Below are positions 1 to 64,000 of a stretch of DNA of 64,000 nt, piece after piece. The stretch covers positions 8,396,205 through 8,460,204 of the forward strand of contig OX422187.1 in the NCBI GenBank assembly GCA_949130485.1, given 5' to 3'. The stretch's first letter is position 1, and each line of letters opens with the position of its first letter. This DNA comes from Agelas oroides. Its lineage: Eukaryota > Porifera > Demospongiae > Agelasida > Agelasidae. The notes beneath the pieces are model-generated. The model saw only the letters and a program-made list of their open reading frames with translations, was not told the DNA's origin and searched no databases. The position numbers and the translations under genes are program-made.

Positions 1-1540
1 TATGATGTCTCCCTTCCCAACTATCAAAGTGCTGTATGGGAGTTTGAGTGCAGAAACATTGAGTTTTATGCCAGAGTTTCTTGGATCTGGTGAATAATAC
101 CAGGGTATAGTACTACAACATTTTGACAGACCTACTAACTTACCACACTTCCCATTTACTGAAGCCCAGCAAACAAGTTCAGCACATACAGTGGTGTGAG
201 ATGTACTGTGTTCACCAGACTCTCTTGGGTTCAAGACTGCTCAGCTGACTACCCTCTGACCCAGAAAGGGTCTGGGGAAACAAAAGTGTATGTTCTGATT
301 GTGGAAGATCAGTATTTGTTGAATGATCACACAAATTTTAGCAAAAGAAAAGCTAGACTATAGTTGATCTCTGCATTGGGATGCCCATGCAGACATGTGG
401 CTAACTTGCTTTCAGGGCTTTTTTCATGGTAAACTTGTTTGCCCCTTTCCTGGAACGAACTTGTACAATCAATAGCAATGAAGATAACTTGTTTCTATTA
501 TACAGTACTTATATATATACGTATATAGTAGATAGTTCAAAAACAAAGAAAAGAAGCTATACTTTCCTATGACAGGGAGTAGCTAGCTAATTGTCAAGTG
601 TGTATACCAGGTTCCTGTAAGCCTGGGAAGAAGTCTATGATAGTCTAAAAGGTGTGTAATATCTTAGCGACCAGCACATAGGGTGTGGTATCCTAGCAAC
701 CAACACATAGGTTGTGGTATCATATATCCCAGCACAAGTCAACACTACAGCCAGTTGAAATCCAGAGTTTGTCAATTTAGGACATACCAGTAAACTTTGT
801 GTTGGACCATTCAGAGTACTAAAGCTAGTTGAATCCCACGGAATGAGCTTTCAAAAAACTTAGGAATAAATAATTATTGAGTATATGTTTTGCTTTGGAG
901 TATAATAGTATGGAGTATGAGAAAATTTTTACTTTCCAGCTTGTTAGCATTTGGAAGTGCCAACACCCATGTAGCTTACAAGTATGGTGCTTTGTGCAGA
1001 TGAAGGCATGCATTACACTGTAGCTCCTTTCAGACTATTAATAGTCATCTTGGCTATGTGCTAGTTATGAGAACGATAGAGTGTTAGAAGTATAGTTAAA
1101 AATTTGTTTCTTCTACAGTTGGTGTCTGGGTATGTTGGAGACAGGTCTGCATGGGAAAAGTAAACAAGCTAATGAATCCTAATAGTGCCTTCTTGGTCAC
1201 GTGACCTCATTAATTTAGAATTAGGCCGATCTGCAATTCAAGGTTGTACTACCACTGAATCCTTCCAGTGTTGCCACTCCTTTGTATCTATGTGTTTCTC
1301 TTAGTCAAAGTTTGTGCATGCTCTTGCTGCCTATTCACCACCTGGAAGTGTATTCCTGTGGTGGCTCTGCCTAATGATTATGGGGAAGATAAAATGGTCT
1401 TTCCACCTGTAGCTATTCAATTCAACTATTATCTTTAAAAGTAAAGGAAACAGTAAATCAAAGACATGATCACATGCAATAACTTACAAACTACAAATTC
1501 TTGGGAAATTGGCACAAAAGTTCTACTAAATTTCATGAGT
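1..1540. other. No gene recognised; AT-rich flank
   Basis: I see no convincing coding exon here. The only structure noted is a small tandem duplication at 665-722. This stretch lies downstream (3') of the minus-strand secreted-protein gene ending at 1541, so part of it is probably that gene's 3' UTR; I could not place a clear AATAAA signal close to the stop codon. Confidence 0.5.
665..722. repeat. Tandem duplication, 2 x 29 bp
   Basis: Two imperfect adjacent copies of a 29-bp unit beginning TAGCRACCARCACATAGG and ending GTGGTATC. A unit with the same theme (GGTTGCTAGGATACCACA on the opposite strand) recurs near 14700 and 14880, so this is a small piece of a dispersed repeat. Confidence 0.7.
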
Positions 1541-2266
1541 TCAGAAAGCATAAACTTGACGACTTTCATATCGTATGGTTGTTGAGCTGATACGAGTCAC
1601 TCGACTGATTCCCCAAGTCATTCCTTCACCGAGCTGGCGATTCCGAATCCGGAATGCAAGTGCAATCCACCCATCTGTTGGCTCCACACGAATTGGAGTA
1701 AGTGACTCCGTCTGGAACACTATTCCCTGTTGGGCACATGCATCAAAGAGGTAGTCACGTCCATAAAGAATGCTTTCACCACTGAAAGCAAGTCTTCCTT
1801 CAGCTCCACCATATTCTCCAAACAGCCTCACCACACCCCTAAAAATTGCCTGGAAACCACCATCTCCCAATGGGTAGCATCTTGACCTTGACTTTCCATT
1901 TGCTAGCCAACTGTTGTAAACCAATGTGCCATTATAGGGGAACATGACTGGTCGAAAGGTTGCATTTCCCAAGACCCGCTGTCCCTGTTCATCAGGTTCT
2001 ATGCTGGAAAAGTCGAGTCCATAGTATTGAGTAAAATAGCTAATTGCATTTTCTCTCTCCCGGTCAATCTCATCTTCTGTGAACTTCAAAATCTGTCTGT
2101 AATAGGTAAGATCAGCATCCAACTGCGTGCTGGTAGCAGAAAATGTCGTGTTGGTTATTTGCATAAATGCAGCTTGAAACGGCTTCTCACACATTTGTGA
2201 GGAGGCACTTTGCAGCATAAGGATGCTCACGAAGGCTGCTGGAATCCACACCTGAGTAATTGCCAT
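1541..2266 (-). CDS. Secreted protein, unrecognised family, paralogue A
   Basis: Single coding exon for 241 aa. I chose the ATG at 2266 rather than the in-frame upstream ATG because the bases just before it on the minus strand read AATTTCAG, a splice acceptor abutting the ATG; the paralogue at 23307-24044 has the same arrangement. Residues 1-24 form a signal peptide (hydrophobic core, then SASSQ). The mature protein has three cysteines (C26, C130, C177) and three N-glycosylation sequons (N39, N101, N112). Blocks shared with the paralogue include YYRQ-LKFT-EEI, YGLDFSS, GQR--GNATF, a YN-W--NGK block before C130, and DACAQQ. Identity by eye is roughly 40 %. Three cysteines leave one unpaired, which would allow dimerisation (inference). 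Seen: export signal and conservation. Function unknown; I do not recognise a named domain. Confidence 0.85.
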   Translation of the reverse strand: MAITQVWIPAAFVSILMLQSASSQMCEKPFQAAFMQITNTTFSATSTQLDADLTYYRQILKFTEDEIDRERENAISYFTQYYGLDFSSIEPDEQGQRVLGNATFRPVMFPYNGTLVYNSWLANGKSRSRCYPLGDGGFQAIFRGVVRLFGEYGGAEGRLAFSGESILYGRDYLFDACAQQGIVFQTESLTPIRVEPTDGWIALAFRIRNRQLGEGMTWGISRVTRISSTTIRYESRQVYAF

Positions 2267-2300
2267 CTGAAATTGATTTAGAGTAACAGTAATTACAATT
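2267..2300 (-). other. 3' splice site of 5'-UTR intron, paralogue A
   Basis: On the minus strand a pyrimidine-containing stretch ends AATTTCAG directly before the ATG at 2266. The corresponding donor, further upstream (higher coordinates), is not clear. Its placement matches the acceptor of the second paralogue, TGCATTTTCAG directly before the ATG at 24044. Confidence 0.6.
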
Positions 2301-2458
2301 GCAGCAATTACACATATGCACATACATATACATTTCTAAAATTAATGCTTTGAGTTCGTGATCACATAAATCAGTTTGCTTTTCAAAATTAACCATTTAG
2401 TTCTGGGTTGCCAATCACTGTATTATGAACATTTCGTCAGATTACCACCAGATAGGCT

Positions 2459-2765
2459 AGTCTTGTGCCCAGACCCCACCCTCTCACGAGGAAAGGGGTC
2501 TGGTGATCATTGAGAGATTTCTTGGTTGTGCCGAGTCAGCAGTCTTGATACTGAACAACCCAATGAAATAGCGCTACGTCATGCAACCACGTGCTCGATC
2601 GACCGACCGACCTATTCGTAGTCTAGATCTCGTACCCAGACCCCACCCTCACTTCTGTTGCACTACTCAAGTCACATGACTAATTGACTCGGCACAACCA
2701 AGAAATCGCTCAATTGTCACAAGACCCTTTTCCTCGTGAGAGGGTGGGGTCTGGGCACGAGACTA
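2459..2765. mobile_element. Fold-back element, TAGTCTCGTGCCCAGACC family
   Basis: Arms of about 90 bp at 2459-2550 and 2672-2765 are inverted copies of each other (GTGCCCAGACCCCACCCTC at each outer end). A second, shorter TIR (CTCGTACCCAGACCCC) begins near 2632 inside. The string TAGGCTAG occurs on both sides (ending at 2462 and starting at 2769) and may be a target duplication, but it overlaps the element's own TAG end. No coding capacity. Confidence 0.6.
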
Positions 2766-2769
2766 CAGT

Positions 2770-3715
2770 AGGCTAGCCTGGTTTGGGTGAGCCTGAGTGA
2801 GCCCCACCACAGGTGAGTTAAATTGTAATATACTATAGTGCGTGGGCGGATCAAAGGCGCCGCATGCGGTCATATATGGCATATACACCGCGCAGCGGCG
2901 ACCACAGGGAGTATATTGCTGAGTCAGGGATGCATATTTCAACCGCAAGGGAGTATATTGCTGAGTCAGGGGTGTATATTTGGCAATTCGTAACTGCAGC
3001 ACAGAGAAACGGGTTTTGCAATGGAATGGCCAATTCCCCCCAGTCCTCACTATAGCCTATAGGAGAGCCACTGCCAGCACTATAGACCCCTGTACTCAGT
3101 ACCAGCACAACAGCCAAAGCGTCGCACAATTTTCCAGGTTATTCGTGCAGCGATACAGTGCTTACCTGGTGTGTTGAACCACGCACGGCTGGACAGACGC
3201 TCGGATGCAGACGATAATTTCACTCGCCAGGCGGTTGATCCAGGGATAGCACTAGGACCAGTTTGTATTCGACGAGTCGTTGCCACCACTGTCAGTTGAA
3301 CTGTGAGGCTGGGCGTTCTACTGCCAGCTCGAACCATTGTTTCATGATCGCCAGCTTCCGAGAGCGGCTAGGTAGCAAGCTAGCTGCCCATCGGCATCAT
3401 GGCCGAGCGCCAGCAGCATATTGGTTTCAAGTCGACACGAGTGAAAGGCCCTTCGTCATGGCTCAGACTCCGCCTTGACTGCAGAGATGTATCGGGGGTC
3501 TTTTGGTGGCCTAAGCGTACTTAAACTCATCCTTTTCTAGTCAAAAAGCGGCAGCAACGCACAACGACACTAGCCTCGTCGATTCAAAATTCAAAAATGC
3601 AATACCGGAAACGGAACCGCTTACGTAATCCGCCCGCGCAGTATAGTATCAGAGAGTCAGTAGACTCTCTATGTAGGGATGGCGCCGACGCGCAATATAT
3701 GCAATACTTAAGCAA
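2770..3715. other. Non-coding, repeat fragments, no gene assigned
   Basis: Contains a GAGCCTGAGTGAGCCCC repeat arm near 2790, two copies of GGGAGTATATTGCTGAGTCAGGG (about 2907 and 2950), and a CpG-rich stretch up to 3690. The segment 3640-3690 (GAGAGTC...GACTCTC followed by CTATGTAGGGATGGCGC) recurs inverted near 33525-33560. Open frames on both strands here look fortuitous. Confidence 0.45.
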
Positions 3716-3890
3716 AAGCCGTATAACTTCACCACAAACACGCAAAAAGTTTATTTAAGCATCCAGGCTTCCTCTTTGAGTGCCTTTGTGATCAGCAAGA
3801 CTCATATAAGTGGCCAAAAGCCACGCAGAAGACAGCTAAACGCGAAAGTGTGCGATAGCAAAAGTGCCATTTTTCGTATTCTTCTTTCTT

Positions 3891-3963
<73 letters not shown>

Positions 3964-4180
3964 CTTCGTTACGACTTTTGTTCAAACAACAATAACTCAA
4001 AAACGGTTCAAGCACTCACCGTAATTTTAGCACGAAACTGATGCTTATCACAGCGCGGAGCTCTACGACCACTCAGCGTCTTCATAGCTTCAAGTTCACC
4101 CTGGTCAACAAAAGCCATTCACAACACTCTGAGGCTGCTGTGCGTTGCTTAGGACGCCATTTTCTAATTTTGTACGCATG
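3716..4180. repeat. Dispersed repeat copy 1 (pair of 34493-34880)
   Basis: From GCCGTATAACTTCACCAC through the CGCATGCGCAC near 4175 this segment matches 34493-34880 closely, including the block TTTGTGATCAGCAAGACTC and AAAGCCACGC-GAAGACAGC. The two copies differ mainly by the CT microsatellite present only here. Ends in an NRF1-like palindrome. No convincing protein. Confidence 0.75.
3883..3965. repeat. (CT)n / (CTTT)n microsatellite
   Basis: Long CT dinucleotide run flanked on both sides by TTTC tetranucleotides. Absent from the otherwise similar copy at 34493-34880, so it expanded after the duplication. It generates an artificial open frame of Ser/Leu repeats. Confidence 0.95.
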
Positions 4181-4190
4181 CGCACACGAA

Positions 4191-4241
4191 GTCTCGTTCC
4201 CAGACCAAAGACCACGGTCATTGGTCTGGAAGCGAGACTAG
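4191..4241. mobile_element. Short hairpin MITE, TAGTCTCG family
   Basis: AGTCTCGTTCCCAGACC at the left and GGTCTGGAAGCGAGACTA at the right form an imperfect hairpin of about 17 bp per arm. Member of the same family as 2459-2765 and 31718-31820. Confidence 0.6.
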
Positions 4242-4430
4242 TACACACGCGAAATCGCCAGCGGGCAGTACGCTTGGCTGTCACGGTATTTTCCTCCCGC
4301 CGGCATTGGGCAAGGCTTATGAACACTACGTAGGTAAGGCGCTGCATTCAGCTGCCTACTTGTAGCTACAGCTGGTCAGTCGTCATGTGATTGACAACTG
4401 AAATTGGTTTCACAAACTTTGGTAGGAAAA

Positions 4431-4539
4431 GTGGTTGGCCCTTCATCAGGTTCTAGCTGGCTATATTACACATAGGCCTAATTGAGTGGTTGGCCCTTCA
4501 TCAGGTTCTAGCTGGCTATATTACACAAAGGCCTAATTA
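4431..4539. repeat. Tandem duplication, 2 x 55 bp
   Basis: Two nearly identical 55-bp units, each starting GTGGTTGGCCCTTCATCAGG and ending in AGGCCTAATT. Only a few differences between copies, so the duplication is recent. Confidence 0.9.
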
Positions 4540-4652
4540 TTTAATACATGCCTGGAACCACTACTAAACTGTCAACGCCGTTTCAAGTTCTGGTGTTGTG
4601 ATTACACTTACGTGTAATTGTAACTGAGATTAACATCAAAAAAGTACAGAAA

Positions 4653-5251
4653 CAAGACTTTAAAAACATTAAAAATGTAAAAAGATGTAGGGATGGCATG
4701 CCAAAAAGTATGCAAACAAGGTAGGGATAATGCATGAAAGCAAAGGTCAACATATTGGCAAAGCCCCATCCCTACATCTTTCTCACACTACAGTTGATGC
4801 AATGCTGCTAGATCATATTAGCCTCGTCCCTGAGCCAACATGTGGGAGAAGGAATGTGGCCTGGGGACGAGGTTAAAACCATGCCATGTACTTTAACGAC
4901 ACTATCATAAGTCTGCAGTCTACTCCAACTCACTGCTTAAGTTGTTGAAGAGGTTCTGTATAACATAATGCTACCAAGAGGGTCATACTAGCCTCATTAC
5001 CAGGCCATGTGGGAGGAGGAGGTGGCCTGAGAACGAGGCTACAGCCATGAACTGCCAGTAATAAAGGTTGTGAACTTGTGGTACGTTTTAGGAAGACCCC
5101 CATGAACTAACTGTAGTGTGAAAAAGATGTAGGGATGGGGCTTTGCCAATATGTTGACCTTTGCTTTCATGCATTATCCCTACCTTGTTTGCATACTTTT
5201 TGGCATGCCATCCCTACATCTTTTTACATTTTTAATGTTTTTTAAGTCTTG
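4653..5251. mobile_element. Fold-back transposon with ~145-bp TIRs
   Basis: Arms at 4653-4797 and 5108-5251 are inverted copies; from the outside they read CAAGACTT...AAAAACATTAAAAATG, then AAAGATGTAGGGATGGC, and finish with the ACTGTAGTGTGA motif. The interior holds two TAGCCTC...GAGGCTA mini-elements (4820-4875 and 4990-5042). Relatives occur at 42046-42787 (right arm truncated) and 17765-17907 (short form). No transposase and no clear target duplication, so non-autonomous. The apparent protein in each copy (LVCILFGMPSLHLFTF) is a translation of the arm. Confidence 0.8.
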
Positions 5252-7399
5252 TATATTATATGAACCATGGTATGGAGGTGTATATCGCAAATCATACTAC
5301 CCGAGACCGAGGTCAGAGGAAGTTTGCAGTAGATATACCCCGAGCCGCACGCCATATATACACCTCCTTACTATGGTTTATATACTAGGGGAATGTAGAA
5401 CATTGTGGGGCGAGCATGAGTAAGCAATGCAGTTAGTTGGCAAGTTGATGCTTCACCAGTGTACATATTACCAGATCACAAGGTTTGTCACTCTCTACAG
5501 TCTGTCACAAGATTTTTTACACGTGAGGGTTCAGAGAAATTGTCATCCGGATGCAGTAAATAGCTTGCCATGTGTGGAGGGGTACCACACAATAGAGCCA
5601 TTTGTCTTGCCTAAGCCGCTATACTGTCGCTCGGTTTTAGTGTTCACACACTCACAGGCAAAGACTAACTCCTGCTGGCCTCTGTATTTTGTGAACACAC
5701 AGCCTGGTTTGTCATGCATACTCCTTACAAATAGCAAAGGAAAGTCGCCACACACGCTAAATACACAGCTAGAAAATCTTGAAACGCCTCACCGTGAAGT
5801 AACCAGGAGGATATCTCTGCGTTATATAAGTAGCCTGGTTTGTTTACACAACTGGTTACCCTCGTACAGTACATGCTTACGCTCTAGCTTTCCCTCCTAG
5901 ATGTTTCTCTTAACTTGTGTCTTCACTCACTCTAGCTTGACTGCTATGCTTGCATGCTGAGTGGAAATTTTACTTTTGTGCGTACGCGGCGCGCGTCTGT
6001 TACGTTAAATTATAATTTAAGACATACGGAATACGTACGACAGATACATATACACATATACACATACGCAATAGAACTCACTAGAGAGGGGCTCGCTCAC
6101 GCTCGCCCCAATAACATATTTATCTGTTTAATCAGTACGCCACAGCTAAGTGCTCCTTACAGACAGTAGTTAGAATTGTAACTCTGCTACTGTTGTGATG
6201 CAGTGTAGAAGTTGAGCGTTTCTGCATGAGTGCATGAAAGCAGTTCCAAGAGACATCCAGAGTATAGCTGCCTAGCCAAGGCAGTAAGTTACATGGCTCA
6301 ATCAAACATTGTGGTATCTCATTGCAAGCTAATCTATTCATTCATAGCAAATGTCTCATGTAAGCACTTGAACATGAGTTGCTCATGGACAGTAGAGAGT
6401 GAGAGTTCCTGCTAGTTACAGACATGCATGATTTGTGCTGTGATTATAATCTGGACTGGTGCAACCTTTGCTAGCCAAACGATGCTACTCCGCATTGTTC
6501 ACTCAGGTTCACCTTCACAATATTCTACAATCCCCTAGAAGTGTAAAACAGCTGGTCGCTCCTTGGTCCATGAGATGTAGGAAGTTTAACAAGGTGCTAG
6601 TTAATCAAGGCCGTAGCACACGCAACTGTTGCAGCGGTTTTGGCCGTTGCACTTTTTTTGACTGTGAACCTTGAGCTTGGCACTTAAAGGCTGCTGCGTG
6701 CGCTACGTTATGCGCAATCTGCGACCTCAGTGTGGACGTGTAGTGATCACCTAAATCTTGCTTACCAAGAATTACGACATTTTTGGCCCAAAAGTGGCTT
6801 CAGAAACGATCTCTGAGCGTGAATTTGAAAAACATTTACTGGGTGGCATGCCCGCAAATCCCCTAACGTTCAGGCTGCGTGCTTACGCGAGTGACTTTAG
6901 CCGCGCCACCTCTAAACAGCTTGCAACGGCCCCGTTAATATATTTAAATACCTTTGGCTTCTCTTGCAGTGTGAAAATCTTGGTACCTCAGGTGATTGAC
7001 AACCTCTTAGCACTGGATATCTCAAATGGTCCTCTCACAACATATCAATTTATATACCAGTGATGCCTAACAACCTCATAAAGAATTGGATGGCCTCTTT
7101 TCTGCAACTTAACCACAACTAATTGAACAGCTGGCTGCATGATAAATAGGCCAAAAGATCAAAGGAAATACCACTCTGTCCCAGCCCACTTCTAAAGATG
7201 CCCCCAGTATGACAAACTGTGACCGATTATACGCGATAGACGCCAATTGGCGTCATACGCATGCAAGTCACGAAACGCGGTAGACGCCAATTGACCTTGG
7301 GTGTTTCATTACATCGGCCGTATGGACGAAAGGAAATTTTTTTCGCACCGCATGGCAACTGCATAGCAACGCGCTTCCGCGTTGTTTCAGGTTTTTAAA
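5252..7399. other. Repeat fragments, no gene assigned
   Basis: Holds the element start ACTAGGGGAATGTAGAACATTG with GTGGGGCGAGC near 5387, and a matching GGGGCTCGCTCACGCTCGCC arm near 6090; these may bound one inserted element of about 720 bp. The longest open frame (5427-5900, 157 aa) lies inside that interval and has no recognisable domain. A palindromic TAGACGCCAATTGGCGTC lies near 7229. I see no spliced gene. Confidence 0.4.
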
Positions 7400-8121
7400 C
7401 AAACTCCTCCCACACCAAGCGCATGACTTCTAGCGCGTGGACAGAGGCAGCTGAAGCTGCATGCCGTCCATGGTGTGGCGAATGGCGCAAGCACGGTGAA
7501 AATCAGTGGTTCAGTTGCCAAGGTACATCCGCTCCTCGAGTGGCCCTCGTTTTAAGTTGTGTTTTGGGCTGTCTCTGGACGAAGAAGTTTTGTGAAGGAT
7601 GAAAAACAGTCTTTTGTGAAGCTCTATAGTGCACCGACGACTAGGACTTGAGTACAGTGTTTCACCGAGCGCATGAAATCGTTCATTGCAGTGCTTTTGT
7701 ATTCCAAGTTGCGAACCCTACATACGGTAAGTATACTCACACTCCAGCTGCCTATTCCGATGTCGCTGCCAGCACAACTGCTGTCCCTTGTACAGTGAGT
7801 GCGCACGCTCCGACTGTCCTTCCTGGCTGTCTTCTATAAGTGATCTTTCAAGCTCACCTTCGATCTAGCTGCCTAAGCCTAAGGCTATGCTAGCTGCCAA
7901 GTTGTACGAAAATCTTACTTACGGTCGCGTTAAATCACTCACTAGTGTGGGGCTCGCTCACGCTCGCTCCAATTATATAGACAGTTTTTCGTTTTCACCA
8001 CAAGTGTGAGGCGAGCGATTTTCACCGTGCTTGCGCCATTCGCCACACCATGGACAGCATGCAGCTTCAGCTGCCTCTGTCCACGCGCTAGAAGTCATGC
8101 GCTTGGTGTGGGAGGAGTTTG
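7400..8121. mobile_element. Inverted-repeat element, ~105-bp arms
   Basis: Arms at 7400-7504 and 8018-8121 are inverted copies with outer ends CAAACTCCTCCCACACCAAG; they run through GCGCATGACTTCTAGCGCG to GGTGAAAATC. The 510-bp interior has a GGGGCTCGCTCACGCTCGCT arm near 7951. No target duplication seen and no transposase. Confidence 0.75.
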
Positions 8122-8509
8122 CATGCACAGTTCACTTAGCCCGTAGCAGCTGCTGCGCGAATGTGTCCATGGTGATTTGCCAATCAGATCAAGATATTTG
8201 CAATACCATGCATGGTTGCAAGAGTGGTGCCTGAACGACGCGAAGGTGGCCATGGCAACTTGTAGTGTACCGGAAATATTTGCGTGTTTATCTAATTATG
8301 CGCTATGTCTCACTCGTGTGGCGTCACGGACACGGCTACGCGTTATCACGGCCCAGGACGAATAGCTGTAAGCTTTGTATCCGGTTTGTGATTTTGCCCT
8401 ACTATTACAAGTGGGGTTGGTCCAGAAGCCCTCAAGAGACGGAGCATAGTGAGGATTGTCGACCTCCTGATCGAGAGAAAGACTTATTAGCCACGTTTTG
8501 TTCCTAACG

Positions 8510-8886
8510 CCAATAAGCAGAGGCACAGCGCTGACTACGGAGGTACAGCACCTCTTGGGCTTCATAAATATCAAGACAGGTCTAGAGCTGTGCCTTGATG
8601 ATCACGAGCAAATCCAAAGACGGCACACACAACACGCGGTAGGTATAAAGCGTCCTCCGTAAATATAACTTCAGAAAATATACCCACATTTTATTCTCCA
8701 TGTCAATAAGCAGAGGCACAGCGCTAACTACAGAGGTACAGCATCTCTTGGGCTTCATAAATATGAAGACAGATCTTGAGCTTTGCCTTGTTAGTCAACG
8801 AGCAAAGCCAAAGACGGTACACACAACACGTGGCACGTAAGCATCCTCCATAAACCGGTTACATATAACTTTGAGAAACCATACCT
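8510..8886. repeat. Tandem duplication, period ~192 bp
   Basis: CAATAAGCAGAGGCACAGCG starts both copies (8511 and about 8703). The copies stay alignable through GGGCTTCATAAATAT, AAAGACGGYACACACAACACG and the ATATAACTT block. Divergence is about 15-20 % by eye, so it is an older duplication. Confidence 0.8.
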
Positions 8887-8889
8887 TGG

Positions 8890-9379
8890 TTCAGAATAAT
8901 CCTGGAAAGCCTTTGTCCCTTATTTCACTCTGTAGAGCTTCGTTTAACTTTCCTGAAGCTCTATTTCTTGGAAAATTTTTTAGAAAATTGACATCACGTG
9001 AAGTGAAACTATTTCCGCCTTTGAGGTTAATTGCATTCCATTTAATCTCGCATATAATTTTGGATTTCACTCATTTCTGACCATTCATTTAGACTTTGCA
9101 TGATTCTCCTGTTTGTGTATGCAGTGTATACAGCTAACTCTCACAGATGTTTCGTGGTTAGTACTGCAGGATTATGGTTTCAGGTTGTCTTAGATATTTT
9201 GGGCAAAGGCTTTACTTTGAAACAGCCTGTATGTATAGATTTTCAGATCGTGTCATCTGCTGCTTGAATGATCCACTAGTTTGTGTGATACGTATGTACA
9301 GCTATGCCAATATCCAAATTAATCTGAATTGAATACCTGCTGTGAGGTCTGAAATCTGGAAGCAAAAGTTAGCTATGCC
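8890..9379. other. No feature recognised
   Basis: AT-rich sequence without convincing exon, inverted repeat or tandem repeat. Part of it (GTCATCTGCTGC near 9255 and the GTGTACAGCTATG block) resembles the dispersed family that follows. Confidence 0.4.
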
Positions 9380-11540
9380 ACCATGATGAGCTTGTACAAA
9401 GCATGGGGTGAGTACTCTACTCAAGTTAAACAAAAGCCTTTATCGTCGTGTAGCCTGAGTGTGTGTAAGCTATTCAAACCTCTAATATTGCCATCTGTGT
9501 TTGCATGGTCCATGTGCAGTGTGGGTAGAATGTTCTTTGATCACACCATCTTACCGTCAAGGAAGCTTCCCGTGTTTGTTCTGAAAGGGAACTAAACAGA
9601 CGGCATTTCTTGAGGTATGTCAGCGACTAATTGCATGAAACAACCTGACAGGAAGCTGGAATATTGAGGATTCACTACAACTGCATTTCAAACTTGCAGT
9701 GTCATGACATTCGGTGACTTGACAGGTGTTCTGTGGTTCTACACAAATTTGTTGTTTCAACCACACACCAGCTAATTACCCTGACATGCAGCAAGCTGAA
9801 GAGACAGGAATCCTAGCTGCTCAGTCAGCATGCATCCATAATTCAATAATGGTAAGTGCTGTGTTTGATGTTTTGCTACTCAGCAGCCATTCTCTCACCA
9901 GCAGCTAGTAACATCTGTACATGTAACAGCTAGTAATCTGATAGAAGCTAGATAAGAACCTGAATGTATAGAAACTGGCCAAAATTACCTTACAACCATA
10001 TTTTTCTCATCTAAACCACTTTACCTGTACCATGCACCATTGAAGACTCGGACAAATTTCATCGTAATTATTGCAAAATTGAAATACAGTTGCAGATGTT
10101 TCAGTTTGTGGTGGCAAGATGAAAAGACCTGTGAGAGTCACCATAGCCTCATACCCAGGCCGTTAGTAGGAAAAATGGCCTGGCAACTTACCCGAGTTCA
10201 AACTATATACAGGTATGACATCAAGGAGATTACAGCTGCACCCGTGGAGGCCGTGCATATTGGATAATGCATGTGATATTTGAATGTGACTGCTCGTAAT
10301 ATGCAAGCGCATGTTGTTGTTGCCAGAAAGACTTGTTACAGGCTTTTATTTAGATGGAGCTGTCTTCTCGTCTGTAGACACAATGCTCGCAGTAGACTCG
10401 TTCTTGCTCACCGATGTCGATATGCCCGGCTGACAGTACCGTACTGGTACTGCTACTCTCGAACAGGTCCTTGCTTGTAAAGAAACCGTTTTGTCCGCAG
10501 GTACTGTAGTAGTGGCACACAAGTCAGTGGAAGGAGCTCGAACAAAATTGTCATTCCAAGTGCTATAGTGGTACCATGGGATGGGTATGGTATATTTGTT
10601 ATATTGTGATGCATTTATGACACAATTGAAATTCTACAACTGTCACATGAAGCGTTCCAAAATCTGATTGGTACTGCCAACTCCCGGGCAGCGGAAGTTA
10701 ACAGTTTGAACTCATGTAAGTTGCCAGGCCGTTTATTTAATCAACGGCCTGGGTATGAGGCTAGAGTCACCACAACTTGTAGTAGGTTATTGTGATGAAC
10801 CTTTCAGGGTCATGCACCTCAACTGTATCACTATTTCCTGCCCTTTCATGGTAGCAGGCAAGTCCCTTTTGAAGTGGTTTAGATCACAATAATCTCTTTA
10901 GCTTGTCTGCAACCAGGGTAACCACGCATTGTGTGGTCAATTTGAGTAGCAAAAGGCACTATCAGCATGTGGTTAAATAATCATGTTCTTAAAACCATGC
11001 TGGTGTGCTATCCTTCCTGTAGTTGAGTCCAGCTCATGTTTACCCTTCTACTAACTAAAATCCAGTTTCAGAATCCATTCATGAGATCGATATCCATTAT
11101 CTTATAAATTCTTCAGAGGTGTAATGGAACACCCAGTCTCAGTCTTCACAGAGAAAAGTATCATTTTCCAACCCTTATATGCAGACACTATCTGTGTGTA
11201 GGTAATATATACAAATGTACTGTCACATGGACCATAATTGACCTGATACCCTGAGGCTCAGACTGGGTGTGACATAAAAATTACATTCATCTTCAAATTT
11301 ACACACAACCACACAGCAGAAAAAAGGCAAGTGCTTTGCAAGAAGCACTGGCTTAGTGTCAGCAGAAAGGGTTGCAATGCATCACCAATGATGCACACCT
11401 TGATCTGTGCAAAATACCACACTGGTACATGTAAGCCATACATTAATTTAATACAAATAATTAAATTAATGGCCCATGTGACAGTACAATGTCATTTGTG
11501 TATCACACACAGATAGTGTCTGCATACAAGTATTATTATA
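9380..11540. repeat. Dispersed repeat family R1, copy 1 (interrupted)
   Basis: 9420-10134 resembles 16013-17110 (shared blocks TAGCCTGAGTGTG, GATCACA-CATCTTAC, TGTTTGATGTTTTGCTACTC, GATGTTTCAGTTTGTGGTGG). 10773-11520 resembles 12830-13800 and 14080-14450 (shared blocks CTTTCATGGTAGCAGGCAAG, AGCAAAAGGCACTATCAG, CAGTCTCAGTCTTCACAG). The two halves are one repeat copy split by the element at 10144-10763. No open frame is conserved between copies, so I treat the family as non-coding or long dead. Confidence 0.75.
10135..10772. mobile_element. TIR element with 9-bp target duplication
   Basis: Element 10144-10763 (620 bp) begins TAGCCTCATACCCAGGC and ends with its inverse; similarity between the arms extends to about 65 bp and each arm contains its own small hairpin. 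It is flanked by perfect 9-bp direct repeats GAGTCACCA (10135-10143 and 10764-10772). The related repeat copies near 12830 and 17100 show the uninterrupted site (GTAGTCACCATAACT), which confirms insertion. A 9-bp duplication with long TIRs suggests a Mutator-like non-autonomous element; Merlin-type is possible. No transposase inside. Confidence 0.88.
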
Positions 11541-12265
11541 ACTAAGTGTCATGTCTATAGATCTTGCATGGGTCCTAAGAGTGCATTCTGTATTCTATAA
11601 ACAGTGGGTACTATCTTCATCCTCTTCATTGACTACTCTACAGACCACATGCAAAATTTATGCCTTCATTTATCATATCACCTGAGCACCAGGATACCCA
11701 GGGACAGCGCATAGGTAGGTGCCAAGTGTAGAGTGGGCATGGGCAATAATGCAGCGCAGGGCACAATGGGCATTGGTGTGGGAGAGAGAAGCTTAGACTT
11801 ACAAGTTAGCTACAAGGGAAACTGAAACTACAACTGCAAACCATGAAACTGTCACAAGTGTCATGCGCCGCTGGTTCTCTTGTGTCATACTGTAATGTTG
11901 CCCCTGGTGAGACGGAAGGAAAGACTGAAAGCGAGTGAATCAGCTAGCTATATACTACAGTTGATTATCATATCTTATATCACAGAAATTACTGGTGAAA
12001 GTGCTAGCTTTTCTTTGTGTATTACACTCAGACTGTGCTTCAGAGTATTGTGTACATTAATTGGCAGAGCCATATTGTGTAGAGAAAATTAGTAATGGGG
12101 AAGCCTGGAAAAGAGCACTTGTAGTAGCAAAGCCTATTAGCCTCACGTCTGTCAGCATCCAATCATGGTGAAATTGGCAGTTGCCTTTGTTGAGCTCATA
12201 ATATGCAGTTGGCCAAATGGCAACTGCACTCTGCTGGTAGGTTGTCAGAAGGAAACGGACAGCGT

Positions 12266-13218
12266 GTATCTGTGGCTGATTGAAGTCTTTTGAAGAAACC
12301 ATAAAACGGACCTGTCAGTCCTTGTAGCCTATGAAGCCATTGATTGACCAGGTAAACCACAAGTTCACTTGTAAACCTACCTGCAAAGGGCAGTACCAGA
12401 CTTTATCTGTATGCACCATTCATAATTGGAATGTGCATGGTTATTCAAATCTCTGATTTTCCCAGGGCCCTCCTGGATCAGAGGATATGGTAGTCTGCTG
12501 GCCTCTCTTCCTTCACTAATCTTTCTTCCAACTCCTGCGTGTAAGTTAGCCACAAGTGTCTACCTGTAAGTTAGCATTTACCTGTATGTAGTAGTGATTT
12601 CTCAGTCACTAGTGGAGGCATTCACAGTGACGTCCAACATCATGTTGAGAGCAAGAAACATAGTGAACTTACTTACGGGATGGCAAATCTATCCACAGTC
12701 AATGGCACTTTCTAGAAGGACTCACTCAGTGATTCTTTGTCCTGCATTAGTCTTCTGATTGGTTTGCAAGTATGGAAATACAGTTATAGATGTTTCAGTT
12801 TGTGGTGGGAGGATGAAAACACTTGTGTGGTAGTCACCATAACTACTTGCAGTAGGTTATCTTTTCAGCATCATGCACCACAGCTGTATATATTGTTATT
12901 TCCAGCCCTTTCATGGTAGCAGGCAAGTCCCTTTTGAGTGGTTTAGACCACAGTAGTACAGTTGTTAGGTGTCTGTAACCACACTCTCTTTAGCTTGTCT
13001 GTAACCAGGATATCCATGCATGCATTGTGTGGACTGGTAGCAAAAGGCACTATCAGAATGTGGTTAGAATCATGTTCTTAAAGCCATGCTGGTGTGCTAT
13101 CCTTCCTGTAGTTGACTCTAGGTGTGGTTTACCTGGTCAATCAATGGCTTCATAGGCTACAAGGACCAACAGGTCCGTTTTATGGTTTCTTCAAAAGACT
13201 TCAATCAGCCACAGATAC
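12266..13218. mobile_element. Inverted repeat pair, 95-bp arms
   Basis: 12266-12360 (GTATCTGTGGCTGATTGAAG to GGTAAACCAC) is the inverse of 13124-13218 with few mismatches. The right arm sits exactly between the two copies of the 659-bp tandem duplication, suggesting the duplication involved this inverted repeat. No target duplication found. Confidence 0.8.
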
Positions 13219-13782
13219 CTACCTGTAAGTTAGCATTTACCTGTACGTAGTAGTGATTTCTCAGTCACTAGTGGAGGCGTTCACAGTGACGTCCAACATC
13301 ATGTTGAGAGCAAGAAACATAGTGAACTTACTTACGGGATTGCAAATCTATCCACAGTCAATGGCGCTTTCTAGAAGGACTCACTCAGTGATTCTTTGTC
13401 CTGCATTAGTCTTCTGATTGGTTTGCAAGTATGGAAATACAGTTATAGATGTTTCAGTTTGTGGTGGGAGGATGAAAACACCTGTGTGGTAGTCACCATA
13501 ACTACTTACAGTAGGTTATCTTTTCAGCGTCATGCACCACAGCTGTATATATTGTTATTTCCAGCCCTTTCATGGTAGCAGGCAAGTCCCTTTTGAGTGG
13601 TTTAGACCACAGTAGTACAGTTGTTAGGTGTCTGTAACCACACTCTCTTTAGCTTGTCTGTAACCAGGATATCCATGCATGCATTGTGTGGACTGGTAGC
13701 AAAAGGCACTATCAGAATGTGGTTAGAATCATGTTCTTAAAGCCATGCTGGTGTGCTATCCTTCCTGTAGTTGACTCTAGGT
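12561..13782. repeat. Tandem duplication, period 659 bp
   Basis: 12561-13123 and 13220-13782 are about 98 % identical, from TACCTGTAAGTTAGCATTTA to GTTGACTCTAGGT. The junction 13124-13219 is the right arm of the inverted repeat. Both copies belong to dispersed family R1. The 60-residue open frame repeated in each copy shows no sign of being a gene. Confidence 0.93.
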
Positions 13783-14470
13783 CAAATTTAGCTACCTTTC
13801 TGCTAACTAAAATCCACTTGCAGACTCCATTCATGAGAATGATATCCATTACCTTAACTCTTTAGGGCCTATATTTATTTTGAAAAATTTCTCAACGTGA
13901 TATAGCTGCTTGCAACTGTACTCAAACTGCACGTAGCAATCTATATCGTGCCCTACGGCCATAGTTAGAGCTTGCCCAAACCTCGGGGGTATGTCCCGGT
14001 AGTTATTTGTAATGATTGTTATCCTAGGCAGGAAGAGGTGGGGTGTAAGTGGTGGGGCAAATCTGTTATATTCTTCAGAAGTGCTGATGAAACACCCAGT
14101 CTCAGTCTTCACAGTGAAAAGTTTGATTTTCCAACCCTCATCACTCACTCTTTGGACCCATGCAAGATCTAGACATGACAGTTATATAATACTCGTATGC
14201 AGACGCTATCTACATGTGTGTGAGTTGTAATATACTGTCACATGGGCCATTATTGACCTGACGCTCTGAGGCTCAGACTGGGTGTGACATAAAATTGCAT
14301 TCATTCCTCTTCCGTGCACACAGCAGAAAAAAGGCAAGTGCTTTGCTAGAAGCATTGGCTTAGTATCAGCAGAAAGGGTTTAATGCATCACCAATTATGC
14401 ACACCTTGATCTGTGCAAAACACCACACTGGTACTTGTAAGCTACACATTAATTTAGTGGACCCTAACAG
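13783..14470. repeat. R1 family copy with a ~210-bp extra segment
   Basis: Resembles 11040-11520. The segment from about 13857 to 14068 has no counterpart in the 11100 copy, which reads straight from the TCCATTATCTTA block into TTCTTCAGAGGTG. The extra segment is open in one minus-strand frame throughout, so it could be a captured exon or chance; I found no flanking TIR or target duplication. Confidence 0.55.
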
Positions 14471-14735
14471 ACTAGCTAACAGACTAGCCTGAAACTATTA
14501 CACACATGCTTGGTCCCAGTCCATCCCTAAACTTTTGCATACTCATTCTGCAGGAGGATCTGAATTGAGTATACTCTAGTAGGTCGATACAACACAAGCT
14601 TACTATATAGTCTGTTCTAAAACACATACTGTACATGTAGACTTCATGCAACTGGCTAGAGTGTACATAGTTATATGTCCTCCTCCACAAACGTGTGTTG
14701 GTTGCTAGGATACCACATACTCTGGGAAACCCTTG

Positions 14736-15621
14736 CATGTCTACTGCTGTGACATTACAAAGACTTAATCTGGAACCACAATCCTTCAGATCTTTAACCA
14801 TGAACAGCTGCGAAGTTGTTGTCTGCTGCTAAGGCCTATAGAATGCAATTGTTGTGGATCCTCCACAAACTTGTGTGTTGGTTGCTAGGATACCACACAC
14901 CCTTGGGCAACTATAACACTATAGCCTCCTTCCCAAACTTCCACTGCTACTAAAGACTGTGGAGGAGCCTGGTGTATATTTGACAACCAGCAACTCAACT
15001 GTGAGGAAGGGGTGGAAGTGACCCATGCTTGTGCATGGGATAGTGGTATAGTGGTATATGTTCAGTCTCCAAACTACATGTGCAAATGGTCCACTATGTG
15101 TGTTGAAGAAAGGTTTTCCAGTTGTCAACAGTGAGTCTGGGAGTAGGTTCAGATAATCGACTTGGAGTATGTTATTATTACAATATGTCCATGGGTTCAT
15201 GTGCTTTGAAAAACTAGAAAAAAATCACAAGCAATTTGTACAATTCCAGGCACACCACTGGTAGGTGTGTGTAAAAATTTTAACTGGATGTTAATTTGCA
15301 ATTTATGCACTTTTCTTTGTTTGTGTGCTAAGGAATTACCAGAGTGTTACTATGGCAAAGGACACTATGACCACAACATGTGAGCCACAAAGCAAACATG
15401 ATTAGTGTCATCTTTGATCTAAAATTAGCTCTCAGACTGCACAGATTAAGGAAGATTGAAGAGTCTTTTTGACATAAACCTGAATGTCTGTGGAGGATCC
15501 ACAACAATTGCATTCTATAGGCCTTAGCAGCAGATAACAGCTTCGCCGATGTTCATGGTTAACGATCTGAAGGATTGTTGTTCCAAAAAATTATCTTTGT
15601 AATGTCACAGCAGTAGACATG
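14736..15621. mobile_element. Inverted-repeat element, ~130-bp arms
   Basis: 14736-14866 and 15490-15621 are inverted copies (outer CATGTCTACTGCTGTGACAT, inner GTGGATCCTCCAC). A third, single copy of the arm lies at 18463-18575 and a diverged one is in each unit of the 53.4-64 kb array (the GATCTGAAGGATTGTGG block). Interior has no recognisable gene. Around the left arm two copies of TTGGTTGCTAGGATACCACA occur (14699 and 14879). Confidence 0.75.
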
Positions 15622-16012
15622 GTAGTTCCCAGGGAGACTTGTGCACTCCACATGTACAAGTAGTGCACCAGCCTTAGAAATCCACAGTGCACAAGTCTTG
15701 GAAATGCTTGTACAGATACAGTGTCCAAGGAGTGTCCAAGTCTTGCTTCGTATCCAAGAGTCTGGTACAGAACAATTATCTAATATAATGGCATCCAAGA
15801 AGTGTCCAAGTTGTGCAGTATCCAAATTTCAAAGGGCCAAATCGTACGCATGCGCACTGACCTGGCTTGGAAGAAGTCCCACTACACGACTCTCTTCTCT
15901 GTCTAGGGACCTGAACGAACTACGTAATTGTTCGTCTTACTTACCGAATGAGTGTCCAACCCAAAGGGGTACTTAAAGTCAGGTTCAGCTTTCCGATTAT
16001 GACCACAAAAAC
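15622..16012. other. Local short repeats, no gene
   Basis: Repeats of GTGTCCAAG-AGTGTCCAAG and GTGCAC(A)AGTC occur between 15640 and 15960, together with an NRF1-like CGTACGCATGCGCAC near 15844. The 111-residue plus-strand frame across it is not supported by any motif. Confidence 0.45.
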
Positions 16013-17110
16013 CTTTAGTGTGGTGTAGCCTGAGTGTGCGTAAACTATTCAAGCCTCGAATATTGCCATCTGCGTTTGCATGATCCATGTGCAGTGTGGG
16101 TAGAATGTTGTTTGATCACAGCATCTTACGGTCAAAGAAGGTCCCCATTTTTGGGAACTAAACTGACAGTATTTCTTGGGGTGGATTTGATTTGTTAGAG
16201 ACTAATTGCATGTAACAACCAGACAGAAAGCTGGAACATACATGAGGCAAGTATCATTAGGTGACTTGACAGATTTTCTCAGTGGCTGATCCAGGATGTG
16301 TGGAGGGGGGGGGAGGGGGGGGGGGGGGGGGGGGTGGCTGTGTTTCGACGCACAAAGCGTGCTGGAAAATTTTCTAATTAATTATTCATGAAGTGCGTAC
16401 AGAGTGCTGTTTTTGAGTAAAAATTCGAGAAAAATCGCAAAAGCTGTTCTTCCAATGAGCAGTGCAGAAGCAGAGGTCATTTTCTTGCCTCAGGCAGATC
16501 CACACATGACTGGAGAGAGACTAGGAAACCTTGCATGGGGTTTGGCACTTCATGGATTTGACATTCCAGTTAACATTGATAGCATTTGAAAAGTAAAAAC
16601 CCAAAGTCCTTTTGTTTTATATGATTGATGAGATATCTTTACTTCCTCATACACATTTGCTTTTATGTTCCTGTAATAAGGTATACATGATGATATGGTA
16701 TGCACACACAAATTTTAAGGGAGAAAGGTTGGGGGGGATCAGCCTCTGGTTCTGTGGTTATAATAAATTTGTTGTTTTAACCGCACAGTGGCTAGAGGTT
16801 GCAGCAAGCTGAAAAGACGGTGGGAATCCTAGCTGCTCAATCAGCATGCATAATTGAATAATGGCAAGGCTTGTTTGATGTTTTGCTACTCAGCAGCTAT
16901 TCAGTAACATCTGTACATGTAACAGCTGATAGAAGCCAGATAAGAACCTGAATGTAGAAACTGGCCGAAACCACCTTACAATCATAGTGTTCTCATCTAA
17001 ACCTGTACCACTCTGATAAATATCATCATGCTTATTGCAGCATTGAAATACAGTTATAGATGTTTCAGTTTGTGGTGGCAGGGTAAAAACACCTGTGTGG
17101 TAGTCACCAT
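16013..17110. repeat. Dispersed repeat family R1, copy 2
   Basis: Related to 9420-10134 but carries an extra ~450-bp segment from about 16280 to 16745 that includes a poly-G tract and the motif GTGGCTGATCCAGGA followed by Gs, a pattern also seen near 21583 (GTGGCGTAGGAAGA-...GGGGGGG) and 45671 (GTGGCGTAGCCAGGA). Confidence 0.7.
16305..16334 (+). repeat. Poly-G tract
   Basis: About 29 G with one A. G-quadruplex-prone on the plus strand. Similar tracts appear at 22198-22217 (as C), 56428-56449, 59982-60007 and 62388-62412. Confidence 0.95.
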
Positions 17111-17764
17111 AACTTCACAGCAAACACATTTGGGTTACCAACCTTTACTTCTTAGATTGTCTGAGTTGCATCAGTGTGAACAAGAAATGCTATAGCTAGC
17201 TATAGGTTTTCTTGAAAGTTCATTAAGGAGCTTTTTCAAGTTAGCCTCATCTTTCAGAAGACTTATTTGGCAACATTACTACCACAACCATGCAACCAAG
17301 GAACTATCCAGGGGCAGATGTGTAGGATCAAAGAAAGAAACAACGTAATTGCAGTGGGTAATCCTGATGAACTTTTCAGGGTCATGCACCACAACTGTAT
17401 CATGGCATACGGTAGTACGGCCACGTTAAAAAGTGTACTAATGACATGCTCAAGATGACTGTGTTAGATTAGTCACAGGCCTCTATGAGCGATATCAGTC
17501 ATTATCGAGTGCTTTCATGAGCAACACGACCGTTAACTTTGCTGGAAAGCATCGCCAAAGTACCAGACTGGCAAGTCGCTAAAATGGGCAAATCGTCTAT
17601 CTTCTAACTTTCTTCTTCAGTATAAATCACTGGGTATTGCACTCACCACTTATTTTTCCCAAAGAAAGAACTCGAAGTAGTCTGCAATTCTCAGGTAATC
17701 CCATGCTTATCCTTGCTGCTATACGCCATTTTGTTAGAATACAAGAAAATATAAACATATGAAA
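17111..17764. other. No gene recognised
   Basis: Part of this (TGACATGCTC-AGATGACTGTGTTAGATTAG, near 17440-17510) recurs at 22555-22625, followed by the same cytosine-rich context and a GGTATTGCACTCACCAC block at both places, so it is another dispersed repeat. No exon found. Confidence 0.45.
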
Positions 17765-17907
17765 TGTAAAAAGATGTAGGGATGGCATGCCAAAAAGTAT
17801 GCAAACAAGGTAGGGATGATGTAAAAGTGAAGGTAAATATACAAAGCCACATTCCTGCATCTATATATAGAGTGCAACTGTACAGCCCTATCCCTACATC
17901 TTTTTAC
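17765..17907. mobile_element. Short MITE, GTAAAAAGATGTAGGGA ends
   Basis: GTAAAAAGATGTAGGGATGG at the left and CCTATCCCTACATCTTTTTAC at the right form 17-bp near-perfect TIRs. It corresponds to a single-arm version of the 4653-5251 fold-back element. Confidence 0.75.
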
Positions 17908-19674
17908 ACTATAGTTGTACTTTATTTAAGTGGTCTTTGTAGCATATGTTGTATACTGCTGATGAAGACTGCTGCATAACTTGTCGAAACAATTTTATTA
18001 ACACTTGGTTGGTGTTTTGTGAAAGAACTCGGATGATGACAGCAAAACATTGTATCTTTGTAGAATTAGATCATACGGTGTTGCAGGGTCCTCCTACATG
18101 GATTAGAGGGTAGTCATCTGACTTCTGTTGAGAAGTGAGACACCATAGTAGCTAGATTGAATACTTAGCCACTACCCTATAGCTGTTAGCTGCATGTGAG
18201 CCTATAGTTGATCCTATACCTGTAACCTAATTGAGCCAGTACCTACAAACAAGCCATAAAGTTAAGGATGTGGGTCATGTTCTAAGCAGTGTTACTATGG
18301 CAAAGGACCACTATGGCAATGGACACTATGGCAGCTAAGGACATTAAGGCCACAACATGTAGCAAACATGATTAGCGCCTTTTACATCTCAGATTAGCTC
18401 TCAGATTAGCTCTCAGACAACAAAGAATAAAGAAGACTGAAAAATGTTTTGGGAATATCTGTGGAGGATCCACAAAAATTGCATTGAATAGGCTTTAGCA
18501 GCAGATGACAACTTCACAGATGTTCCTGGTTAAAGATCTGAAGGATTGTGGTTCCAAGTTTAAGTCGTTGTGATGTTCTACTTAACAAAAGCCCTCATAT
18601 GGCCTGTGAGTGGATGTCAGCTGCTGTTTGCAGATGGTCTGTTATGTGCAGTGTGTACAACTATACTAATTAGATTCACCTCTGGCATTCATTAGTGACT
18701 GTCTGGTGTGAGCCAGGAAATCTGGAAGCAAAGTTCAGCAGGCTAGAGCTGAACTGAGCTCCAAGCCAGAGTCACATAAGTATCTTCCTAGGGTATGAAT
18801 ATCCCTATGGGTATACTTAGTGCAATCAGGTGAGCCATGAACCAACGGTTTGATAGGGCTGTCAAAACTCTTTAAACTCCGCCAAACTTCACATTGACTT
18901 CACAAAATCTCCCAGGCCTTCCCCTTGTTTTTCAGTAATCAAAAAGCCGCCATTGGGTACAAGGCTAGTAATTGTAACTAAACGCAACAGTGTCTTTAGT
19001 GAAATTCAATATCAACGCTATAGCCTATGGTGCAATTATGTACTATACTCACAGACCCTCCCTCCTCCCTTGCGTGTATGTACTGTACCGAGGGTCTGGG
19101 AACGAGACTAAAGCATCAAATGAAACAATCAGTGGTGAAAATATCGGTGATAAATCTTCACTCTTTTCTTCCTGTACTAAAATCTTTTCCATTACAGTGA
19201 ACCTATAGCTAATATCTTAGTGCTGCAATTACAGTAACTCAAAATATCCAGTGCCATGAATGAGATGTATGCACAGACTAACTGTTCACAGAACACAGAG
19301 TGCAGCAGAACTTTTCTCAAGTATGACAGATAGATAAGCTGGTGTGCTCAAAGATAGCAGCAGATTCTTTAGTTACACAGTTCATAGGTTTATGCACAAT
19401 CACCACCATTGTGCCAATTGAATGGCCAGTGCAGACAATGAATAGCTTGCTAGGCTGTGTGCACCCAGACAGCAGAGAATATCATCCTAACTTCTTGTTC
19501 ATGTGTCAGTGGTTCATGTGGGTATGTACCTCTGGTAAGAACTGTTATTGCTAACTACTTCATACACAATCTGTGGTATTATCACTGCACTTCACTCAGG
19601 TTCACTCCATGATGATCAATCATCTGTCTAGTAGTTTAGTACTGGCTAGCTGCACCCACATGACTACACTATTA
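17908..19674. other. Repeat remnants, no gene assigned
   Basis: 18040-18575 contains diverged R1-type sequence (GGATTAGAGGGTAGTC, CCTATACCTG, then the GTGGAGGATCCACA arm). A TAGTCTCG-type hairpin (CAGACCCTCCCTCCTCC ... GAGGGTCTGGGAACGAGACTA) lies near 19050-19110. I see no convincing spliced gene. Confidence 0.4.
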
Positions 19675-20497
19675 CTAGACGAATGCAGGGCATTGTGGGG
19701 CGAGCCTGAGCAAGCAGTATGCCAAGGACTACAATTGCGCATGCGCAGTTCGTACACACGCGCGCGTACCCCTTCGCACTTGTCGAGGTGTCGAAGTTGG
19801 TGTGGCGTTTAGTAAGAAGTAAAGTTGCTGTTTGCTTACTGTGCCTCATCCAAGTGTAGAAATGACAAAGGCAGCGTTGTACATTATTCACACAGGAATG
19901 ACCTCGTAATTGAAAGTCTTCAATTCTTGGCCAACCCACATCTAGTTTTCTGCTTAGGGGTGAGAAACAATGAATTGGTTTGGAAGAGGCTAACATGCAA
20001 TTTTTTGTGTACACAATCACCGTTATGGTTTATCAATTTTTGCTGTAAACAACATGACATTACGATATAAAAGTGATGACATAATATTTCCTGTTTGCAT
20101 GAGAGCTTACATTGGAGTTTCTATCGACCAAATGAGCTTCAAATGGTAGTTTTTTACACATTGCCAGTGAGTTAGTGGATGTTGGTTGGTTCAGTTTTTC
20201 CATTAGGGCTGTGTCATTGCTATCTCAACACCATTGTTGGTAGCCACAAAAGTTTTCCATTTTTCCTATGACATTTTCTCTGAGAGTTTCTACTCCAGGT
20301 TGCTGAACGTCGTGCTGGCTAGAAAAGTCTATATTTGCATCATCGTCTCTGGCAGATTGTGTAGTGGAGACAATTGTGGCAAATGCTTCCCATTCTTGCT
20401 TACCTGGGTAGCCTCGTTCCCAGGCTCTCCCCGCTAAGAAGGGCCCTCTCCCCTCTTAGTGGGGAGAGCCTGGGAACGAGGCTACACCTGGGTACAG
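19675..20497. repeat. Segmental duplication, copy 1 (pair of 25751-26647)
   Basis: Starts CTAGACGAATGCAGGGCATTG and runs to the GGGTACAGT after the hairpin at 20409-20484. Copy 2 at 25751-26647 is close throughout but has extra short segments (for example about 26370-26415). This copy keeps CpGs (GCGCATGCGCAG, CACGCGCGCG) where copy 2 has TpG/CpA, so copy 1 is closer to the ancestral state or less methylated. Confidence 0.88.
20409..20484. mobile_element. 76-bp palindromic MITE, TAGCCTCGTTCCCAGGC
   Basis: TAGCCTCGTTCCCAGGCTCT and its inverse are separated by CCCCGCTAAGAAGGG...CCTCTTAGTGGGG, so virtually the whole element folds. ACCTGGG occurs on both sides (ending 20408 and starting 20486), a likely target duplication with one extra base. 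The orthologous insertion is in copy 2 of the segmental duplication at 26567-26634, hence it predates that duplication. Confidence 0.8.
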
Positions 20498-20594
20498 TTC
20501 ACTGAAATCACACAGCTATTGCTTGAATTCTTTGTTGTTAAAGATCACCTGACGGATGGTGTCCTTTTCCTCCTTGACGTCGGCTTCTTCTCTT

Positions 20595-20760
20595 GCGGTC
20601 ACGGAAGTCATGTACGCTAATGCGCTATTGGAAGCCCTACATACTTCATGCGACCAAGCGCGGCGCGCGGGTGATTCTCTTGCGGTCACGGAAGCCATGT
20701 ACGCGAATGCGAAGCCCTACATACTTCGTGCGACCAAGCGCGGCGCGCGGGTGACAGTCG
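20595..20760. repeat. Tandem duplication, 2 x ~86 bp, CpG-rich
   Basis: Both units read GCGGTCACGGAAG-CATGTACGC and end AAGCCCTACATACTTC-TGCGACCAAGCGCGGCGCGCGGGTGA. A single decayed unit lies at 25627-25690, again with CpG changed to TpG (GTGCGGCACGCGGG). Confidence 0.85.
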
Positions 20761-20765
20761 TACGA

Positions 20766-20850
20766 TAATAATAATAATAATAATACATATATGAAATCTC
20801 CCAGCTGTACCGTCTATGTGGGGCTCGCTCAGGCTCGTCCCAATAATAAG
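20766..20850. repeat. (TAA)n followed by GGGGCTCGCTCAGGC arm
   Basis: A short TAA microsatellite precedes GAAATCTCCCAGCTGTACCG and GGGGCTCGCTCAGGCTCG. The same block occurs inverted at 24272-24330, so the pair frames the 3.4-kb interval that contains secreted-protein gene B. Confidence 0.7.
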
Positions 20851-20859
20851 AAGGGTGCA

Positions 20860-23306
20860 TCTATTGTGCATCAGGCCATACATCTCTAATGCAGGGTGCA
20901 CAATATTATCTTGTATTGGTATGTGGGTGAATGAAAGATGCTGCCTATAAGCGTATCCTGGGTTGTGGTTAACTTCATAAAATGATTATTAAGAGAGTTC
21001 ACCAGAAAAACAACAATTAGCTTGTTATTCACTTTACTGCCAGTGAGTTTTGTTAGTGGCTATGGCTGATGTTGCAGTGCAAGCTCCAGTACAATAGCAA
21101 TTTCCAAACGCTTACTAGGATGCAAATTTTGGACTACTCAAATCTGATGGATTGTAGCAGGAGGGTACTTACTACTGTCCTTTTTCCTGAGCAGTTCCAT
21201 AGTAAACAAGGATAACCATTTTGCAAGTCTTTCGGCGTCTAATATGTCCCTAGAACATCTCGCTGCAATGTTTGTTGTGTTCAGTGATCCACTCACTGGC
21301 ACTCAGAGTCAGAGCCCACAGAGCTCACTGCTCACACTTTTGTGTGTTCTTTGGCACTTGGGAATACATATAACTTCACTCAGAGTACAAATCCATACAC
21401 CAGCCATGGCACAGCTGACTTGTACCATGGTAACACTATAATTGACCGCAAGTGAAGTCAAATGTACCAAGTACCCTGAGTGCAGTTTTATGTATTCTTT
21501 AGGCTTCGCCCTCGGGAATACATAAAACTGCACTCAGCATACATAAAACTGCACTGAGGGTACAAATCCCTTACACCTAAAGTGGCGTAGGAAGATACTT
21601 CAGATTGGGGGGGCTGAGTAAGAGTTGTATGCGTATGCAAGCAGCAGCTAGGGCGGTCTGGGGGCATGCCCCCTTAGGGAAATTAGATGCTCTGAGATTG
21701 CTTCTTGTGCCATATTTGGGCCAAAACAGCTAGAAGAATACTTCTTTCAGTAGCTATAGCGAGTGTAGATTGGCAGCTTGACAAGAGTGTGCAAGCCAGG
21801 CCAAGCGTAAACATCACATTTCATGTCAGTCTCACAAGCCAGACACAACCAATCATAATCAGATCCACTTGCTTTTTCAAAACAGCTATCTGAGGTCAGT
21901 CTTAGTCTTTTAGTGGCATGCATGGCCATTTTCTGTGCGCATGTGGGATCCTTCAATCCCAGTGCGGATCGCTAGCGATCCGCACTGGGTTTGGTTGGGT
22001 CTGGCTTGCAAGTCTATCATGTCACTTAGCGGCTACAAATTTTTCAAGTCTGCACTACGGGTAAACCCGTACAACAAATTATTGCGGATTTGAACAATGC
22101 TGCTGCTCAGCCAATGGCCAAATCCGTGCTGCAAGTTGAAAAGTGAGCGACACGGATATATTATAGGCCTAATAGTCCGTATAGTGTGGGGGCAATGCCC
22201 CCCCCCCCCCCCCCCCCTTTTGCATGTCGTGGGAACCAATTGGCCCCCCCATTTCCTATATACACCCTAGAAGCCCATGGTACAACTAGTACTTGTACCT
22301 AAAACCACGCGTAATGTGCTATGGTTGTACGGATGCCAGTATAATTTATTTGTTGGATATTACCCCTAGCAACCCACTGCCACGTCCATTATCATTCCAT
22401 TTTGTGTCATTCAAGTTCAAACATTTTGTTGCTAAGCAACATACAACAAGTACTGGTAGTTATACATGATTTGATGTGAAAGCTATTTTCTTCAGGGCCA
22501 TCCCTACATAAGGCGTACTACCGTACACCATGATATTGCCATAATAAGTGCACAAATGACACGCTCGAAATGACTGTGTTAGATTAGTTAACGGCCTCTA
22601 CGAGCCATATCAGTCATTATCGTTAAAACGGGCAAATCGTCTATCTTCTGATTTGTTTCTTTCTTTGAGTGTAAGCCAGGCTAGCACGGTAACGGCTGAA
22701 ACTATTACAACGATTTAAATACAACATAAATCACAAGGTATTGCACTCACCACCTGTCGTTCTCAGAGAACTCCAACTAGTCGGCGATTCTCAGGTAGCC
22801 CCACGCTTATGCTTTATTATTCATAGCAAGTACGCCCCCGCAGCCCGGAAGCATGTGCTTAGATCGCTTACCGTATGAGAAGGCAGCAGCTGGTACAAGT
22901 ACGTGAAGACTGCAACAGCCAAGGTTGTGTGGTATATACAACGCAAAACATAGAGAGAGGATGTAGATGGTGTGGAGGGAAAAACTGTAATGTTTACCAC
23001 AGCATTGAGGTAGCTATGTCCTCAGGGGCTGTTCGTGATTCAATTTCAGAACCCAATCCCTGGCCACCCTGATTCAGTGGATTGCTAAAATCTGACATCT
23101 TTTGCTGCAGACTAGGACATTGAGTCAAACTTGTTGCATCCAAGAATGTTCCTCACCTTACAGTATTTTGTAATTGTGAGCAAATAGTACTAAATAGGAT
23201 ACTTCAGGTTATAACAAAGTTGAAAACACCTAACATCAACATTATTTTTAAGTTGAACTCTAAAAGTACATAAGGCAACTAAATCAGTAAAACACTTAGG
23301 TGGGAA
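20860..23306. other. No gene recognised; poly-C tract and repeat pieces
   Basis: Includes inverted copies of the AAACTGCACTCAG motif near 21480-21560, the palindrome GGATCGCTAGCGATCC at 21966-21981 (within a slightly longer perfect stem), a 20-C tract at 22198-22217, and a repeat shared with 17440-17700 at 22555-22800. The 3' flank of secreted-protein gene B (23100-23306) shows no clear AATAAA signal. Confidence 0.4.
21961..21989. repeat. Short perfect palindrome
   Basis: CCAGTGCGGATCGCTAGC is followed directly by its complement GATCCGCACTGG, so the two arms touch with no loop. A cruciform or dimeric binding site is possible; nothing else supports a function. Confidence 0.8.
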
Positions 23307-24044
23307 CTAATTAAAAGAGTAAACTTCATGAGTTTCACTGATGACTCTATCAGGACGGTCTGGAGGGAAGAAAAAACGAGTAACCCCTCTCGCAAAACCT
23401 ATGCCCAGCTGACGGTGGGAGAGAACGAAATCTGTTGCCATCCAGCCTTCGTTTGGCACCGTGCGAATGGGGAAATCTGTGTAAGCTAGGATCGATATTG
23501 GTTGTTGGGCACATGCATCATAAAGTAGGTCATAGCCATAGAAAAAGCTATCACGCAGTACAACAGGGATCCCATCCTCGCCGCCATATGTCCCATGTAT
23601 CATCATATCTCCAGTGAAATCCACCTGAAAGCTACCAATTCCCACCAGAAAGCATCTAGTAGTTGTTTTTCCATTCACCATCCAGCGGTTGTAAGGAGCT
23701 GTGACGTTGAATGGGAATGCTAGAAAATAGAATGTCGCATTTCCAATGATTCGCTGTCCCCGGTCATTAGGCTGTACAGAAGAAAAATCGAGACCAAATC
23801 GTGTGTTGTAATGATTCATGGCATTCTGCATTTCCTGTTGAATTTCTTCATCTGTGAAGCGCAAATTCTGTCGGTAGAAGTTCATTTCAGGATCAGCTAG
23901 CTGTCCCAGAACTGAGATGGGAAGGTCTATGGTGCTGACAATTTGGATCACAGCTTGCAGTCGTTCCTCACATGATTGGGCACTAGAAGCATGCAGCATA
24001 AGAAGGCCAAGGAAGGCCACACAGATCCATGTTGCAGAAAACAT
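23307..24044 (-). CDS. Secreted protein, unrecognised family, paralogue B
   Basis: Single coding exon for 245 aa. The ATG at 24044 is preceded on the minus strand by TGCATTTTCAG, a splice acceptor; a donor AAAG|GTGAAT at 24136 would give a 92-bp 5'-UTR intron (24045-24136). Residues 1-23 are a signal peptide ending SSAQ. The mature protein keeps the three cysteines of paralogue A (C25, C131, C178), the GNATF sequon (N102) and a second sequon at N113. Conserved core blocks are FYRQ-LRFTDEEI, FGLDFSS, GQRIIGNATF, YNRW-VNGK, YGGEDG and DACAQQ. The C-terminal third is more diverged. Presumably secreted or cell-surface attached; biochemical role unknown. The gene lies 21 kb from paralogue A in the same orientation, with only repeats recognised between. 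Confidence 0.86.
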   Translation of the reverse strand: MFSATWICVAFLGLLMLHASSAQSCEERLQAVIQIVSTIDLPISVLGQLADPEMNFYRQNLRFTDEEIQQEMQNAMNHYNTRFGLDFSSVQPNDRGQRIIGNATFYFLAFPFNVTAPYNRWMVNGKTTTRCFLVGIGSFQVDFTGDMMIHGTYGGEDGIPVVLRDSFFYGYDLLYDACAQQPISILAYTDFPIRTVPNEGWMATDFVLSHRQLGIGFARGVTRFFFPPDRPDRVISETHEVYSFN

Positions 24045-24136
24045 CTGAAAATGCAAGAAAATAATTATTCACTGTGTACATGGTGACATGCATACTCAGT
24101 GATGATAAAGCAGACTTAGTTGCAGGTAATATTCAC
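24045..24136 (-). other. Predicted 5'-UTR intron of paralogue B
   Basis: On the minus strand AAAG|GTGAATATT is a plausible donor and TTGCATTTTCAG|ATG the acceptor. 92 bp matches the size of other introns here (64-143 bp). The position, immediately before the ATG, is shared with paralogue A. Confidence 0.55.
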
Positions 24137-24271
24137 CTTTGGCTACCACACAGTATCCAACTTTGAGTCAATGAGTCAATACCACTCACTTTTTCTTGCA
24201 GAGCTTAATCACCGATGTTTCTTGCGCTTCAGTTAACCAATTTGCGCTGGATACTTGTGTTACCAGCTGTA

Positions 24272-24390
24272 ATTGGGGCGAGCCTGAGCGAGCCCCACAT
24301 AGACGGTACAACTGGGCGATTTCATGTATTATTATTACTAGACGAATGCAGGGCATTGTGGGGCGAGCCTGAGCAAGCAGTATGCCAAGT
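24272..24390. repeat. GGGGCGAGCCTGAGCGAGCCCC arm plus element start
   Basis: Inverted copy of 20795-20850, directly followed by ACTAGACGAATGCAGGGCATTG and GGGGCGAGCCTGAGCAAGC, the same start as the segmental duplication at 19675 and 25751. Shows that this arm is the terminus of one dispersed element family (others at 5387, 6090, 7951, 25693, 30092, 31288, 31400, 31430, 32022). Confidence 0.65.
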
Positions 24391-24540
24391 CAAGTCTGGC
24401 CTCCTGCTGACCTCTATTGACTCTGAACACACTGCAACGCTTGTCATGTGTACTGGTTCATACACAATCAGGAAAGCTGTTGAAAAGTCGCAGCTATTCA
24501 ATTATTAGCTACCTTGGTCCTATAGAATAATACTTCAAGC

Positions 24541-24900
24541 AGCAAAATTTCCCATGTGTAACACATTTAAGTCACCTGTCCCACGTGTAACACATGGGGG
24601 ACATGTAAGTCACCTGTCCCTCCCTTGTCCCGTGTGTAACACATGGGGAACAATTAAGTCAGACTTAAACAGTCAGTGATTAACTTTCTCTATACTTTAT
24701 ATATTGGGGAGCAGTTAAGTCACCCGTAATTAATTCGGTCAAAATGAAGGGTTAGTCCCAAAAGTATGAATACAATTAAAAATGAGTCTCATGGGTCAGT
24801 CTCATCTGTTGCGCAATGCTCATTTGCTAGAGATGCGCCTCTCTCTGATCCGGAGTTTCATGGCTCAGTCTCATCTGTTGTGCAATGCTCATTTGCTGAG
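24541..24900. repeat. Short local repeats (GTGTAACACATGGGG; TCAGTCTCATCTGTTG)
   Basis: Three copies of GTGTAACACAT(GGGG) with AAGTCACCTGTCCC between them (24550-24660), then two copies of TCAGTCTCATCTGTTG-GCAATGCTCATTTGCT (about 24797 and 24866). Non-coding. Confidence 0.75.
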
Positions 24901-24913
24901 ACGACTCGTTCTC

Positions 24914-25143
24914 TGGTCTGGAGTCTCTGACGCTAATCGCCCTCTCCTGTAACCCAAAACTCTCTCCCGCTGGGCAGCAGACCGCGAAGCACGATGGGCT
25001 CTATTCGTTATACTCTCTGTCTCGCTAACCGTGCCTCCCTTTGTTGAGCGCTTTCAGCAGCGCGACAATCCCCGTCACGTTGGTTTCTACGCCTCAGCCT
25101 TTCTCTCCTTCTTTCTTCGGATTCCATAAGTGAGTCGTACATA
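24914..25143 (-). pseudogene. Arg-rich open-frame remnant, copy a
   Basis: One of three related segments (also 29787-30000 and 30899-31110) whose minus strand encodes an Arg/Glu-rich stretch of the type RRR-RDRDRR-AE. Shared nucleotide blocks include ACTCTCTCCCGCTGGGCAGC and AGCACGATGGGCTCTAT. Such R-rich repeats occur in ORFs of several eukaryotic transposons, which is my guess for the origin; no catalytic domain is present. Confidence 0.5.
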
Positions 25144-25180
25144 TAACTTCTGTTCTGGCTTTCAAACGTAGCTAGCTACT

Positions 25181-25604
25181 ATTCACTATTGGGATTCGCT
25201 TTTTTCACAGTGGTTCATGTGGCAGTTACGTCACCTATTGAATATTCATAAGTAACCCGTCGCACGCACTCAGTCGTGCGCACCCCGCCGCGCACTTACC
25301 GTACCAACAAAGACAAATGTGTTCACCACACTTATAACACTACAGGGAAAAAAAAAGAAATACACCTAGTGCAATCCCTGGCCCCAGCCCTAACCCTAAC
25401 CCTAACCCTTAACCGTTTAGCCAACAAGCCACAACAGACCACCAGCACACTGTTCGGTCTAATGTATGCTGTGAAACGAATTAATTATGAATATTCAACA
25501 CACATGAACCGCTGTGAAATGAATTGCTTATGAATAACAGAAGACGTAATGATGACTTAATGCAACATGAACAGCTGTGAAAAAAGCGAATTCCATTCAC
25601 TATT
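25181..25604. mobile_element. TIR element with 10-bp target duplication and telomere repeats
   Basis: Element 25191-25594 (404 bp) starts GGGATTCGCTTTTTTCACAG and ends with the inverse of GGAATTCGCTTTTTTCACAG. Perfect 10-bp direct repeats ATTCACTATT flank it (25181-25190, 25595-25604). Inside, 25388-25409 holds more than three CCCTAA units. Internal subrepeats GTTCATGTG and GAATATTCATAA recur. A second copy in opposite orientation at 46205-46603 has its own 10-bp duplication. Size, TIRs and duplication length fit a non-autonomous Mutator-like element. Confidence 0.9.
25388..25409. repeat. Interstitial telomere-type repeat (CCCTAA)n
   Basis: CCCTAACCCTAACCCTAACC, the metazoan telomere motif, inside the transposon at 25191-25594. 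The sister element carries it too (46384-46406), so it is an inherited part of the element, not a chromosome-fusion scar. Confidence 0.9.
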
Positions 25605-25750
25605 GCAACGTGCATGACGTGGAAATAGTCACAGAAGCCCTACATACTTCGTGCGACCAAGTGCGGCACGCGGGTGACGGTCGTACGATAATTGGGCGAG
25701 CGTGAGTGAGCCCCACACTAGTGAGTTGAATCAAGATTTTTCATATAATA

Positions 25751-26647
25751 CTAGATGAATGCAGGGCATTGTGGGGCGAGCCTGAGCAAGCAGTATGCCA
25801 AGGACTACAATTGTGTATGCACAGTTCGTATACACGTGTGCCCTTTCGCACTTCTTGTCAAGGTGTCGAAGTTGGTGTGGCGTTTAGTAAGAAGTAAAGT
25901 TGCTGTTTGTTTACTGTGCCTCATCCGAGTGTATAAATGACAAAGGCAGTGTTGTACATTATTCACACAGGAATGGCCTCCTAATTGAAAGTCTTCAATT
26001 CTTGGCCAACCCACATCTAGTTTTCTGCTTAGGGATGAGAAACGATTTGGAAGAGGCTAACATGCAATTTTTTTTGTACCCAATCATCGTTATGGTTTAT
26101 CAATTTTTGTTGTAAACAACATGACATTACACTAATTACACTAATAATGGTATAAAAATGGTGACATAATATTTCCTGTTTACATGAGAGCTTACATTGG
26201 AGTTTCTATCAACCAAATGAGCTTCAAATGGTGTATGGTGGTAGTTTTTTTTAACACATTGCCAGTGAGTTAGTGGATGTTGGTTGGTTCAGTTTTTCCA
26301 TTAGGGCTGTGTCATTGCTATCTCAACACCATTGTTGGTAGCCACAAAAGTTTTCCATTTTTTCTAGGACATCATGGGTTGAAGTTGCAAGGCCTATTAA
26401 AGTTCACATGAATCATTCCATTTTCTCTGAGAGTTTCTACTCCAGGTTGCTGAACGTCGTGCTGGCTAGAAAAGTATATTTGCATCATCGTTGTCTCTGG
26501 CAGATTGTGTAGTGGAGACAACTGTGGCAAATGCTTCCCATTCTTGCTTACCTGGGTAGCCTTTCATTCCCAGGCTCTCCCCGCTAAGAAGGGCTCTCCC
26601 TCTTCTTAGTGGGGAGACCCTGGGAACGAGGCTACACCTGGGTACAG
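25751..26647. repeat. Segmental duplication, copy 2 (pair of 19675-20497)
   Basis: Same content as copy 1, from CTAGATGAATGCAGGGCATTG to GGGTACAGT, with insertions and many CpG-to-TpG changes at sites where copy 1 retains CpG. Contains the shared palindromic MITE at 26567-26634. Confidence 0.88.
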
Positions 26648-28188
26648 TAGCGTGTCCAAACAAAAAATAAAATTTTGCAATCGAAAAAAGTTAGTAATAC
26701 AGGCTTAAAGAGCAGCCTTAGAGTAATTGAACGATATGCATATTGCCTGGGTTACCTATACTTTACCCCAAGATATGGCTTTCCGAAGTCAAATGGTACC
26801 GTACCCACTTTTTACAACAAAATTCAATGGAGAAGGTGGCACCGCGCAACATCACTTAAAGATCAAGTACATACAACACCTCATCCAGTTTTAAATTTTC
26901 TGGGGATCTAAATGAGTCCTGTGCTATGATATCCTAGCCTTTTTTTGGAGCACAACAGCTCACAGCAGTGGTATCAGTGCATATTATGGTAGATGTTTTG
27001 TTTCTTTCAAGAGCTGGCTATTGGGATGACTCTGATGATGAAAATGACGTTTGTTTTGGCTAATGAGTCTAAGTGTAGCTACCAGTGAGTCCCCAAACCT
27101 GCAGACAGGAGTCACCAACATGCATGGTCATCATAATCTGCACCTTATAGTGCCTGGAGTCTCTAGGAAGGGAAGTACGGCTTGTCCACCTATTTCTTTC
27201 AACCCAGTCACTGGTCATTCACCATCACATTCTTGTTTGTGCATCTCTTAATAGTCCATCTTCTTTGCAACTGCAAACACTCTCTTCTTTCCTTCATCAT
27301 TCTGTGGGCCCACATTATCTCCCAGCAGCTACAGCTGCGGATTTCATACCCTCTTCAGCTCTATTATGCATGAACAGACTTGCTACCACACACACAAGCA
27401 TATGCAGTTCTTATGTCAGTACACAGCCTCCACCACTCAGGTATCAGGAGTGAAATGTTTGTTTCCAAGATCAGCTAAGGTCCTTTGGTAACTCATTATG
27501 AGAATAAAGTAAGTTTCAGCAGCAAATGACTGTACTGGAGTGACACTCGCTTGCAATGTCCTGAGCCTTTGCTGGTTGCCACAGTAGTGTGACTGTTTTG
27601 ACGGCAAATACAACCCAAATAATTGAAATCTGCACCCCAAGTAACCTATTTCCCATGGTAAGGGTTGCATATACCTTAGAAGTCCAGTGAAATTTGTAAA
27701 AAGCGGCTAAAACACCAAAAAAAAAAGGTAGAATTTTTAAAAAATGATTGTTCTTACCAGCAGAATTGAAAAGAAGAACGAAAGCGCTTCAATTTGATAT
27801 GCGTTGTAAGGCTATTGGCCGAAATTTCGACTGTGGGTGCTGGTTTTTGCAAGACATGTACAATGGTGCTGCATTCAATATGGCACTTCCGCTCCGAAAA
27901 GGGTTACGCAATTTTTCACTGTTATGAATACCATTTGGACTCGCTAAGTACAGTTCGCGAATTTCTATCTGACGCACCCTTTTCGAACTTAGTCTCTGCA
28001 TCGAAGTTCATGAAACGAACTGCGCATGCGTGAGTGGGTGGAGTTGTACCCATGAACCCTACATGTCAAGCAAGCTGCAAGGTCTAATAGCGAAGTTCAA
28101 GTTTGCCACTGTGACTGAACTAGTGTTGTGGTCGACAAAAACAATTGGTTGGTCAACCACTATGTTATTATTTTAATGTGTGAAGGTG
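26648..28188. other. No gene assigned
   Basis: No reliable exon set found. 27014-27070 and 27437-27670 (minus) are open but without support. 27955-28055 has an inverted relative at 29653-29760 (CGCATGCGCAG, AACTTCGTGCAGAGAC, GGGTGCGTCAGATAGAAATT), indicating another dispersed element with an NRF1-like site. Confidence 0.4.
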
Positions 28189-28238
28189 TGGTTTCTCAGA
28201 GTTACTGTAGCTATAGCTACAGTGACTCTGAGAAACCA
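28189..28238. repeat. 50-bp near-perfect palindrome
   Basis: Two 25-bp arms (outer TGGTTTCTCAGAG, centre CTGTAGCTATAGCTACAG) with one mismatch and no loop. Could extrude as a cruciform or be a tiny MITE. Confidence 0.9.
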
Positions 28239-28725
28239 CCCCTTCTATGGTCACAGTAAAGACAAACCATTTGGATACTTGACAGCTTGATTTCACTGCC
28301 AAGCGCTTGAGTGTTTGACCACAAGTCAACCTATTGACCTTGAAAGTAGCCAATCTTCAATGTCTCCATCCAGTATTTGTATATATTTCTATCGAAATAC
28401 AGTCATCACATGTGATTATTTCATGTAGCATTAGGTAGACAGACGTTAGGCACACTGAAGGCTCTGCTCAATGAACAATCTTGAGACCCTTCCGGCTTCT
28501 AAATCCTATTTCTGTTTGACATTTGCAAGGCAGTGTCATGCATCTACTTTGGTACAACACAATCCCAAGTATATATAAATTGCAATGATCGAGTACCGCC
28601 CCTTGTGTGACAGCATTCTGTCTACATGATGTTACATGACATCACTACATGTGATGAGATCTCTCACGCCTTCTCCCACTGTATATGCAGGTGCACTGTG
28701 GTGTGTTTGAAGTTTGTATACAAGT

Positions 28726-28830
28726 CCAGGCTGGGAGATTTTACCACATGAGAGACATCAATGTCTTCCTAGGAAGAGGAAGGGTGTGGAGAATCCTTGT
28801 ACCTTCCTGATGGGGAAAATCTCCCAGGCC
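28726..28830. mobile_element. ~105-bp MITE, CCAGGCTGGGAGATTTT ends
   Basis: Inverted ends CAGGCTGGGAGATTTT and AAAATCTCCCAGGCC enclose about 70 bp that is also partly self-complementary. AAAATCTCCCAGGCC also occurs alone near 18903. Confidence 0.65.
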
Positions 28831-29786
28831 ACCCTCAAAGTGATCAAAAGATGATGGAAAATTAAAGCCAATGACATGCATTCATTTCTTTTCCAGATGA
28901 AATTGTGTCCACAAAGATGTCTTATTTTTGCTGATATGAACCTGCGCAAGTTCCTATTGTCACACCAAATTGCTGTCCTTTTCTATTGGACTCTTTGAGA
29001 CACACATGAACAATTAGACAAGAAAATTGTCCCTTACTCCCAAAGTCATTGCTTGATGTTGAAGATGTGAACACAGGTGACTGAAGAGAGACTGAATGGT
29101 GAATCAACTGCAGAGCCGTTTTATGCAAAAACTGCAACCAAGGACATTTCCGGCTGATTTTCAAAGTCAGACAAGGATGCCATTTATTAGTCATAGTGGA
29201 TTAGCCTCGTCCCCAGCACAAAATGGGGAAGAATCTGGTCAAACTGCCACCATCAAGTCACTGCCACAGCAGAATGTTGCCATGACCAATCGTGCTTTTT
29301 GTAGATGGTATATACTCATTCACATAGACATGATAGCAAAGGCAGGTTTAGCCGTGCAGTATACAATAATTGTATTCCTCAGTGACGACTCATCAGTTGT
29401 AGTGTGACAAGACTCTTCCTCTCTTCGCGAAGGGTGTGGCTGCAAGAATATGATTGTACTAGTCTGTTGCATAAAATAATAGGCTTCACGATAAGTATTG
29501 TTCACGGTCAGAGATACAATATAATCCAGATTAACTATATTGCTGGCATTTTTGGATGGCTCTACTACATATGCTGAAGATTCACAGGTTGGCAGGCTTA
29601 GCTGGTAGCAGAAACGCTGCGCTATACGCTGTTCACGCTATGCAGCTGTATAGAGTTCAAGCTCCACCCGTCCACGCATGCGCAGTTTGTTAGCATGAAC
29701 TTCGTGCAGAGACTATGTTCGTAAAGGGTGCGTCAGATAGAAATTCGCGTACAGTTCACTGAAATCACACAGCTATTGCGTCCTTT
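28831..29786. other. No gene recognised
   Basis: A lone TAGCCTCGTCCCCAG end lies near 29203; 29653-29760 is the inverted relative of 27955-28055. Open frames on both strands have no recognisable motif and no splice support. Confidence 0.4.
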
Positions 29787-30000
29787 CAGACCGCGAAGCA
29801 CGATGGGCTCTATCCCTTACTCTCCGTCTCGCTAACCGTGCCTCCCTTTGTTGAGCACTTCCAGCAGCGCAACGATCCCTGTCGCGTTGGCCGCCCTCTG
29901 CTCAGCAGTCTCCTCAGCTCTGCGTCGGCGCTCTCTTTCTCTCCTACGCTGAAGCCCGATTTCCCTCCTTTCTCTTGCTTCTCCGTCACTTATAGATCTA
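29787..30000 (-). pseudogene. Arg-rich open-frame remnant, copy b
   Basis: Longest of the three related segments on the minus strand: continuous from about 30077 to 29832 and dominated by Arg and Glu (pattern LQRRRERERRRRAEE). Ends shortly after a truncation point shared with copies a and c. Best read as a decayed transposon ORF. Confidence 0.45.
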
Positions 30001-30091
30001 CTATCCATTCTTTCATAGAACTTTAACAACTTAACTCGAAAAAGTACAACTCTGCACTGCTGGCTATGCAGTACCACAAGGGAAATACTAG

Positions 30092-30140
30092 GTGAATGTA
30101 GAACATTGTGGGGCGAGCGTGAGCAAGCAATACACAGCTT
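30092..30140. repeat. ACTAGGTGAATGTAGAACATTG element start
   Basis: Start of the GGGGCGAGC family (see 24272-24390). The sequence that follows to 30900 has no recognised gene. Confidence 0.5.
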
Positions 30141-30898
30141 TAACTTATATCAAAGGCTGGATCAGTGAAGTGTCACATCACAGCACACAGGTGGCGTGGC
30201 GTGTAGCTGAACAAAGCTTGTCACTCTACTCTCTACAAAAGTGCTTAACAGCTTAGAGAAGATGGTTGCAGAGACTAGCTTGTCATAGCTACACAATGTA
30301 ATTAGCATTGCTGACTCGGTAAGCTGTGTGAGTAGCCTTTGTGTGTCAGCTACAGAAGATCATCTGCATACCATGTATTCCCGTCAGATCCATTCGTGGA
30401 TGTCATGCGTGCTATATCATCAGAGCCCGTTGTCCTCCCCCTCCCAGTGGTGAGGATGTAGCTACTACGGTCTACAGTACTAATAATACCAGTGGCAGAG
30501 AACCTAACTATGCATGCAGTGGATTCACAATGACTCCTTTCCCTTCAGATTGACTTATAAGCAAGACTACCAACCAGCACTCAGAGAAGTGATTAGGCCT
30601 ATGATTAAACGGTGTACAGGTCGAGGAGGTTGTTTTTAGACTGATGAACTTTCTAGAATGAAGAAAACCAGGATGAAAATCAAGGTAGTTCAAAATGATG
30701 CCACTCAATTTGAGCTGGACAAGCTAAAGGTGCATTGTAAGTGAAGAGAAAGCAAAAGAAATAAAACGTCAGCAGCCAAAGTACAATGTAAACATGCTAG
30801 CAATACTTTGGGAGCTCATTTATCCTTTTCCTGATGTCACAAATGTTTTTAGTTTTATATGCAAGGGTCAGAGTGAAACAGTTGAGTTTGTTAAACAC

Positions 30899-31110
30899 TG
30901 GTCTGGAGTCTCTGACGCTAATCGCCCTCTCCTGTAACCCAAAACTCTCTCCCGCTGGGCAGCAGACCGCGAAGCACGATGGGCTCTATCACTTACTCTC
31001 CGTCTTGCTAACCGTACCTCCCTTTGTTGAGCGCTTCAGCAGAACGACGATCCCTGTCGCGTTGGTTTCTACGCCTTAGCCTTTCCTCCTTTCTTCGGAT
31101 TCCAGAACGT
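30899..31110 (-). pseudogene. Arg-rich open-frame remnant, copy c
   Basis: Very similar to copy a at the nucleotide level; minus-strand reading gives RRNQRDRDRR-AE. Followed by two GGGGCTCGCT...GCTCGCCCC arms (31288-31310 and 31400-31420), one of them joined directly to the ACTAGGGGAATGCAGTGCATTG start at 31428. Confidence 0.45.
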
Positions 31111-31717
31111 ACAACTTCTTTCTGGCTTTCAAACGTAGCTAGCTTAGCTATATCTTTCGACATGTACAACATGCGGAAATATTGCATCACGCACAAATAG
31201 GGCAGAATGTATATACGGAATACGCACGTACCATATATATATATACATATAAATAAATAGACAAATTTTCGTTTTATCCACAAGTGTGGGGCTCGCTGCG
31301 CTCGCCCCAATTAGAGATGCGGTAAATTAGAATACGCGTATATACGGAATGTGAACGTACGTACGAACCGACGGACATCATCTCCGTTTGACTGATCATG
31401 TGGGGCTCGCTCAGGCTCGCCCCAATTACTAGGGGAATGCAGTGCATTGTGGGGCGAGCGTGAGGGAGTTGTATGGTACATTAGCCTTTCATAGCACTAC
31501 ATTTTCCCACTTGCAGGCACCCAGTCACATAACCGTCTCATTCCCAGTTCTTCCCACCTTCAATATTTGCCTATGGAACTGGAGGCGGGAAATGCCTGGG
31601 GAAGAGGCTAGGGTATCAAATGTATGCCTGTGTTCATTGACCAATGTAGCTTGGTATGTGCTCGTCTTGCGTTTGTTGGTGGCCTGAAGGGTTGCAAGTT
31701 AACAGTCGTTTCGCCAA

Positions 31718-31820
31718 TAGTCTCGTCCCCAGACACCAAATTTTTCGCGCGCGCCCTGCGGCCTAATTTTAGATGAGTCCGCAGGGCGCGCACGAAAAAT
31801 TTGGTCTGGGGACGAGACTA
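31718..31820. mobile_element. 103-bp palindromic MITE with CG-rich stem
   Basis: TAGTCTCGTCCCCAGAC...CAAATTTTTCG-GCGCGCCCTGCGG on the left is the inverse of the right arm with one indel and one mismatch, leaving a loop of about 17 nt. Very stable hairpin. Flanks show no clear target duplication. Confidence 0.9.
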
Positions 31821-32239
31821 TTCAACGGAACGGAAGTAATACGCGCCGTGTAAATTTATTTGCAACGGAAGCGCTACTTCCGCTCAGTAACCGTTACATG
31901 TGATCTATCTTATTATATATTCATACACCTATATTTTTTTCGCTGTAAGAGCAGTGCTAAAAATTTTTCAAGTTACAAGAAGAATGAAAATCGTACTTTC
32001 AATTTACCAAGTTACAAGTAGTTGGGGCGAGCCTGAGCGAGCCCCACACTAGCGTGACTGCATTGCGCACGTGCGTGTGTATGCTTGCTTGCTTGTTTGC
32101 GGCCATATACCGTAAATTTTAAATAAGCGCATTTAAATATTTCACAAAGACTGAGCCGGAACGTCCTCACCTCAGATCGAGCGAACTCAACTACTGCGCG
32201 TAGTTTGTACTGAGTGTGACCAGCCTGCCCTTGTGTGTC
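31821..32239. other. No gene; repeat arm
   Basis: Holds a GGGGCGAGCCTGAGCGAGCCCC arm at 32022-32043. The CpG content rises toward 32240, where a possible first exon starts. Confidence 0.4.
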
Positions 32240-32368
32240 ATGGTCCGCAGTTACCATGTGTGCGTTAACTTGAGTCGTCTTCGCTCCGGGTATCTTTCAC
32301 GCCGACGCTGCGCTCTGGCAGTAGCCCTTCACCGACAGCAGCCGGGCTGGACACGAGACTATCTTCAG
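32240..32368 (+). CDS. Possible first coding exon, orphan
   Basis: ATG at 32240 opens a 43-codon Arg-rich frame that ends exactly at a canonical donor (CTTCAG|GTAACT) in phase 0; flanking sequence is CpG-rich as expected near a promoter. No downstream exon could be identified before 33000, so this may be chance. The residues (many Arg, Leu, Ala, few acidic) would also suit a mitochondrial presequence, which is speculation. Confidence 0.25.
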
Positions 32369-32973
32369 GTAACTCAGTTGGCCATGCATAATCGACACTC
32401 ATAAGTGCCAGAGATTCAGCTCATGACTTCAGTGTGAAGTAGTCCAAGCGTTTGTGTAGCCGTAGTAGTTATCCTGACTATAGTTCTCACCAGATATAGA
32501 TCGGCTGCTTGGCTACATGGAGTTATGCTCACCACGCTCATGCAACAGCAGACATGCATGCAGTGATGATTCCTGCTGTTACTAACAGTGCATGGTTTGT
32601 GTGCCATGACGAACCAGCAATGCATTGCTCGCTCTGGCTCGCCCAACGATGATGCATGAATCATCTCACTAGTAATCTTACTGCAGCAGAACTCCAGAGC
32701 CGCCAACACTAACTAATGTATACTCGCGGTGGTGCCGTAAAACGAGTGAGGAAACTATTTTGCCATTGTCCGGTAAATTTGAAACTTTTTGAGCTATGAA
32801 TAGACTCCTGGTCCTAGCTTAGCGTAAAATGTATGAGGCATATAGTAGCTCCCTAAGAAGCGCACTTTAATAACTGCCAGAATACAGCTTTCTGTGCTTT
32901 TCAAGCCAGCAGGAGTGAGTGTAGCAATTAAGTAAGTGTGGATTATGGGTGTTGTAGAAATGGTTTGATACAA

Positions 32974-32980
32974 TATAAAA
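32974..32980 (+). promoter_or_regulatory. TATA-like box upstream of 33003
   Basis: TATAAAA about 23 bp before the ATG at 33003. If used, the 5' UTR would be extremely short, so the link to the candidate at 33003-33312 is weak. Confidence 0.3.
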
Positions 32981-33002
32981 GAGCGCATAAACATGCACCA
33001 TC

Positions 33003-33312
33003 ATGAATCGTACTACAGAACCGAATACTACATGGACAAAAGATCAAGTAGTAGAAGAGAGCTGTCATTTTCAGGTAGTGGTTCTACCAGTATCTGCAGT
33101 CACAGTTATCTGTCACCACCAGCAGAATGGAAGAACGAGCATGCTCATACACATGCTGTTCTTTAGGTGTTCCCTTGGCGTGTCTGGTATGTTGTCAGCG
33201 TAGGCATGATGTGACAAGGGCATTAGCCAACCCTAGTTATACACCTGGATGGAGAAAGAATGCCAGCAAGGGTTCAACTAAGAGCACCGATTGTTATGTA
33301 GTTAATTGCTAG
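33003..33312 (+). CDS. Possible small Cys-rich protein
   Basis: The frame ending at the stop 33310-33312 encodes a Cys/Lys/Arg-rich C-terminus with paired cysteines (CSYTCC, CLVCC) and CYVVNC at the end, reminiscent of zinc-binding segments. It could be joined to the ATG at 33003 by a 53-bp intron (donor GATCAA|GTAGTA at 33048, acceptor ATCTGCAG at 33100), which keeps the frame; alternatively a start at 33127 would suffice. Next to it lies a TAGCC-TTCCCAGGC repeat end (33313). Family not recognised. Confidence 0.3.
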
Positions 33313-33342
33313 CCTTGTTCCCAGGCTCTTCCCCACCTTTTC

Positions 33343-33379
<37 letters not shown>

Positions 33380-34492
33380 ATACGAATTGAAATGTGTGTC
33401 TGAATTATAAAACTCAAGAGTGTGGATTCGATTCAGAGAGCAGGAGACAACTCGGCAGAGTACACCCACAGAGGTGAGGCACAGGCTAATGCAACAGTAT
33501 TTTAAATTCTAAATATATTGCGTGTCTGCGCCATCCCTACATAGAGAGTCTACCGACTCTGACACAGATCGAGTGTGACAAAGGTATGAAACTGACAACT
33601 GCTAGGCACATAGCTGGTCAGATCAAGAACAAAGAACAGGCTGAGCCCTTGTCAACTTGTCTAAAGAGGAATCATGGCACTTGAGGTACCAGAGAGCCTG
33701 GCTGCTACAATGCCATAGGTTTTACTGTTAGGTAGTGGAATCATTGGTTACAGTAAGGGTCAATGTTGGGCAGGTAACACATTGTTTCTGATCTAGCTAA
33801 TGCAGTCATCTACTACGAGTTATAAATACTTGTGGAGGACAAGAAAAACATGATAGCCTTGTGTCCAGACCATTCTCAATTCCCTTTCAGTGTGCTAAAG
33901 TGGAGGGGGGAGGCCTGAGAGATCTCGTTACGTACAGTGACATTGGGTAGCATCATGGGTAGCATCAGCTAGACATAAGGTAGACATATGGGGACGATGT
34001 CCCGCAAAAGATCTCAATCCCCTTTCTTGCTACACATGCACACACATGCACACCAAAAGTTCCTGGCCTCCCCGTGGCGGCGTGCAGGAGGGAAGCACCT
34101 TAGCTATACCTGAACCACAGCCCCACCATATACCCTTTGAGCCTATGACTACCACAACCTCTTTACGCCAAGGTGTTTCCCTGCAAACTAGGAGCTGATG
34201 TTTACCCCTTGTCAGACGGCCTGTCCATAGACCAATTACCTGTCCATACACCGATCACCCTATTTAATGCACATCCTATGGATTACAGCAGTAACAGCAT
34301 TACTCCCCAAACTTATATGTGTGGTGTGGGGAACTGACATTTTCCTTTCCTTATGGAGAACTGGGGACCATTTTCATTCTGAAAGTACACAATTTTCTTG
34401 CATCTCTCCATTTCTTTCACACCTAGCTCCTTGACATAGTTAGTCACAACAATTGGCACCCATTCTTTCACTATATGCAATACAAAACTTAA
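33313..34492. other. (TA)n microsatellite and unassigned sequence
   Basis: A TA dinucleotide run occupies about 33343-33377. 33525-33560 is the inverse of 3640-3690. No gene recognised in the remainder. Confidence 0.5.
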
Positions 34493-34880
34493 AGCCGTAT
34501 AACTTCACCACAAACACGCTAAAAGCTTACTTAATCGCCCAGGCTTCCTCTTTGAGTGGCTTTGTGATCAGCAAGACTCATATAAGTGGCCAAAAGCCAC
34601 GCGGAAGACAGCTAAACGCGAAAGTGTGCGGTAGCGAAAGTGCCATTTTTCTTATTCTTCAGTGTCTTCAGACCACTATGTTCAACGATGATATCTCGAA
34701 AACAGTTTGAGTACTCACCGTAAAATCAGCACGAAACTGGTGCTTATCACAGCGCGCAGCTCCAAGACCACTCAGCATTTACATACTTTTCAGTGAATCC
34801 ATACTAGTCATTCACGGCCACACTTACCAGCCGACCGTTGCGTGGGACGCCATTTTTATGACTTTGTGCGCATGCGTATG
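34493..34880. repeat. Dispersed repeat copy 2 (pair of 3716-4180)
   Basis: Same blocks in the same order as 3716-4180 but without the CT expansion. Ends with GTGCGCATGCG, again an NRF1-like palindrome, followed by a GGAGACGGTTCCACTTC stretch. Confidence 0.75.
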
Positions 34881-35422
34881 CTTACATTATGCCTTGGAGA
34901 CGGTTCCACTTCTTTCTTGGAGATCGTTCTTGGAGCTCCGTTCTTTCGTTTACTGTCGGCGACAGCGGCTGTTGTGACTGACAAAACTATTGCAGATAAG
35001 TGATTTATTTAGCCGTTTGCAGTGTGCATTAAGGTGGCGGCGGAAGTCTCTCGGCGGAGGTTAACGAAAACATAAACCTGGGTTACCATCAGGACCAGTG
35101 TTACTCCTAGTTTCAGGGTTAGGGTTTGGTTTAGGGCAATCTTGCTTTGCCTAATTTTAAAAAAGGGTTTTAGTAGCTTATTAATATATTCATGACCCAA
35201 AATTGCCACTCGATGGACGCATCTACATGCTCACTGTAGGTAGCGTCCTAACCACCAATGCATCTCAAATCAGTCTGTGCCAGCTTTCGTTCAGAGCTAC
35301 TCTCAAAGTCAGGCTAGACTCATGTTTGTTACTACTCTTGGAATGGACAACATTGACTGCACCAAAATGAATGCACATTTCAAAAAATTCACAGCTTGTC
35401 TATGGGAGGGGCTCATTCACAA

Positions 35423-35887
35423 GTGGAAGCTAGGCTTGAGGCAATTGTGCTCAAAATTTGGCCAATTATTCTATTCCGCACTTCCTAAAAAGTGTTCCGA
35501 TAATTCTTTAGATTTAATCCGATTATTCTTTCAAAAATGTCATTATTCCACATAATGTGAGAGACTTCAGACGATCCTCAACAAGAGACCACTCGTGAGC
35601 TCGGGCCAGCTTCACTCGAGTTCGCCTCAGAATCAGATTCTACCTCACTTGTGTAGGCATTGAAATTTGTACTGTGACTGCTACCACTAAAATGACTACT
35701 AGTGGTAGTCTCAGCACTGCTAGACTCTGCCATCCTGTTACCTGTAGTGGGCGTTATTTAGAAAAGCCATGCAACATGCATTATTCCCCCGTTTTCCACC
35801 GTTTATTCCCGCATAATGCCTGATTCCAGAAACTTCCTATTATTCCGGAAATTATGCTGGCATAATCGCCTCAAGCCTAGTGGAAGC
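35423..35887. mobile_element. hAT-type MITE with 8-bp target duplication
   Basis: Element 35431-35879 (449 bp) begins TAGGCTTGAGGCAATTGTGC and ends with the inverse of TAGGCTTGAGGCGATTATGC. Perfect 8-bp direct repeats GTGGAAGC flank it (35423-35430, 35880-35887). 8-bp duplications and TAGG- termini fit the hAT superfamily. Shares the GATTATGC-GGCATAAT and GGGAATAAT subterminal motifs with 46797-47310. Confidence 0.9.
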
Positions 35888-37618
35888 AAGCATTACTAGC
35901 CCCATCTCTCCCCCTTATGTTGCTAAACAACTCACGGCTCTGTTCCACACACAACCACTCTTCAGCTTTCTTGTCCACTTCAGCCGCTCACAGCTACTGA
36001 CACTACAGCGCTCTACTAAACTCCTCTTTTTTTTTCTTTTTTTTGAGCATAACCGCACCACAAGTGGAAAGAAAACGGTGACTGGAGTGCAGGTGGTAAC
36101 TGCATCCCAAGTGCAAAGTATCAGGTGTAGTTGGCAGGCCATTTCGTCCTGCCCATAGCAGACCATTGAGCAGATCCACTAGAGGCACACACTTTCAGGT
36201 ACATGGTGAGCAAGCAGCAAGGGCATAACTTTGACTAAGAGAAACCCACTAACTACACATAGTGTGGAAGCCTAGCTAGAAGACAAAAGTGGAACAGGGA
36301 ACAGGGGATTGGAGTTCGGTGCACAATCCAGCTTCCATAGTCGTTGGGTGTATATAGAGGTGAAGCTTACTTGGTATTGCCCGTGTAGAAAAGGGGTGCT
36401 AATAGGTGGTAATTGAAGCCATGTAGAGGTAAGATGATACAAAGGCAGCCAACTTGCTGGGCAGAAGATGGCCATGCTACTGTTGTATGCATCTATATCT
36501 AAATTGTATAGAAAATATGAACACCACACAAATGCTACTGAGAGACATCAGTCGGTGTTGTAAAGAACCACCGTTGCCATCAAAAGCACTGTGGAGGCAT
36601 GAAATGTGCTGTAGTGCAGCAAGCCTGTAGCAAAATGTTCACTTCACTTAAGTATCAAAGTGACTTGCAGCTCAGTGTGGCTGTGCTGTGTCGGTAGTCT
36701 GCTACCAGAACGTTGTAACTAATAGACCTAGCTTGTAAACAGCATACCCACCTTAGTCATTATACAATGCTCCAGAGGTGCAAGTCAGGATGAAGGTTAG
36801 TGTAGTCACTGAAGTGTCAACATTTTTGATCATAACTCAGGTTAGCAGTGGTTTAAAAATAAATTGTATATCCTCATTTTTAGCAAACGTAAGTACCTTC
36901 ATGCTAAGATAGGTGGTTTGGGCACTGTAAAATCCTGTGTCACCATAGGTCTCATTTCATGACGGCAAATGTTTGGCCCTGTATAGTCTCCATGGATTAC
37001 CTCTCAGGCTTAGTACTCTAACTGAAGATTCTTCAATGATAACTGTATCCAGCTGTGGTGTCAAACTTCAGTAAGTACTCTCAGGCTTGGAAAGACAGGC
37101 TAAAACATTGGACATACACATGCACTTAGGTGGCTTTTCATTCATTCATTCATTCATTATTAATTAATTACTATAATTTTTTTCTTTCCACTTGTGGTGT
37201 AATAAGTCGATCTAAGCTTATCTTCAAAGTTCCGACCACCACATGAGGGGTTCCGCCAGGCCACATCTTAACTAACTTAATTATAAACTGATTATTGGAT
37301 GCCAATGCCAACAGGAAATGGGGAAAATCCCCAATTTTACGGACAGTGAACGGTTTGAGACTCCCAAAATGGACTGTGCACTAAAATTTTAAGAAGACAA
37401 AGAATTCTATCAGCTTGGATTCCAGGTTTGTCGACCTTGAAAGTGCAGGGTTCTCTGCCACCTTAAAAAGAGTTTATATTGCACCACGGTATTCAGTTAA
37501 ACCACGTTGTACTAACCGCCCATACATTTTATACTTGGGTGTACTACAATAGTTATCCCGTACAATATATACTCACTGTGCTTCTTACATTGAGCTAACG
37601 AATACCATTCCTATCATA
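35888..37618. other. No gene recognised
   Basis: Contains a T-rich run near 36027, a (CATT)n tract at 37139-37158 and a long AT-rich stretch leading to the Helitron-like gene. No exon set with splice support found. Confidence 0.45.
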
Positions 37619-39860
37619 ATGCATTTTTTGCTCACGTGTTTGTGGGTATGGCTCATCGTCTTACGCTTGTCTCCAACCCACTGCCACGATCTGTCAATGA
37701 CATCCATCACTGGAGAATCCCCTGAGACAGTCAGGTTTGCCTCCCATATATTGCTTGATAGCTATGGGGTAGTTGCTATTGACTGGAAAAGTTCAAACCG
37801 TCTCAGGCTTAAAACACGAAGTATATACCGGGTTCATCTACAAAGGCTATACAGGGTTCATCGGCCAGCAGCAGTTATTGTGACTCTGTTGTTGGCCTCT
37901 GGGGACATTGAAACTAACCCTGGCCCTGTACAGTACCCGTGTACTGTATGCGAAAAACCTGTAAAGAGGAACCAATGTGGCATTATGTGTGATGACTGTA
38001 GTCAGTAGACACATGCTAATTGTGGTGGTGTGGAAGAGGCTGAATACCTGCTGCTTAGTGTTCAGGAAAGTTGTGAATGGTTCTGTCCACTCTGCATACG
38101 ATCAAAGCTTCCAATTGCTAGCTTGAGCCTCTCGGGTCTTAACAGCTCATTACAACCCAAAATAGATGAGGTTAGCGTCACCCTCTCCGATACCAAGCTC
38201 CCTGGTGTAAGTGAGACCAGTATTCAGCATTCAGGATCACATAATGAAGACCATGACAAGAAGCAGAGTACAAAAAATAGAAATTACTATGAAAGACATA
38301 AAGCAAGGATACTGGCGAAACAAAAACAGAAATATAAGGGAAATGCTGAGGTAAAAAAAGCTGCCTCACGTTTACAATATGATGCTGATCTGGAATCCAA
38401 AAAGACCGCTGCACGTGCCCGATATGCTAAAAATTCCAAAACAAAAATTGAGCACTCTAGAACATATTATACAAAGAACAAACAAAGCATTTGTGTTAAA
38501 GCAAGGGATAAATATTCACTGTGCAAGCCAAAGCTTGCTAAAGTAGAGATGTATCTGCAGGAAATAGAAACCAATCTGTTAGAAAATTCAAAAGCAAGGC
38601 TTGCATTGATAAAAGGATTAAAGAAACAGCACAAAACACAAGCAGAGCAAGCAACGTGGGGTTTTGGGTAAAACTGCCTGTCGATTAGCCACTAAACGGC
38701 TACTCAACAAAGCTTTGCAAGTGCGAAAGGAGCATGCTGGGTGTTTGCTGAAGATGGTTAGATCAATCCAGAGTCTGCAGATTAAAGGAAAGAATGATTT
38801 TGGTGAAAGCGGCCATACAGCTTCTACTGCATGAGCCTTACTTTCACGATTCTGCTTACCAGCTTGTGAAAAGGCCCCATGCCATACCAATTGATGAGAA
38901 TGGGAAGTGCATAATTGCCAAGCAAGTTAAGAAAGAAAGTGGATGGAAGCAATGGCAGTGTACCCATGAATGCAAAGGTATAACCCCAAGTGAAGAGCTC
39001 TCCATTCAAACAGTCATTTGAGTGCTCCGTACTCGAGATAAATGTGATGAGTGTCCTCATACAGATTACACTAAAACCTCAGGGGGTTCGCTATAGACCG
39101 TAAAGGTCACCCCTTGATTTGTTTCATTGGTACTGGATGCAAAAGTCAACTTAGGATTTTGAGAGTAGCAGCTACTCCTTTGTTGCGAAAATTCTTACAC
39201 GATGTACACACTGCTATCAGAGGTCATGTGTTTGTCCATGACATTGACCAAGCTCTGTGTGCTGGTGGCTTCTGTGCACTGATGGAACTCACCGAGATGA
39301 CCGACTTTGAAACTATGTTGACAAATGATGTGGAATCAACGTACGAGCAGTGCACTGATTCCACTGTTGAGACAGTGTTTCCACAACTAGAATCACAGCT
39401 TGTGGTTACTCATGCGAAGCTAATCACTCAGCTAGAGAAAGAAATCAATGATTATCTAGAGCATGTTTGCTGCAGCTGTGAACAACTGCACCAAAGGATA
39501 TCTGTCACACGAGTGAACATTTCTGACAACCTTGGCAGTGAGGTTTGGGAAGGAATGAAGAGCTTTATTTTACAACAGAACCCAAGTGCGTGTGACATGT
39601 TTATGCGCAAGTATTATAAACCTCTCATTATATATATAGGAACAACAAGTTACCAGCACGTTGTGTCCTAAACAGTTTGCAATTAGACCCAGTACCCCCA
39701 GAGCTAGCTGCTCATTAGATACTTTACATAAAGAGCATTCCAGACTGCAGGCATTATCTATCATACTGAACATCTGCTACCTGCACACAGGGCTTCACCA
39801 TACAGGTACGTATGAAGGTATTATCTTTCTGTAATGTAGATTTGTTGCATGCAACACACA
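37619..39860 (+). pseudogene. Helitron-like protein with 2A peptide and PHD finger, decayed
   Basis: Reading from the ATG at 37619: a hydrophobic N-terminus (residues 1-20, signal-like), a 2A motif DIETNPGP (residues 96-103), then a PHD finger (CxxC, CxxC, HxxC, CxxC with the usual WFC before the last pair). A TAG at 38006 sits where PHD fingers have Trp. The same frame continues to 38671 with a Lys-rich region of about 15-residue repeats (KY-Y-RY-YY spacing). After frameshifts come pieces with EPYFHDSAYQLV (38840-39020) and a long open stretch (39114-39640) ending near KYYKPL; in another frame LPARCVLNSLQLDPVPPEL follows (39650-39710). From memory these are typical of the DUF6570 region of Helitron proteins of sponges and cnidarians. 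No Rep or helicase domain is present, so it is a 5' fragment. Confidence 0.75.
37904..37927 (+). other. 2A ribosome-skipping motif (DIETNPGP)
   Basis: Matches the canonical D-x-E-x-N-P-G-P with Leu/Ala/Ser/Gly just upstream (TLLLASG), as in functional 2A sequences. Skipping would release residues 1-102 with the hydrophobic N-terminus from the PHD-containing downstream product. The motif itself is intact although the gene is dead. Confidence 0.9.
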
Positions 39861-40560
39861 CATACACCAATTGTCCTGTAGGACTAGGTCAGAGATATGT
39901 ATTTCTTGCCGGTTGGAGGCCATGCAATGGCCGGAAGTAGGCGGGAAATAATTTCTCCATGGAATGATAATGAATCGGGGCTAAGTGCAATCTAATTGGG
40001 TGGAGCTAATTAGCAATTTGATTGGTTGAGGTACTTATGGTTGCTTGGTTTCCACAGGTATAAAAGGAATATGCACAATAGTTGGTTACTTCTCCAGGTT
40101 TTTTGTCACTAGTACAGCAGCCAGTTAGCCATAATAAACACAAATTGAAAAATTTTGAGTTGTGCATAGCTGATGCCAATGTCTTGTCTCTCCATATATG
40201 TATATCGTCATGGACTTACGGATGTTTGAGCTGTACACTGAAGAACATTTAGCTTTATAATCTGAACTGACATTTCATCATGTATGTTTGTATTGAAGCA
40301 TGTTGCCGAGGTTTTTCCCTCTGTGATCTTTTTATCCCACTGGGTTTTTGTCCACAGAGGTTTTTCCCTGATCCTTGTAGGGCCAGCAGGGATCTGTTTA
40401 GAGTTTTGGCCCTTGGCGAATGGTTTGTAATTTCTTTTGTTAGTTTGTGATTGTACTTGTTGTGTGTTATGTAACTCCGATGTTGTGCTGGTGACAGCCG
40501 GTAGCAATTGTTGTGATTAGTGTTAGATATAGTGGTGGATAATGAGCGGAGAGCATGCAG
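39861..40560. other. TATA box and AATAAA in unassigned repeat
   Basis: TATAAAA at about 40060 is followed by AATAAA at about 40133, a layout seen in LTRs and short transcription units. 40007-40060 (GGTGGAGCTAATTAGCAATT, then TGGTTGCTTGGTT) resembles 40828-40905 upstream of the three-exon gene. Two GAGGTTTTTCCCT motifs lie at 40308 and 40358. No coding sequence recognised. Confidence 0.4.
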
Positions 40561-40619
40561 AACAATACTCTTGATATTATACGTATATATTTTGCTTTTG
40601 TTCATGTGAGCAACCATAG

Positions 40620-40960
40620 TATAGTTTGGTTCCCAGACCACTCCGCCTCTTCCGTTGAAGGGTCTGGGATCGCAACACTGTGGCCTGCACGGGCCGCACG
40701 CATTGGCTACCTGCGCGGCCGATACCGGCGCGGCGCATGCCGCGCTGACAGTAGCTAGCTGAGCTGAAGTAGCGCGCGCGTCGACGTCGCAGCTCAGCTG
40801 CAGTACCTGCAATGGCTACAATCCTATAGGGTGGAACTCATTAGCAATTGCTATTGGTTAAAGTGCCTATTGTTGGTTAACGACAACTTAGTAACCAAAG
40901 GTGGTTGCTTGGTTGCTGCAGTAGCTACAAGTAGGACGCATTATATTGTGTTTGCAAGAT
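40620..40960 (+). promoter_or_regulatory. CpG-dense promoter-like region
   Basis: 40676-40800 is markedly CpG-rich (CCGGCGCGGCGCATGCCGCG) in an otherwise CpG-poor surrounding. It is followed by two inverted CCAAT-type boxes (CTATTGGTTAA near 40851, GTTGGTTAA near 40873) and then by the ATG at 40961. At the left end a small hairpin (GTTCCCAGACC / GGTCTGGGATC, 40628-40672) of the transposon family is inserted. Likely promoter of the gene at 40961-41569. Confidence 0.5.
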
Positions 40961-41569
40961 ATGGCAAGTCGCGAGCATTCTGCCGCTTCACCTAGGCTGG
41001 AAACCCCAGAACGTATCGGTGAATATTAACACAACTCAATTATTATGTGCTTTACTAGGTGGATCCGGAGTTGGTTGCTTAAGTTTAATCAAAAGTGCTA
41101 TTGCTGTGCACTTCACTGGTACTGGTACCTTGTGCATCCTTAATATTGTAAACCATTGCAGGGATGCTTCTTGACGGGTTGACCGTCGAAGATATAAATG
41201 GTGGCAGGGATGGAGAAAGAACCCCGCCACCGAAGTCAAAAATACGGAAAAGAAAACGAGAGGAGGAGAAGGAGGAAGAGAAAGAGGAAGAGGAAAAAGA
41301 GACAGAAGCTGCAAAAAGAATTAGGAGGGGAGGTGAAGGGAGAGAGAGGGGGAGGGGAGCAAGGTGGAGGACGGGAAGACATATTGAGAACGTAAGTGTT
41401 ACAATAACCAGTTTGGTATTATACAACACAGTCATTTTTACAATCTGGATCTTTAATGCAGATATCGAGCAGGCAGATAACAATTATTAACTACCATGCA
41501 AGGAGGCTGGGGGGTGGAAGAGGCTGGGGCCAGGGCCATGGCCGAGACCCACCAGCTGCAGCCAAGTAA
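40961..41569 (+). CDS. Three-exon gene, Glu/Lys- and Gly/Arg-rich protein
   Basis: Exons 40961-41018, 41162-41391 and 41462-41569; introns of 143 and 70 bp with donors G|GTGAAT and C|GTAAGT and acceptors ATTGCAG and AATGCAG. Phases agree (1, then 0), giving about 131 aa. The ATG has G at -3 and G at +4. Exon 1 encodes MASREHSAASPRLETPERI; exon 2 a patch of Lys/Arg/Glu repeats (KRKREEEKEE type, likely NLS or coiled-coil) followed by RRGGEGRERGRG; exon 3 ends GGGRGWGQGHGRD and AAAK. This composition suggests a nuclear, nucleic-acid-binding protein (inference). I do not recognise the family. A minisatellite starts 33 bp after the stop. Confidence 0.6.
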
Positions 41570-41601
41570 CAAAAAAGACATGTTAGCTGTAATCTTATTT
41601 A

Positions 41602-41786
41602 AAATGCTGAAACATATTTTATGCCTATATGTATGTAATCAAATGCTGAAACATATTTTATGCCTATATGTCAAATGCTGAAACATATTTTATGCCTATA
41701 TGTATGTAATCAAATGCTGAAACACATTTATTCTTATTTCAAATGCTGAAACATATTTTATGCTTATGTATGTAATCAAATGCTGC
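41602..41786. repeat. Minisatellite, AAATGCTGAAACATATTTTATGC
   Basis: Five to six units of AAATGCTGAAACATATTTTA plus TGCCTATATG and an optional TATGTAATC tail (unit about 30-39 bp). Lies just 3' of the three-exon gene, probably in its 3' UTR. Confidence 0.9.
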
Positions 41787-42045
41787 CTGATAATGCATGC
41801 AACTGTTGTTCAATTTTCACTCAACAGTAATATACATAGTAATTTTCACAAACAAAACGGATGTGGTGATTCACAGATTAGAGACCAAGGTACGAAAAAT
41901 ATATATGCAAACAAGGTAGATAAGCCAAAATCCTCATCCCGACATATGGTGACAATCTCTTTGGATTGCAATGTCCACTCTGCATACTCCAGTTCAGTGT
42001 CCATTTCCTGAAAGCTCCACTGTACTGGACAAAAATTTACAGAAA

Positions 42046-42787
42046 CAAGACTTAAAAAAACATTAAAAATGTAAAAAGATGTAGGGATGGCATTCCAAAA
42101 AGTATGCAAACAAGGTAGGGATAATGCATGAAAGCAAAGGTCAACATATTGCCAAAGCCCCATCCCTAGATCTTTTTCACACTGCAGTTAGACAGTGCAT
42201 GGGGGTCTGGCTGTAGCCTCATTCTCAGGCCACTTCCCAGCTCCTCCCACATGGTCTGGGAACGAAGCTACAAGTTCACCAGCTGTAGCCTCATTCTCAG
42301 GCCACTTCCTAGCTCCTCCCACTTGGCCTGGGAACGAGGCTAGTATGATCCAGCATTATGTCTTGTAGGTATACAGACTTAAATATAGTAAGTGTTGTAA
42401 AAGTACATGGCATGGTTTTAGCCTCATCCCGAGGCCACTTTCCTCCTCCCACCTGGCCTAGGAACGAGGTTAATCAGCTGTATAGGTATGTTTGCCTCGT
42501 AGGTAGCTATCAGATAGCTACCAAGTAGCTTTACTGCCAACATACTACTTGTAGTGATAGTGGCACCCTTTCTGATACAACCTAGACACTGAGCTTGAGT
42601 GGGCTGTAGACTACATGTAGTCATAGTAATCAGTGTGTAAAACTCAAGCACTCATGCACAGCATTAATAACTGCATGGATGGGTGCAGATTCAGCTCTCA
42701 AACATGCTGTCTAAACTGCAGTGTGAAAAAGATGTAGGGGTGGGGCTTTGGCAATATGTTGACCTTTGCTTTCATGCATTATCCCTA
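42046..42787. mobile_element. Fold-back element related to 4653-5251, right arm truncated
   Basis: Left arm 42046-42193 and partial right arm 42714-42787 carry AAAAAGATGTAGGG-TGG as inverted copies. The interior has three TAGCCTC...GAGGCTA or GAGGTTA mini-elements (42211-42272, 42286-42343, 42420-42472). The right arm is cut where a TAGTCTCGTGCCCAGAC repeat begins (42787). Confidence 0.75.
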
Positions 42788-42959
42788 GTCTCGTGCCCAG
42801 ACTACTTTTCGCCGAGCAGAAAAATAGTCTGGTGAACTGCCTATACCGTTTTGGTTCTAATATTTTGAAACCACCATGACGTCACGTCAGCTGGATTGTG
42901 AATTCAAAAACCCTCTAGTAAACAGCGAACTCCAAGACAGCCTAAATGGTAAATTCATG
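42788..42959. repeat. TAGTCTCGTGCCCAGAC repeat fragment
   Basis: Starts TAGTCTCGTGCCCAGACTAC with a small inverse (TAGTCTGG) at 42828; no further structure. Confidence 0.4.
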
Positions 42960-43250
42960 CATAGTTGTCCAAGAACATTCACAAACATTCACAAATCTTA
43001 TTTCCACATGTCTCTTGCCCAGAACATTCACAAATGTTCACAAAGTTTATTTCCACATGTCTCTTGCCCAGAACATTCACAAATGTTCACAAAGTTTATT
43101 TCCACGTGTCTCTTGCCCAGAACATTCACAAATGTTCACAAAGTTTATTTCCATGCACTGTTGCCCAGAACGTTCACAAATGTTCACAAAGTTTATTTCC
43201 ATGCACTGCTGCCCCACAACATTCACAAAATTTAACCATTGCTTGCCAAC
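42960..43250. repeat. 49-bp minisatellite, open in three frames
   Basis: Five units of exactly 49 bp start at 42999, 43048, 43097, 43146 and 43195 (TATTTCCACATG...), with degenerate units on either side. Unit core: GCCCAGAACATTCACAAATG then TTCACAAAGTT. Because 49 = 3n+1 and the unit has no stop in any plus frame, all three plus frames stay open for more than 300 bp and read the same cyclic peptide. No start context or splice sites suggest a gene. Confidence 0.93.
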
Positions 43251-43913
43251 AACATGCACAAAAAGCTATCTCTAGATCTACAGTCTAAATTCCAGGTAAT
43301 ACTTGCCCACAATATTTGCAGATGTTATGAAATATAGGAATTCCACAAACGTCTTGTTCACAAATTTACGAAATTCAGGACTGTGAGATTTCAAAGTACA
43401 CTGTCTTCTATGATTTATAATAAATATGGAGGTTGAAAGTATAATGAGAAACAGAAACTCAATTAAATGTGGTAACGACAGTAAAGCAGTTAACAGTTCT
43501 TACAGTGCCACGTTTTCAATAGCTGGGCCTGCATTTTTGTCAGGCCCACGCAACGGCAATGGCACCACTGCCCACATGATGTGCATTGCACCCACAGTCT
43601 TCCAGGATAGTCTCTTTTTTTTAATTTACAAATGTCTTTAAGACATTTGTTCCTGTCAACTGCATACAATAATAAGAGAATTCAATCTATGGCATACATA
43701 ATAAAGTTTGGATTCTGCAAACGATATCACTTACTTCCAAGTTGTTTTTTTGCTCTCCCAACACGGTTGTATACGTGTAGTCCTAGGAGTCATTCTCAAG
43801 CTTTGCACAAATTCTTTTATCTCTAAATGAAGGAGAAAGCATGATTGTGAACATGTAATAAAATTAATGCATACAAATGTCACTTCACTCTGTACCTCCT
43901 TGTATGCATGTAG
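43251..43913. other. No gene recognised
   Basis: AT-rich, with a decayed extension of the minisatellite up to about 43380. A 71-residue frame at 43426-43641 has no support. Confidence 0.4.
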
Positions 43914-44181
43914 ATGTCAAATGAAGTGCAGGAATTGGCTCTACACACATTGCAGAAACATTTCGATGGTGTTCTGCATCCATATGTCATCATCAGTTTC
44001 TTCTTTGAAATTGGTGAGATGACTGCCATTGCATAAGAAAGAGGCCACCATTAGTGCAAGTGCAAACGGTATAACAGTCACTGTTAATTTACACTACCTA
44101 CCTGGAGGATGTTTAATGGGACTTATAAGTCCATACTGCAGCCACATTTTTCTTGAAGGTGATTTTGCTTCTACAGTATAG
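43914..44181 (+). CDS. Possible two-exon small gene or gene end
   Basis: Exon 43914-44013 follows an acceptor (TGCATGTAG) and ends at a donor (ATTG|GTGAGA); exon 44078-44181 follows ACGGTATAACAG and runs to TAG. The phase (1) matches across a 64-bp intron, giving 67 aa with hydrophobic and aromatic stretches (HPYVIISFFFEIG; LHYLPGGCLMGLISPYC). An acceptor next to the ATG suggests either a 5'-UTR intron, as in the two secreted-protein genes, or a missing upstream exon. It converges with the minus-strand gene that follows. Family unknown; could be chance. Confidence 0.35.
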
Positions 44182-44199
44182 TTCAGCATACATGAAGTC

Positions 44200-44205
44200 T
44201 TTATT
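44200..44205 (-). terminator. Candidate polyadenylation signal AATAAA
   Basis: AATAAA on the minus strand about 390 bp beyond the stop of the multi-exon gene at 44598-46100; no nearer canonical signal seen. Confidence 0.4.
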
Positions 44206-44597
44206 ATGAGCAAGTATGAGTACCGTAAAGCTGCATATGGAGGATAATCCAACTCTTTGTAGAAGCACACAGAAATTAAAATGACAGTTCATTTTTGTTC
44301 AGAATTGGTTATTGAATATGAGCACCATATACAGTATGCTAGCAAGCTTTCCCAACTGAGAGGGGTTATGTTATTCCTTGTAGTTCGATGCTTAATTGCA
44401 CTGCTGCAAATGCGTGTGTTAATGCTTAGCAAATATTTTCCTGTTAATGATAACAAACAATACCTCGATAATAACTCTTCCTGGGACTCAGAGCATACAT
44501 AGATGAGTACTTCCTCAACTGTGATTATTGGATGGCTGATGATAGAAGGAGTTCACTGTATTTAATTATGTCAGTATGCAACATCTGCAGTTACACC

Positions 44598-46100
44598 TTA
44601 CCTACTACCTTGTGGAAATTTCCTTTGGCTAAGCCTATGAGTGTAAACCACACGTGGCTTTTTTGTGGGTGTATCAACAACTGGACATTGAAAGACAATT
44701 TAATATTAAAAGACACATGCTATGAAATATATCAACTTCCTCACATTCTAACTTCCTCTTGGGGGGTCTGCCAGGACCAATGTGTTGAGCCAGGGTGACA
44801 ACAACACCTTCACCACCACCTACACACAATCACCAACACCAGAATGATGTAGCAATAAACGGGATGGATGACACGCATTAATTATAACTCACCAAACATT
44901 TTCTCCTGTATAACAGTAGACTTCTCAACCTCAATGCTCTCTTCCTTGCCTTCTGTAGTGATGTTCATAGGGCAGATCCATAGATATTTTGCTTGAATCC
45001 ACACAGTACTAATGTTAACTCACCAAATGGCTCCTCCTGTACTTTGCCCACATTTCCGCCTTCATTATAAACATCCTCATCTGCTATGTAAGCAATCGTG
45101 CAATGTGTACTAATATATCATGTAAAATAATGATGAGGCTAAGATTGAGTAAACATACGTTGATATCGCTTGTGCTTTTTCTTCTTGTGCTTCCTTTTCT
45201 TCTTTCTAGTTCCTGGTAGATCCAGCATGTCCATACTTCCTGCATCTGCTGGAGTTGTAGTGTCACAAATGTCACGTTTTGTTGTTGTGTACTGAGTCCA
45301 GGGTTCTCCTGAAATTTTACTTCCAAATAGCAAGATTGCCTAATGTAAATTTTATGAAATCTGTGGGTCAGCAGCTACTGTGGGCAGGATTTAGGCCAAA
45401 ATGGTACCCTTACTTAAATTTTCAACATCTCTGTAATTAACCAAAGGGTGCAAAAACCATCCCCTGCATGCTGCTTAGTGAGAACCGTACCAAATGGTAG
45501 CTCTCCTTATCAACACTCATTTAGTGCACAGGCATTTGAACAATTAATTGGACGTAACTCACCAAATGACTCATCCTGCACATCAATGACCTCCAAAGTT
45601 TCACCATCCTCTTCTATAAGCAAATGCACAGGGTGATGGCAACAGCAATTACAGCCATCCTGTGGTTCAGTGGCGTAGCCAGGACATCGCGGATGCCAGG
45701 GCACAGCATGGGCACACTACGTTTGTACGAACTTCTGAGCGCAGAAGCATTTGGGGGAATCTGGGCCGTCACATGTTTCATACATATAGAGGATTGTGAG
45801 GGCTGGTGGTTGTCTGGTTGGCATAGCTCAGTGACAGAGCACTGCATGACAGCTCAATCCAGATGTCCTGGGTTCAATTCCTGGCACCTGCTGTCCTTTT
45901 AACTTTCCCTAAATTTTACCTCATCCCTCTCTATTGCTATACCGAGAAATTCACATACAATGTATATAGTGGGTAGAAATTTACTGTCATTATTAGCAAG
46001 AAGGCTGACCTTGAACCATGAACCTGGACCTGAAAAACTATCTGGACAAATTAGACAGTATTGTTCACTCACCAGCTGTGTTTGGTTGATAATTAAGTGG
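44598..46100 (-). CDS. Multi-exon gene with duplicated phase-1 exons (5' partial)
   Basis: Minus-strand exons in order: 46073-46100, 45563-45613, 45159-45308, 45024-45083, 44893-44952, 44745-44819, 44598-44680 (stop TAA). Most donors are GTGAG(T/G); introns 64-75 bp except two longer ones. All internal exons are phase 1-1 and multiples of three (51, 150, 60, 60, 75 bp). Three short exons encode acidic peptides with the same ending, QDESFG, QEEPFG and QEKMFG, so they arose by exon duplication. The 150-bp exon encodes a Lys/Arg run (RKKKRKHKKKKHKR), likely a nuclear localisation signal; the 75-bp exon has GRPPKRK, AT-hook-like; the last exon is basic (KKPRVVYTHR). About 168 aa known; the start lies upstream of 46100, beyond inserted transposons. 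Probably a nuclear or chromatin protein (inference); family not recognised. Confidence 0.6.
45666..45720. repeat. GTGGCGTAGCCAGGA repeat end
   Basis: CAGTGGCGTAGCCAGGAC resembles 21581 (AGTGGCGTAGGAAGA) and 16281 (AGTGGCTGATCCAGGA). It lies in an intron of the minus-strand gene, directly before the tRNA-like sequence. Confidence 0.45.
45817..45892 (+). repeat. tRNA-derived SINE head (tRNA-Cys-like)
   Basis: TAGCTCAGTGACAGAGC (A box, D-arm with GCTC/GAGC stem) at 45824-45840 and GGTTCAATTCC (B box) at 45871-45881, with a T-stem CTGGG/CCTGG. Acceptor and anticodon stems do not pair, so it is not a functional tRNA. The match to tRNA-Cys-type heads is from memory. It sits in the 459-bp intron of the minus-strand gene, in opposite orientation. 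No poly(A) tail or target duplication resolved. Confidence 0.7.
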
Positions 46101-46170
46101 CTGTGAACAAAATGTTACCGCCTACATAGTCACATAATTAGATAATGGGGTGAGTCATATTACATAACCG

Positions 46171-46773
46171 TAGCCTCGCGGGTGCAAACTTTGACTTCCA
46201 TATAGGAATTCGCTTTTTTCACAGATAGATGTTCATGTTGCATCACGTCATCATTACGTCTCTGTTGAATATTCATAAGTAATTCGCAGTTCATGTGTGT
46301 TGAATATTCATAATTCGTTTCACAGCATACATTAGACCGAACAGTGTGCTGGTCGTCTGTTGTGGCTTGTTGGCTAAGTGGTTAAGGGTTAGGGTTAGGG
46401 TTAGGGCTGGGGCCAGGGATTGCACTAGGTGTATTTCTTTTTTTTTCCCTGTAGTGTTATAAGTGTGGTGAACACATTTGTCTTCGTTGGTACGGTAAGT
46501 GCGCGGCGGGGTGCGCACGACGGAGTGCGCGCGACGGGTTACTTATGAATATTCAATAGGTGACGTAACCGCCACATGAACCGCTGTGAAAAAAGCGAAT
46601 CCCCTTCCATATAAGGAATGCAATACGGTTTTCGCTTCACGCATTCTAAGCAGCGTTGCAAAGATTCTGCAAAACCCTGTAATTAGAGGGATGCATATGG
46701 GCGATCGCGAACAGTCCCGATTTTTCTCCACGGCTGAGAGACAAAATCTGGGAGTGGCCTGGGAACGAGGCTA
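46171..46773. mobile_element. Composite interval bounded by TAGCCTCG ends
   Basis: Begins TAGCCTCGCGGGTGC and ends GCCTGGGAACGAGGCTA. Only the outer 8 bp match as TIR, so the assignment is weak. The element at 46205-46603 is nested inside: its 10-bp duplication restores TTCCATATAAGG when removed. Confidence 0.4.
46195..46613. mobile_element. TIR element with telomere repeats, copy 2
   Basis: Element 46205-46603 (399 bp), in opposite orientation to 25191-25594. Starts GGAATTCGCTTTTTTCACAG and ends with the inverse of GGGATTCGC. Perfect 10-bp direct repeats CTTCCATATA (46195-46204, 46604-46613). Contains more than three TTAGGG units at 46384-46406. The two copies differ by few substitutions outside their left-end regions. 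Confidence 0.9.
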
Positions 46774-46788
46774 CTGACTCCTTATAGT

Positions 46789-47318
46789 CTCGCAAGTAGG
46801 GTTGGGCGGATTATGCTGGCATAATTTTGGGAATAATAGGTACCAGAAAGCATTGAGCATTATGCGGGAATAATAGGTACATTTTGAGCATAATGTGTCT
46901 GTGGTAGACTGGTAGTCTCGTCCTCAGACTGTATCCCAGTCCCAGACCGTGAAGTATCTTGTCCCATGCCCTGTTGGTAAGCGGCGAAGTGAGGGAGCAA
47001 TGATCAGCAATCGCAGAGTCTGGTGATCTACATTGAACGATGTTAGCGTGGCCACACCCACTCTTGCGGAACGGGGTGTGGCCACGCGAGACTATATATA
47101 TACAATGGTCCCATCCTGTTTCAATTTACTTTTTCTGTACAGTGTTAAGTAATTATTCGAACATACGAGTTTGTTCGTTCCAGAAATAATGGGCATAGTT
47201 TGAGCATTATAGGCAAATTTTGGGCATAATTTTAGGCATAATTGGTACAATTTTGAGCATATTGGAATAGCATAATGGGTAAAAAATGGAGCATAATCCG
47301 CCCAACCCTACTCGCAAG
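46789..47318. mobile_element. hAT-type MITE with 8-bp target duplication
   Basis: Element 46797-47310 (514 bp) begins TAGGGTTGGGCGGATTATGC and ends with its inverse. Perfect 8-bp direct repeats CTCGCAAG (46789-46796, 47311-47318). Subterminal repeats GGCATAATTTT and GGGAATAATAGG. It was inserted into a TAGTCTCGCAAGCCAGACCC repeat and itself holds a TAGTCTCGTCC...CGCGAGACTA palindromic insert (46915-47093), so three layers are nested. Confidence 0.92.
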
Positions 47319-47517
47319 CCAGACCCTTTCCGTTCCGTAGCGCCGATCGGCTTTCACAACGACTCATGACTACCACGTGATTATCACGAGTTGACATGTA
47401 TTCAGCTGTACTATCTATCAGCTGTACTATCCATCAGCCCACGGTGAGAACATCGACCAGCAGCAAAAGTGTGGTACGTTGTAAGTAAAGCTAAAATTAT
47501 GTTAAAAAGCCAGTGCA

Positions 47518-48301
47518 TGCATGCACGGGCATGTGTAAAAGCCGAACTGCCGGATCACCGGATCACCCGGATCACCAAAAATGCGTGCAAAAATCGAACG
47601 GGCAATTATGAAGTGCTTGCGCGCGCGTACATAATCGACCTCATTCCAGGCCCCGCCCACCTCTTTCTCGCTTTTGCTGTACAGGAAAATGTTGTAGGCC
47701 TGTACCTATCAGACTAGCAGCATTCCGTCTTGGTCGTGCCTTTCTAAGGCCTTCACGGACATGTAAAAGCCTCCAAGGTGTAGCTGAGCCATTGTTTGTT
47801 TGTTTTTTGCCAGAGCTGGCAGAGGTAAGTCACGATAGTTACGTGCACGCAGAGTGGCAAGCACGCCAAAAGCTGACTGCAACAGTTTCCTACGCAAACG
47901 CCGACTTGCTGAAACCAAACAGTGTGCGTAGCACGCAGCTGTAGCACACAGCACCGCGAGAAACTCTGATTGGGTAGATACTAGTAACTAGGTGGCTTAC
48001 CTCGTGCATGCGCAAAAACTGTCCTTCTGCGCCTTGAAGTAGCGGAGCTTTTCATGAATGCCTTCCTTCGTGCCACAGCCTCAAAAGAGGCAGACTATAC
48101 GAGTAAGGTTGGAGGCCGCTACATAGCTGAAAGTAGACTTCGGCCTGGACAAGACTGTCAAGAGCCGTCTAATAATATACGTTTACTGCGCATGTGCAAA
48201 AACTTATTATAATTGCCCGTTCGATTTTTTGCTCAAATTTTCGGTGATCTGGTGATCCGGGTGATCCGGCAGTCCGGCTTTTACACACGCCCTGCATGCA
48301 C
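47518..48301. mobile_element. TIR element with 9-bp target duplication, 766 bp
   Basis: Element 47527-48292 begins GGGCATGTGTAAAAGCCG and ends with the inverse of GGGCGTGTGTAAAAGCCGG; arm similarity extends about 100 bp through GATCACCCGGATCACC and AATCGAACGGGCAATTAT. Flanked by TGCATGCAC on both sides (47518-47526, 48293-48301); the repeat is itself low-complexity, which weakens it slightly. The interior has an 81-residue minus-strand frame without known motif. Mutator-like by size of duplication and arms. Confidence 0.82.
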
Positions 48302-50440
48302 TGACAATATAATATATATAGTATAACCAAATCCTGGAAGTTTTTAGACCCCTTGGCTACTGTATAAGATTTGCCTGTAAATAAATGCCAAGTAGATTGG
48401 TCATCACATATCCTAAGACTCTATATAGTCCAGAATCAAGGAGTGATCCAGAGGTTTCGCCACCCATTCTTCCATTTTCAGCTCTTGTAAGGGTCAGCGT
48501 CTCTAAAGCTTAGGCCCGTAGCGTAATCGACCGATTATCGGCCCCTGTTTGTCCCCACCTCCGTATCTCCACTCAGGAACAGTTCTGGAGTCTGGGAATT
48601 GCATCATTCGAGAGGCCTTCGATTGCTGGAACTACCACATCCGGTTTACAAAAGTTTGCTCAAATTACATTCGCAACAGTAGCAGAAGTATCGTGGTCGC
48701 TGCTGTTATCGGGGGTTCCATGTGGTGACGCCATAAACTGTAATGTGCACATTGCGCAACCATGCAAGGAACTGGATCCAGACATGTATATAGCACCATT
48801 AGTCTCGCAAGCCACACCTCTCTGTGAAGGATAAATAGCTCCTCAAGTCGAGTTTCAGTTGCTGGAGGGCATGCAGCAACAAAACACCACATCAGGTAGT
48901 CTGTATTGTGTTCAAAGAGATTGTGCAACTTAATTTTATAGCAAGAAAATTGTGTAGCTAATACTGGACTCGTGTAAAAAAAAAAACAACAAGGTCAGTC
49001 AGTACCCTTTAACCCCTACGCGCATGCGCAGAAATCAATCGCGTGGTTACGAGAGAAGCTAATAAAAAATGGCGATTTTGTGAAGTGTTGATTCATTGCG
49101 TTATATCTTGTAAAATAGCTGAGTTCAGGCAATGATAGTTAGGCTTAGTTTAGTTGAAAACAAACCTGCTTTACTCAGAACGTAGTCAGAGGACCTGCTA
49201 GAAAAGTCCGAAGAAGCTACAACGGTGGAAACGTAGGTACCCGCTGTGTACCTGAAAATGACCGATAATACACGGCAAAAGTTGGCAGACAGTTTCAGCG
49301 AAGGTACGTTTCAACCTTCTCTGACACGATTAGATAGTATATAGACGATAGAACAAGTAGCGTGTGGATATAAGCTGTACTGTGGCTAACTACGATCGGC
49401 AGGCAAACTTCGAACGCGATTTTGAGGGGAAGTCCCTATAGGACACCGCAGCTAATTGTGCTTCGATTGACTTCCTGTTACACGTAATAACTAACTCCAA
49501 GTCCAAAAAGGCGCAGCGATCATGATAAATAGCGGAAGCGAAGTGCGGGCGCATTTGGCCGCTATCGGGTGTAACGGACAAGAAATTTCACGGGCGCATT
49601 TGGCCGCCACCGGGTGTAATGGGCAGCATAATTTCTGGACCTGAAGATATTGAATGCTGTGCTCAGGCTCGTCCCTAGCTTGTGAGCTAACCTGTTACCT
49701 ACTAAGACCAAGAGTTTATTACAGTGTAATGAACTCTTGCTAAGACCAAGGGGTAGTCACTTACATGCCATATTCAAGCGTTTGCGACCAAGATCAAGGT
49801 TTTTGATTGGCAAAGTGTGCTTAATTGCTTGATCGTTCCCTTCTGAGGCTCTTGAACACTTGATTTTCAAAGGGTCAAAGGTCAAATTGCAGCCGTGTGT
49901 TCTTGATCCATTGATTTTAGTAGTTCAGAGGTCACCTTGATCAGCCCTTGATCTTGCTCGCTTGATTCAATTTTGATTCCGGTCGCAAACGCTTCTACAC
50001 GGGACTAAGTGACTTCCCCTTGTAAGACTAAGGTCCCAGTTAGACAGGATTCCTCATGTTTTTGTGGGTTACTATGACAAAGTGTAGCCTCCTTCCCAGA
50101 TTCTCAGTGTATCCTCACTTGATTTATTGCAAGCCTGGAAATAAGGGCATGTAGTCATGTACCGATTGCTGGTTGCTTGCTGTTTCCAGAGCAGAAACTG
50201 CAAGCAGCATATTAAAAGTTGGATAGAAACCAGGATAAGTGTCTGTAGAGCCCTGTGTGGTTGGGTATATCCATGTCAGTTTTTTTCGCTCTCGCACCAA
50301 CCAAATAACAACCAGATAGTTCTCAAGTTGGGATCAAACGTTCCGGCCACTATACAGTGGCCCTCATCAGTGTAATACAGGCAGTACAACTGCATGAGAA
50401 TAAATACAGCGAGGGAAAAGTGGCGGGAATAAAAGGTGGG
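48302..50440. other. Mostly unassigned; possible orphan first exon
   Basis: Contains a segment (48838-48930) whose inverse recurs at 51838-51925, two copies of GGGCGCATTTGGCCGC (49547 and 49589), and a segment 49625-49690 whose inverse recurs at 52180-52260 (AATTTCTGGACCTGAAGA, AGCTTGTGAGCT). An NRF1-like CGCGCATGCGCAG lies at 49018. No complete gene found. Confidence 0.4.
49258..49303 (+). CDS. Possible first exon (MTDNTRQKLADSFSEG)
   Basis: An ATG at 49258 with A at +4 opens 15 codons ending at a good donor (CGAAG|GTACGT), about 240 bp downstream of an NRF1-like site. The nearest acceptor (ATCGGCAG at 49402) leads to a stop within eight codons, so no continuation was established. Confidence 0.2.
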
Positions 50441-50446
50441 TGAAGA

Positions 50447-50505
50447 AATTAAAAAAAAAAAAGAAAAAAAAAAGAAAAAAAAAAAAGGAAAAAAAAGAAA
50501 AAGGT
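50447..50505. repeat. A-rich tract
   Basis: Runs of A interrupted by single or double G over about 58 bp. Preceded by a spliced-looking but unassigned stretch; could be the tail of a retroposed sequence on the plus strand, though no parent was recognised. Confidence 0.8.
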
Positions 50506-50715
50506 GTAACAGTTCTAACAATATATAAAAAACAAGGAGAGGGAGGAGACAGTACAAGGCATACAAGGCTGGGAGACTTGAAAATGTGTAGACAGTTTTG
50601 AAGGTGGGGGGAAGGGGTGGAGAGCTATGATGAAAGATGGCTGGTCTGTGTGATCAGCTGATCGTAGACTGTTGGTAACATGCCTCTCTCTCTGTTCAAG
50701 GGTTGTGGTTGTCTG

Positions 50716-51371
50716 CGGATGCAGAGATCCGGAACAGCGTTACACATTTGGGAGTAGTCTCGTGCCCAAACTTTCACATATGTGTATAAAGAGTAGCCTC
50801 GTTCCCAGGCCAACCCCGTTTTTTGTTCTTCGGTTTGCGTTCAGTATAATACACGGAGGCGGAAGAGCGCGAAAAACGGGAAAGGCCTGGGAACACTTGT
50901 CACGTGAATGACGTCTGGTGGACGTAGGTGGGGCGGTGCCCAACTACAAATTCGTGTGCAATAAACCATAGAGCGAGTTTCTTACCGGTGAAGTCAAGTA
51001 CTGTCGATCTCGTGTACGTCTGGGGTCCGGGCTATTGTTGGAGCGTTCGATGATGAAGTCTAGTACGGTATTTGTAGTTGGGCACCGCCCCCCCTACGTC
51101 CACCTCGCATCCACCAGACGTCATTCACGTGACAAGTGTTCCCAGGCCTTCCCCGTTTTTCGCGCTCTTCCGCCTCCATGTATTATACTGAACGCAAACC
51201 GAAGAACAAAAAACAGGGTAGGCCTGGGAACGAGGCAGTTTGACTGTAAGCAAATGTGCAAGAGTGCCTCAGATGGAGATTGAGGACACAGTTCGGATGC
51301 AGAGATCAGGAACAGCGTTACACATTTGGGAGTAGTCTCGTGCTCAAACTTTCACGTATGTGTATAAAGAG
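50716..51371. mobile_element. Fold-back element between 76-78-bp direct repeats
   Basis: Core 50794-51237: arms 50794-50951 and 51070-51237 are inverted copies (TAGCCTCGTTCCCAGGCC end, then GGTTTGCGTTCAGTATAATA, then CACGTGAATGACGTCTGGTG). Outside, 50716-50793 and 51296-51371 are direct copies (CGGATGCAGAGATC to TATGTGTATAAAGAG), far longer than any transposase-made target duplication. A local segmental duplication or recombination event is therefore implied. No coding capacity. Confidence 0.82.
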
Positions 51372-52749
51372 GGTCTGGTGTTCTGAGTGACATTTTTGTC
51401 ACTTGGGATGGAGCCACTCTCGAATTTGAGAGCTTCAATCAGATTGCAGAAGGCATAATTATGTTAGCATGGCATAAGCAACAGATTGTCATATATTGAA
51501 TCGTAGAGAATGTGTATAGTACCCTGTTACCACTGGTCCAATAAAGTTCATGGCCTTCTTGATCTGTTGTGAATCATGATGCACAAGCACTAAACCGTTG
51601 GCATTTTGAGATCAAGATTTTAAATGCAATTAAATTATGACATTCTTTGTGCAGTAAGCACCATTCCATTTGACAAGAAATGTCCCTCAGAACATGAGAC
51701 ATTTGTGCTATGGCAATGAGACTACTTTGGGAGTACACTTTGACAGATTAATTGCACTGTGCATGATTCAGTTTGCAAGAGCAGTTTTCCTTGGAAATAG
51801 TCTATGTACGCTAGAGTTCAGTATTCTTGTTAAAATGTTGCACAACATCTTTGGGCACAATACAGACTATGTGATTTTTTCTGGTGCTTTGTTTTGCTGC
51901 ATGCCTTCCAGCAACTGTTTTGCATGACTTGCTGAAGGACAAGTTTCTAGTATCTTAAATAATGCGGTCAAGTGAAACCGTACCCCAAGATGCTCACACA
52001 AAATTTGTTCTTGTATATACTCAGATTATAGGTGAACATTAATTTTAGGTCATCACATGCAAACTATCTGCACATGGCTCATGATCACCAGACTGGTGAA
52101 GATAGACCTGAGTGTGAAAGACTAGACTAGTAAGTCACACAGCATTGCTAGCTAGCTGTTGCACTGTAGTGCTACTAGGTATTTATTCAGCTCACAAGCT
52201 AGAAAAAAGGCACGGAGTAAAGTACTGAACCTCTTCAGGTCCAGAAATTATGTTCACAGAGTTATTATAAGTCTTAAGTATAAAACTACGACCCATAAAA
52301 TTATAGAAAGCTGTAAGTGAAAGTTTACCTCACAAGGGACTTATACTGAACTTCTTTGTGTCCAGTTGGATCCAGTTCCATCCTCGATCCGTGCACGCAA
52401 TGCGCAAGGAATAGCCTAAACATTACAAATTTTGATGTCACCGCATGGAGTTGGGTGAACTTAGTGAACCCCGAATTATCGTCACCGCATATCGATTAAC
52501 GTCTCACGTAGTAATTACTATTCTCAATTATCGGCACCTGGAAACTTAGCCACTCCCTATCAGTTGACCGTATCTTCAGTACACATGATTTCAATATTAC
52601 CGAGTGTATAATTATCACATGCTTATAATCCATGCAAGAAACAGAAGCTGCACATGAACAAGGAAATGACAGAAATCGTGCATGAATTCATCTAGATTAT
52701 GCAAACTGGACGTAGCCTTTCTTTTCCACAGTATTCTACAACAACGTCA
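51372..52749. other. No gene assigned
   Basis: The plus-strand frame 51670-51927 and the minus-strand frame 48665-48928 share an alignable segment (HNTDY block), so both derive from one repeat that may once have been coding. No domain recognised. Confidence 0.4.
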
Positions 52750-53197
52750 TCAATACAGTCTTATCTCTGGACTGCAGGCTTCCTTTCGTACTTGGGCTCC
52801 CTTTCGAAGGGTAATGGTCTTCTGCCTCTGCATGAATTGCCTGAACCACCCATCAGACACTTTACCGGCCTTATTCTTAGTTGTCGATCGTAGAACACCT
52901 TTGTCCTTAGCCACCATCTCTGCCAGAAATTTCACCTGCTTCTTTGTTCTTCCGTACCCAGCTGCTGCGACCTCCGTAAAGAAACATGAAAGTTCCTTCT
53001 CTTCAGATGGTTGTAAATATGGCTGGAGTCCAGGGTTAACCCCATGCATCACTTTTCCCTTCACACGCACGGTCTTGGAGTGTGGTTCTTGGGACACCAT
53101 GCAGCTCTGCTGCTCGTTTGACGCTTTGCTCCCCCTTTACGGACTCCATAGCCGCAATCATGTTCTCATCCACCGGATTCCACCCATTGTCTCCGCT
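52750..53197 (-). pseudogene. pogo/Tigger-type transposase fragment (DNA-binding part)
   Basis: Minus strand. 53197-53067 reads a pipsqueak-type helix-turn-helix (VDENMIAAMESVKGE, then RAAELHGVPRTTLQDR). After a small frameshift (an apparent 4-nt slip in CGTGCGTGTG near 53066) the frame continues from about 53062 to 52750 with GKVMHGVNPG, a PYL/SEEKEL block, GYGRTKKQV and KVSDGWFRQFMQRQ, typical of the CENP-B-type HTH that follows in pogo-family transposases. The catalytic DDE/D domain is missing downstream. So this is a truncated, frameshifted copy. Family assignment rests on remembered motifs of pogo/Tigger proteins; it is a broken transposon gene, not a host CENP-B. Confidence 0.75.
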
Positions 53198-53375
53198 TAC
53201 TTGATCCAGTCTTCTCTAGACGTACAGCTGCTGGGGCCGACCTTGATCTTGGCCTCCTCTTCCTGCGCAGCATGGCAGTTAACTGGAAAAATAGCACTCA
53301 CAGACAGTAAAATAAGGGACTGCTGGGTTATATAACCTACCATTATCAAGGAAAAGGCAGCAGGAGTGGTCTTCC
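53198..53375. other. Short junction before tandem array
   Basis: Sequence between the pogo remnant and the first array unit; no feature seen. Confidence 0.5.
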
Positions 53376-56300
53376 GCTCCTGTGTATTATTGTGAATGCT
53401 AACAGAAGCCAAAAATGGGGGAGGCCTGGGAACGAGGCTAGTCACACTCTATATCCAAGCTTTTGTATGTGTGCTTTGTTGTTTCTCTATTCTCTCTCTC
53501 CTATTCATGGACAGACACTTGTCCTTTGACCAAAAATGTTCTTTGATTATGCAAGTCAAAATTGTAGTGTGTGGTAATTAATGACCTCTGACCCAAGGAA
53601 CTGAGTTCACTACAAATATGATCGGTGGAACTAGCTGGATTGGAAGTAGCTAAGAATTTTGTACCTGTCTGCTGTAACATTGTTACATTAAGTTTTGATG
53701 CATGTGGATATCAAAAATGGATATTGCTGCCAACATTGTGTTATTCACATGCATGCAGCATAGGAGCATATTTAAACATGTTATGTATTATGCTCAGATG
53801 TATGCTGCATTGCTGACATAATTCTCCAAAGGTCTATAGCAAGCACCCTGTACTGGGCCTGGCTTGTGAGAGTACATTCTGGCTTATTCCCAGCCTGCAT
53901 CAGTGTTTGTCCTGGCTCTGCATGTTGTCTGTGTTGTCATCTAATCTTGTGAAAACCCTTTTTTTGAGCCTCGAAAGCCTCGTGATAACAGAACTGAACT
54001 CTCCATCAAGTTCGCAAAACTTAAAGTCTGAGTATGAATATGGATTAGATCACGTGGGGGGGCACCAGGCGTTGTTAAAGTAATGAATCCCCTTTCAGTA
54101 TGCGGCACGTGCCGATACTGAAAGCTATTGGTGTTGTGGAACGGAAAGGGTCTGGCTTGCGAAACTACGGACTCCCACTGTCGTTCTTGGTGGGGTATCT
54201 GGGAGGCTTGTTCTTCGATGGTATGCGTTCCTGTACCGAAGATTCTTTCGCTGGACATTCGGGTCTGTACTGCGCCGACTTTCTCGCGGTGAATATTTTT
54301 ATTATGTAGTAGCTGGAAGCCAGTTAGCCATATACGAGTCTAGGCAAAGAAAAATTTAGCAATCACACTTGTTCATAATTTTTGCTATTAAAAATTTGTA
54401 TGAACCATTCATAATTGGAATTTGGTTCAAATGCTGATTTCTACAATCACACCATATAGTATTACTTGTTTGTTTCACTTAAGGCCTTCCTGGATCAGAG
54501 GGCATAGTGGTCTTTGGTCGTTCTATTCCAGCACTCCACTGTGACACAATAACTTGTGACTGAAGAATTGTACCTTGTGAGACTATACCTGGTAGTTAGC
54601 CTATACCTAGCTACGATCTAATTGCCTATACCTATGAACAAAGCAAAGTTGCTAACCATATGCTAAGCATAGCATTACTATACCGAACAACACTCTCATG
54701 TTTAAGCACTACAAGATGTTGCAGGCTACAAAACAATCATGATTAAAATACCATTTAAAAAAAACAAGCTGAAGAGACAGTATTTTCTTGAGGTTTACTT
54801 TGATAGTAGAGACTAATTGCATAAAACAACCTGAGAGGAAGCTGAACGTCTGTGAGAGATTCACTACAACTGCATTTCAGTAGCCATGGCAACAGATGAC
54901 ACCAGATGTTCTGTGGTTGAGATCTGAAGGATTGTGGGCTGAAGTTGGTTCTAGCAAAAGCTTTTACTGTGGTGGAGCCTGTGAGTAAATATGGATGTTC
55001 AGATAGTGCCATCTGCTGTTTATTTGTTTTGTGCAATGTGTACAGCTATGTCACTAATCTCAGCATTCATTACACTAACTGTGAACAATTCACTACAACT
55101 GCATTTCAGCTCTTTCCCAGATCGATTTTCTGCAGAAGCACTGTAGGCTCAAGTTGTCAGTTAGCTAGCCTCTTCCCAGGCCTTCACCACCTCCAATTTT
55201 TGATAGCTTGCAATTAATATTGCAAGCATTTAAAAACTGGAGCATATTGCAAGTTGTCACTAATTGGGACTTTGGAAGGCCTGGGAATGAGGCTAGTCTT
55301 AGCCACTAATTGTGCTGCTCTAGTGGACACCTCTTTGTACAGGTAAGATACTTGGAATGAGGCTGTTCTCTCATACGTACTTGCATTTGGATCTTCAAAC
55401 TGGTCGGAGAGAGCTATGTAGAAGTGACCAATGACATTGCAGATGAACTGAATGAATGGCTGATACCCAATGCTCTGTTGTCAGTATCTATATTTATTGT
55501 CTATAGTAGGTTTAGTAGTTTAGTTACTTCTATACCATGTCCCACCCTCCAGCTCTTATTTGCACTATCTTTGTGACAGTTCTCGTGCCTGTAATTCAAA
55601 CTTCATAGGTTAAAACTGTTTGTATGGCACTAGTCATTGTCAGTCTTACTCCTGTGATCACATTGCCATTGGTAACCTAGTCAGAGAAATCTCTCTCTAC
55701 TCACACTTTCATCCCTCATTTCAGCCACAGTGAACTGGAAGGAACTGTATCAGCTACTGTATCTTCATAATTCTATGTACCTGTATCTTTGCACCCCTCT
55801 CAATACGATTCTCAGTGTGTATACGAGTGGAGAAACAAAAAAAAACAAGCTGAAGAGACAGTATTTTCTTGAGGTTTACTTTGATAGTAGAGACTAATTG
55901 CATAAAACAACCTGAGAGGAAGCTGAACATCTGTGAGGGATTCACTACAACTGCATTCAGTAGCCATGGCAGCAGATGACACCCTAACAGATGTTCTGTG
56001 GTTGAGATCTGAAGGATTGTGGGCTGAAGTTGGTTCTAGCAAAAGCTTTTACTGTGGTGTAGACTGTGAGTAAATATTTTTAGACTTGGATGTTCAGATA
56101 GTGCCATCTGCGGTTTATTTGTTTTGTGCAATGTGTACAGCTTTGTCACTAATCTCAGCATTCATTACACTAACTGTGACCGATTCACTATAACTGCATG
56201 TCAGCTCTCTCCCAGATCAATTTCTGCAGAAGCACTATAGGCTCAAGTTGTCAGTTAGCTAGCCTCTTCCCAGGCCTTCACCACCTCCAATTTGTGATAG

Positions 56301-57025
56301 CTTGCAATTAATACTGCAAGCATTTAAAAACTGGAGCATATTGCAAGTTGTCACTAACTGGGACTTGGGAAGGCCTGGGAATGAGGCTAGTCTTAGTTAC
56401 TAAATTGCGATGCGTTAGTGGACACCTGGGGGGGGGGAGGGGGGGGGGTGGGAGGACAAGCTCTAAGAATCATGTGGAAAATATTACATTCCATTCTTAG
56501 GGGGGGGGAGGAGGACAAGCTCTAAGAATCGTAGAAAAAATTCCATTCCATTCTTAGGTTTGCGGAAAGTTCACGGGGATTAAACAAGTAAGCGCTCGTA
56601 GCATCCAAGTTCGCCAGGGGACCATTGGGCATCAATGCTTGGAGCACTTTTGTTCTTAGGGTAGAACATCCCTACATTGTCAGAAAGTCCCTCGATATGG
56701 GTGAGCCCACCTTCCATGTCAAGAAAACTGCATAATACTGATTGCAGCAGCAAACCAAAGTGCATGTTTCAGCTTTAGCACGGCAAACCACTCTCGAAAA
56801 CTGCACAAAAAGCACTCAATAAGGGCTGTAGCGCCCGGAATCAGACAATTTTCATTACATCATCAGATTGTTTAGTGCACGTGAGCTAGTCCTACCACAG
56901 GTCAGTTCTCTGCTTCTACATAGCTCTTTTCGACCAGCTGAAGATCCAAATGCAAATACGTATGAGAGGACACCTTATTGTACAGGTAAGATAACTGGAG
57001 AGGCTCTTCTCATACGTATTTGCAT
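53376..57025. repeat. Array unit 1 (3650 bp, two subrepeats)
   Basis: Subrepeats start near 54765 and 55845 (about 1.08 kb apart). Most diverged unit: it has ATCACGTGGGGGGGCACC and GTTAAAGTAATG where the others have a shorter G run and GTNAAAGTAACG. Its left boundary is where similarity to the end of the other units stops. Confidence 0.9.
56951..57024. repeat. Unit-end palindrome, 17-bp perfect arms
   Basis: TGCAAATACGTATGAGA at 56951-56967 and its inverse at 57008-57024. Present at the end of every complete unit (also ending at 60522 and 62988). The region 56913-56970 is also the inverse of 55372-55429 within the same unit. Confidence 0.9.
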
Positions 57026-60000
57026 GCTCCTGTGTATTATTGTGAATGCTAACAGAAGCCAAAAATGGGGGAGGCCTGGGAACGAGGCTAGTCACACTCT
57101 ATATCCAAGCTTTTGTATGTGTGCTTTGTTGTTTCTCTATTCTCTCTCTCCTATTCATGGACAGACACTTGTCCTTTGACCAAAAATGTTCTTTGATTAT
57201 GCAAGTCAAAATTGTAGTGTGTGGTAATTAATGACCTCTGACCCAAGGAACTGAGTTCACTACAAATATGATCGGTGGAACTAGCTGGATTGGAAGTAGC
57301 TAAGAATTTTGTACCTGTCTGCTGTAACATTGTTACATTAAGTTTGTGATGCATGTGGATATCAAAAATGGATATTGCTGCCAACATTGTGTTATTCACA
57401 TGCATGCAGCATAGGAGCATATTTAAACATGTTATGTATTATGCTCAGATGTATGCTGCATTGCTGACATAATTCTCCAAAGGTCTATAGCAAGCACCCT
57501 GTACTGGGCCTGGCTTGTGAGAGTACATTCTGGCTTATTCCCAGCCTGCATCAGTGTTTGTCCTGGCTCTGCATGTTGTCTGTGTTGTCCTCTAATCTTG
57601 TGAAAACCCTTTTTTTGAGCCTCGAAAGCCTCGTGATAACAGAACTGAACTCTCCATCAAGTTCGCAAAACTTAAAGTCTGAGTATGGATATGGATTAGA
57701 TCACGTGGGGGGCACCAGGAGTTGAGAAAGTAACGAATCCCCTTTCAGTATGCGGCACGTGCCGATACTGAAAGCGATTGGTGTTGTGGAACGGAAAGGG
57801 TCTGGCTTGCGAAACTACGGACTCCCACTGTCGTTCTTGGTGGGGTATCTGGGAGGCTTGTTCTTCGATGGTATGCGTTCCTGTACCGAAGATTCTTTCG
57901 CTGGACATTCGGGTCTGTACTGCGCCGACTTTCTCGCGGTGAATATTTTTATTATGTAGTAGCTGGAAGCCAGTTAGCCATATACGAGTCTAGGCAAAGA
58001 AAAATTTAGCAATCACACTTGTTCATAATTTTTGCTATTAAAAATTTGTATGAACCATTCATAATTGGAATTTGGTTCAAATGCTGATTTCTACAATCAC
58101 ACCATATACTTGTTTGTTTCACTTAAGGCCTTCCTGGATCAGAGGGCATAGTGGTCTTTGGTCGTTCTATTCCAGCACTCCACTGTGACACAATAACTTG
58201 TGACTGAAGAATTGTACCTTGTGAGACTATACCTGGTAGTTAGCCTATACCTAGCTACGATCTAATTGCCTATACCTATGAACAAAGCAAAATTGCTAAC
58301 CATATGCTAAGCATAGCATTACTATACCGAACAACACTCTCATGTTTAAGCACTACAAGATGTTGCAGGCTACAAAACAAACATGATTAAAATACCATTA
58401 AAAAAAAACAAGCTGAAGAGACAGTATTTTCAGTAGCCATGGCAGCAGATGACACCCTAACAGATGTTCTGTGGTCGAGATCTGAAGGATTGTGGGCTGA
58501 AGTTGGTTCTAGCAAAAGCTTTTACTGTGGTGTAGCCTGTGAGTAAATATTTTTAGACTTGGATGTTCAGATAGTGCCATCTGCGGTTTATTTGTTTTGT
58601 GCAATGTGTACAGCTTTGTCACTAATCTCAGCATTCATTACACTAACTGTGACCGATTCACTACAACTGCATTTCAGCTCTCTCCCAGCTCAATTTTCTA
58701 CAGAAGCACTGTAGGCTCAAGTTGTCAGTTAGCTAGCCTCTTCCCAGGCCTTCCCTGCCTCCAATTTGTGATAGCTTGCAATTAATACTGCAAGCATTTA
58801 AAAACTGGAGCATATTGCAAGTTGTCACTAATTGGGACTTGGGAAGGCCTGGGAATGAGGCTAGTCTTAGCCACTAATTGTGCTGCTCTAGTGGACACCT
58901 CTTTGTACAGGTAAGATACTTGGAATGAGGCTGTTCTCATATGTACTTGCATTTGGATCTTCAAACTGGTCAGAGAGAGCTATGTAGAAGTGACCAATGA
59001 CATTGCAGATGAACTGAATGAATGGCTGATACCCAATGCTCTGTTGTCAGTATCTATATTTATTGTCTATAGTAGGTTTAGTAGTTTAGTTACTTCTACC
59101 ATGTCCCACCCTCCAGCTCTTATTTGCACTATCTTTGTGACAGTTCTCGTGCCTGTAATTCAAACTTCATAGGTTAAAACTGTTTGTATGGCACTAGTCA
59201 TTGTCAGTCTTATGCATGTGATCACATTGCCATTGGTAACCTAGTCAGAGAAATCCCTCTCTACTCACACTTTCATCCCTCATTTCAGCCACAGTGAACT
59301 GGAAGGAACTGTATCAGCTACTGTATCTTCATAATTCTATGTACCCGTATCTTTGCACCCCTCTCAGTGTGTATACGAGTGGAGAAACAAAAAAAAAAAC
59401 AAGCTGAAGAGACAGTATTTTCTTGAGGTTTACTTTGATAGTAGAGACTAATTGCATAAAACAACCTGAGAGGAAGCTGAACATCTGTGAGGGATTCACT
59501 ACAACTGCATTCAGTAGCCATGGCAGCAGATGACACCCTAACAGATGTTCTGTGGTTGAGATCTGAAGGATTGTGGGCTGAAGTTGGTTCTAGCAAAAGC
59601 TTTTACTGTGGTGTAGACTGTGAGTAAATATTTTTAGACTTGGATGTTCAGATAGTGCCATCTGCGGTTTATTTGTTTTGTGCAATGTGTACAGCTTTGT
59701 CACTAATCTCAGCATTCATTACACTAACTGTGACCGATTCACTATAACTGCATGTCAGCTCTCTCCCAGATCAATTTCTGCAGAAGCACTATAGGCTCAA
59801 GTTGTCAGTTAGCTAGCCTCTTCCCAGGCCTTCACCACCTCCAATTTTTGATACCTTGCAATTAATATTGCAAGCATTTAAAAACTGGAGCTTATTGCAA
59901 GTTGTCACTAACTGGGACTTGGGAAGGCCTGGGAACAAGGCTAGTCTTAGTTACTAAATTGCGATGCGTTAGTGGACACCCGGGGGGGGGGGGGGGGGGG

Positions 60001-60523
60001 GGGGGGGAGGACAAGCTCTAAGAATCATGTGGAAAAAATTCCATTCCATTCTTAGGTTTACGGAAAGTTCACGGGGATTATACAAGTAAGCGCTCGTAGC
60101 ATCCAAGTTCGCCAGGGGACCATTGGGCATCAATGCTTGGAGCACTTTTGTTCTTAGGGTAGAACATCCCTACATTGTCAGAAAGTCCCTCGATATGGGT
60201 GAGCCCACCTTCCATGTCAAGAAAACTGCATAATACTGATTGCAGCAGCAAACCAAAGTGCATGTTTCAGCTTTAGCACGGCAAACCACTCTCGAAAACT
60301 GCACAAAAAGCACTCAATAAGGGCTGTAGCGCCCGGAATCAGACAGTTTTCATTACATCATCAGATTGTTTAGTGCACGTGAGCTAGTCCTACCACAGGT
60401 CAGTTCTCTGCTTCTGCATAGCTCTTTTCGACCAGCTGAAGATCCAAATGCAAATACGTATGAGAGGACACCTTATTGTACAGGTAAGATAACTGGAGAG
60501 GCTCTTCTCATACGTATTTGCAT
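57026..60523. repeat. Array unit 2 (3498 bp, two subrepeats)
   Basis: The first subrepeat (58407) lacks about 90 bp after GACAGTATTTTC compared with the second (59391). Contains the 26-G tract at 59982-60007. Confidence 0.9.
59982..60007 (+). repeat. Poly-G tract in array unit 2
   Basis: 26 consecutive G. Corresponding tracts are 56428-56449 (interrupted) in unit 1 and 62388-62412 in unit 3; the lengths differ, as expected for slippage or sequencing uncertainty. Confidence 0.9.
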
Positions 60524-62989
60524 GCTCCTGTGTATTATTGTGAATGCTAACAGAAGCCAAAAATGGGGGAGGCCTGGGAACGAGGCTAGTCACACTCTAT
60601 ATCCAAGCTTTTGTATGTGTGCTTTGTTGTTTCTCTATTCTCTCTCTCCTATTCATGGACAGACACTTGTCCTTTGACCAAAAATGTTCTTTGATTATGC
60701 AAGTCAAAATTGTAGTGTGTGGTAATTAATGACCTCTGACCCAAGGAACTGAGTTCACTACAAATATGATCGGTGGAACTAGCTGGATTGGAAGTAGCTA
60801 AGAATTTTGTACCTGTCTGCTGTAACATTGTTACATTAAGTTTGTGATGCATGTGGATATCAAAAATGGATATTGCTGCCAACATTGTGTTATTCACATG
60901 CATGCAGCATAGGAGCATATTTAAACATGTTATGTATTATGCTCAGATGTATGCTGCATTGCTGACATAATTCTCCAAAGGTCTATAGCAAGCACCCTGT
61001 ACTGGGCCTGGCTTGTGAGAGTACATTCTGGCTTATTCCCAGCCTGCATCAGTGTTTGTCCTGGCTCTGCATGTTGTCTGTGTTGTCCTCTAATCTTGTG
61101 AAAACCCTTTTTTGAGCCTCGAAAGCCTCGTGATAACAGAACTGAACTCTCCATCAAGTTCGCAAAACTTAAAGTCTGAGTATGAATATGGATTAGATCA
61201 CGTGGGGGGCACCAGGAGTTGTGAAAGTAACGAATCCCCTTTCAGTATGCGGCACGTGCCGATACTGAAAGCGATTGGTGTTGTGGAACGGAAAGGGTCT
61301 GGCTTGCGAAACTACGGACTCCCACTGTCGTTCTTGGTGGGGTATCTGGGAGGCTTGTTCTTCGATGGTATGCGTTCCTGTACCGAAGATTCTTTCGCTG
61401 GACATTCGGGTCTGTACTGCGCCAACTTTCTCGCGGTGAATATTTTTATTATGTAGTAGCTGGAAGCCAGTTAGCCATATACGAGTCTAGGCAAAGAAAA
61501 ATTTAGCAATCACACTTGTTCATAAATTTTGCTATTAAAAATTTGTATGAACCATTCATAATTGGAATTTGGTTCAAATGCTGATTTCTACAATCACACC
61601 ATATACTTGTTTGTTTCACTTAAGGCCTTCCTGGATCAGAGGGCATAGTGGTCTTTGGTCGTTCTATTCCAGCATTACACTGTGCCACAATAACTTGTGA
61701 CTGAAGAATTGTACCTTGTGAGACTATACCTGGTAGTTAGCCTATACCTAGCTACGATCTAATTGCCTATACCTATGAACAAAGCAAAGTTGCTAACCAT
61801 ATGCTAAGCATAGCATTACTATACCGAACAACACTCTCATGTTTAAGCACTACAAGATGTTGCAGGCTACAAAACAAACATGATTAAAATACCATTAAAA
61901 AAAAACAAGCTGAAGAGACAGTATTTTCAGTAGCCATGGCAGCAGATGACACCCTAACAGATGTTCTGTGGTCGAGATCTGAAGGATTGTGGGCTGAAGT
62001 TGGTTGTAGCAAAAGCTTTTACTGTGGTGTAGCCTGTGAGTAAATATGGATGTTCAGATAGTGCCATCTGCAGTTTATTTGTTTTGTGCAATGTGTACAG
62101 CTTTGTCACTAATCTCAGCATTCATTACACTAACTGTGACCGATTCACTATAACTGCATGTCAGCTCTCTCCCAGATCAATTTCTGCAGAAGCACTATAG
62201 GCTCAAGTTGTCAGTTAGCTAGCCTCTTCCCAGGCCTTCACCACCTCCAATTTGTGATAGCTTGCAATTAATACTGCAAGCATTTAAAAACTGGAGCATA
62301 TTGCAAGTTGTAACTAACTGGGACTTGGGAAGGTCTGGGAATGAGGCTAGTCTTAGTTACTAAATTGCGATGCGTTAGTGGACACCCGGGGGGGGGGGGG
62401 GGGGGGGGGGGGTGGGAGGACAAGCTCTAAGAATCATGTGGAAAATATTACATTCCATTCTTAGGGGGGGGGAGGAGGACAAGCTCTAAGAATCGTAGAA
62501 AAAATTCCATTCCATTCTTAGGTTTGCGGAAAGTTCACGGGGATTAAACAAGTAAGCGCTCGTAGCATCCAAGTTCGCCAGGGGACCATTGGGCATCAAT
62601 GCTTGGAGCACTTTTGTTCTTAGGGTAGAACATCCCTACATTGTCAGAAAGTCCCTCGATATGGGTGAGCCCACCTTCCATGTCAAGAAAACTGCATAAT
62701 ACTGATTGCAGCAGCAAACCAAAGTGCATGTTTCAGCTTTAGCACGGCAAACCACTCTCGAAAACTGCACAAAAAGCACTCAATAAGGGCTGTAGCGCCC
62801 GGAATCAGACAATTTTCATTACATCATCAGATTGTTTAGTGCACGTGAGCTAGTCCTACCACAGGTCAGTTCTCTGCTTCTACATAGCTCTTTTCGACCA
62901 GCTGAAGATCCAAATGCAAATACGTATGAGAGGACACCTTATTGTACAGGTAAGATAACTGGAGAGGCTCTTCTCATACGTATTTGCAT
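60524..62989. repeat. Array unit 3 (2466 bp, one subrepeat)
   Basis: Only one subrepeat (61903), carrying the deletion-type start of unit 2's first subrepeat and the end of its second one. This is the product expected from unequal recombination between the two subrepeats, removing about 1 kb. Confidence 0.9.
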
Positions 62990-64000
62990 GCTCCTGTGTA
63001 TTATTGTGAATGCTAACAGAAGCCAAAAATGGGGGAGGCCTGGGAACGAGGCTAGTCACACTCTATATCCAAGCTTTTGTATGTGTGCTTTGTTGTTTCT
63101 CTATTCTCTCTCTCCTATTCATGGACAGACACTTGTCCTTTGACCAAAAATGTTCTTTGATTATGCAAGTCAAAATTGTAGTGTGTGGTAATTAATGACC
63201 TCTGACCCAAGGAACTGAGTTCACTACAAATATGATCGGTGGAACTAGCTGGATTGGAAGTAGCTAAGAATTTTGTACCTGTCTGCTGTAACATTGTTAC
63301 ATTAAGTTTGTGATGCATGTGGATATCAAAAATGGATATTGCTGCCAACATTGTGTTATTCACATGCATGCAGCATATATAGGAGCATATTTAAACATGT
63401 TATGTATTATGCTCAGATGTATGCTGCATTGCTGACATAATTCTCCAAAGGTCTATAGCAAGCACCCTGTACTGGGCCTGGCTTGTGAGAGTACATTCTG
63501 GCTTATTCCCAGCCTGCATCAGTGTTTGTCCTGGCTCTGCATGTTGTCTGTGTTGTCCTCTAATCTTGTGAAAACCCTTTTTTTGAGCCTCGAAAGCCTC
63601 GTGATAACAGAACTGAACTCTCCATCAAGTTCGCAAAACTTAAAGTCTGAGTATGAATATGGATTAGATCACGTGGGGGGCACCAGGAGTTGTGAAAGTA
63701 ACGAATCCCCTTTCAGTATGCGGCACGTGCCGATACTGAAAGCGATTGGTGTTGTGGAACGGAAAGGGTCTGGCTTGCGAAACTACGGACTCCCACTGTC
63801 GTTCTTGGTGGGGTATCTGGGAGGCTTGTTCTTCGATGGTATGCGTTCCTGTACCGAAGATTCTTTCGCTGGACATTCGGGTCTGTACTGCGCCGACTTT
63901 CTCGCGGTGAATATTTTTATTATGTAGTAGCTGGAAGCCAGTTAGCCATATACGAGTCTAGGCAAAGAAAAATTTAGCAATCACACTTGTTCATAATTTT
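62990..64000. repeat. Array unit 4, truncated by window end
   Basis: Identical in order to the first 1011 bp of the other units, with a TATA insertion in CAGCATATATAGGAGC (63372). Shares GTTGTGAAAGTAACG with unit 3. The array clearly continues beyond the window. Confidence 0.9.

Follow-up and report, generated by a model that had tools for sequence, protein, structure and literature searches.

The window examined here, a 64,000-nucleotide stretch of the genome of the sponge Agelas oroides, carries a decayed Helitron whose protein begins with a hydrophobic leader, a 2A (StopGo) motif and a PHD finger, a front end that is shared with LINE retrotransposons of the same genome. Intact relatives hold this order in one open reading frame that continues into the Rep and helicase domains, and the front end is under selective constraint. 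Probably, this Helitron took the cassette from LINEs, and its transposase would be freed from the leader by ribosome skipping at the 2A.

The Helitron copy in the window

The stretch homologous to the Helitron family termed H1 spans positions 37567-39709 and is a truncated, frame-broken 5′ part of the gene. Alignments with other H1 loci by blastn (78-94% DNA identity) start at 37567 or 37570 and end at 39709 or 39714. The preliminary description of this DNA had given the extent as 37619..39860. Its start, an ATG at 37619, stands, and its end is about 150 bases too far downstream because homology with the other copies ends at 39709/39714. The frame opened by this ATG includes the leader, the 2A, the finger and the Lys-rich repeats, is interrupted by one in-frame TAG at 38006-38008, and meets its next stop at 38669. 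When the intact H1 protein is used as a tblastn query, the window copy appears as five same-strand pieces in three frames, collinear with H1 residues 1-763, which agrees with the earlier view of a single degenerate gene read in one direction. The rest of the H1 protein (Rep, helicase and OTU) has no match in the window at E 1e-3 by tblastn. The features of the copy are as follows.

37567..39709, + strand: H1-homologous stretch, a truncated and broken 5′ gene part (blastn, tblastn)
37619..37873, + strand: leader, with a signal-like N-terminus (about 37619-37675) and then a segment common to LINE leaders (hydropathy, profile)
37874..37927, + strand: 2A/StopGo segment VIVTLLLASGDIETNPGP (sequence, H1 copy comparison)
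37940..38095, + strand: PHD finger, C4HC3, Pygopus-like, with the TAG inside at 38006-38008 (Pfam, solved relatives)
38267..38520, + strand: Lys-rich repeats, as noted earlier, approximately where similarity to a module-less Helitron sets in (translation, alignment)
38622..38828, + strand: H1 residues 392-463, in a different frame (tblastn)
38833..39087, + strand: H1 residues 464-556, in a different frame, with one stop and a small deletion (tblastn)
39084..39629, + strand: H1 residues 556-739, just before DUF6570 (tblastn, 91%)
39638..39709, + strand: H1 residues 740-763, the opening 23 or so residues of DUF6570, where the copy is cut off (tblastn)

The region previously called DUF6570-like is Helitron-specific sequence that lies almost entirely upstream of this domain, and the Pfam model for DUF6570 gives no match in the window at 39075-39668. 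In the intact H1 protein the domain occupies open-frame residues 760-898, which are residues 741-879 when counted from the first Met. Homology in the window ends at residue 763 on the latter count, and thus DUF6570 is represented here by no more than its initial 23 or so residues, at approximately 39641-39709.

Other features of the window were also recorded. A dispersed repeat of 264 bases is located just upstream of the Helitron copy, at 37203-37466, and is 92-93% identical to sequences near two other H1 loci (L010 and L013). Elsewhere, two related open frames on the reverse strand (1541-2335 and 23307-24068) share 41% identity over 249 residues. Both have signal-like N-termini and match no Pfam family up to E 1, and they are perhaps a pair of secreted proteins.

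Intact Helitrons with the same front end

The genome searched is a 259 Mb assembly of 141 contigs, with the window on contig C5. The leader-2A-finger part of the window copy yields 91 matches in this genome, the best of which, other than itself, is 88% identical. An intact H1 copy (C1:23068644) is an open frame of 2390 codons with the order leader, 2A, PHD, Lys-rich repeats, DUF6570, Rep, PIF1 helicase and OTU. Domains above their Pfam cut-offs include PHD, DUF6570, Helitron_like_N (E 5.2e-26), PIF1 (E 2.3e-23) and the PIF1 2B domain, and OTU falls just below its cut-off (22.2 versus 23.3 bits). The three Pfam families that the preliminary description had named, PHD, DUF6570 and Helitron_like_N, are therefore all found in the intact copy; the window copy gives only a weak PHD match and stops before Rep. 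A scan with NCBIfam returned helicase and relaxase names only. Both intact H1 and intact H2 copies have a Walker A motif and the HxH and YxxxY motifs of Rep, which read HYH and YVSGY in H1 (L009) and HAH and YLSKY in H2 (L016). Pfam revealed no AP endonuclease of the Helentron C-terminal type up to E 1 in the 2390-residue H1 protein, and no reverse transcriptase in the intact H1 or H2 proteins.

Intact relatives with the same order up to the Rep and helicase domains, the existence of which had been raised as a question, are thus present in the same genome. The combination of 2A-PHD and Helitron is not peculiar to the window copy, since the intact frame has both, and the downstream part of the window copy was rightly seen as Helitron-like, as it matches a protein with Rep and PIF1. 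A second H1 copy, at C11:4973059, matches the intact one over 9.7 kb at 98.8% identity, its frame being split into three long pieces. Family H2 (C1:10533813) has a frame of 1749 codons with a 2A, PHD, charged repeats, DUF6570, Rep and PIF1, and family H3 (C2:23761507) is represented by a decayed copy with a 2A and a finger. The fully open frames that were read comprise one H1 and one H2. In the H1 copy L015 (1557-4742) there are ten to eleven near-identical 19-residue Lys-rich repeats, and therefore repeat number differs strongly among H1 copies.

The 5′ end of H1, at about L009:1465, starts with ATATCAGAGAG and has a perfect palindrome with 8-base arms. Of the 41 rows listed, 39 have their start at query positions 16-29, about ten bases or less from this end. 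On the 3′ side the element extends past a CA repeat. Four segments of the window (3647-3897, 3950-4050, 33513-33560 and 34469-34749) match this palindromic 5′ end. The genome holds 1912 candidates for it (best 40 of 1912 scored), and the matches likely reflect a large set of non-autonomous relatives.

The leader and the 2A motif

The canonical 2A motif reported earlier (DIETNPGP at 37904-37927) is borne out: the segment ends at 37927 in frame with the ATG at 37619, and NPGP occurs once in all six frames of the window. Genome-wide, a DNA pattern for the 2A matches 285 times (159 on the forward strand and 126 on the reverse), and the reversed control never does. Eleven H1 copies, including that of the window, were compared out of about 17 long H1 matches. 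Their 18 2A residues are identical save for I/V and T/S exchanges, and all eleven have D[VI]ExNPGP with a preceding hydrophobic stretch.

The N-terminus is signal-like, as had been proposed, with a hydropathy of 2.27 in the window that is matched by 35 of 2000 shuffles. That of intact H1 is above 1987 of 2000 shuffles. In these comparisons the start Met was chosen by hand, and the H2 leader is too short to score. Among 15 LINE leaders scored, 14 have a hydropathy maximum of at least 1.6; between 5 and 166 of 2000 shuffles reach their values, such that individually not all are significant, and the leader of L032 is not hydrophobic. A profile was also built from 17 sufficiently long LINE leaders, including L032 and L040, which have no reverse transcriptase match. 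With this profile the H1 leader reaches 18.4 bits, and the highest of 999 scored shuffles reaches 11.9. The H2 leader obtains 2.0 bits, a value equalled or bettered by 204 of 1000 shuffles, and the scores of four host 2A leaders are unremarkable. These scores indicate that H1 shares the whole leader-2A-PHD with LINEs; for H2, a link to LINEs can be asserted only for the 2A-PHD.

Many 2A motifs of the genome cluster in host-like multigene families (C1:4605-645814, C1:3025738-3226375, C1:4062303-5095709 and C2:5066252; loci L064-L067 and L078). In four loci read, a hydrophobic leader ends in NPGP and is followed by a splice-donor-like GT. Three next exons were scanned, giving a Death domain above the Pfam cut-off at L066 (3.5e-7) and matches below it at L065 (4.8e-4) and L078 (4.3e-3). 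On C1, 10 of 86 listed 2A sites coincide with transposon-type matches, as counted by eye. These host-like leader clusters resemble the 2A leaders of sea urchin NLR proteins.

The PHD finger and selection on the module

The PHD finger predicted earlier has the C4HC3 layout and lies at about 37940-38095. Its Pfam match in the window is weak (E 1.3e-3, 19.1 bits, under the cut-off of 24, with the stop read as X), that of intact H1 is just above the cut-off (E 2.8e-5, 24.5 bits), and that of H2 is also above it (26.4 bits). Among solved structures, the best relatives of the intact H1 finger are Pygopus PHDs (E 2.8e-11), which the H2 finger matches at E 2.2e-7. The finger of one LINE, L020, places PHF8 (1.1e-6) slightly ahead of Pygopus (1.4e-6). 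The H1 finger keeps the Y and W that align with Pygopus, at positions that we take to have a role in the histone pocket.

Over 161 module codons, dN/dS is 0.15-0.34 in seven comparisons among H1 copies other than that of the window, and 0.22-0.35 overall in four comparisons with the window copy; these pairs have branches in common and so do not count as independent, and the set includes decayed copies. By part, the comparisons among non-window copies give 0.16-0.37 for the segment preceding the 2A, 0-0.18 for the 2A itself and 0.12-0.61 for the finger, which alone is under less constraint than the whole module in some pairs. The leader-2A-PHD module is under purifying selection.

LINEs with the same front end

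LINEs with a 2A-PHD front, a pairing that the preliminary description had associated with LINE-type retrotransposons of invertebrates, exist in the same genome and continue into endonuclease and reverse transcriptase domains. For example, the LINE L020 (1144 codons) has a hydrophobic leader, the motif GDVEQNPGP, a finger, an endonuclease and a reverse transcriptase, with a PHD match under the cut-off of 24 (E 2.5e-4, 21.4 bits). NPGP is present in 24 of 29 LINE-candidate loci read.

We collected 118 module-like places as distinct loci from three overlapping match sets (91, 108 and 125 rows). The rows omitted are mostly weak, plus two strong leader-only LINE rows (C13:4384589 and C6:4736126). 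The places are similar to leader-2A-PHD queries, and not every one shows a 2A. Helitron domains follow 21 of them, a LINE reverse transcriptase follows at least 38, and neither lies behind 59 within the limits used, among the matches listed. The reverse transcriptase assignments are 48 rows from 151 matches for the best 150 of 1539 candidates, and thus a missing assignment does not signify absence. The window copy is counted among the 59 because its DUF6570 is cut. Among the 21 Helitron-linked places, one is an additional 5′ fragment ahead of an element already counted, another lies at a distance of 6.2 kb, and the one at C45 has its finger cut by the contig end. In all, 19 of 158 merged Helitron loci have a module-like place within 5 kb upstream, where simple arithmetic gives about 0.2 expected by chance.

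Outside this genome, a scan of genome contigs revealed two LINE-type frames with a 2A, both in bacterial MAG records. Pfam finds a reverse transcriptase and an endonuclease in them and no PHD, the finger having been recognized by eye. Viral contigs scanned with the leader-2A part, the region before DUF6570 and the module alignment yielded no relatives.

Helitrons without the module

Other Helitrons of the genome lack the front end. The Helitron at C16:5518166 has an open frame of 2289 that starts directly at the Lys-rich repeats. It shares 51% identity with H1 across 707 residues, and its alignments with H1 start within these repeats, at H1 residues 206-230. A six-frame reading of the 1.05 kb upstream of this element and of the next 2.7 kb shows no NPGP, and the motif is likewise absent from the stretches read ahead of the Helitrons C1:16287147, C20:4181942 and C2:9147636. 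At L048 (149-2701), in the module-less Helitron, the 15-residue repeats SSHTRYWEDPETKRA can be read without stops in several frames simultaneously, which may reflect a recent expansion of the repeats.

A tree of eight Rep sequences pairs H1 with the module-less C16 element (support 100/99) and groups H2 and H3 with C1:16287 (99/98). In this tree the partial row L074 was dropped, and L072 and L073 are termed module-less in the sense that no listed match is nearby. Forcing the three module-bearers into a single clade is rejected (p 1.3e-6). By this tree, H2 and H3 are a second Helitron lineage with a 2A-PHD, deeply separate from H1. The module was either gained at least twice or lost repeatedly, since the Rep tree rejects the module-bearing Helitrons as one clade; gain and loss both fit, and the tree cannot tell them apart.

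Relationships among the modules

The 2A-PHD tree has 32 rows, 25 of them labelled as LINEs, and among the matches listed a reverse transcriptase lies behind 19 of these and not behind L033, L039, L040, L042, L044 and L053. L007 and L036 are absent for want of a usable row, and nearly identical rows were pruned. H1 forms one group (99/97), H2 and H3 form a pair (97/91), and all Helitron modules fall inside a 14-row part together with seven LINEs (85/77). The Helitron modules occupy one side of a branch with a support of only 46/14. With fewer rows, H1 joins the LINE L021 (83/81), showing that its placement is unstable. A single clade of H1 and seven chosen LINEs is not rejected (p 0.43), the group having been picked after the tree was seen.

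Relative to the LINE modules L018, L020, L029, L030 and L031, the H1 row L002 is 47-56% identical and the H1 row L015 is 42-52% identical; these LINE modules are 48-61% identical among themselves, and L030 and L040 share 40%. Agreement between the reverse transcriptase tree and the module tree, which would show old vertical descent within LINEs, is only partial. L019 and L022 are a pair in the reverse transcriptase tree (85/92) and in the 32-row module tree (95/91), L022 joins L024 rather than L019 in the smaller module tree, and L018 and L020 are near each other in the module tree without being a pair.

Proposed mechanism and alternative explanations

The explanation that we prefer is a Helitron whose probably LINE-derived front end would divide the protein during translation. 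The ribosome would first make a hydrophobic leader of about 100 residues, would then skip the Gly-Pro bond at the predicted 2A, and would continue with a PHD-Rep-helicase protein that starts with Pro. Most of the transposase would in this way be freed from the signal-like leader and go to the nucleus, and the unskipped fraction would keep the leader and enter the secretory route. The PHD finger, a predicted histone H3 binder, probably holds the transposase at chromatin marked on this histone.

Ribosome skipping by the H1 2A is predicted from its sequence, and one could instead suppose that the 2A is a relic and the leader an ordinary signal or membrane segment of a protein made uncut. The strict motif is not preserved in several LINE relatives, which have GDVQ, GDIG or GDVH before xNPGP, and 5 of the 29 LINE-candidate loci lack NPGP. 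This explanation seems rather unlikely, as all 11 H1 copies compared retain the motif amid silent substitutions. Moreover, Rep and helicase must reach the nucleus. A different doubt concerns the copy itself, whose several frames and pieces might suggest a LINE 2A/PHD fragment that came to lie by chance beside an unrelated Helitron fragment. Such a chimera, offered as an alternative in the preliminary description, is scarcely credible given that the 2A/PHD and DUF6570 parts are not confined to separate elements but are joined in the intact 2390-codon frame, that homology between the window and other H1 copies extends to both flanks of the presumed junction, and that, among the matches listed, reverse transcriptase and Helitron domains never occur together behind any of the 118 module-like places.

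The direction of transfer is less firmly indicated. The preliminary description had suggested that Helitrons acquired a LINE-type 2A/PHD module. That an intact Helitron carries such a module is established, and the direction from LINEs, on at least two occasions, is favoured but falls short of proof, given how short and unstable the module trees are. This direction is favoured by the 25 LINE-labelled rows (at least 19 with a reverse transcriptase match) versus three Helitron families, by the existence of Helitron relatives without the module, and by the two LINE-type 2A frames in outside MAG records; the latter have long branches and no Pfam finger and do not themselves fix the direction. The same three observations make it unlikely that the cassette arose in Helitrons and passed from them to LINEs, an order of events with which its presence in two deep Helitron lineages and the unrooted state of the module trees would agree. 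It is also conceivable that LINEs and Helitrons each built the front end from host parts, combining a Pygopus-like PHD with a 2A leader exon. The host-like clusters do have 2A leaders, some followed by Death-domain-like exons, and the transposon fingers are Pygopus-like. However, the H1 leader fits LINE leaders as the four host leaders tested do not, and leader, 2A and PHD stand in the same order in H1 and LINEs, which renders separate assembly quite improbable.

Beyond the probably LINE-derived front end of H1, a broader proposal can be put forward only tentatively. It holds that a portable leader-2A-PHD cassette moves between LINEs and Helitrons, has entered Helitrons at least twice, and serves both as a protein-splitting switch and as a chromatin reader that steers insertion. 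We consider this possible but doubtful as a whole. To our knowledge, Helitrons and LINEs have no common replication machinery. If the shared, selected front cassette is what it seems, the start of a protein would be a detachable unit open to exchange between very different elements, and this unit would set the mode of translation, the destination and the landing place on chromatin. The same leader-2A-PHD on two unrelated engines would constitute a natural test, for which module-less Helitrons in the same genome could serve as controls.

Comparison with known systems

We found no description of a 2A or a PHD finger on a Helitron in the open-licence PMC literature, with Repbase-type records outside this scope, and the 2A-PHD front of these Helitrons is apparently undescribed there. 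Like Helitron, Helitron2 and Helentron elements, as described in PMC4067079, H1 has an HUH Rep and a PIF1 helicase in one frame; unlike them, it has an N-terminal leader, a 2A and a PHD finger. According to the same source, Helentrons carry an OTU-like protease and other genes (RPA, SET), and Helitron2 elements have terminal palindromes. Unlike Helentrons as described there, intact H1 has no C-terminal endonuclease detectable by Pfam.

CR1/L2-type LINEs with an N-terminal PHD (PMC4120745) have a front finger in a single frame, as do the LINEs found here. Behind the finger they have an endonuclease and a reverse transcriptase, whereas H1 has Rep-helicase. In general terms, the LINE PHD is proposed there to help target the genome. 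The text of that paper uses neither 'Helitron' nor '2A-like'. The H1 finger shares with the Pygopus PHD (PDB 2xb1 and 2vpe) the C4HC3 layout, the opening YPC, the W that precedes the His and the stretch that follows, a likeness of sequence alone.

Sea urchin NLRs, as presented in PMC4981915, resemble H1 in having a signal-like N-terminus and a 2A near the front. The NLR is a cytoplasmic protein, and these are host immune genes, whereas H1 is a transposase; PHD is not mentioned in the text. The same paper describes the sea urchin N-terminal 2As as simultaneously a signal sequence and a recoding element, for which dual targeting has been shown, and this offers a published parallel for the switch in protein targeting that the preliminary description had raised. 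Taken together with the LINE proposal, it suggests that skipping could free PHD-Rep-helicase for the nucleus, where the finger would steer it. Finally, the fish Helitrons with texim, an esterase gene related to CR1 proteins (PMC4021074), provide a case of a CR1-related gene on a Helitron. In that system, texim is a captured, intron-bearing gene beside the transposon genes, whereas the H1 module is the front domain of the transposase itself.
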